Shown here piece after piece: positions 1 to 32,466 of a stretch of 32,466 bases of DNA. The stretch is from positions 1 through 32,466 of the forward strand of contig JAIPJT010000030.1 of NCBI GenBank assembly GCA_021733985.1, written 5' to 3'. Source of the DNA: Victivallales bacterium. Its GTDB lineage: Bacteria > Verrucomicrobiota > Lentisphaeria > Victivallales > GWF2-38-69. How positions within the stretch are numbered: the stretch's first letter is position 1; every line of letters starts with the position of its first letter. Both the position numbers and the translations under genes were made by a program. The notes under the pieces are model-generated. The model ran no database searches. It was given only the letters and a program-made list of their open reading frames with translations, and was not told the DNA's origin.

Positions 1-41
1 CGAAGCCATTTCTCATAAGTTGTTTTTCGGATATTCAACAT
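1..41 (-). CDS. Start of an unidentified gene leaving the window (partial)
   Basis: An ATG at 39-41 on the minus strand is preceded by a good ribosome binding site (AGGAG, 6 nt before the ATG). It opens a frame of 13 codons that runs off the window edge (MLNIRKTTYEKWL...). It lies 63 bp downstream of the two-TM/TPR gene on the same strand, so it may be the next gene of the hsd operon. The fragment is too short to identify. The restriction subunit hsdR is not seen elsewhere in the window and could lie here or further on, but these residues do not show that. Confidence 0.45.
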   Translation of the reverse strand, partial: MLNIRKTTYEKWL

Positions 42-104
42 CCTGGTCTCCTCGTTTATTTATTTTCATTACTTAACGGATACCAGAATATAATTCCGGG
101 TATG

Positions 105-1370
105 TTAATTAAAAGATGGGGCGAAATTGACGCTTACATATAATCTAAGAATCGTTTTTATAAAAGTAATCACATTTTCAACTATAATTTTAGAGCTTTG
201 TTCTATATAATTTTTTCTTATCCAATGGTGGCTTTTTCTGTAAAACTCTAGACTTTTTTGATAATTTTTTTCCCACATATATAAAAAGGCTAGAGATATA
301 TTTTTAACATGAATTTCTTCAGCATTATTGCTATTTTGAATTTTATATAAGGCTTTTATAGCATCTTTTATTCTTCTATAATGAAAATAAAAAATTGCGA
401 TTCTAATATAGTATTGATTATTGTTGCCTGTTAATTTTTGGCTTTTTATAGACAGTTCTTTATACAAATCAGCAATATGGTTTGCCTCAGAAGATGTTAT
501 TTGCATAACAAGATAACTTGAATACAATTCATCAAGTTTAAGATCATAGCAAAATGCAAGATGAAGTGAAATACCTTTAGAAAAGTTTTTTAAATTTTTA
601 TTCTTAGATTGAAAATATTTATTCCTTAAGTTAAGTAAGATTTCAACAGCTCTATCCAGATTTCTTTCTATTAAAAAAATCAAAGCTATAAAATACAAGC
701 TTATATCACTAAGATTGTTAACTATAATATTCTCATCAATAAAACTATTTTCATCAGAGCTTATGAATGCTCTTTTACCGATTGTTGAAATTATAAATCT
801 ATTATCAACAGGAGTTAAACCACCTAAGCTTTTTGCAGTGAAGTTAATGTCTATAAAGCCTTTTACTTTTTTTGACTGGATATTACCTGTGCAAAATTTC
901 CCATGAATAACAATAAAAGCATTTGATTTTTTGATGAGATTGTGAGCTGTTTTTAGTATAGTAGGCTTGTGATTAAAAGGGAGCTGTTTACATTTTATAT
1001 GTTCTGTTCCATCTTGGTTAGACAACTCGAGCTTAAACTTTTGAAATAGAGCAAAAATTTCTTTACTAAAACTACCATTAGCGTTATATGGTGCAAACAG
1101 TATCCCAATTTCATTTTTTCTAAACTTAGGAATCCTTCTTAAATTTAACCACACTAACAATATTACTAAAAGGCCAAGAATTAATAAGTAAAAAGCATAA
1201 ATGCATAGTAGGCTCTTTTTGTTTTCACCAAAAATAATAACTAGATATGGAAAACTGAATTTAAAACTAACCGCTAAAATTATAATCCAGAAACTAGAAC
1301 ATAAAATCAAAAAAAGATAAGAAGTTTTTTTATGAAAATTTTCAATAATTTTTTCTAACCAATTTATCAA
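105..1370 (-). CDS. Two-TM protein with a cytosolic alpha/beta domain and TPR-like helices, coupled to hsdS
   Basis: The protein has 421 residues and I do not recognise the family. Two hydrophobic segments (about residues 16-45 and 52-75) form a membrane hairpin followed by a basic stretch (LRRIPKFRK). Residues about 84-190 look like an alpha/beta domain: a strand 'EIGILFAPYN', then 'KSNAFIVIHGKF' and 'VKGFIDINF'. This spacing recalls the nucleotide-free TolB-N/CsgG-like fold found ahead of TPRs in bacterial sensory proteins, but that is only a resemblance. The rest is helical with TPR-like pairs (YRRIKDAIKALYKIQ, WEKNYQKSLEFYRKS). The start is TTG at 1368-1370. It overlaps the hsdS stop (TTGA) and has GAGG 7 nt upstream inside hsdS, so translation is probably coupled to hsdS. 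It is not a known HsdR or PrrC/RloC-type anticodon nuclease. Confidence 0.8.
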   Translation of the reverse strand: MINWLEKIIENFHKKTSYLFLILCSSFWIIILAVSFKFSFPYLVIIFGENKKSLLCIYAFYLLILGLLVILLVWLNLRRIPKFRKNEIGILFAPYNANGSFSKEIFALFQKFKLELSNQDGTEHIKCKQLPFNHKPTILKTAHNLIKKSNAFIVIHGKFCTGNIQSKKVKGFIDINFTAKSLGGLTPVDNRFIISTIGKRAFISSDENSFIDENIIVNNLSDISLYFIALIFLIERNLDRAVEILLNLRNKYFQSKNKNLKNFSKGISLHLAFCYDLKLDELYSSYLVMQITSSEANHIADLYKELSIKSQKLTGNNNQYYIRIAIFYFHYRRIKDAIKALYKIQNSNNAEEIHVKNISLAFLYMWEKNYQKSLEFYRKSHHWIRKNYIEQSSKIIVENVITFIKTILRLYVSVNFAPSFN

Positions 1371-2590
1371 ATCTTAACCTCAACTTTTCCTGTGAGTAAA
1401 TCCTGCATTAAACCTTGTTTTATTTTTTGAAGTTTATTTAAATAGGCTTCTTCTTTTTCAATCTTATTATCAATACTTATAAGATAATTCGATATTACAT
1501 TTTGTTCGGTTTCTTGTGGACTATATACAATAAAATCATGTAAATCATTAGAATTAATTGCTGTAAAAGTTGAGCCCTGAGCAACAATTTCAAGTTTATT
1601 CCTATTAAGCAAAATATAATCATATAAATAATCTCTATTTACTCTTTTAGTAATTATTGCACTTACCCCTCGACCTATCACATATTCTTTGTTCGCAATA
1701 TTTAAATCTCCAACAGGAGCTCTTACACTTATTAATATTGAATTTTTTGGAGCGTATTTTTTACCATCAGTACATGAATATTTATATACTGGATACTTAT
1801 CACCAAATTCAGTGCACCCTTGCAAAAATGGAATTCCAATGTTTTCTTCATTGCACGAGCTTGAAGGGGGAGATTGCCCCATTATTATATCTGCCATTTC
1901 AATCAAGCGATTAACCTCCCACTCTTTCGGGATTAGCCCGAGTTCGGATTGTTTGTAGAGGTGTGGAGCATCTTCATATTTGGGGCGGATTTTGCCGGTA
2001 TTGATGTCGATGCCCCGAGTGAAAAGGTCGTGCATCATACCTTTTTTTATTGCTTTGTATTTTTCTATGGCCTGTTCAGTCTTTTCAATAACATTATCAA
2101 CAGTTGTAAGAATTTTTGCTATTTTGCGCTGGATTAAAGGATTTGTATTTATTAAGACTCTAATCTTCTCTAAATCTGCCTTCGATATTTCAGCAAAAGT
2201 TGAACCAGCACCTTTTTGTAAGAAAACACTCTTATTGAAAAGAAAATTATAGTAATGATAAATTTCTGAATTATCTCTTTTTATTATAAAAGATTTACAA
2301 CCTTGATTTGTTGTAAAATTTTTATTAACAACAGCAAAATACCCTATAGGAGCTCGAGAAGACATAACTATATTATTTTTAGGTATGAGAACAGCAGATG
2401 AGTTTTCTAATCCTTTTACAGTAATAAATCTTTGTGAAGTAGATATTACAGGATGTTTTATGTTGCTTAAATCGGCAGGAGTTAACCATAAAATATTTCC
2501 TGCCCAAAATTCTTTAACCGTTGTTGCTGGAGTCCCTCCAGAAACAACTTCAGAGAATTCAGTAACCTGCACTTTCCTCCAATAGCTCAT
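1367..2590 (-). CDS. hsdS: Type I restriction-modification specificity subunit HsdS
   Basis: The 407 residues form the two-domain S subunit that sets the bipartite DNA target of the HsdM2S methylase and the HsdR complex. Target-recognition domain 1 begins 'WRKVQVTEFSEVVSGGTPAT', and domain 2 begins after 'LGLIPKEWEVNRLIEMADIIMG'. Each is followed by the conserved spacer helix: 'TVDNVIEKTEQAIEKYKAIK' centrally, and 'KLQKIKQGLMQDLLTGKVEV' at the C-terminus. The length is normal and no frame is broken, so it is probably functional. The ATG at 2588-2590 follows AAAGG at a good distance. The gene is separated from hsdM by the HigBA-like pair, which is unusual, and its stop overlaps the TTG start of the next gene. 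Confidence 0.95.
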   Translation of the reverse strand: MSYWRKVQVTEFSEVVSGGTPATTVKEFWAGNILWLTPADLSNIKHPVISTSQRFITVKGLENSSAVLIPKNNIVMSSRAPIGYFAVVNKNFTTNQGCKSFIIKRDNSEIYHYYNFLFNKSVFLQKGAGSTFAEISKADLEKIRVLINTNPLIQRKIAKILTTVDNVIEKTEQAIEKYKAIKKGMMHDLFTRGIDINTGKIRPKYEDAPHLYKQSELGLIPKEWEVNRLIEMADIIMGQSPPSSSCNEENIGIPFLQGCTEFGDKYPVYKYSCTDGKKYAPKNSILISVRAPVGDLNIANKEYVIGRGVSAIITKRVNRDYLYDYILLNRNKLEIVAQGSTFTAINSNDLHDFIVYSPQETEQNVISNYLISIDNKIEKEEAYLNKLQKIKQGLMQDLLTGKVEVKI

Positions 2591-2696
2591 TCAAACCTTT
2601 CTTTTATTCATCATTTTACACTTTTCTTTTCTGTGTTCTTTCAGTTATTTCCGTGGTCCTTTTCTCTGTCGAAGTCGCTTTCCTAAAGCCAATCAA
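2591..2696. other. Spacer between higA-like gene and hsdS with a GxxExxY-leader-like sequence
   Basis: This 106-bp spacer is much longer than the other gaps near it (13 bp between higB and higA). On the minus strand it contains GGACCACGG, then AACTGAAAGAACACAGAAAA. This has the rhythm of the purine-rich leader (ACCACGAAGAGCACGAAGGACAC) in front of the GxxExxY gene near 29160. It may be the scar of an insertion or deletion. No promoter is evident. Confidence 0.3.
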
Positions 2697-3776
2697 TTAT
2701 AAATTCTCCAGTTTATCTCTCACACTATTTTTTAATTTATTTAGTGTTGTTTTATAACTCAGTTTTTTATTATGCTGCAAAGAACCCACAATTATAGCCT
2801 TGTTAATTTCCAGGAATTCTGAACATTGAGATATTTTCTGCAGTCCCGGATTTTTTATATTCATAAAAAATCGTGAAATTTCATCAAGCTTTAAAATTCT
2901 CCTGGCAAACTTATCTGCTTCCAACTCCATTTGATCAGTAGAATCAACCTCATCAAGATTATCGATAAACTGATTATGATCTTTATGTAGAATTATATGT
3001 CCCAGCTCATGTGCGATGGTAAACCAGAAGTTGTCATTTCTGTTATGTCTGCCGGTGTAAACCAGCACCGGATTTTCATTTTGAGAAAATACCGCACCGT
3101 CAATATATGTTTTTTCAAAATGCGGAAGGTAAATAAATATTACACCGCATTCACTAAGAGCGCTGATAAACCCAGCAATGCCATTTTCTTTTACAGTAAA
3201 GCGGCAGATATCATCTATGATCAGTCTTAATTTTTCCGGATTGTAAGCTGTCACTTTTTTTCTTTTTTCAGCTTCGATTTCACATAATCTAAGCCATGTA
3301 ATTGCAAAATATACATTATACTGGCTATAGCAGTCTGCTTTTCTAAACAATGCCTCTGCTTTCTTATCAATAAAGCTGAAATCCAGTTTGTTGATTTTCC
3401 AGAAGCTTTTCACTGCTGCTGCTAAATCCGATATAGCTTCAGGCAAAATATTTCTTTTTCTCATTTCACGTATAGGCATATATCTATATAACAAAGCTTT
3501 TGCAGCAGTAGTATCTTCTTCTGCTGATTCCTGGAGTCTCAGTCTATATTGAGTATCAAGATTAATCCAGAATTGCGGTGACTGTTTAAAAATCTTACTG
3601 AGTTTACATGCTGTATCAAAACTGACAGGAGCTTTATTGTTTATTAAATCACTCACATGCTTTGCGCTTATACCCATTACATCGGCTAAATCTTTCTGAT
3701 CCCAGCCATAAAACTCAAGTTCTTCTTTGATTGTATCACCAGGACCAAGTGTAACAAATGGTTTGTACTTACTCAT
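2697..3776 (-). CDS. higA: HigA-type antitoxin fused to ImmA/IrrE-family zinc metalloprotease domain
   Basis: The 359-residue protein has two parts. Residues 8-80 are a HigA/VapI-type Xre helix-turn-helix with the typical opening 'GPGDTIKEELEFYGWDQKDL' and the 'SPQFWINLDTQYRL' signature, expected to bind the module's promoter. Residues about 180-300 are an ImmA/IrrE-like metalloprotease: HELGH at 256-260 supplies the two zinc histidines and catalytic glutamate, and 'ELEADKFARRIL' supplies the third ligand helix. HigA with this extension (about 350-380 aa) is a known architecture; plain HigA is about 100 aa. The ATG follows a strong ribosome site, TAGGAGG. It starts 13 bp after the HigB-like toxin gene, so toxin precedes antitoxin, as in HigBA modules. 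It sits inside the hsd operon. Confidence 0.88.
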   Translation of the reverse strand: MSKYKPFVTLGPGDTIKEELEFYGWDQKDLADVMGISAKHVSDLINNKAPVSFDTACKLSKIFKQSPQFWINLDTQYRLRLQESAEEDTTAAKALLYRYMPIREMRKRNILPEAISDLAAAVKSFWKINKLDFSFIDKKAEALFRKADCYSQYNVYFAITWLRLCEIEAEKRKKVTAYNPEKLRLIIDDICRFTVKENGIAGFISALSECGVIFIYLPHFEKTYIDGAVFSQNENPVLVYTGRHNRNDNFWFTIAHELGHIILHKDHNQFIDNLDEVDSTDQMELEADKFARRILKLDEISRFFMNIKNPGLQKISQCSEFLEINKAIIVGSLQHNKKLSYKTTLNKLKNSVRDKLENL

Positions 3777-3789
3777 AATCCCGTTCCTC

Positions 3790-4098
3790 CTAACTATAAT
3801 GATTGGAAATATCCAATATTAAAACATCTCCAAAGGTTTTTTCTTCATCCTTGAATTCAATTTCAAACACCAGGCGATATTGCTGATTTATCCTTATTGA
3901 AAATCTGTTATCATAACCCTGAAGTTTTTCAAATTTCATTGAAGGCGGCTCTCTTAAATCATTTATCGTATCAGCTGCTTCAATTTTTCCTATTCTTTCA
4001 ACAAACTTTAAAGGAACACCCTTGGGCAGTTTATACTTCCTTGACTTCCCTTTTGTATAAAGATCTACCAGATGCTTAGTTTTAAAATCAAGTTCCAT
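3790..4098 (-). CDS. higB: HigB/RelE-family toxin
   Basis: The 102-residue protein has the signature of HigB-type mRNA interferases (plasmid-maintenance killer family): 'DFKTKHLVDLYTKGKSRKYKLP', 'AADTINDLREPPSMKFEKLQG' and 'RFSIRINQQYRLVFEI'. Family members cleave ribosome-bound mRNA. The C-terminal 'DVLILDISNHYS' fits the usual ending '...DISDYH'. The length is full (usually 90-110 aa). The next gene is its probable antitoxin. A promoter-like region and a small inverted repeat lie upstream, between it and hsdM, so the pair may be expressed separately from the rest of the operon. Family assignment is secure; activity is inferred. Confidence 0.88.
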   Translation of the reverse strand: MELDFKTKHLVDLYTKGKSRKYKLPKGVPLKFVERIGKIEAADTINDLREPPSMKFEKLQGYDNRFSIRINQQYRLVFEIEFKDEEKTFGDVLILDISNHYS

Positions 4099-4107
4099 TA
4101 TTACCGT

Positions 4108-4148
4108 TTACATATAAGTAAGTATACTATTAATTATATCTAATACAA
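4108..4148 (-). promoter_or_regulatory. Probable higBA promoter with operator-like inverted repeat
   Basis: On the minus strand a -35-like TTGTAT (4143-4148) and a -10-like TATACT (4121-4126) are 16 bp apart. Just downstream, TTAC-N6-GTAA (4108-4121) is an inverted repeat that overlaps the -10 box and lies 10-23 nt before the higB start. HigA proteins repress their own operons by binding such sites. The region is very AT-rich, so both elements could occur by chance. Confidence 0.35.
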
Positions 4149-4165
4149 TATATATTATTACCTAT

Positions 4166-6790
4166 TTAGTAATTATATATATCATATCCTAATTCTTTCA
4201 GAAATATATTAAGTTGTTCAGCTTCCTGCTCTCTATCTTCTAATACTCCATTCAGAGTGACAGTGTATTTATCCCAAAGGTTTTCTATTTTATGAAGAAA
4301 CTCTCTTTTGTATTCATTAAGGTAATTTTCAACAGTATTATGTAGCTGAAGTTTCCAACGTTTCAAAATCAGCTCCTCAGCTTCAGAAGGAGTGATTTTT
4401 TCTCTTGCCTTATCTACCAGCTCTTCTTTACGATCTTTAATTTCCTTGATGGTTTTTCTTGCTGTTTTAAGCTTCTGCTCATATGCATTATGCGTGGATA
4501 ATTTTTTTTCAACCTCATTAACAGTTTGCTCTATTGGTTCCAGAAGACTACTTTGCTCGTTTAATTGAAGAATAATTTCATCCAGTTCAGGAGAAAAACC
4601 TGTCTTTTGATTGTTTATTTTGTCAATACTTAACTTATCTTTAGAAACCTTTAATTCTTTAATAATTGGAGAAGACAGGGCTTTATATCTCTTTTGTAGA
4701 TTTTTAATTTCTTTACTGATTGTTTTCTGCTCTCCCTTTACTTCTTTTAGCTTGTCCTTCAGCTCTTTTAGGATATTTTTTGGGTATACTTCATGGTTTT
4801 CTTCAACAAATTCGTCTTCTTCAAGATCATTTACTTCGTTAAACATGCCTTCTATTTCATTACGCAAAGACTCATTATCTTTTAGTTCCTGCAATACTTC
4901 AGGAAACTGAGAAATAAGAATCTCTTCTTCTGGTATTAATTCAGCATTCCAGCCACTTGATGCAACAGATTTCAAATCACTTTCAATACTATTCCAGTAA
5001 GAAGCAAAAGCACCTCTAGACTTGAAAATATCCAGGACACCAATTTTAGCAAATTCTTCTGAAATACTGGTGGCAAACTCTTTATTCAGTTCAAAAACAT
5101 CTCTGTTTTTAGGTAGATTCTTTAGTCTTGTTATCGTTTTACCCCACCATTGATCAATAGCCTTATCATAAATTGAAAATTTATCTTTAATTTCTTCTGA
5201 ATTATCTATTAATTGTCTAATTTCTTCTTTTCCATTAAAAATATTTTTGAATTTCATATAACCCGTTTTCAGCCTATCAAAAAGCTTTTCCTGTAAGCCG
5301 GTAAAATTATTAAAGTAAGATGCTAAAGATAGTATTTCAGTTTCCGGTATACCTCCATGTAAATGAGCGTGAACATCATTTGGTTCAGCTGGCGGTGAAT
5401 TATCAACATAACGCCTGATATTGAAGTTAAATTCCTCTTTTTCCAGTTCAGCGAGGTTTACCTTTTTAGAATAACCTTCAATTTCAATTTTATTATGATA
5501 TACATAGCTTATTTTGGTTATATCTTCAGGCCGGAGTTTATTTTGATTTTTTCCATCTTTAAATTCCCTGTCAGCATTAATAAACAAAACATCATCTCGT
5601 TTATGGGCATTTTTTTTATTTATTATTAAAATACAGGCAGGTATTCCTGTTCCGTAAAAAAGTCCCTGTGGTAAACCTATGACAGCTTCAAGGATAACAG
5701 CTCCTTCTCTTACCAGCCATTTTCTCATAGCTTTTTCTTCGCTACCACGAAACAATACACCATGCGGCATAACTGTTGCCATTCTTCCGGAATTTTTAAG
5801 TACACTTATCATATGCTGAACAAACATAAAATCCGCTTTTTTCTTTTTAGGCATCCAGAACCTGTAGCGCTCTCTATGTTCCTTGATTTCGCCATAATTC
5901 TGTGAAAAAGGTGGATTTGCAATAACTATATCAAATCTTTGCAATTCTCCATTTTCAATATGTTGAGGTTTTGCAAGTGTATCTTCATTTAGAATATTTG
6001 AATCATATATACTATGAAAAAGCATATTCATTTTACAGATAGACCAGGTTGTACCATTCGATTCCTGACCGTAAAAGCTCAAATCATCTGTGTTGCCATA
6101 TCTTGCTTCAACATAGTTCTTAGATTCTATTAGCATACCTCCAGAACCAACTGTTGGATCATAGATTTCTGAATTTTCTTCCGGCCCAAGAATACTAACC
6201 ATTAACCTAACAACTTCATTGGGAGTATAAAATTCTCCGCCTTTCTTGCCTGCACTGTCAGCAAAATATTTTATGAGATATTCGTAGGCTGCCCCAAGCA
6301 AATCAGGGAATTCAAAATTTTCATCTTTTAGTGGTACAGGATTAAAGTGATGTATAAAATCTTCCAAAGTTTCATCTGTCAAAGTTTTCTTGTTTTTACC
6401 AATGGTTCTGTTGAAATTAATATTCTTTAAAACACCAAGTAGTTTATCTTCATTAGAATCTTCGAGAGCAGCGAGCGCTTTATTTAATTCATCCCCAATA
6501 TTTTCCTTCAGATCTTTTATATTTTTCCATCTGGCTCTCTCAGGGACATAATATTCATAAGCTTTTGGTTTTTCCAGATATGGCTTTAGATCCTCAGAAA
6601 CAATATTTTTTTCTTTTGCTTCTTTTGCTCTTACTTTCCTATCATCATCAAACTTGTCACTAAGACGTTTCAGGAAAAGCATTCCAAAAATGTATTCTTT
6701 AAATTCAGAAGCATCCATATTGCCCCTTAGTTTATCGCAAGCTTCCATAAGGAAACCTTCTAACCACGCTAAAGAATATTTTCTTTTCAT
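4166..6790 (-). CDS. hsdM: Type I restriction-modification methylase subunit HsdM with long coiled-coil C-terminus
   Basis: This is the N6-adenine DNA methylase subunit of a type I R-M system. The N-terminal helical domain ([20 protein letters not shown], residues 10-29) is typical. The SAM-binding motif DPTVGSGG is at 211-218 and the catalytic NPPF at 292-295; '[17 protein letters not shown]' precedes them. At 874 residues it is about 350 residues longer than common HsdM proteins (about 500). The extra part, from about residue 500, is acidic to basic helical sequence. From about 640 to 800 it becomes strongly coiled-coil-like ([20 protein letters not shown]). Longer HsdM forms of this sort exist in databases as I recall, so the tail may be a subfamily trait. 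The ATG at 6788-6790 is the first gene of the operon as seen here. Confidence 0.95.
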
Positions 6791-6910
6791 GTATTTATAA
6801 GTCCTATTTAAATTTTATACTCCTAATCCAGTTGTCTTATCAATAAATAAATTCTTTTTGATAAAAAAATACTCTTATTCTGTTTTTCTCGTTTTTATTC
6901 AACGGTATAT

Positions 6911-6930
6911 TATTAAATTGTAATTTAATA
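6911..6930. promoter_or_regulatory. 20-bp perfect palindrome upstream of the PTS operon
   Basis: Arms TATTAAATT and AATTTAATA flank a central GT, giving 9-bp arms with a 2-bp centre. It lies in the divergent region between hsdM and the PTS gene, about 95 bp before the PTS start. A palindrome of this size ahead of a sugar operon suggests a repressor or activator site (RpiR-, LacI- or GntR-type regulators serve such operons). No regulator gene is adjacent. The arms are pure A/T, which raises the chance of coincidence. A weak hairpin (CCTTT-TCGC-AAAGG at 6973-6986), followed by a broken T-rich stretch, lies between it and the gene. Confidence 0.4.
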
Positions 6931-7024
6931 TTTGTTTGTTATTTTTATTAGTGCCTAAGCCGAATGCAAAAACCTTTTCGCAAAGGCTTTATTTTTATAA
7001 ACATACTATATGAAGGAATTTCCA

Positions 7025-8404
7025 ATGGCGGAAAAAAAACACAGCAAACTAGCCGAAAATATTATAAAACTTGTCGGCGGGAAAAGCAATATTGAAAAAG
7101 CGGATAACTGTATGACAAGGCTGAGAATAGGTATAATTGATCAAAGTCTTGTACAGAAGGAAAAAATTAAGAGCCTTGAAGGTGTCCTCGGCTTAGTTGA
7201 GCAAAGCGGGCAGGTTCAGGTCGTACTCGGCCCCGGAAAAGTTAATAAAATAACTGACATTGTCAAAGAAATGCTTTCTAGGAAATCGTCCCAGGGAAAA
7301 GAGAAAAATATAAACGAAGTAGCTGTTGAAGCCCGCAAAAATCTTAAAGATAAGCAGAAACAGAGGGCTTCAGCGAATTTTGTTAAACACTTTGCCAACA
7401 TATTTCTCCCGATAATACCTGCTTTTGTAGGATGCGGTATTATTTTAGGAATTTTAAATGTCCTTAACAGGTTAACTGCAGGAAGTTTTGCCTCCAGCCA
7501 GCTCGGAATGGAGCTTGCACTATTCGGAGGGTTGATATATTTCGGGCTTAACATATTCGTAGGGATGAATACTGCTAAAGAATTTGGGGGGACACCTGTC
7601 CTCGGCGGAATTATGGCCGCAGTAATTACAACTCCCGGCCTGTCCGGTCTAACAATCTGGGGAGATCAGTTAATCCCCGGACGCGGAGGTGTTATCGCAG
7701 TTGTTATGCTTGTTATCTTCACCTCCTGGCTTGAGAAAAAAATCAGGAAATATATCCCGGAATCGCTGGATCTCTTTGTTACTTCAACACTTGTTATATT
7801 GATTGGCGGCCTGGTTGCTTTATATTTTATACAGCCTATCGGCGGAACTATAGCTTCGGGCATTGCAGTTTTCTTTAAATATCTGCTCGCAAACGGAGGC
7901 CCTTTTGCCGGTTTTATTATGGCAGGTCTGTTTCTTCCTTTAGTAATGGTTGGGCTCCATCAGGGACTGATTCCTATTCATGCGCAGTTATTACAGGAAC
8001 TTGGTTATAATGCCTTCTGGCCTATACTGGCAATGGCCGGCGGCGCTCAGGTTGGAAGCGCAATTGCCGTCTATATTAAAACCGATAAAAAAAGACTTAA
8101 AAATATTATTATGACTGCTTTACCTGTAGGTGTTCTCGGTATTGGAGAACCTCTTATTTACGGTGTAACTCTTCCGCTCAGGAGAAGTTTTCTCGCAGCA
8201 TGCCTGGGTGCCGGAGTAGGAGGAACGGTTATTGCAGGTTTTCATGTCGCTGTTACCGCTATCGGTATTTCAGGCATACTCTGTACTATTGTTTCAAACA
8301 AGCCGCTGCTCTATTTAATCGGACTTGCAGCTTCTTATATCGGAGGCTTTGTGTTTACCTGGCTTATAGGGTTTGATGATTCCATATATGCTGAAGAGGA
8401 ATAA
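7025..8404 (+). CDS. murP: PTS EIIBC permease, MurP-like (MurNAc or muropeptide disaccharide)
   Basis: The 459-residue membrane protein imports and phosphorylates a sugar. The EIIB domain comes first, with its phospho-accepting cysteine in 'KADNCMTRLR' (Cys29). A linker of about residues 85-120 joins it to the multi-spanning EIIC domain, which starts near 'FVKHFANIFLPIIPAFVGCG' and includes 'GIGEPLIYGVTLPLRRSF'. No EIIA domain is present, as in E. coli MurP, so phosphate must come from a separate glucose-type EIIA. I chose the ATG at 7025, which has AAGGA 7 nt upstream, over the upstream ATG at 7010, which has no ribosome site. The MupG-family gene begins 1 bp after the stop, pointing to MurNAc or MurNAc-GlcNAc as substrate. 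The substrate is inferred from context. Confidence 0.85.
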   Translation: MAEKKHSKLAENIIKLVGGKSNIEKADNCMTRLRIGIIDQSLVQKEKIKSLEGVLGLVEQSGQVQVVLGPGKVNKITDIVKEMLSRKSSQGKEKNINEVAVEARKNLKDKQKQRASANFVKHFANIFLPIIPAFVGCGIILGILNVLNRLTAGSFASSQLGMELALFGGLIYFGLNIFVGMNTAKEFGGTPVLGGIMAAVITTPGLSGLTIWGDQLIPGRGGVIAVVMLVIFTSWLEKKIRKYIPESLDLFVTSTLVILIGGLVALYFIQPIGGTIASGIAVFFKYLLANGGPFAGFIMAGLFLPLVMVGLHQGLIPIHAQLLQELGYNAFWPILAMAGGAQVGSAIAVYIKTDKKRLKNIIMTALPVGVLGIGEPLIYGVTLPLRRSFLAACLGAGVGGTVIAGFHVAVTAIGISGILCTIVSNKPLLYLIGLAASYIGGFVFTWLIGFDDSIYAEEE

Positions 8405-8405
8405 T

Positions 8406-9497
8406 ATGGCAAAAGGCATTTCTGTTTATCCGGGCGAAGAAACCTTTTCCGAAATCAAAAACTATATTCAGCTTGCCGATAGACTGGGCTACAGAAGAGT
8501 GATGACATCTCTGCATCTGCCGGAAACCAATATAAATTTAATTTTAGATGATTTTAAGAAACTTGGGAAATTATGCCGACGCCTGAAAATGGAGTTGATG
8601 GTTGATGTATCAACAAAAACTTTTTCCTGTTTTTCGTATGATGAATTTATAAAATACATGACTGATAGTTCTGTCGGTTCTGTAAGGATTGATTTTGGAA
8701 TTAGCAATAAAAAAATAGTAAAGCTCTCAAACTGCTGTAAAAACTTTAAAATCGTAATAAATGCCGGCACTGTACTTCCGGAAAATTTTAACCGGCTTGT
8801 GAAAGCGGGTCTGAATTTAAATAATATTGAAGTATGCCATAATTTTTATCCAAGGCCTGAAACTGGAATTTCAAAAGACTTTTTGGAAAATCAAACAGAA
8901 TTCTACAAAAAAAATAATTTAAAAATTTCAGCTTTTATCCCTTCTGCTACGGGGAAAAGAGGTCCAATTTTTGAAGGGCTTCCAACTTTGGAAATGCATA
9001 GAAGTATGAAAAGCAGCCTGGCTTTTAGGCATCTCCGGCTTTTAGGTATCGACAATATATATTTCGGAGATAATAAAGTTACTGAAAAAGAGCTTGAAGC
9101 AACAGCCTCCTTAAAAGACGATGCAACGGCCCTGGAATGTGAAATTATAACAAAAAATCCAACGGCTAAGAAAATTTTAAATCAGGTGCATACCGACAGA
9201 CCGGACAGCGCTGAATCAGTTATACGAAGCCAGGAATCCAGACTTCTGCTGGCGACAGGTACTTATTGCAGCAAATTAATAAAACCTGAGAAAGCCGAAG
9301 AAAGAAAAACCGGTGATATTACCGTCGATAACAGTTTATACAAACGATACGCCGGTGAACTTCAGATATGCAGGAAAAACTTGAAAAAGGATAAAAAAGT
9401 CAATATTATAGGTCGGATAAATAAAGATAATCATTTTCTCCTGCCATACATAACCAAAGCAGGAAAATACTACTTTGTTGATAAAATCCCGTTTTAA
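8406..9497 (+). CDS. mupG: MupG-family (DUF871) 6-phospho-N-acetylmuramidase
   Basis: The 363-residue protein belongs to the DUF871/MupG family. Staphylococcus aureus MupG splits imported MurNAc-6-phosphate-GlcNAc into MurNAc-6-phosphate and GlcNAc. The family opening is clear ('GISVYPGEETFSEIKNYIQL...GYRRVMTSLHLPE'), as are 'VRIDFGISNKKI', 'IEVCHNFYPRPETGIS' and 'AFIPSATGKRGPIFEGLPTLEMHR'. The N-terminal TIM-barrel-like part is followed by the small C-terminal domain (from about 250). The start at 8406 has GAGG 6 nt upstream and leaves one base after the PTS stop. The pair resembles half of the mupG-murQ-murP-murR operon; murQ and a regulator are not in this window. Confidence 0.85.
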   Translation: MAKGISVYPGEETFSEIKNYIQLADRLGYRRVMTSLHLPETNINLILDDFKKLGKLCRRLKMELMVDVSTKTFSCFSYDEFIKYMTDSSVGSVRIDFGISNKKIVKLSNCCKNFKIVINAGTVLPENFNRLVKAGLNLNNIEVCHNFYPRPETGISKDFLENQTEFYKKNNLKISAFIPSATGKRGPIFEGLPTLEMHRSMKSSLAFRHLRLLGIDNIYFGDNKVTEKELEATASLKDDATALECEIITKNPTAKKILNQVHTDRPDSAESVIRSQESRLLLATGTYCSKLIKPEKAEERKTGDITVDNSLYKRYAGELQICRKNLKKDKKVNIIGRINKDNHFLLPYITKAGKYYFVDKIPF

Positions 9498-9529
9498 TTC
9501 AGCTGTACGGAAAAATAAACAAAATACCG

Positions 9530-9564
9530 CAGCAAACTAACAGTATAAAGTAATAGTTCTGCTG
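9530..9564. repeat. Imperfect inverted repeat after the mupG operon
   Basis: CAGCAAACTA (9530-9539) pairs with TAGTTCTGCTG (9554-9564) with one bulged base and a 14-nt loop. It starts 33 bp after the mupG stop. There is no T-tract, so it is not a typical Rho-independent terminator. It may protect the mRNA 3' end or have no role. Confidence 0.3.
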
Positions 9565-9622
9565 AGAATCAAAACTAACAAATTTAATAGCTTTTTATAA
9601 ATGATTTATTGAGAACACGAAT

Positions 9623-10213
9623 ATGAAGTGGAAAGAGTTTGTTCTAAAAAATATTATAGAATACTGTAATAGAATAGGTTCAAGAACTTTTTCTTTATCA
9701 GATTTTACAAAGGATAAGAAAGAAGTATTCAGGTTATTTAAGCCTGACAATAAACATACAGAAGCCAAAATAAGACAGCAATTACAATTTTTAAGAGATG
9801 ATAATGTCTTAAGTTTTTTAGATAATACTGGTCATTATACTTTAAGGGGAATTGATTTACTTGAAAAAGAAAAACAAGAAATTCATTCACTTGATATATC
9901 AAAAGAAACCCCTGAAAGGAAAGAGTATTTGGTGGAAACTTATGTACGAGATGTTGCCTGGGCAAAAAAAGCAAGAAATATATTCGGCGAATTTTGTCTT
10001 TGTAAAAATTGTAACAATACTTTTATAAAAGATGATGGTTTACGCTATATTGAAGTCCACCATATCATTCCTTTATGCAAAGGAGGAGAAGATGCTTTGT
10101 GGAATTTATCTGTTTTATGTGCTCACCATCACCGGATGGCTCATTATAGTGATATTAGAACACGAATACAATTAGAAAAATTTTTATTGAAAGAAATACA
10201 GTGCAGATTATAA
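9623..10213 (+). CDS. HNH endonuclease with DpnI-type winged-helix domain
   Basis: The 196-residue protein joins two domains. Residues 14-78 match the winged helix at the C-terminus of DpnI and Dam-replacing restriction enzymes: 'RTFSLSDF', 'FKPDNKHTEAKIRQQLQFLR' and 'GHYTLRG'. Residues about 125-180 are an HNH nuclease: CLCKNC zinc cysteines, 'IEVHHIIPLCKGG' with the catalytic histidines, then 'NLSVLCAHHHRMAHY'. In DpnI this winged helix helps recognise methylated GATC, so a methylation-dependent or GATC-related restriction nuclease is plausible. The order differs from DpnI: here the winged helix is N-terminal and the nuclease is HNH rather than PD-(D/E)XK. There is no methylase partner beside it, which would suit a type IIM or type IV enzyme. 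The target is unknown. Confidence 0.85.
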   Translation: MKWKEFVLKNIIEYCNRIGSRTFSLSDFTKDKKEVFRLFKPDNKHTEAKIRQQLQFLRDDNVLSFLDNTGHYTLRGIDLLEKEKQEIHSLDISKETPERKEYLVETYVRDVAWAKKARNIFGEFCLCKNCNNTFIKDDGLRYIEVHHIIPLCKGGEDALWNLSVLCAHHHRMAHYSDIRTRIQLEKFLLKEIQCRL

Positions 10214-10477
10214 ACAATAAAAAATGGGCATATGCAATTTCAGAAAGGTTATCAGATGAATGGCATTTTAAATCCGATTTTCCTGAAGATGCGGAGTTAT
10301 TAAAATCAGTATTATATGATTTGCTTTTATCTTCTCCTGAAAATTGCAAAAAATTAATCGGAACCGGGATTATAGAAGAAGATTATTTTAAAAAAATTTA
10401 ATTTTAAACCTGCCGTTTCTTTTACAGATAGAGAATTAGAGCAACTATGGGACCATTATGCCGAAGCCCTGGCTTAG
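10201..10477 (+). pseudogene. Small unknown gene overlapping the HNH gene, possibly frameshifted
   Basis: A GTG at 10201 overlaps the end of the HNH gene by 13 nt and opens a 66-codon frame ending at 10401 (WAYAISERLSDEWHF..., ...IEEDYFKKI). It is acidic and helical, and I do not recognise it. Just after a run of seven A residues, the neighbouring frame reads on from about 10403 as 'FKPAVSFTDRELEQLWDHYA' to a stop at 10475-10477, which looks like protein rather than noise. The two pieces could be one gene of about 90 codons broken at the A-tract. Alternatively the 66-codon gene is complete and the second piece is coincidence. Confidence 0.4.
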
Positions 10478-10591
10478 AATTGAATAATTATACTGCCCCC
10501 GTTGCTGGTGAAGAGCCGCCAATAAGTATTATTATGAGTTTATGAATGAGGGAAAATAAAAGATAAGACTAAAAATGAAGAATCTGAAAAA

Positions 10592-10668
10592 TGGCGAGAG
10601 CGACGGGACTCGAACCCGCAACAACCAGCGTGACAGGCTGGTACTCTAACCAGTTGAGCTACGCCCCC
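10592..10668 (-). tRNA. tRNA-Asp (anticodon GTC)
   Basis: A complete 77-nt cloverleaf with an encoded CCA end lies on the minus strand. The acceptor stem GGGGGCG pairs with CGCTCTC, the D-stem GCTC with GAGT, the anticodon stem CCAGC with GCTGG around CTGTCAC (anticodon GTC), and the T-stem GCGGG with CCCGT around TTCGAGT. The discriminator base is G, as expected for tRNA-Asp. It stands alone between plus-strand genes. Confidence 0.97.
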
Positions 10669-10787
10669 GCATGTTTTAACAAGAACTATAAAATAAATCT
10701 GTAATAGTATTTTGCAACTGTATTTTTTAAAAAAAAAGTACTTTTTTGTTGAGTTTCTAAACTGCAGTAGTTTTATATTTCAAGAGA

Positions 10788-10803
10788 CAGTAACATATTA
10801 CTG
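10788..10803. promoter_or_regulatory. Perfect palindrome upstream of ygiQ
   Basis: CAGTAA-CATA-TTACTG is a perfect inverted repeat (6-bp arms, 4-bp centre), 37 bp before the ygiQ start. Another short palindrome, ACTGCAGT, lies at 10771-10778. This is a possible operator. Nothing else in the sequence supports it. Confidence 0.25.
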
Positions 10804-10840
10804 AATATTTAAAATATGAGCCAGGAATAAAGAATGACCA

Positions 10841-12571
10841 ATGTATAAGCCTAAAGAAAATAAACTTTCTCAGCCGGAATTTATACCTATGACTGGGGCA
10901 GAAGCACGAAACTTAGGGTGGGATGAAATTGATATTCTGCTGATAACCGGAGACGCATATGTTGATCATCCTTCTTTTGGGGCCGCTGTAATTGCCAGAG
11001 TATTAATTGATTCAGGCTATACTGTTGGAGTAGTTGCTCAACCTGACTGGAAGACGAAAGAATCTTTAAATGTGTTTGGAAGGCCGAGAATAGCATGTGC
11101 TGTAACTTCCGGTAACTTGGATTCAATGCTGAATATTTATACTGCTGCCAGAAGAAAAAGAAAAACAGATGCTTATTCTCCCGGCGGTAAAACCGGGCTT
11201 AGACCACCTCATGCAGTAAATGTTTATTCAAATCTCGCAAAATCGGCTTTTCCCGGAACTCCGGTTATAATCGGCGGTATAGAAGCCGGTATGCGGAGAA
11301 TAGCGCACTATGACTACTGGAAAGACAGAATACTGCCAACAGTGCTTCATACTTCAAAAGCCGATATCTTAGTATATGGTATGGGAGAAAGCAGCCTTTT
11401 AAAAATAATAAGAAAAATACAGAATAATCATAGTATTTTTGACGTTCCCGGGACTGCAGTTTTGCCGGGGGCAAACGATTCTGAAAAAATAAAAAACTCA
11501 ATTGCTAAAGACACTTACATAGAAATCCCTGCTTTCGAAGAAATTAAAACCCGAAAAGGCTCTCTACTGAAATCCCATCTAATTTCCGAAAAAGAAATGA
11601 ATCCGTTTAACGGCAAAAAGATTATTCAAAAATATAGAGATAGAATATTAATTGTTAATACTCCGGCACAGCCGTTAACTGAAACTGAGCTTGACAAAAT
11701 ATACAGTTTACCATATTCGAGAAAGCCCTCTCCGTTTTATAAAGAAAAAATTCCGGCATTTGAAATGATTAAAAATTCCATAACTTCAATGAGGGGGTGT
11801 CCGGGCGGCTGTACATTCTGCGGCATCGGCCTCCATCAGGGCAAATATCTCCAGTCAAGAAGCAGAAAATCAATTCTCAGTGAAGTTCGCAGGCTCAGCA
11901 GAATGAAATACTTTTCCGGCACGGTAACAGATATCGGAGGTCCAACAGCAAATTCCTATAAAAATACATCTTATATTAAAGAAAAATGCAGAAGCTGCAA
12001 ACGGCCGTCCTGCCTTTACCCTGAAATTTGCAGTAACTATAAAATAGATGAACAACAGTTAATAATACTTTTGAAAGATATTTTGAAACAAAAAAAGGTA
12101 AACCATGTATTTATCAACTCAGGGATAAGGCTTGACCTGGCACAAAATCAGCCGGCCCTCATGAAAAGTATTGTAAAAGAACATGTTTCCGGTCATTTGA
12201 AAGTAGCTCCTGAACACCTTGACGCAACAGTTTTAACACTAATGAGAAAAAACTCTTGCGACAGTTTCTACAGCTTTATCAAATTTTTCGAAAAATATTC
12301 AAAACAATTCAGAAAAAAACAGTATATAGTTCCTTATTTTATCGCTAATTTCCCCGGATCAGATTTAAATTCCATGAAAAAAATAGATGTGTTCCTTTCA
12401 CATTCAAACTGGTCATTACAGCAGGTACAGGATTTTATACCGCTGCCAATGACTATAGCTTCCGCGATGTACTGTGAAGGAATGGATCAAAATTTTAACA
12501 AAATAAAAGTTAACCGGGGTCTGAAAGAACGAAGACCGCAGCTGGAAAAACTGAAAAAAAAACGACACTAA
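10841..12571 (+). CDS. ygiQ: YgiQ-family radical SAM protein (UPF0313)
   Basis: The 576-residue protein matches the YgiQ family from end to end. The N-terminal cobalamin-binding-like region reads 'DILLITGDAYVDHPSFGAAV' and 'IAQPDW' becomes 'VAQPDW'. The radical SAM cluster motif is CPGGCTFC, with cysteines 320, 324 and 327 (CxxxCxxC). 'LKVAPEHLDATVLTLMRK' follows in the barrel and 'VQDFIPLPMTIASAMY' near the end. A second cysteine group (CRSCKRPSC, and C further on) may bind another cluster. The biochemical role of YgiQ is unknown. The ATG at 10841 has only a weak ribosome site, but upstream codons in frame are closed. It is transcribed alone, with 284 bp before the next gene. Confidence 0.93.
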   Translation: MYKPKENKLSQPEFIPMTGAEARNLGWDEIDILLITGDAYVDHPSFGAAVIARVLIDSGYTVGVVAQPDWKTKESLNVFGRPRIACAVTSGNLDSMLNIYTAARRKRKTDAYSPGGKTGLRPPHAVNVYSNLAKSAFPGTPVIIGGIEAGMRRIAHYDYWKDRILPTVLHTSKADILVYGMGESSLLKIIRKIQNNHSIFDVPGTAVLPGANDSEKIKNSIAKDTYIEIPAFEEIKTRKGSLLKSHLISEKEMNPFNGKKIIQKYRDRILIVNTPAQPLTETELDKIYSLPYSRKPSPFYKEKIPAFEMIKNSITSMRGCPGGCTFCGIGLHQGKYLQSRSRKSILSEVRRLSRMKYFSGTVTDIGGPTANSYKNTSYIKEKCRSCKRPSCLYPEICSNYKIDEQQLIILLKDILKQKKVNHVFINSGIRLDLAQNQPALMKSIVKEHVSGHLKVAPEHLDATVLTLMRKNSCDSFYSFIKFFEKYSKQFRKKQYIVPYFIANFPGSDLNSMKKIDVFLSHSNWSLQQVQDFIPLPMTIASAMYCEGMDQNFNKIKVNRGLKERRPQLEKLKKKRH

Positions 12572-12854
12572 ACAAGAAGAACAATGTTTGAACTTTTCTT
12601 AATTGTTCAAAAATAACCTATGTTTTAGCTGTGATATATTCACACCAAAGAGCGAAAATAACCTCTTTTTAGTAATATTTTGTTTTAAGATGTGATTTTT
12701 TTAGCTTTTCCTGTTATATTAATGGTTGAATTCAAAGAAAATATACATTTTTTTCAAAAAAAACTTGAGAATTATTTATTTTCTTATATTTTTAAATCTT
12801 TAGTCGCTAATTGGATAATCCTGAAGGGATAAAGTATAACCAATTAATATTTAG
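12572..12854. other. Intergenic region before the HU gene
   Basis: No gene is seen in these 283 bp. TTTGAAC (12587-12593) and GTTCAAA (12605-12611) form an inverted repeat without a T-tract. TGTGA-TATAT-TCACA (12630-12644) is a perfect inverted repeat recalling a CRP half-site pair, but with 5 rather than 6 central bases. A run of A and T tracts follows up to the HU gene and probably holds its promoter, but I cannot place a convincing -35/-10 pair. Confidence 0.35.
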
Positions 12855-12863
12855 GTGGTAACG

Positions 12864-13160
12864 ATGACAAAAAGAGATATGGTAGTGGAGATAGCTAAGG
12901 AAACAAATATTACTCAGCAGGAAGTTGCTTCTGTAGTACAGAAAACTTTAGATTATCTTTCCGAAGAATTAATCCACGGGAGAACAATTGAACTCAGAAA
13001 CTTTGGAGTATTTGAAGTAAAAGTCCGCAAAAAACGTAAAGGCAGAAATCCCAATAAACCTGAGAATGAAGTAATAATTCCTGAAAGGGCTGTTGTTAAG
13101 TTCAGACCAGGCAAAGTTCTAAAAGAAAAAGTTGATAAGATAGCGCCTTCAACAATTTAA
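12864..13160 (+). CDS. hup: HU/IHF-family DNA-binding protein
   Basis: The 98-residue histone-like protein bends and compacts DNA as a dimer. It has the N-terminal helical dimer body ('TKRDMVVEIAKETNITQQEV') and the signature 'ELRNFGVFEVKVRKKRKGRN'. The DNA-clasping beta arm has 'RNPNKPENEVIIPERAVVKF', with the intercalating proline in 'RNPNKPE', and ends 'RPGKVLKEKV'. The ATG at 12864 has AGGTGG 5 nt upstream, so I prefer it to the GTG at 12855, which lies inside that ribosome site. The sequence resembles HU of the Verrucomicrobiota/Lentisphaerota group as I remember it. It is transcribed alone, followed by a long untranslated or non-coding stretch. Confidence 0.93.
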   Translation: MTKRDMVVEIAKETNITQQEVASVVQKTLDYLSEELIHGRTIELRNFGVFEVKVRKKRKGRNPNKPENEVIIPERAVVKFRPGKVLKEKVDKIAPSTI

Positions 13161-13285
13161 TAACTCCTGATTTCGTGAGCTTTTTGCAGTGGTTTATGTG
13201 CGCAGACGTTCAAACATGCCTTGCAGTGACTAATTAGTTTTTTTATTTTAAGCAAATATAGTACTGCCAAAAGCAGTTGGGGGGG

Positions 13286-13372
13286 TAATTTATAAAAATA
13301 TTTTTTATCTAAAAGAGAAAAGATAATTATAATATAAACATCTTATTGTAAAAAAAATATTTTTATAAATTA
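13286..13372. repeat. 21-bp perfect inverted repeat with 45-bp loop
   Basis: The arms at 13286-13306 (begins TAATTTATAAAAAT) and 13352-13372 (ends TTTTATAAATTA) are exact reverse complements over 21 bp. The loop is 45 bp and the arms are pure A/T. It is too long to ignore but has no open frame between the arms. It could be a cruciform-forming site, a fold-back in an RNA, or a tiny fold-back element. Confidence 0.6.
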
Positions 13373-13408
13373 ACTCACGGATTTAGGTGACTTTTAATTT
13401 AATTCAGC

Positions 13409-13439
13409 AGGCTCACTTTAAAAGGGTGGGCTTTTTTTT
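13409..13439 (+). terminator. Rho-independent terminator
   Basis: The stem GCTCAC (13411-13416) pairs with GTGGGC (13426-13431), allowing G-T pairs, and extends inward and outward by further weak pairs. Eight T residues follow at 13432-13439. It points along the plus strand, 250 bp after the HU stop and 224 bp before thrC. Confidence 0.8.
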
Positions 13440-13461
13440 ATCTATCCGTTTCGAAAAATTT

Positions 13462-13482
13462 TAGCCTGAATAGATCAGGCTA
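13462..13482. repeat. Perfect hairpin in the thrC upstream region
   Basis: TAGCCTGA (13462-13469) and TCAGGCTA (13475-13482) form an 8-bp perfect inverted repeat with a 5-nt loop. It lies 180 bp before thrC. Neither strand shows a clean T-tract after the stem, so an operator or an RNA structure is as likely as a terminator. Confidence 0.45.
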
Positions 13483-13662
13483 GAGACAAAAGACGGTACT
13501 TCAAAAAGGTTACTTGTATCCTGGATGATTTCAATATATTTTTATTACTAATTTTCAAAATTTAAACCAAATTATGCATTTGAATATTTGAGAGTGCCTT
13601 GAGCAGATCTGAAACAGATTAAATTTTTATAAAATAGAATTAAAATAGAAAAGTAAAATATT

Positions 13663-14958
13663 ATGGAAGTTAAATTTTTACTGAGATGCATTGAGTGCGG
13701 AAATGAATATAAAGCATACAAGGAAGTGCGTTATAAATGCAGTTGCGGGGGTTTATTGGAAGTAAAGCACAACCTTGAAAGACTAAATGGGAAAAAGCTT
13801 AAAGAAGCATGGGAAGCAAGATGGGGGATCCGTAATTCAGTTTTTTCTTCCGGAGTATGGAGGTATAAGGAACTAATAGCGGATATACCGGATGACTCTA
13901 TAATTACTAAACTGGAGGGAAACACCAGGCTGTATGATTCCGGACCTGCCGGTGAATATGCAAATCTGAAAAAACTGAAACTGAAACATGAAGGGGAAAA
14001 CCCTACCGGAAGCTTTAAAGACAGAGGAATGACAAGCGGTATTTCTATTTCAAAGCTGCTAAATGCCAAAACTGTAGCATGCGCAAGCACAGGTAATACC
14101 AGCGCCAGTATGGCATCCTACGCGGCAAAGGCCGGATATAAATCTATAATTTTTATCCCCTCCGGAAAGATTGCATACGGCAAGCTGTCCCAGGCTTTAG
14201 CATACGGAGGAAAAACCCTTCAGATAGAAGGTAATTTTGATGACGCTATGCAGCTTGTTCAGGAGGTTTGCAGTGAGCTTAATATCTATTTATTAAATTC
14301 AATTAATCCGTTTAGAATTGAAGGCCAGAAAGCTATAGGTTTTGAAATTCTTCAGCAGCTGGAATGGAATGTCCCCGACTGGTTTATCATTCCCGGAGGT
14401 AACCTTGGCAATAATACTGCCCTGAGTAAAGGTTTAATGGAGCTTTACAGTCTTGGAATTATTAATAAAATTCCGAGAATTGCAGTTATACAGGCCCGAG
14501 GAGCAAATCCGCTTTACGAAATGTGGAAAAATAAAACCTTCTTTAAACCGGTTAAGGATCCTGATACTATTGCTACAGCCATTAAGATCGGCAACCCGGT
14601 TTCATGGAAAAAATCAATTCGCGGAATAGAATGGACTGACGGCGTAGTTGAAGAGGTTACTGAACAGGAAATCATGGATGCAAAAGCCAAGGTTGATGCA
14701 TCAGGGATCGGGGCGGAACCGGCTTCATGCTGCGTTGTCGCAGGAGCTAAAAAGCTTGTGGAAGCCGGTACAATTTCATCTGATTCTTCAGCTGTAGGAA
14801 TTTTAACAGGGAATATGCTAAAGGATCCGGATGCAACCGTCAATTACCATTTAGGAAATTTAAAGCAACGGGGTATTGACGGAAAGTTCAAAAATGCTCC
14901 TGAAAATATTAAGTCGGATATTGAGTCCGTAAAAAAAGCTGTAAAAGATATTATATAA
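13663..14958 (+). CDS. thrC: Threonine synthase
   Basis: The 431-residue PLP enzyme converts O-phosphohomoserine to threonine. An N-terminal zinc-ribbon-like segment is present (Cys9, Cys12, Cys26, Cys28), as in the ThrC class with the short ribbon. The PLP lysine is Lys119 in 'GENPTGSFKDRGM', and the phosphate-binding loop is 'IPGGNLGNNTAL' (the usual form is PxGNxGN). 'ASTGNTSASMASYAAKAG' is also typical. The length is normal. The IMP cyclohydrolase gene follows after 14 bp and the helicase gene soon after, so the three are probably one transcript. The ribosome site before the ATG is weak (GAAAAG). Confidence 0.93.
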   Translation: MEVKFLLRCIECGNEYKAYKEVRYKCSCGGLLEVKHNLERLNGKKLKEAWEARWGIRNSVFSSGVWRYKELIADIPDDSIITKLEGNTRLYDSGPAGEYANLKKLKLKHEGENPTGSFKDRGMTSGISISKLLNAKTVACASTGNTSASMASYAAKAGYKSIIFIPSGKIAYGKLSQALAYGGKTLQIEGNFDDAMQLVQEVCSELNIYLLNSINPFRIEGQKAIGFEILQQLEWNVPDWFIIPGGNLGNNTALSKGLMELYSLGIINKIPRIAVIQARGANPLYEMWKNKTFFKPVKDPDTIATAIKIGNPVSWKKSIRGIEWTDGVVEEVTEQEIMDAKAKVDASGIGAEPASCCVVAGAKKLVEAGTISSDSSAVGILTGNMLKDPDATVNYHLGNLKQRGIDGKFKNAPENIKSDIESVKKAVKDII

Positions 14959-14972
14959 AGGAATTAAACAAT

Positions 14973-15605
14973 ATGTATGTTGGAAGAATTGTAGCAGTCG
15001 GAATGAATAAATCCGGTAACTTAACCGGGATGTACAGAGTGTCTTCGCGCTCGTTCCCGAACAGGGAAACAAGAAAAATAAAGAATAAGATAGCAGTTAT
15101 GCCTAAGGCTGGTTTTGAGGAAGATTTAAACAAAAATCCATATATAGCATATAACTGTATCAGGCTGTCAGGCACTAAAGCAGTTATTTCCAACGGCTCG
15201 CATACAGACCCGATAGTGGAAAAAATTGCGGCGGGGTACCCTGCAAAAGATGCTCTGGTGCTGTCGCTTCTCGCGCTTGATTATGAAAAGGACCATCTGT
15301 CGACTCCAAGAATTGCTGGAATTATCGATGCAGAATTAAAAACCGGTTTTCTGGGTACAGTAAGAAAAGATGCACTGCAAGTAAAAGAATTTTCTCTCGT
15401 GCCGGGCATGGCTTATTACGTGGCTACGTATGAACACAGCACTCCATGCGAACACTATAAAGATGAAAATTTCACTGTTAATTCTGCAAAAGAGGCAGCC
15501 GGATATATCTTTAATAAAGGGGTTTTTGAAAAAATGGAAAAACCAGTTACTTCTGCTGCAGTTATTAGCACTGAAGAAGGATTTGAAACAGCTACAGAAA
15601 TTTAA
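14973..15605 (+). CDS. purO: PurO-type IMP cyclohydrolase
   Basis: The 210-residue protein matches the archaeal-type IMP cyclohydrolase family (PurO), which closes the purine ring of FAICAR to give IMP. The family's start is evident: 'MYVGRIVAVGMNKSGNLTGM' and 'YRVSSRSFPNRETRKI'. So are 'VISNGSHTDPIVEKI', 'STPRIAGII' and 'AYYVATYEHSTPCE'. The length is normal (about 200 aa). Bacteria usually use the C-terminal half of PurH for this step, so the presence of PurO implies either a PurH lacking that function or redundancy. Both would have to be sought elsewhere in the genome. It lies between thrC and pcrA in a tight plus-strand cluster. Confidence 0.88.
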   Translation: MYVGRIVAVGMNKSGNLTGMYRVSSRSFPNRETRKIKNKIAVMPKAGFEEDLNKNPYIAYNCIRLSGTKAVISNGSHTDPIVEKIAAGYPAKDALVLSLLALDYEKDHLSTPRIAGIIDAELKTGFLGTVRKDALQVKEFSLVPGMAYYVATYEHSTPCEHYKDENFTVNSAKEAAGYIFNKGVFEKMEKPVTSAAVISTEEGFETATEI

Positions 15606-15616
15606 AATAACATGTT

Positions 15617-17626
15617 ATGAGAAAAGATATATTGAACAAAGAGCAGAAAGAAGCTGTAGAAACAATTTCCGGGCCGCTTCTGGTACTTGCCGGTGCCGGT
15701 ACAGGTAAAACAAGGGTAATAACTTACCGGATAGCCAATATGCTGAAAAGCTGGATCTCTCCGCATAATATTCTTGCTCTGACTTTTACTAATAAAGCTG
15801 CACGTGAAATGCGCGAAAGAATTGCAAACCTTGTAGATAAAAACTCTGCCGAAAAACTTTTTGTTGGAACTTTCCACGCTTTTTCTATTCACATTTTAAG
15901 AAAAGAGATAAAAAATATTAAATCACTCCATCCGGGCTTTACAATCGCTGATGAAGTAGACCAGAAATCACTATACAAACAGGTAATGGCTGAGCTGAAC
16001 CTTATTAATGAGAAAATTGACCTGAATGTTTTCCGCTCTGCAGTCAGCAAAGCTAAAAATAATCTCCTTTCTCCCAAAAAATATAAACTTCAGGCTGACG
16101 GCTACCTCGAGAATATTGTCGCAAAAGTTTACGACAAATACCAGGAAAAACTCACTTTGCAAAATATGGTGGACTTTGATGATATCCTTATGAAATTAGT
16201 CCTGCTTTTGCAGGATAATTCTGAAGTTCTTAAAAAATACCGGGATATTTATAAGTATATTCTTGTAGATGAATTTCAGGATACAAATTTTGTGCAGTTT
16301 GAATTAGTTAGAATACTTGCAGGGGAAAATAACAATATCTGTGTAGTAGGAGACGATGACCAGTCAATTTACGGCTGGCGGGGAGCAAAAATTGAAAACA
16401 TACTCAGTTTCCCTAAAAATTTTAAAAACACTAAAGTTATCAAACTAGAGCAAAACTACAGGTCAACTAATAATATACTGGAGGCAGCCAACAGCTTCAT
16501 TGCAGGAAACAGCAATAGACACGGAAAAAACTTGTGGTCCGGACGCGGCGGCGGAGAAAAAATCCTTTTTCATCCTGTAGATTCTGATTTGGAAGAAGCG
16601 GATTTTATTTCCAAACAGATATATAGAATAATTTTTGAAAATCCAGATGTAAAATACAGCGATATTGCGGTATTATACCGTTCCAACCACCAGTCAAGAC
16701 TGTTCGAAAAAGCTTTTAAAAAAGACAGTATCCCATACAGACTTGTCGGCTCAAAATCATTCTATGAGAGAAAAGAAATAAGAGATGCTGCAGCTTATCT
16801 AAAGCTCTGTGTAAACCCAAGAGATGACCAGAGCTTTCTAAGAATAATTGGAGTTCCTTCTCGGGGTATTGGATCCAAAACCATCGATATAATGAGGAAA
16901 ACGCAGTCAGAACAGAAAATTCCGTTAACTGCAGCTATATACAATGAAAGTATCAAAAAAAAACTTTCCGGCAAAGCTTCAACAAGTGCAAAAACTTTTT
17001 CCGACTGTTTAAAAAAATGGTCTGCTATCCTGAAAGAAACCGACTCCCTTTCAGATAAAATTAAAAAATATTTCGAAGAAATTGGTTTTTTAAATGGATT
17101 TCAAAAAATATATAAAAACATTGATGAAGCTGAAATGAGAAGGGACAATGTAATAGAATTTATCAATGCAGTCGCACAGTATGAAACAGAAGAAAAAGAG
17201 GAAGCTTCTCTGGCGGGTTTCCTTGAAGCATACTGCCTTGCAGATGATAATGATAAAGTCGATGAAGATGAAGATAGCGGCAATTCAGTGACAATGCTGA
17301 CCGTGCACGCTGCAAAAGGCCTTGAGTTTCCGTATATATTTCTGGTTGGACTGGAAGAAGGACTTTTCCCAAATTACCGGGCTGTAGATGAAGGCAACCT
17401 CGATGAAGAAAGAAGACTCTTTTATGTTGCAGTTACAAGGGCAAAAGAAAAAATAATTATGTCAAACGCAAAGACAAGATTCAGGTATGGTAAAGCTCAA
17501 AAACAGAGAAGCTCAAGCTTTATTAACGAAATACCTGAAGAACTTTTCGAAGAATTAAACAGAATACCCGTTGAAGATAATTCTGTAAAAAAAGCTTTTG
17601 CAGCGTTTTATAACCAGTTTTCATAA
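15617..17626 (+). CDS. pcrA: UvrD/Rep/PcrA-family DNA helicase
   Basis: The 669-residue protein is an SF1A 3'-5' helicase used in repair and in removing proteins from DNA ahead of replication. All motifs are present: Walker A AGAGTGKT (25-32), 'FTNKAAREMRER', Walker B 'VDEFQDTN', 'VGDDDQSIYGWRGA', 'LEQNYRS', 'VTMLTVHAAKGLEFPYIFLV' and 'EERRLFYVAVTRAK'. It is nearer the length of Rep (about 670) than PcrA (about 720-750) and lacks the long tail with a Tudor-like domain. The choice between pcrA, rep and uvrD is therefore open. It follows purO by 11 bp with no strong ribosome site. Confidence 0.92.
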   Translation: MRKDILNKEQKEAVETISGPLLVLAGAGTGKTRVITYRIANMLKSWISPHNILALTFTNKAAREMRERIANLVDKNSAEKLFVGTFHAFSIHILRKEIKNIKSLHPGFTIADEVDQKSLYKQVMAELNLINEKIDLNVFRSAVSKAKNNLLSPKKYKLQADGYLENIVAKVYDKYQEKLTLQNMVDFDDILMKLVLLLQDNSEVLKKYRDIYKYILVDEFQDTNFVQFELVRILAGENNNICVVGDDDQSIYGWRGAKIENILSFPKNFKNTKVIKLEQNYRSTNNILEAANSFIAGNSNRHGKNLWSGRGGGEKILFHPVDSDLEEADFISKQIYRIIFENPDVKYSDIAVLYRSNHQSRLFEKAFKKDSIPYRLVGSKSFYERKEIRDAAAYLKLCVNPRDDQSFLRIIGVPSRGIGSKTIDIMRKTQSEQKIPLTAAIYNESIKKKLSGKASTSAKTFSDCLKKWSAILKETDSLSDKIKKYFEEIGFLNGFQKIYKNIDEAEMRRDNVIEFINAVAQYETEEKEEASLAGFLEAYCLADDNDKVDEDEDSGNSVTMLTVHAAKGLEFPYIFLVGLEEGLFPNYRAVDEGNLDEERRLFYVAVTRAKEKIIMSNAKTRFRYGKAQKQRSSSFINEIPEELFEELNRIPVEDNSVKKAFAAFYNQFS

Positions 17627-17715
17627 TAAATAAATTGACCTCGGCGTTCGAAAAATAAATACTCATGTGTATATTTAAGAAAAATAATTTAAGATAAAAA
17701 TAAGGTAAAAAAACT

Positions 17716-18762
17716 ATGAATAAAAATTTGTACCGGATAGCTGCTATTCCTGGTGACGGTATAGGCCCGGAAGTCACAGAAGTAGCAATGAATGTATTTG
17801 AGAAAATATCTAAAAAACACAATATCAGATATGAAATTACTGAATTCCCCCAGGGCGGAGAACACTACTATAAAACCGGAGAAGTCATATCAGACAAAAC
17901 AATGGCCGCATTAAAGGAACACGATATTATTTACCTGGGCGCGGTAGGCTCTCCAAAAGTTAAACCAGGTATTATAGAAAAAGGGCTCCTGCTGGGCCTC
18001 CGGTTCGGATTCGACCAGTACATTAATTTGCGGCCGGTAAAACTTTACCCAGGTGTTGAAACTCCGTTAAAAGACAAAACGGAAGAAGACATTGACTATA
18101 TTGTCGTCCGTGAAAATACCGGCGGACTTTATACTGGAATAGGCGGTTTCACTATGAAAGGTACCGCTCATGAGGTTGCTGTAAATTCGATGGTTTATAA
18201 CTATAAACAGGTTTCACGCTGTTTGAGATATGCTTTTGAGCTGGCTCAGACACGTCCGAGAAAAACACTGGCCCTCGTTGGTAAAACTAACGTTCTTACT
18301 TATGCTTTTGATCTGTGGGACAGAGCATTTAATGAAATTGGAGATAAGGAGTTTCCGGATGTTAACAGAGAATATTACCATGTAGACGCAGCCTGTATGC
18401 ATATGGTTAATCAGCCGGAAAGATTTGATGTTCTCGTTACATCAAACATGTTCGGAGATATATTAACTGATTTAGCTGCAATGACCCAGGGAGGTATGGG
18501 TATGGGAGCTAGCGGAAACCTTAATCCCGACAAATCCGCTCCTTCAATGTTTGAACCCCTGCACGGGTCGGCTCCCGACATTGCAGGACAGAACAAATCG
18601 AATCCTTTGGCAGCAGTTATGAGTTTAAAAATGATGCTTGAATTTATGGATCAGAACGAAGCGGCGGAAGAACTTGACAGAGCTATTTGTAAAGTTACAC
18701 CTATGAATTTAAATAAAATGTCAACCGATCAAATAGAGAAAGCCATTCTGAAACATTTATAA
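17716..18762 (+). CDS. leuB: Isocitrate/isopropylmalate dehydrogenase family enzyme, probably 3-isopropylmalate dehydrogenase
   Basis: The 348-residue beta-decarboxylating dehydrogenase begins 'YRIAAIPGDGIGPEVTEVAM'. The substrate loop is 'LGLRFGFDQYINLRPVKLYP', then 'IVVRENTGGLYTGIGG'. The Mg2+ aspartates lie in 'VTSNMFGDILTDLAAMTQGG', and the cofactor loop is 'FEPLHGSAPDIAGQ'. The 'FDQYINLRPVKLYPGVETPL' form differs from E. coli LeuB and occurs in a branch annotated either as isopropylmalate or tartrate dehydrogenase. No leuA, leuC or leuD is present to settle the role. The length fits LeuB (about 350). Confidence 0.7.
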   Translation: MNKNLYRIAAIPGDGIGPEVTEVAMNVFEKISKKHNIRYEITEFPQGGEHYYKTGEVISDKTMAALKEHDIIYLGAVGSPKVKPGIIEKGLLLGLRFGFDQYINLRPVKLYPGVETPLKDKTEEDIDYIVVRENTGGLYTGIGGFTMKGTAHEVAVNSMVYNYKQVSRCLRYAFELAQTRPRKTLALVGKTNVLTYAFDLWDRAFNEIGDKEFPDVNREYYHVDAACMHMVNQPERFDVLVTSNMFGDILTDLAAMTQGGMGMGASGNLNPDKSAPSMFEPLHGSAPDIAGQNKSNPLAAVMSLKMMLEFMDQNEAAEELDRAICKVTPMNLNKMSTDQIEKAILKHL

Positions 18763-18787
18763 TTGGATATTTTAGAAAGGCATGCTT

Positions 18788-19312
18788 ATGGAAATATTTC
18801 ATGTTGACAATTTTCTTTGGACGCCGATAAGGACCAAAGCAAGAAGAGAAAAAAAACTTGCTGAATACTGCGAAGCAAATGGAATTAAATATTATCTACC
18901 TTTGACCAAAAGTATAAAACGTTACGAGCGAAAAACCGTAACGTTTTATCCCCCTATGTTCTCGGGTTACATTTTCTGTCAGCTTGACACTGATCACTAT
19001 AACCTTCTTTTACGTTCCCATGATGTATTTTATAAGGTTAATATTGATGAAGCCATGGAAAAACTTCTTATAGAAGAACTTAAAAGCATTCAGTTAATCG
19101 AAAACCTCTCTTCTGAAAAGGAAGTAAAAATAAAACCGGAACTGGTTGAGGGAACACCTGTAGTGATCTCTCAGGGGCCGCTTCAGGGAACTTCCGGCAT
19201 AATTACTAAAAGATCAAAGGACGTTCTTATTACTGTAAATATAGATATTCTCGGCCAGTCAGCTTCAGTTAAACTGGATATAGGCGAAGTTGAAACTGGA
19301 GAAGAAATTTAA
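18788..19312 (+). CDS. NusG/RfaH-like transcription elongation factor (NGN and KOW domains)
   Basis: The 174-residue protein has an N-terminal NGN domain ('LWTPIRTKARREKKLAEYCE', 'IKYYLPL', 'FYPPMFSGYIFCQL'). Its C-terminal KOW domain starts at 'VEGTPVVISQGPLQGTSGII'. These factors bind RNA polymerase and suppress pausing or termination. The divergence from housekeeping NusG and the lack of secE/rplK neighbours point to a specialised paralogue of the RfaH/UpxY kind, often serving polysaccharide operons. A convergent glycosyltransferase gene lies just beyond. I chose the ATG at 18788, which has AAAGG 7 nt upstream, over the ATG at 18782, which is too close to it. A terminator follows. Confidence 0.85.
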   Translation: MEIFHVDNFLWTPIRTKARREKKLAEYCEANGIKYYLPLTKSIKRYERKTVTFYPPMFSGYIFCQLDTDHYNLLLRSHDVFYKVNIDEAMEKLLIEELKSIQLIENLSSEKEVKIKPELVEGTPVVISQGPLQGTSGIITKRSKDVLITVNIDILGQSASVKLDIGEVETGEEI

Positions 19313-19337
19313 ATTCTTTTTGTGATAACAATTACCG

Positions 19338-19367
19338 TCCTGTTTAATACTGAAGTCAGGATTTTTT
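19338..19367 (+). terminator. Rho-independent terminator after the NusG-like gene
   Basis: TCCTG (19338-19342) pairs with CAGGA (19357-19361), followed by six T residues (19362-19367). The loop is long (14 nt). It separates the plus-strand NusG-like gene from the convergent glycosyltransferase gene. Confidence 0.6.
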
Positions 19368-19386
19368 CCCCGAAGTAAATTTATAA

Positions 19387-20583
19387 TTATGACAGGCCGG
19401 CATTATCTTTTCTCTCAAGGTGCTTTTCATAGTCTAATAAAAGTGTTTGCACCATGAGGCGCCAGTCAAATTTATCCTTAACAAAATCCTGTCCGGTCAT
19501 ACCCATCTGTTCTGATTGTTCAGGATTTTTAAGAAGCTTAATAAGTGACTCAGCTACACCTTTCATATCCCCGGTTTCGAGCAGGAAGCCGGTTTTGTTA
19601 TTAAAAATAACTTCAGGCGTACCGTCAAGATTGAAACCGACAGCAGGCTTTCCGGATGCCAGGGCTTGTACAACAGACCTCGGGAGGCCTTCTCGAAGGG
19701 AGAGGTGTGCTAATGTATCCATTTCAGCAATATACTTACAAACTTCGGAAGGGGGTACCAGTCCTGTAAAAATAAAATTATCTTTTATACCTCTGTCCTT
19801 TATTTCTTTTTGAATTTTGTCATACCAGATTCCATTCCCTACAATTAAAAATTTTACTTCAGGTACAGCTTTTACAACTTCAGCCGCGGCAGGTATAAAA
19901 TATTCATACCCCTTTAAAGGGAACAGTCTGGCCACAGTCCCTACTACTGGAGTATTAACTTTTATCCCAAGCTTTTTTCTCAATACCGGGTTTGACTCAC
20001 TTTTCAGGAACGGTTCAAGCTCCATGCCGCTGTATACAAGCTTAAATTTCGAGCGGCAGCCTATTTTTTCTTTTACATACAAATCTATCATATTCTGAGC
20101 GACTGCATATATCTTATGGCACTTTTTAGCCGCCCATCTCTCAGCTGTTTTATAAATAAAATTCTGAAATTTCCCGGCTTTTGGGTGAAAAGGAGGCCCG
20201 TGAACAGTATGAACAATATAGGGAATGTTTACAGCATGAGCTGCCGCCCTACCTATAATACCCGCTTTCGACGCATGGGTATGGACTACATCATATTTTG
20301 CTTTTCTGAAAAGCTTTTTTAATTTAATGTAGGCTTTAATATCCTTTACAGGATGGACAGCACGTATCATTTCAGGAACAGTAATAACTTTAACATCATA
20401 CTTCTTGAGCAGCTCAGTTTTTTTCAGCAATTCCCCTTCAGGCCCCGGCGAAGGTCCTGTAATAAGCGTTACATCATACCCTTTCTCCATCTGCCCTATA
20501 ACTGAAAGAAGAGTATTCTCCTGGGCTCCGCCTACAATCATTCTTGTAATCAAGTGACAAATTTTAAGCTTCTCTTTACTCAT
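19387..20583 (-). CDS. GT4-family glycosyltransferase
   Basis: The 398-residue GT-B protein transfers a sugar from an activated donor to a surface or exported polysaccharide or lipid. The acceptor domain has 'RMIVGGAQENTLLSVIGQ' and 'VHTHASKAGIIGRAAAH'. The donor domain has 'VGTVARLFPLKGYEYFI', 'LIVGNGIWYDKI' and 'FTGLVPPSEV', then 'SLREGLPRSVVQALASGKP'. In that last motif the usual EX7E has glutamine in the second position. The length is normal. The ATG at 20581-20583 overlaps the last stop of the decayed gene just upstream (ATGA). There is no strong ribosome site, so it may once have depended on that gene for translation. Confidence 0.88.
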   Translation of the reverse strand: MSKEKLKICHLITRMIVGGAQENTLLSVIGQMEKGYDVTLITGPSPGPEGELLKKTELLKKYDVKVITVPEMIRAVHPVKDIKAYIKLKKLFRKAKYDVVHTHASKAGIIGRAAAHAVNIPYIVHTVHGPPFHPKAGKFQNFIYKTAERWAAKKCHKIYAVAQNMIDLYVKEKIGCRSKFKLVYSGMELEPFLKSESNPVLRKKLGIKVNTPVVGTVARLFPLKGYEYFIPAAAEVVKAVPEVKFLIVGNGIWYDKIQKEIKDRGIKDNFIFTGLVPPSEVCKYIAEMDTLAHLSLREGLPRSVVQALASGKPAVGFNLDGTPEVIFNNKTGFLLETGDMKGVAESLIKLLKNPEQSEQMGMTGQDFVKDKFDWRLMVQTLLLDYEKHLERKDNAGLS

Positions 20584-20836
20584 TCAGATTCTAATCTGGT
20601 TATTTCGTTTCTTAATTCGTTAATAATTTCGGTTATTTTTACATATAATTTTTTCCCAAGTTCAATAATATGGTTTTTTATCTCTGATATTATTGATAAT
20701 AATATTTTTCCCACTCGTCAAGGCTTTTGGGTTCGCATTTTCGTATGCTTTCAGAAGTGGCGCCGACATTTCTTTTGAAGTTTAACTGAAACCTGTCCAT
20801 CGCACTGTTTAAAATCCACTCTTCAGCCATTTTCAT
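20580..20836 (-). pseudogene. Frameshifted remnant resembling a MjaI-family restriction endonuclease N-terminal region
   Basis: Three minus-strand frames can be stitched into one protein. The first, 20836 to 20690, gives 'MAEEWILNSAMDRFQLNFKR', 'NVGATSESIRKCEPKSLDEW' and 'EKYYYQ', then stops. A short piece in another frame reads 'NIRDK'. A third frame from 20672 reads 'HIIELGKKLYVKITEIINEL' and 'RNEITRLESE' to a TGA at 20580-20582. The run EW..YY, then ELGKKLYVKITEII, is a conserved pattern I recall from proteins annotated as MjaI-family restriction endonucleases. The family name is from memory and tentative. Two frameshifts and a shortened end show it is dead. Its last stop overlaps the glycosyltransferase start codon. 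Confidence 0.6.
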
Positions 20837-20931
20837 TTTCCAGTTTTATAAATTTATCCTTAGTCTTATATTCCATCTCTCTGTCAGCTTTCGCCGTTAA
20901 TAATTGTGTGTATTGTTTTTAAGTCCATCCA

Positions 20932-21786
20932 TTATCCTGCTTTACTGATGCCGCAATAGAATGTATCGCCGTATTTGGAATGTAATTTTTTTTCAGCTTC
21001 TATCGCCTGCTGTTTACCGGAACATATCCCGAAAAGGGTAGGGCCACTTCCTGTTATTTCAACATTTAATAAGCCGGCATTCAGCATTTCCTCTTTAAGT
21101 ATTTCCTGAATTGGAAATTTTTCATAAAGTGCGGGAGCGAGGTCATTATAGATAAATTTTGAAGCTTTTAACCAATCTCCAGCTTTTAATGCGGTTTTTA
21201 GATCATTAGAGTAAATGTTTTTTTTCTGTCTACTTTTATCAAAATTTTTGTAAGCCCATGCTGCACTCACAGGAAAAAGCGGGGCAAGAATTACAGTATA
21301 TAAACCATCTGCCATCTCAATCCGTTCCAGTTTTTCTCCAATCCCCTTTGCGAAGGCAGGTACCGGATTCAGAAAATATGGAACATCTGCCCCAAGATTT
21401 ACTGCTGCTTCTTTTAATTTATCAAAACTTAAAAGCCCGTACTGTTTATTAAGCAGAAGTAAAACGGCTGCGGCATCCGAGCTTCCGCCGCCCATTCCCG
21501 CTGCTACCGGAATATTTTTATCTATGTGAATACTGCAGTTAAGTTTGATGCCTGTATATTCAGCATATAATTCTGCCGCTCTGTAACAGAGATTGTCTTT
21601 ATTAAGCGGGATCTTAGAATTATTTGAAGTTATATTTAATTCATTATTATCAAAATTCAGAGTTATTACATCATAAATATCACTCAACGGCACAAAAACA
21701 GTTTCAATTTCATGGTACCCGTTAGGGAGTTTCCCAACAACTTTTAAAAATAAATTAATTTTTGATGGAGTTTTAAGTTTTAACAT
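20932..21786 (-). CDS. ispE: 4-diphosphocytidyl-2-C-methyl-D-erythritol kinase
   Basis: The 284-residue GHMP kinase phosphorylates CDP-methylerythritol in the non-mevalonate isoprenoid pathway. The start 'LKTPSKINLFLKVVGKLPNG' followed by 'YHEIETVFVPL' is typical of IspE. The ATP-binding loop 'PVAAGMGGGSSDAA' is at 93-106 and the catalytic aspartate is probably Asp134 in 'GADVPYF'. 'EITGSGPTLFGIC' is the third GHMP motif. The length is normal. The gene stands between the restriction-enzyme remnant and patB, with no close partner such as the prs gene that often follows ispE. Confidence 0.95.
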   Translation of the reverse strand: MLKLKTPSKINLFLKVVGKLPNGYHEIETVFVPLSDIYDVITLNFDNNELNITSNNSKIPLNKDNLCYRAAELYAEYTGIKLNCSIHIDKNIPVAAGMGGGSSDAAAVLLLLNKQYGLLSFDKLKEAAVNLGADVPYFLNPVPAFAKGIGEKLERIEMADGLYTVILAPLFPVSAAWAYKNFDKSRQKKNIYSNDLKTALKAGDWLKASKFIYNDLAPALYEKFPIQEILKEEMLNAGLLNVEITGSGPTLFGICSGKQQAIEAEKKLHSKYGDTFYCGISKAG

Positions 21787-21887
21787 TTTCTGTTTCTTTC
21801 TATAAAAACAAATTCATGACATTTATAAAACAGATTTATCCGTTTAGGATAGGATTTCCGCTTCTAATTACTTATATTATTTCAACC

Positions 21888-21902
21888 CAAACTATGCGTT
21901 TG
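21888..21902. repeat. CAAAC-TATGC-GTTTG hairpin motif (copy of 13568-13582)
   Basis: This inverted repeat has the same loop (TATGC) and nearly the same arms as CAAAT-TATGC-ATTTG at 13568-13582. The one difference in each arm is compensated (C-G against T-A). This copy lies 102 bp upstream of ispE on the minus strand; the other lies 81 bp upstream of thrC. Confidence 0.4.
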
Positions 21903-21969
21903 GACTTTACAAAGGTTTTAAGTAACTTATTTTTTGTTGAGTAATCAGTATATTATAGTTCAGGCGGTT

Positions 21970-23121
21970 TCAGGTTAAGTCATCAATACCGGCTTTGATT
22001 CTTTTTAATGCTTCATTCAGTATAGAGCGCGAACATCCAAAATTCATTCTGATATAGCCGGGTCCTCTGAAGACTGCACCTTCGGACATTCCTACATTGT
22101 ATTTCTCAAAATATTCAGCAGGTTTTTCTAACCCTAAGCCGCAAGCATCTATCCATGCAAGATAAGTTGCGTCCTGCTCAGATATATTTAATCCTGGAGT
22201 CCGGGCAACAAATTCTTTAATAACTCTATAGTTTCCTCTTAAATATTCAAGCAGTTTTTCCAGCCATTCATCTCCGTGTTTATATGCCGCAAGTGCCGCT
22301 GTATAACCGAGCAGGTTTACATGCGGAACAAGCCCCTCCTTGGCCTTCTTGTATTTGATTCTGAGTTTTTCATCTGAAATAATAGCAAAAGAACAGCCCA
22401 GTCCGGCTATGTTGAAAGTTTTGCTTGGTGCCATAAGGGTTATTGTCCTTTCAGATATTTCCGGAGAAAGAGAGGCTAATGGAATATGTTTTTTGTTTTT
22501 GCTGAGAATAAGGTCACAGTGTATCTCATCAGAACATATAACTAAATCATGTCTTTTACAGATTTCAGCAAATTTTAAAAGCTCCTCTTCTGTAAACATT
22601 GTTCCGCCGGGATTGTGGGGATTGCAGAAAAGAAACAATTTTGTGTTCTCTTTTACTGCTTTGTCAAATCCCTCAAAGTCTATAGTCCAGCGTTTATTTT
22701 TTTCAACCAGCGGAATTTCTGTGAGGGTTTGAATGTTATTTGCAGGCGCTTTTAAGAAAGGATAATAAATGGGGACGAATGTTGCAACATCATCATTTAT
22801 ATTTCCGGCAGCCCTGCAGGCTATGTTAAATCCGGTAACAAGCCCGGGAAGCCACACCAGCCACTCTTTTTTTATATTCCAGCTGTAAAGCTTTTTCAGC
22901 CTTCGAATTATAATATCCTCCAGTTCTTCAGACGGAAAAGTATAACCGAATACACCATGATCCACCCTTTTATGAAGAGCTTCAATTACTTCAGGCGGAG
23001 AACGAAAGTCCATGTCCGCAACCCACATAGGCAGCATATCTACCTTTCGGTATTTTGAAAAATCCCACTTAAAACAGTTGGTTCTACGCCTCGGAATAAA
23101 TTTGTCAAAGTAATGTTTCAT
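21970..23121 (-). CDS. patB: PatB/MalY-family PLP aminotransferase (cystathionine beta-lyase type)
   Basis: The 383-residue fold-type I PLP enzyme is of the MalY/PatB class, which cleaves C-S bonds in cystathionine or cysteine conjugates. The diagnostic start is 'LPMWVADMDFRSPPEVIEAL', preceded by 'RRRTNCFKWDFSKYRKVDM'. 'FCNPHNPGGTMFTEEEL', 'ICSDEIHCDLIL' and the PLP lysine in 'APSKTFNIAGLGCSF' follow. It ends 'GAVFRGPGYIRMNFGCSRSI'. I chose the ATG at 23119-23121, which matches the family start; a GTG at 23163 would add 14 atypical residues. A membrane protein gene lies upstream on the same strand. The substrate is not known. Confidence 0.88.
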   Translation of the reverse strand: MKHYFDKFIPRRRTNCFKWDFSKYRKVDMLPMWVADMDFRSPPEVIEALHKRVDHGVFGYTFPSEELEDIIIRRLKKLYSWNIKKEWLVWLPGLVTGFNIACRAAGNINDDVATFVPIYYPFLKAPANNIQTLTEIPLVEKNKRWTIDFEGFDKAVKENTKLFLFCNPHNPGGTMFTEEELLKFAEICKRHDLVICSDEIHCDLILSKNKKHIPLASLSPEISERTITLMAPSKTFNIAGLGCSFAIISDEKLRIKYKKAKEGLVPHVNLLGYTAALAAYKHGDEWLEKLLEYLRGNYRVIKEFVARTPGLNISEQDATYLAWIDACGLGLEKPAEYFEKYNVGMSEGAVFRGPGYIRMNFGCSRSILNEALKRIKAGIDDLT

Positions 23122-23223
23122 AGTAAACACTTTCGAATAAAACAGGTTTTGAATAACTCGCACATAAATTCTATAAATAAAAATTAAAGAAAAAAAAGCA
23201 AAAATACACTAATCGCCAATAAG

Positions 23224-24741
23224 TTAAAAAAAGATAATCAACTTCAGGTATGATTTTAAAATTACTGTTTGCAACAATAGTATAAATAAAAAAAGGAAAA
23301 ACATTTTTTTCTGGAGTTTTTTCACGGTTTCTGTACTAAGGAATGCTCCAAATATAAATAAATTAACAGGATAGATAAATAAAGCCAGCCTCCCTATTTC
23401 CCCTCTTGAATAGGGAAAAAGGAATATAAAACCGAGTATAAAAACCAAAAGCCAGTTTATTAGCATTAGATTGCATTGTTTTGTATCTTTCAATCTCATT
23501 TTTGATAGAATAAAGAAAAAAGGCAAAGTACCTGAAAATATAATATAATCCAGAATATTATAAGGTATCCACAAAGAACTTCTCTCTGCAGTGGTTAAAT
23601 AAAATGCAGTATTGTTTGAAGAACATTTGAAAACAATGTTTATTATATCAATTTTTAAAAAATAGCAGAAAATTATAAAAAGTATCCCGCCTGAAATGAA
23701 ATAAAATATTTTTTTTAAATTCTCCTTATTTCTGGAAGACTTAATTAAAAAATATAAGCCGAACAATATAATAATAAGAGAGTAACTAACACTGAAAAAA
23801 ACACAGATTCCCAGCCAGAACCCAAGGATAAAGGAATAAATTTTGAATTTATATTTATAACTTAAAACAAAAATAAGCACAGCGATAGAACTTAGTAAAT
23901 AATAGAAAACATCATAATGTCCTAGGAATAAAACCGGCCCCGGTATCAGGGTTAAAGCTATAGCCAGAAAGCCGAAATAGTTAGAGGCTCCGCTGAAAAT
24001 ATATACTGCAGTCAATATAATTACATTTGCTAAAAAAATACCAAACAGAAAAATATAAAATATTAAAATCGCGGTATAGAACAAGTTTTTAAAATTTTCA
24101 ATTCCTGTATGAGCTTTTTTTATTTTTTTACTTTTGATAAAATTATAAAATATTTTAAAATTTTCCGGCATTATAAAGTTTAACAAATTTTTAACCGGGG
24201 GAGTGTTTCTGATAAAACTGAGCACAGCGTAGGAAAGCAAAATGTTTCCAGGCGGATGTGTATGAGTATGAAGGACCCATTTCCCTGATTCAACTTCCAG
24301 TTGTTTTTTCTGAAAGTTCTTCAAATACTCCCCCAAATCTTTTATTTCAGAGGCAGAAGTCAGATACCCTCCGGTCCATTTATCCAGAATACCGTAAACG
24401 CTTTCAGACTCTTCAATCCAGCCACATTTTAAAATATGGTAATTTGAAAAAATAGAGAGGAATAAAATTACAGCTAAAAAAAAGACTTTGCGTTTTAAAA
24501 ACTTTAAATTCGAATCGATATACCATGCGGCTGTAATAGAAATTATAAAAATAAAAAAAATTATAAAAGAATTATTTAAAGAAAATATATTTTTGGGAGC
24601 CCTCTGCCAAACCCATTCGCCTTCAACTCCGAAAGGTATATTTGTAAATGCAACAAAAATAATTGACAGTAAAGACACAGCAATACTGATAATTAAAGTT
24701 ATAATGTCTAGTTTTTTGTTGTTACAATTAATCTTTTGCAT
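23224..24741 (-). CDS. Polytopic membrane protein, possibly GT-C-type glycosyltransferase
   Basis: The 505-residue protein has about 10-12 hydrophobic segments, the first at residues 12-33. A larger loop after the third segment (about residues 110-190) holds 'VLHTHTHPPGNILLSYAVL'. A polar loop with a His-Pro-Pro-Gly motif early in a multi-spanning protein recalls lipid-linked-sugar glycosyltransferases of the PMT/GT39-like (GT-C) clan, but I cannot name the family. The late segment 'FLFPYSRGEIGRLALFIYPV' is another conserved-looking patch. The gene is AT-rich like its surroundings. It ends 61 bp before the region upstream of patB, so the two could be co-transcribed. Confidence 0.75.
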   Translation of the reverse strand: MQKINCNNKKLDIITLIISIAVSLLSIIFVAFTNIPFGVEGEWVWQRAPKNIFSLNNSFIIFFIFIISITAAWYIDSNLKFLKRKVFFLAVILFLSIFSNYHILKCGWIEESESVYGILDKWTGGYLTSASEIKDLGEYLKNFQKKQLEVESGKWVLHTHTHPPGNILLSYAVLSFIRNTPPVKNLLNFIMPENFKIFYNFIKSKKIKKAHTGIENFKNLFYTAILIFYIFLFGIFLANVIILTAVYIFSGASNYFGFLAIALTLIPGPVLFLGHYDVFYYLLSSIAVLIFVLSYKYKFKIYSFILGFWLGICVFFSVSYSLIIILFGLYFLIKSSRNKENLKKIFYFISGGILFIIFCYFLKIDIINIVFKCSSNNTAFYLTTAERSSLWIPYNILDYIIFSGTLPFFFILSKMRLKDTKQCNLMLINWLLVFILGFIFLFPYSRGEIGRLALFIYPVNLFIFGAFLSTETVKKLQKKMFFLFLFILLLQTVILKSYLKLIIFF

Positions 24742-25528
24742 TGTCCTAAAAAATTATTTGGCTAATACTGCAATATTTTTGATCAAGTGTTGCAATGAAT
24801 TTTAAACCCTGCCAGATGGTGGCGACACTATTTCAGTCTAAATAAATAGGGCTATTAAAAAACCGGCATTCTTCAGTTATCTATTATATAAACATAAGTA
24901 AAAAAACTAAACGAGTGTCAAACGAGGCAGAACATGATAAAATGTAACAGCAGTAGCTATGATAATCAAGAGCGACGTTTAACAATAAAAAAATATTGTC
25001 AGCACGATGAAAAATCCTCCAGTTAACGGAGTTGGAATAAGACCCCGGAAAGCAAAAGATCAGTAAAGTTTGTCCACCTGGGAGGAATTTTGCTTGAGCT
25101 TTTGATATTGAAACCAGATAAATACTTTAATGCTGTGGTATCGAATTTTTTCAGAAAAACCGGAAAACGCCCAAAAAAATGGCTGCCCGGCAGAGATAAA
25201 CCCTTTTCGTGCGACATAAAATTATATTTTTACACCCCCCACTGCGCTAAATTTGGTAAAATTCACAAATTTTTTGTATTATAAACTGGTAAAAATATAA
25301 ATTTATATAAGATTAACTTAGTTTAAGATTCGTATAAACTTTATTTTATAATGAATCAATTGTTCATACCATTTATTGAATTAAACCTACTATTTGAGAT
25401 ATATTTTTTTAATACTTTGAAGTATTAACCAATACACTCCCACTTTACGGCACTTATATATTAACTAATAGAATTAAGTGTGACACGTTTACGTTTGATT
25501 CTATAAGTACAAATAAGAAAGAATATAT
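24742..25528. other. Long gene-poor stretch before the DEAD-box helicase gene
   Basis: These 787 bp contain no gene I can support. Frames of about 64 codons exist on both strands around 25023-25284, but they overlap each other, are full of unusual residues and match nothing I know. A 30-codon frame (24934-25026) is likewise unrecognised. An inverted repeat AAATTTG (25249-25255) and CAAATTT (25266-25272) is followed by more T residues and could end a plus-strand transcript. The last 100 bp are the helicase leader, listed separately. Confidence 0.4.
25452..25508 (+). promoter_or_regulatory. Foldable leader of the DEAD-box helicase gene
   Basis: The right arm ATTCTATAAGT (25498-25508) can pair with ACTTATA (25452-25458) plus AGAAT (25470-25474), leaving an 11-nt bulge. 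Alternatively ATTCTAT (25498-25504) pairs with ATAGAAT (25468-25474) alone. The loop contains GTGTGACAC. The structure ends 20 nt before the start codon. DEAD-box helicase genes often have structured, self- or cold-regulated leaders; that role here is inference. Confidence 0.35.
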
Positions 25529-27124
25529 ATGTCAAAACCAACTTTTAAAGACCTGGGTATATCTGAAAATTTATTAGTTTCAGTAAAAAAAAGAGGCTAT
25601 GAAGAGCCAACAGAAGTTCAATCCAAAACGATTCCTTTAATGCTTGAAGGTAACTCTAATATTATAGTTCAATCACAAACCGGAACAGGTAAAACTGCCG
25701 CTTTTGGCCTTCCTATTTTAGACTTAATAGATTGTACAGACAAAAGCGTGCAGGCTTTAATTCTGGCCCCAACCAGAGAACTTGCAATACAGGTTTCAGA
25801 AGAAATTAATTCAATAAAAAATTCATCTGATATAACTATAGCTCCAATATACGGTGGTCAATCAATTGACCAGCAGCTTAGACGTTTAAGCAAAGGTGTT
25901 CAGATAGTAGTCGGTACTCCGGGAAGAATAATTGACCATTTAAAGAGAAAAACATTAAAAATAAAAAGCATAAAACATCTAATTCTGGATGAAGCTGATG
26001 AAATGCTAAATATGGGGTTTATCGAAGATATAGAAAAAATTATGGAGCATACTAATAAAGATAAAAAAATTCTTCTCTTTTCAGCAACTATGCCAAATCG
26101 AATTAAAGAATTAGCACAAAAATATGTCAGGGATTACAAACATATTTCTATAAAAAAAACAGGGCTAACAACCAGATTGACTGAACAGATTTATTTTGAA
26201 GTTAAAAACTCTGATAAATTTGAAGCTTTAACTAGAATAATAGACTTTTCTGAAAATTTTTACGGTTTAATATTCTGTAGAACAAAAAATGATGTGGATA
26301 CTATTACTGCTAAACTTATAGATAGGTCATATGATGCAGATGCGATTCACAGTGATATATCACAGCACCAGAGAGAAAAAACTCTTAATAAATTTAAAAA
26401 AACTAACATAAATATACTTATTGCTACAGATGTTGCCGCCAGGGGAATTGATGTAAATGATTTGACACATGTTATAAATTACTCACTGCCGCAGGATACT
26501 GATTCTTATATTCATCGAATAGGTCGTACAGGAAGAGCCGGCAAAGAAGGAACTGCAATTACTTTTATTACTCCAAGTGAATACGGAAAGTTAATGAGAA
26601 TACAAAAGACGACTAAAACTAATATTCAAAAAAAAGAACTTCCGCAAGTAAATGATATAGTCGAATTTAAAAATAAAAGAATAACAGAACAGTTAAAAAA
26701 ATCTATAGATGATAATATTAGCGATTTTTACAAAAACTGGGCTGATAAATTATTAAGTGAAATTCCTCCTTCTAAACTGCTATCATCAATTTTAAAATAT
26801 TGTTTTGATGAAGAGCTTAACGTAGATTCTTATAAAAATATATCAGAAATAAAAAAGAAGAACAGCCATGATATAAAAGACAATTCTAAATGCAGGTTGT
26901 TTATTGCACTGGGTAGAAAAGATGGAGTAGATGAAAAAAAACTTATCAAAATGATCAAATCAAAAACTTCAATTTCAGAATCACAAATTAAAGAAATGCA
27001 AGTAATGGATAAGTTCTCATTTATAACAGTACCTTTCAAAAAAAGCGAAACAATAATTTCCATGTTCAAGCATAAAGGTAAAGACAGAAAACCATTAATA
27101 ACAAAGGCTAAAAATAAGAAATAA
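25529..27124 (+). CDS. deaD: DEAD-box RNA helicase with DbpA-like RNA-binding domain
   Basis: The 531-residue ATP-dependent RNA helicase unwinds RNA in ribosome assembly or mRNA turnover. Core motifs run in order: Q motif near 'FKDLGISENLL', Walker A 'SQTGTGKTAAFG' (49-60), 'APTRELAIQV', 'GTPGRIIDHL', DEAD at 154-157, 'LFSATMP', 'ATDVAARGIDVNDL' and 'HRIGRTGRAGK'. The tail (about 455-520) has 'RLFIALGRKDGVDEKKLIKM' and ends near 'FSFITVPFKKSETIISMF'. This is the small RNA-recognition-motif-like domain shared by DbpA and CsdA/DeaD. The length lies between DbpA (about 460) and DeaD (about 630), so the symbol is approximate. It stands alone in a gene-poor region. Confidence 0.92.
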   Translation: MSKPTFKDLGISENLLVSVKKRGYEEPTEVQSKTIPLMLEGNSNIIVQSQTGTGKTAAFGLPILDLIDCTDKSVQALILAPTRELAIQVSEEINSIKNSSDITIAPIYGGQSIDQQLRRLSKGVQIVVGTPGRIIDHLKRKTLKIKSIKHLILDEADEMLNMGFIEDIEKIMEHTNKDKKILLFSATMPNRIKELAQKYVRDYKHISIKKTGLTTRLTEQIYFEVKNSDKFEALTRIIDFSENFYGLIFCRTKNDVDTITAKLIDRSYDADAIHSDISQHQREKTLNKFKKTNINILIATDVAARGIDVNDLTHVINYSLPQDTDSYIHRIGRTGRAGKEGTAITFITPSEYGKLMRIQKTTKTNIQKKELPQVNDIVEFKNKRITEQLKKSIDDNISDFYKNWADKLLSEIPPSKLLSSILKYCFDEELNVDSYKNISEIKKKNSHDIKDNSKCRLFIALGRKDGVDEKKLIKMIKSKTSISESQIKEMQVMDKFSFITVPFKKSETIISMFKHKGKDRKPLITKAKNKK

Positions 27125-27151
27125 TAATTGCCCTTTTAAATTTCAAAAGGT

Positions 27152-27180
27152 AACCGGTGTTGCTAAAATGACCCGGTTTT
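27152..27180 (+). terminator. Possible terminator after the DEAD-box helicase gene
   Basis: AACCGG (27152-27157) pairs with CCGGTT (27173-27178), running into a short T-tract that ends at 27180. Another hairpin, CCTTTT with AAAAGG, lies just before it (27132-27150). The T-tract is short and interrupted, so confidence is limited. Confidence 0.4.
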
Positions 27181-27248
27181 AAAAACTTTTTGAAAAAAAA
27201 TATAGCAATTATCTATAAACAAAGTTGTTTCAATTCAGCCATCTTATA

Positions 27249-27533
27249 TTAAACTTTTAAGTTTATATTCAATATCGTTACCTGTAAATAAAATTTTTTA
27301 AAAGCTCCACAACATATTCCATCAGCTTGAGCAAAAAACAAAGGGTTTGCGCTACAATTACCTGATAAATGAAGGTTGAAAGAATTTTCTAGTATAGGTT
27401 TACGGGTTGGGTATGATCCCAATATATTATCAGTGATCACTTTCCAATTTTCCTCTAAGTGTGATATAATCAGTTCATCAAAAGAATCAAGTTCTCTATT
27501 AGGGGGTATAAAAAACGTAAATCTGTTTGGATA
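27249..27533 (-). pseudogene. C-terminal remnant of an unrecognised protein
   Basis: A minus-strand frame runs from just after a stop at 27534-27536 to a stop at 27249, about 94 codons without a credible start. It looks like real protein: 'YPNRFTFFIPPNRELDSFDE', 'LIISHLEENWKVITDNILGS', 'YPTRKPILENSFNLHLSG', then 'NPLFFAQADGICCGAFKKFY'. The composition is balanced and many residues look structurally constrained. I do not recognise the family. The beginning appears to have been deleted; GTG at 27440 could allow a 63-residue product but has no reason to be the native start. It lies beside the VapBC pair on the same strand. Confidence 0.55.
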
Positions 27534-27562
27534 CTAACCGGTTGCGTGCGTACGGCATTATA

Positions 27563-27961
27563 TTATGAATTTATTAATTTAATTGGCAGGTATTTACGAT
27601 AAAATGTAAAGTCTTTATCATCAGTATAAATATAAAAATTATTCGTAAATGCTATAGAACAAATTAAATAATCTATTGCTGAACCTTGAATTCCATTACT
27701 TCTACACAAATTGTTAAACTCAGCTGCTTTGACAAAATGCTTTGTTTGCAAAGGAATATCTTCAAATGCAGATAAATGATTCTTTATCTTTTCAAATTGT
27801 TCTTTATGTGTAATGCCGGATAAAATTTCCTGCCTGATTGGTCCAATGATTACAACCCGACCGTCAAAAATAAGATCTGATAGTTTCTGTGAAACTTTAT
27901 TATCTGAGTTTTTTCTTCTAAGAGCTTTTGACCAGATACATGTATCAACTAATACTTTCAT
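27563..27961 (-). CDS. vapC: VapC-type PIN-domain toxin
   Basis: The 132-residue PIN-domain ribonuclease toxin has the acidic metal-binding residues in place: Asp6 in 'VLVDTCIWSKAL', Glu45 in 'IRQEILSG', Asp97 in 'GSAIDYLICSIA' and Asp114/115 in 'IYTDDKDF'. The length is typical. VapC toxins cut specific tRNAs or rRNA when not bound by VapB. It starts 2 bp after its antitoxin gene and should be co-translated with it. All catalytic residues are present, so the toxin is probably active. Confidence 0.92.
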   Translation of the reverse strand: MKVLVDTCIWSKALRRKNSDNKVSQKLSDLIFDGRVVIIGPIRQEILSGITHKEQFEKIKNHLSAFEDIPLQTKHFVKAAEFNNLCRSNGIQGSAIDYLICSIAFTNNFYIYTDDKDFTFYRKYLPIKLINS

Positions 27962-27963
27962 TA

Positions 27964-28155
27964 TTATCTTTCAGCTTTATAATTGTAATTTTCATCAAAA
28001 TCTATTGTTCCAAAAAGATTAACAGTTTCAAGTTGTTTTTTATGTGCAATATACTCTCTGAGTGCAACGGTTACTGTTTCTTTCTTTGTTCTATGATGAC
28101 CAATTTTTTGAGCCGCTAATATCAGTTTATCATCAATTGCTAAGTTTGTAGACAT
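27964..28155 (-). CDS. vapB: VapB-type antitoxin
   Basis: The 63-residue protein has a ribbon-helix-helix-like N-terminus ('STNLAIDDKLILAAQKIGHH', then 'RTKKETVTVALREYI'), the form common to VapB antitoxins of the DUF2191 kind. Its C-terminal tail ('ETVNLFGTIDFDENYNYKAER') would wrap the VapC toxin. The ribosome binding site is nearly perfect (AAAGGAGGTG), which favours making more antitoxin than toxin. The promoter just upstream carries hexamer repeats suited to autorepression. Confidence 0.9.
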   Translation of the reverse strand: MSTNLAIDDKLILAAQKIGHHRTKKETVTVALREYIAHKKQLETVNLFGTIDFDENYNYKAER

Positions 28156-28421
28156 TTTTACACCTCCTTTTACACATATTATAACACATGATTTCTATAA
28201 TTAAAGTTCATTTTTTATGACATTTTTTTCTACTGCAGAGCGTATGCGAGGTTAAAAGAATTTTTAAATTAAAAGTTCTTATTTCATCGGATTAGAGCTG
28301 TCACTTTTGAATTTGAGATAAACTCCAATTCCGGCATAAAGGGTCACACCTACTATTTGATAATATATTTTTTTTATGAGATTAAACTTACAAGAATGGA
28401 TATATAGGAGTAGTGGGTAAA
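28156..28421. other. Gap upstream of vapBC
   Basis: Apart from the vapBC promoter I see no gene. On the minus strand between about 28375 and 28285 a short frame reads 'YYQIVGVTLYAGIGVYLKFK', ending in a stop after 'SDSSNPMK'. It looks like the last strand of a beta-barrel or a membrane protein's end, but it is too short to assign. Confidence 0.25.
28172..28206 (-). promoter_or_regulatory. vapBC promoter with hexamer repeats around the -10 box
   Basis: On the minus strand a consensus -10 box TATAAT (28178-28183) is flanked on both sides by the same hexamer ATGTGT (28184-28189 and 28172-28177). A weak -35 (TTTAAT) lies about 16 bp upstream. Two equally spaced copies on one face of the helix suit two VapB dimers. 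The strong ribosome site of vapB follows directly. Confidence 0.55.
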
Positions 28422-28511
28422 TGTCCAAGACCACTTAAAATTGAATATCCGGGAGAATGTGAAAATTTTAAGAAAATATCAATACGAAACGAGAAACAGG
28501 AAAAATCGTGG
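28422..28511 (+). pseudogene. N-terminal remnant of a REP-associated tyrosine (Y1) transposase
   Basis: A plus-strand frame reads 'CPRPLKIEYPGECENFKK', then 'ISIRNEKQEKSW'. Intact members of the IS200-like Y1 transposase family begin with a pattern such as PRPLRIEYPGA-YHV-SRGNE, and both halves of that pattern are recognisable. The 'YHV' part is scrambled and the catalytic remainder is missing, so it is a degraded fragment. Two REP-like sequences lie about 0.9-1 kb away. Confidence 0.5.
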
Positions 28512-28638
28512 AAGTAATTACCTCCCTGGAATTTGATTCACATTTATGTGCTGTATCAAAAGAATATAATGAAGAAAAGTAGGTATTTTTATTTGCAAAA
28601 TATTCGGAGTTTTAAAATCCCGCTGTCAGATCTGCAGG

Positions 28639-28836
28639 TTATCTTATTTTCAATTTTAAATCACCTTCAACATACTGGTGTATTATACCGGAAATTAAAG
28701 TTTGATAGGGGATACCAAGTTCTAAAGCTTTCTCTTGAATTCCTGTGCGGTCATGTTCATATAAACGGATAGTAATTCGTTTATCTTTCTTTAGAGTATT
28801 GTTAGCAAGTTGCTTAATCTTTTCTATTTCATTTTC
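28639..28836 (-). pseudogene. CopG-like antitoxin fragment in frame behind the GxxExxY gene
   Basis: Sixty-five codons follow the GxxExxY stop in the same frame, with no start codon of their own. They read 'ENEIEKIKQLANNTLKKDKR', 'ITIRLYEHDRTGIQEKALEL' and 'GIPYQTLISGIIHQYVEGDL', then KLKIR and a stop. This is the body of the CopG/BrnA-type ribbon-helix-helix antitoxins ('KNTLKKDKRINIRIS...GIPYQTLISSILHKYV'). The usual N-terminal acidic section of about 20 residues is gone, and so is the toxin partner. A ribosome site and an ATG (28829-28831 region) exist, but that ATG is followed by a stop in another frame. It may be expressed only by readthrough or not at all. Confidence 0.7.
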
Positions 28837-29190
28837 TTACTCCTTTTCCAATTTCATATATGTCAGCAGCTGTGCTTCGTGGATTCCTTTTATTTCTTCT
28901 ACACTTTTTAATTCTATTATCAATTCATCTTCAATTAAAACATCTACTCTGTAACCACAATCAAGTCGTGCATCTTTATATGCTACCGGTAGAGGATGCT
29001 GAAGTTTGAAATCTATATTGTTCAATTTTAATTCATGAGCTAAGCACTGCTCATAAGTTGATTTCAGTAATCCTGGACCAAGAGTACGGTGGACTTCTAT
29101 TGCACAACCGATAACTTTATTCGACAGTTTATCAAATTCCATTTTCTTAGTGTCCTTCGTGCTCTTCGTGGTTAATTTTTTATGTAACAT
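28837..29190 (-). CDS. GxxExxY protein, C-terminally shortened
   Basis: The 117-residue protein belongs to the GxxExxY family (PD-(D/E)XK-related fold, function unknown, common in environmental and PVC genomes). The hallmark is 'VIGCAIEVHRTLGPGLLKST' followed by 'YEQCLAHEL', then 'LDCGYRVDVLIEDELIIELK' and 'IHEAQLLTYMKL'. Intact members continue for about 20 residues ending like 'GLLINFNV...'; here 'LEKE' and a stop come instead. The usual repeat-like leader (LTTKSTKDTKK) precedes the core at Met17. The active-site-like Asp and Glu-x-Lys (DVLIED...IELK) are retained. An attC-like site abuts its start, and an antitoxin fragment follows in frame. Confidence 0.8.
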   Translation of the reverse strand: MLHKKLTTKSTKDTKKMEFDKLSNKVIGCAIEVHRTLGPGLLKSTYEQCLAHELKLNNIDFKLQHPLPVAYKDARLDCGYRVDVLIEDELIIELKSVEEIKGIHEAQLLTYMKLEKE

Positions 29191-29241
29191 CGAATTCAGC
29201 TGCGCGCGATTAGCGCGTTCGCTGAAATGATTTGTTAGCTT
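29186..29241. other. Integron attC-like recombination site
   Basis: TAACATCGAATTCAGC and GCTGAAATGATTTGTTA are imperfect inverted arms ending in TAAC and GTTA, with extra unpaired bases on one side only. Between them CGCGC-GATTA-GCGCG forms a hairpin tip. This is the layout of cassette attC sites: simple outer boxes, an inner conserved pair, extrahelical bases and a variable end. The outer boxes differ by one base each from the RYYYAAC/GTTRRRY consensus. No integrase gene is present here. Confidence 0.5.
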
Positions 29242-29473
29242 TCTAAATTCTTTCCTTAAGTCTTCCCTTAATTTTTGAGATCGGTCAGTCCCTTTTATCC
29301 CTTTATAGTTTAATTTAGCATAATGACTTAAATTAATAATTAAATGCTATTATATAGCCCTAACAGCCTTTATTTATGTATTCAAAATATCTATATATAT
29401 AGTTATAAGTACGTTATACCATTTGAAACAGGTCAGACCCCTTTAATTTATACAGGAAAATGACTTCAGATAT
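29242..29473. repeat. Gap with two REP-like GGTCAG repeats
   Basis: GGTCAGTCCCTTTTA (29283-29297) and GGTCAGACCCCTTTAATTTA (29431-29450) are related direct repeats on the plus strand. GGTCAGACCCC sequences are often dispersed near REP-associated tyrosine transposases. The rest is very AT-rich without a gene. The second copy lies just before the transposase fragment. Confidence 0.45.
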
Positions 29474-30151
29474 ATGGTTATTAATTTCGGACTAAATCAA
29501 ATAACATCATATAAATCTGCAAAATATGATTTAACAGAGGAGTTGCTTGCAGAAAAGAAAGTTATGTCTGAGTCGTACAAATTGATACGTAAAAGTATAA
29601 ATGAAAAAGAAAATATATTTTCCGGTCTGTTACTGAAAGCTGCAGAAAAATCAAAAGATAATAATATTGAATTGAGCACTGAAGCTTTAAGATTAAAAGC
29701 TGATCTTCTGAAGTTAAAAGCTGAAAAAAAGAATATGGAAACTTATGAGAACAAACTCAACAAGATGATAAACGATAAAACAGAAAAGCTGCTTACAAAT
29801 AAAAAATATATGTTCGATACTGTAAAAATCATTGCACGAAATATTTTCTACAGACTTCTGGAAATATTCAGGCCAATTTACAATAATTACAGAAATGACC
29901 ATACTATTCTCAGAGAGCTATTAAGAACAGATGGATATATTTATTCCCAAAGCAATATTATCTATATTTCGCTCGACTTAAAAAGAAGATTGAATAGAAA
30001 GCAAAGAAAGAGTACAGATGAATTTATTAAAATTATTGAAAGTAAAATCAATAATTTATCTGTTTTTACAAAACATATCAGATTGTCTCTCTGCAACTCA
30101 AATATCGCGAAAAAAAAGAGAGCGTTTAATTTGCGATTCTCAAAATTTTAG
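29447..30151 (+). pseudogene. C-terminal fragment of a large transposase-like protein
   Basis: The frame is open from just after a stop in the REP-like repeat and reads 'FIQENDFRYMVINFGLNQIT', then 'SYKSAKYD'. The 'W.QEN.F.YM...G.' pattern is the end of the catalytic part of a DDE-like transposase family. A long coiled-coil (about residues 20-110 from the ATG at 29474) and 'IYNNYRNDHTILRELLRTDG' follow, and this is that family's usual tail. The front two-thirds, with the catalytic residues, is missing. Starting at ATG 29474 it would give 225 residues, but that is an internal methionine. It is a dead end-piece, probably left by insertion of the REP-like DNA or by deletion. Confidence 0.7.
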
Positions 30152-30304
30152 ATTAGACTCAAAAGGCGGAGTACTGATTAATATTTTAAACAGATTGCAG
30201 GTAAGCAGGTATTCTTTATTTGTAGCGGAAAGAATTCTATCAAGCTGCGTTTTATCTCCGAGCTCAGCAAAAAGAACTGTGATAAAGATGTAGATTCTGA
30301 TTTT
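30140..30304 (-). pseudogene. Fragment of a GDT1/UPF0016-family membrane transporter
   Basis: Directly after the stop of the serine hydrolase gene, in the same frame, 54 codons read 'KIRIYIFITVLFAELGDKTQ', 'LDRILSATNKEYLLT', then a tail to a stop at 30140-30142. The E-L-G-D-K-T-Q motif is diagnostic of the GDT1/TMEM165 (UPF0016) cation transporter family, where it forms the ion-binding site. Only the first of two such motifs is present and there is no start codon. It overlaps the end of the transposase fragment on the other strand. It is a gene remnant, cut just after its first helix. Confidence 0.6.
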
Positions 30305-32308
30305 TTATATCGTTTGTAATGTTGTTTTAAACAGAGAGCCTTTATCTCCTATAAACAATATATAAGAACCTGCTTTGACTAACCGTTTTTTATTGGCATT
30401 GAAGAGAGTGTCGAAAGAAACTTTTCCGTCAGATGAATATATTATGATCCTACCATTTTCAGGGAGTGAACTCTGGAATAAGTTATCAGATTCAATTCGC
30501 CGCGCTGTATTATAACCTTCCTGCCCGATAGTAATACATTCATTATCATGCAGAAAAGGAACCCTGGTTCCAGCAGTGTACTGGAATGCATCCATCTGAA
30601 GAATTTTTTCTCCCTTATCGTAAAATATTTTCATATCAACCTGGTCTCTGAGATAAGGCAAGATCATCTGAGTCGTATATTTATTTGCGATTGCATAGGG
30701 TGTTGCAGGAAAGGGAGAGCCTGTAAGGATTATTCTTCCCGGAAGTTCATCGATAGTAAATGTTTTCTTAAGGTCAAATAAGTGTATAAACAAATCGGTT
30801 GCGCTGTAGTTACGTGGAATCCACGTAGTTTTTTCATATTCAGAAGCATCAAGTTTATCCCTGACGGCTTCGACTTTTTCAGCTGCCACATCCGTTCTGC
30901 CTGAATTGCTTTCCTCATTCATCAAATATTTATTGTTATTATTTTCATAAAAAAATAAGGTGTTATCGTTATCAAAATAAAACCTGCCGTTGCCGGTGTG
31001 GATAAATTCCTTCAGCCTTACAAAATTCCTGCCTGACAGAACATCAATATTCAGCGTATTTTTCTCGTTGTTAAAAGTGATTTTGGCAAGTTCCTTGCCT
31101 GGTCCGTAAATGCCCTCATATTGAAGGATTCTTTCTGGAATAGGAACTCCCTTAGGTTGGGGAGAAAAAGTTTCTTTATGCTTAGGAAGTACTCCTTTAT
31201 TCTCAAGAAGGCATTGCAGGATATTTGAAGCCATAAGGGCAACGTTAGCATCACCTGCCGCTATTACTGCTACAGCGAGTTTGTTATCTAACGCTATATT
31301 TAATTCACAGTTAAATGGAATAGATGTTCCCCCGCTTTTGTCCAGGACATTGATCCCCTGAACGTAAAACTGGCCGAGTGCGACGCTGTCCCAGCCGAGG
31401 CCGCAATTAAAGCCAGGTGTTCCTTCTGCTGGAGTAGTTTTCCGGGCAGCCTGATTTTTTGTAAATTCCCTCATTGTTTCTGGTTTCAGTAATTTGTTAT
31501 TATAGAGAGCTTTGGCAAAATAACACAGGTCAACCGCACTGGAAGATATTCCTCCTGAAGCCAAAATATTAACATATTCGACTGGCCTGGCTTCGCCTGT
31601 TTTCGGATCATATACATGAGCTATATTTTTACTTCCTGCTTTAAAACCGCAGCTTGTATTGGGCATCATTGCTTTATCGAAAATATTTTTTCTCAGATAA
31701 TTAGCGAAATTTAATCCGGATACGCGTTCAATAACAGTTCCAGCTACGATAAAGCCATCATTGCAGTAGACGCTAATCTCTCCGGGTTTGCTTTTAAGAT
31801 AACTGTTTTTAAGGACAGATAATGTTTCAGCCACGTAAGAAGGATTTTTTTTGTTTGTAATTCCGTCTTTTGAATTGGTACCAGGCATTCCGGAAGAGTG
31901 GTTCAGGAGCATGCGCAATGTTATTTCTTTATAGCGTTCATCTTTCATCTTGAATTCTGGAAGATAAGAGGCCACCGGCCTGTCAAGATTTAGTTTGCCT
32001 TGTTCGCATAACTGCAGGGCAGCGCATGCAGTAAAAACCTTACTTACGGAACCTATATTGAACTGTGTATCTGTATCTGCCTGGATGGATTTTTCTCTGT
32101 CAATCATTCCAAATGCTTCGGCAAAAAGCAGCTTGTCATCTTCTATGATAGCAATTGTAATACTTGAAGCCCCATTGTTAATGGCCTTCCATGCTTCCAT
32201 ACGGGCAAGTTTCGCAGTAGCATCATATTTGCCCTCTTCTTTGCAAAAGCTGTTAATGCCTGAAAATAAAAAAAGACATACTATTAAAAATATGATATTC
32301 TTTTTCAT
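30305..32308 (-). CDS. Exported serine hydrolase, class C beta-lactamase family
   Basis: The 667-residue protein has a signal peptide (residues 1-21, 'MKKNIIFLIVCLFLFSGINS'). A penicillin-binding-protein-like hydrolase domain follows. The nucleophile motif is Ser87-Val-Ser-Lys90 in 'FNIGSVSKVFT', the second is Tyr181-Cys-Asn183 in 'SVYCNDGF', and 'LLNHSSGMPGT' is typical of the family. Residues about 390-667 are a separate beta-rich tail of unknown role ('LQYEGIYGPGKELAKITFNN'), as in many family esterases and peptidases. Substrate candidates include peptidoglycan peptides and esters. AGGAG lies 10 nt before the chosen ATG; a GTG at 32311 is equally possible. There is no visible partner gene. 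Confidence 0.88.
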   Translation of the reverse strand: MKKNIIFLIVCLFLFSGINSFCKEEGKYDATAKLARMEAWKAINNGASSITIAIIEDDKLLFAEAFGMIDREKSIQADTDTQFNIGSVSKVFTACAALQLCEQGKLNLDRPVASYLPEFKMKDERYKEITLRMLLNHSSGMPGTNSKDGITNKKNPSYVAETLSVLKNSYLKSKPGEISVYCNDGFIVAGTVIERVSGLNFANYLRKNIFDKAMMPNTSCGFKAGSKNIAHVYDPKTGEARPVEYVNILASGGISSSAVDLCYFAKALYNNKLLKPETMREFTKNQAARKTTPAEGTPGFNCGLGWDSVALGQFYVQGINVLDKSGGTSIPFNCELNIALDNKLAVAVIAAGDANVALMASNILQCLLENKGVLPKHKETFSPQPKGVPIPERILQYEGIYGPGKELAKITFNNEKNTLNIDVLSGRNFVRLKEFIHTGNGRFYFDNDNTLFFYENNNNKYLMNEESNSGRTDVAAEKVEAVRDKLDASEYEKTTWIPRNYSATDLFIHLFDLKKTFTIDELPGRIILTGSPFPATPYAIANKYTTQMILPYLRDQVDMKIFYDKGEKILQMDAFQYTAGTRVPFLHDNECITIGQEGYNTARRIESDNLFQSSLPENGRIIIYSSDGKVSFDTLFNANKKRLVKAGSYILFIGDKGSLFKTTLQTI

Positions 32309-32466
32309 CACCAAACTTCTCCTAATATCAGGACTCCTTACCTGAATAAGTTATCCTGAATAGCAATATTAGCTGTATCTTTAATGTATTTATATATTTA
32401 TAAAAATGATTCGAGTAAATTAGTTTTGTGACTTGAGGAAAATAAGAAAGACACTTTATTTATGTA
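32309..32466. other. Upstream region of the serine hydrolase gene, to the window end
   Basis: This AT-rich stretch has the ribosome site (AGGAG) near its start and probably the promoter of the hydrolase gene. I see no gene and no clear -35/-10 pair. Confidence 0.3.

Follow-up and report, generated by a model that had tools for sequence, protein, structure and literature searches.

The window analysed here, the complete contig C64 (32,466 nucleotides) of a Victivallales bacterium, carries a type I restriction-modification (R-M) operon in which a HigB-like gene and a gene for a HigA antitoxin fused to an ImmA-type peptidase (HigA-ImmA) are embedded between hsdM and hsdS. This higBA cassette probably forms a second, self-regulated layer of defence against phages, one that recurs, and not a chance insertion. 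On balance, we lean towards the view that a cassette resembling the PD-lambda-2 system was recruited to the type I operon, where it would serve both as a second defence layer and as an internal regulator. At the level of sequence, this reading is built on the genes and their order, an intact HExxH motif, the repeated recruitment of the module to restriction operons and a palindrome resembling an operator where hsdM ends; counting against it are the failure to find a component C in the operon, a HigB protein that falls outside the PD-Lambda-2_A models and the failure to find hsdR in the genome.

Gene content and resemblance to known systems

Domain matches and coordinates (Table 1) bore out the gene order proposed in the initial annotation, namely hsdM, the HigB-like gene, higA-immA, hsdS and a gene for a protein with two transmembrane (TM) segments and tetratricopeptide (TPR) repeats, all on the minus strand, as well as the overlap between the last two genes, which consists of the four nucleotides TTGA (the TGA stop of hsdS and the TTG start of the two-TM/TPR gene). 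The sixth, 'unknown' gene of that annotation does have its start in the window; only 13 codons precede the contig end, by which it is cut. The hsdM product possesses the N6-adenine methyltransferase domain (N6_Mtase PF02384, 1.5e-103) and the HsdM_N domain (PF12161, 2e-28) that mark a type I methylase, with TIGR00497 above its cut-off and a match to the PADLOC family MTase_I at 1.7e-241, while the two Methylase_S stretches of the hsdS product represent the two target-recognition domains expected of a type I specificity subunit. No hsdR is present on the contig, which stops 3' of the operon, nor was one found in the 96%-complete genome with TIGR00348, HSDR_N (PF04313) or a same-clade HsdR as query; the gene may lie in an assembly gap or be missing. 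The locus is a type I modification operon whose restriction subunit is presumably encoded beyond the contig end.

Table 1. Features of the operon and their positions in the window
Feature	Position	Strand	Remarks
hsdM, type I DNA N6-adenine methyltransferase	6790-4166	minus	874 aa, long C-terminal coiled coil
candidate HigA operator ATTACCTATTTAGTAAT	4157..4173	none	overlaps hsdM stop codon
higB-like gene, RelE-fold HigB family	4098-3790	minus	102 aa; PF05015 4.9e-13, above cut-off
higA-immA, ImmA/IrrE metallopeptidase fused to an HTH antitoxin/repressor	3776-2697	minus	359 aa
hsdS, two target-recognition domains	2590-1367	minus	407 aa; Methylase_S PF01420 1.2e-45, two copies
two-TM/TPR gene	1370-105	minus	421 aa, TTG start
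truncated gene (MLNIRKTTYEKWL...)	41 to <1	minus	13 codons; translation and ribosome-binding site; runs off contig end

The embedded pair has the make-up of a HigBA module, a HigB-fold protein being encoded upstream of a HigA antitoxin with a helix-turn-helix (HTH) domain. HigA-ImmA matched TIGR02607 (HigA, 2.9e-15, above cut-off), PF01381 and Peptidase_M78 (PF06114, 2.8e-10); its HExxH motif, HELGH, is encoded at 2997-3011 and was retained in all 51 homologues (51/51). The best match of this protein was PD-Lambda-2_B (PADLOC PDLC03982, 3.6e-47), which extends over residues 7-356 and thus nearly the full length. PD-lambda-2 is a validated Escherichia coli anti-phage system shown by experiment to act by abortive defence, in which B alone is toxic, the HigB-like A rescues and component C is required for defence (PMC9519451). 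Its HigB-like gene is likewise followed by a HigA-HTH gene fused to an ImmA-type peptidase. The window differs in that its HigB matched no PADLOC family, PD-Lambda-2_A included, in that component C (P4-antitoxin-like) found no match among the five complete genes of the operon, to which the comparison was confined, and in its location within a type I operon. By analogy with PD-lambda-2, the roles of toxin and antitoxin may be swapped, with the HigA-peptidase as the poison and the HigB-like protein as the rescuer.

Weaker relationships linked HigA-ImmA to other systems. Its peptidase part matched capP (7.2e-13), and CapH/CapP of CBASS and DdrO/PprI (IrrE) similarly combine an HTH repressor with an ImmA/IrrE-class metallopeptidase; however, in the window both are fused in one polypeptide, which is paired with a HigB toxin fold. 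RosmerTA also has an HTH-ImmA antitoxin, although the match to this antitoxin, RmrA (up to 5.2e-14), was far weaker than that to PD-Lambda-2_B and the toxins differ. EcoprrI shares with the window a (here putative) toxic effector gene within a type I operon. Its effector PrrC is an ABC-ATPase/anticodon nuclease, and profile searches found no domain of this type in any gene of the operon.

The candidate operator and a proposed regulatory switch

The candidate HigA operator comprises perfect 5-bp arms around a 7-bp spacer (p 0.003 versus shuffles) and lies 58 bp from the higB start. It occurs once within the window, with no second copy upstream of hsdM, and is identical at 15 of 17 positions to sites located 5' of higBA in locus L156 and in a Methylorubrum plasmid, where shuffles are expected to yield none. 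An initial consensus, WTTAC-N7-GTAAW, proved too narrow and was widened to TTxAC-N7-GTxAA, a class of palindrome present upstream of higB across much of the HigA-ImmA family: a perfect site was detected in 13 of 38 loci (null 0.075) and, when the widened form was run on a second, later-fetched set, in 2 of 12 (null 0.02). Many loci, for example L153, L172, L178 and L180, have no clear operator. A generic sigma-70 scan yielded no information in DNA this AT-rich (26 matches versus 31.7 expected). Since the site overlaps the hsdM stop codon, HigA probably controls higBA, hsdS and the two-TM/TPR gene, to the exclusion of hsdM.

The intact HExxH motif, the HTH domain and the palindromic candidate operator together provide, in sequence terms, the elements of a repressor-protease switch of the CapHP or IrrE-DdrO class. 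Repressors with an HTH domain are cleaved by ImmA-type proteases, and single-stranded DNA triggers both CapP/CapH and PprI/DdrO (PMC10904395); the idea of a protease acting on its repressor has also been proposed for Rosmer-like toxin-antitoxin (TA) systems (PMC10440598). In the recruitment scheme that we favour, a type I operon would have acquired the PD-lambda-2-like cassette between hsdM and hsdS, and the membrane TPR gene in the defence-cargo slot after hsdS. The HTH domain of HigA would bind the candidate operator and repress a promoter of higB-higA-hsdS-TPR, with hsdM remaining under its own promoter. Infection or DNA damage would activate the ImmA protease domain, as single-stranded DNA does for CapP and PprI/IrrE, upon which the HTH part would be cut or lost and hsdS and the downstream genes derepressed. 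The HigB/HigA-ImmA pair would thereby become unbalanced, halting protein synthesis and aborting the infection if restriction alone fails; either partner could be the active poison, the HigA-peptidase having been the toxic one in PD-lambda-2. A more ambitious version, in which a single repressor-protease polypeptide controls hsdS through the internal operator and also arms a HigB-type shutdown upon R-M failure or DNA damage, so that regulator and guard reside in one gene recruited independently many times, is tentative and on the unlikely side.

Recurrence in restriction operons and alternative explanations

Relatives of HigA-ImmA were located in or beside type I operons at 11 of 51 sampled loci from several phyla. 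Genes of the hsd type occurred on the same strand within 5 kb in 8 of 31 HigA-ImmA loci (two of these being loose cases, L170 a weak 30-bit match and L161 2 kb distant) compared with 0 of 29 loci with HTH-only HigA (p 0.005), the long and short HigA sets having been sampled at different taxonomic depths. As to the arrangement for which the initial annotation suggested a genome search, hsdM and hsdS flanking a HigB/HigA-ImmA pair, L126 (hsdR-hsdM-higB-higA-hsdS) reproduces the hsdM-to-hsdS order of the window with an unrelated hsdM, and the module also lies inside the complete or near-complete type I operons of L156 (hsdM-hsdS-higB-higA-hsdR), of L168 and L176 (hsdM-hsdS-A-B-hsdR, where both A and B match their PD-Lambda-2 families, the latter at 1e-139 to 1e-143) and of a Microscilla plasmid (hsdM-NTPase-higB-higA-hsdS). 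Further examples were found on plasmids of Deinococcus (hsdM-hsdS-DUF262-higB-higA-Fic) and Thauera (hsdS-hsdR-higB-higA). The random insertion of unrelated genes that would have pointed to chance was not what these operons displayed. The tie between module and R-M held across several phyla, but not among close hsdM-hsdS relatives of the window, none of which carries higBA (0/58). No description of HigBA-ImmA within type I operons was found in the open-access papers that the search covered. A TA pair flanked by hsd genes is already known from the type I R-M system in the RRDM island of EPEC, in which DarTG2 acts by ADP-ribosylation of DNA, occupies the hsdS-hsdR slot and not the hsdM-hsdS slot as in the window, and is accompanied by a separate repressor, RptR (PMC12255303). 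Genes for DarT and macro-domain (DarG) proteins are cargo in close HsdM relatives of the window.

Embedding within hsd operons of several lineages, in L168 and L176 with PD-Lambda-2 A and B proteins in the hsdS-hsdR slot, is also what would be anticipated if the module were a guard, held inactive by an intact HsdM/HsdS complex and freed as a poison when a phage inhibits the R-M enzyme; PrrC of EcoprrI, released upon inhibition of the enzyme by T4 Stp, is the precedent (PMC12707154). We nonetheless consider a guard of this kind unlikely. The module occurs with many HsdM types, its position varies (M-S, S-R or after R), and it also adjoins ThiF/multiubiquitin operons. Roughly three quarters of the HigA-ImmA relatives do not stand beside R-M genes, indicating that R-M is not needed by the module, a point that also weighs against the recruitment reading. 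Furthermore, along the HigA tree the R-M label changed 11 times, with 8 of these changes forced by starred branches, against a shuffled mean of about 10; such unclustered gain and loss leaves no obligate co-evolved guard pair visible and fits a co-evolved protein interface poorly.

The TA architecture, the occurrence on plasmids (63 records), the repeated independent gains and an operator-like site suggestive of autoregulation would also suit a pair that just stabilises a mobile R-M cassette by killing cells that lose the operon. Such addiction is improbable in our assessment: HTH-only HigBA, an equally good addiction module, lacked the hsd link, the strictly conserved protease domain is not needed for plain addiction, and PD-lambda-2 is an anti-phage system. 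Neither HigA-ImmA nor the TPR protein had a close relative on viral contigs, and a phage-borne origin is thus unsupported. Least probable is neutral hitchhiking in defence islands rich in mobile defence genes, for although the hsdS-hsdR slot is filled in 34 of 51 members of the HsdM clade of the window with varied cargo (GmrSD, DarTG, Fic, AbiE, Schlafen, RloB), the recognised cargo consists mostly of defence genes and not of random ones, the hsdM-hsdS gap is open in just 2 of 58 close relatives yet holds higBA in the same orientation and order in both the window and L126, and the operator-like site is placed at the hsdM stop codon.

Recruitment as a second defence layer, the reading that we prefer, ties PD-lambda-2, a defence TA that has been validated but is little understood, to R-M across phyla and predicts a specific operator and regulon for HigA-ImmA. 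L176, L168, L126 and the Deinococcus and Microscilla plasmids offer natural operons in which the coupling of restriction to abortive shutdown could be tested. As the same module adjoins the ubiquitin-like ThiF operons on actinobacterial plasmids, the data point to HigA-ImmA as a general-purpose addition to defence operons.

The two-TM/TPR gene

A hydropathy scan placed two N-terminal TM segments at about residues 15-48 and 51-81 of the two-TM/TPR protein. The remainder comprises a cytoplasmic part of alpha/beta type and, towards the C terminus, helical/TPR repeats. The membrane assignment made initially stands. The TPR assignment is weak for the protein in the window, where the match stayed below cut-off (E 0.002), and clear in one relative (TPR_19, 4.6e-7). 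The protein had no plasmid match and no convincing relative in the PDB (best E 0.23), and its single-sequence AlphaFold model was poor (mean pLDDT 42.5). As to the suggested coupling of this gene to the operon, its tie to R-M is loose: it follows hsdS, in a slot usually holding defence cargo, in 2 of 5 homologous loci, the second being a different type I operon, and in none of the other four was higBA seen next to it. Two genomes from the family to which the window belongs encode homologues with 39-42% identity, one homologue lying directly 3' of hsdS.

The window operon and its HigB/HigA-ImmA pair

Domain and defence-model matches, together with translation, bore out the single-strand gene order of the initial annotation (table below), while its last "unknown gene" proved to be a gene start only, with just 13 codons present and the rest beyond the contig end. 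The hsdS gene overlaps the two-TM/TPR gene (TTGA), and N-terminal conservation among relatives supports the TTG start assigned to the latter. HsdM and HsdS are complete in their domains; no hsdR was found anywhere in the genome (2.46 Mb, 96% complete; the window is one whole contig), and the operon may thus represent a restriction system broken by assembly, or one that is modification-only.

Features with coordinates or gene order in the window and compared loci
Feature	Position	Details
Window operon		minus strand, left end of contig: hsdM, HigB-like, HigA-ImmA fusion, hsdS, two-TM/TPR protein, cut gene
Candidate operator ATTACCTATTTAGTAAT	4157-4173	overlaps hsdM stop codon; matching 5-bp arms
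CCACGGAAATAACTGAAAGAACACAGAAAAG-like stretch	2597-2690	inside the 106-nt higA-hsdS gap; resembles ACCACGAAGAGCACGAAGGACACTAAGAAA
Apparent GxxExxY-type gene, ACCACGAAGAGCACGAAGGACACTAAGAAA leader	28837-29190	
132-aa ORF	27563-27961	VapC/PIN-domain toxin-like by eye
L007 (G000:C29), second type I locus of the same genome	111-2802	hsdM (484 aa), 292-aa protein (ORF6N/KilA-N-like by eye; another gene between hsdM and hsdS), short hsdS fragment near contig end
L124, a different type I operon	2749-11222	EcoEI-type hsdR, Fic-like gene, hsdM, hsdS, two-TM/TPR homologue, Abi_C (PF14355)

The likeness of the two stretches raises the possibility that a dispersed repeat took part in the rearrangement.

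The window HigA scores above the TIGR02607 (HigA) cut-off and carries an M78/ImmA peptidase domain. PD-Lambda-2_B is by far its nearest defence model (3.6e-47), matches to RmrA (RosmerTA) and CapP being much weaker. PD-lambda-2 aborts infection; its B protein is toxic on its own, with rescue provided by the HigB-like A protein (PMC9519451), and component C is needed for defence. While HigA-ImmA matches the B model, component C is absent among the five complete operon genes and the window HigB matches none of the PD-Lambda-2_A models; judged by sequence, the module is PD-lambda-2-like, not PD-lambda-2. The pair is present as annotated, but the naming of HigB as toxin and HigA-ImmA as antitoxin may be reversed, by analogy with the toxic B and rescuing A. 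The HExxH motif is conserved in all 51 HigA-ImmA proteins compared, and peptidase activity is thus probably under selection.

Recurrence in restriction operons

Seen from HsdM, the position of higBA is unusual whereas the TPR gene occupies the usual cargo slot, since a gene lies between hsdM and hsdS in just 2 of the 58 loci of window-HsdM relatives where both were recognised, and extra genes between hsdS and hsdR in 34/51. Recognised cargo was largely defensive (GmrSD/DUF262, DarTG, Schlafen, Fic, AbiE, RloB, SIR2), and no higBA was found beside close relatives of the window HsdM (44-63% identity).

Seen from HigA-ImmA, the association with type I operons is recurrent. Homologues (E < 1e-15) occur in 28/388 genomes of the phylum, and several sit within such operons. 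L126 has the hsdM-higB-higA-hsdS order sought by the initial annotation, identical to the window; its HsdM (465 aa) is divergent and its HsdR is of the EcoEI type. L156, L168 and L176 are ordered hsdM-hsdS-higB-higA-hsdR, and the pairs of the latter two give high-scoring PD-Lambda-2 A and B matches (B, 1e-139 to 1e-143). Beyond the phylum, hsd-linked copies lie on plasmids of Deinococcus radiophilus, Microscilla sp. and Thauera sp. Of the HigA-ImmA loci, 8/31 have same-strand hsd genes at most 5 kb away, versus 0/29 HTH-only HigA loci (p 0.005), or 6/31 (p about 0.02) without two loose cases (L170, a weak 30-bit match, and L161, 2 kb away), a comparison weakened by the unequal taxonomic depth of the two sets. 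In a tree built from 51 HigA-ImmA proteins, 11 rows bear the R-M label; it shows no clustering and switches 11 times, with eight switches forced by well-supported branches, which indicates that separate lineages were recruited to R-M operons repeatedly. Chance insertion, raised earlier as the alternative, accords with the lack of higBA near close HsdM relatives but not with this recurrence.

HigA-ImmA loci also adjoin an SNF2 helicase (L153), an EcoEI-type HsdR (L158), an MmeI/Eco57I-type methylase (L166) and an N6_N4 methylase (L179); the link therefore reaches past classic type I operons.

A toxin-antitoxin pair within a type I operon is already known from the RRDM island (PMC12255303), although there it is DarTG2 rather than HigB/HigA-ImmA; PD-lambda-2 itself is also a known system. 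The open-access literature searched gave no account of PD-lambda-2-like HigBA-ImmA recurring within type I operons, of its hsdM-hsdS position or of a conserved operator, which appear new to that extent.

The two-TM/TPR protein, comprising a membrane anchor, a small alpha/beta region and TPR repeats with no further known domain, is a rare accessory (5/388 genomes of the phylum, the window's own included) twice located directly after hsdS. These two cases are the window and L124; homologues at L123 and L227 have no recognised defence neighbours, and the L127 copy, at the edge of its contig, precedes what may be an HNH gene (read by eye). An effector role is a guess.

Candidate operator and proposed switch

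A perfect TTxAC-N7-GTxAA palindrome lies upstream of higB, at near-constant distance, in 13/38 loci (0.075 expected in shuffles), versus 0/28 HTH-only HigA loci. Twelve plasmid loci fetched later gave two perfect sites (0.02 expected) and four with at least 8/9 points (0.41 expected). The window site, the sole copy within the window, scores 7/9 and deviates at the outermost bases; its support thus derives mainly from its arms and its likeness to the sites of L156 and L246 (a Methylorubrum plasmid), to which it is 15/17 identical, a level never met in shuffles. The higA-hsdS interval showed no terminator-like hairpin, and HigA likely controls higB-higA-hsdS-TPR without hsdM.

ImmA/IrrE-type proteases cut HTH repressors, with ssDNA triggering CapP and PprI (PMC10904395), and a similar scheme was suggested for Rosmer-like toxin-antitoxins (PMC10440598). 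Because of these precedents and the invariant HExxH, we favour a repressor-protease switch in HigA-ImmA, through which infection would derepress the downstream part of the operon; the HigB/HigA-ImmA pair would also be thrown out of balance. The guard of the initial annotation, in which R-M loss or inhibition frees the toxin, has a PrrC-like precedent (PMC12707154), yet the dedicated contact with HsdM or HsdS that it entails is argued against by the poor persistence of the R-M link across the phylogeny, the varied positions of the module and its occurrence beside ThiF/multiubiquitin operons. The module may be a regulator or partner for several defence types.

HigA-ImmA is divergent beside ThiF/multiubiquitin (bacterial ubiquitin-like) operons or E2/TIR genes on plasmids of Rhodococcus, Streptomyces and Clavibacter (L239, L240 and L248) and Methylorubrum (L246), and palindromes of the same class as the higB-upstream sites lie between it and these genes.
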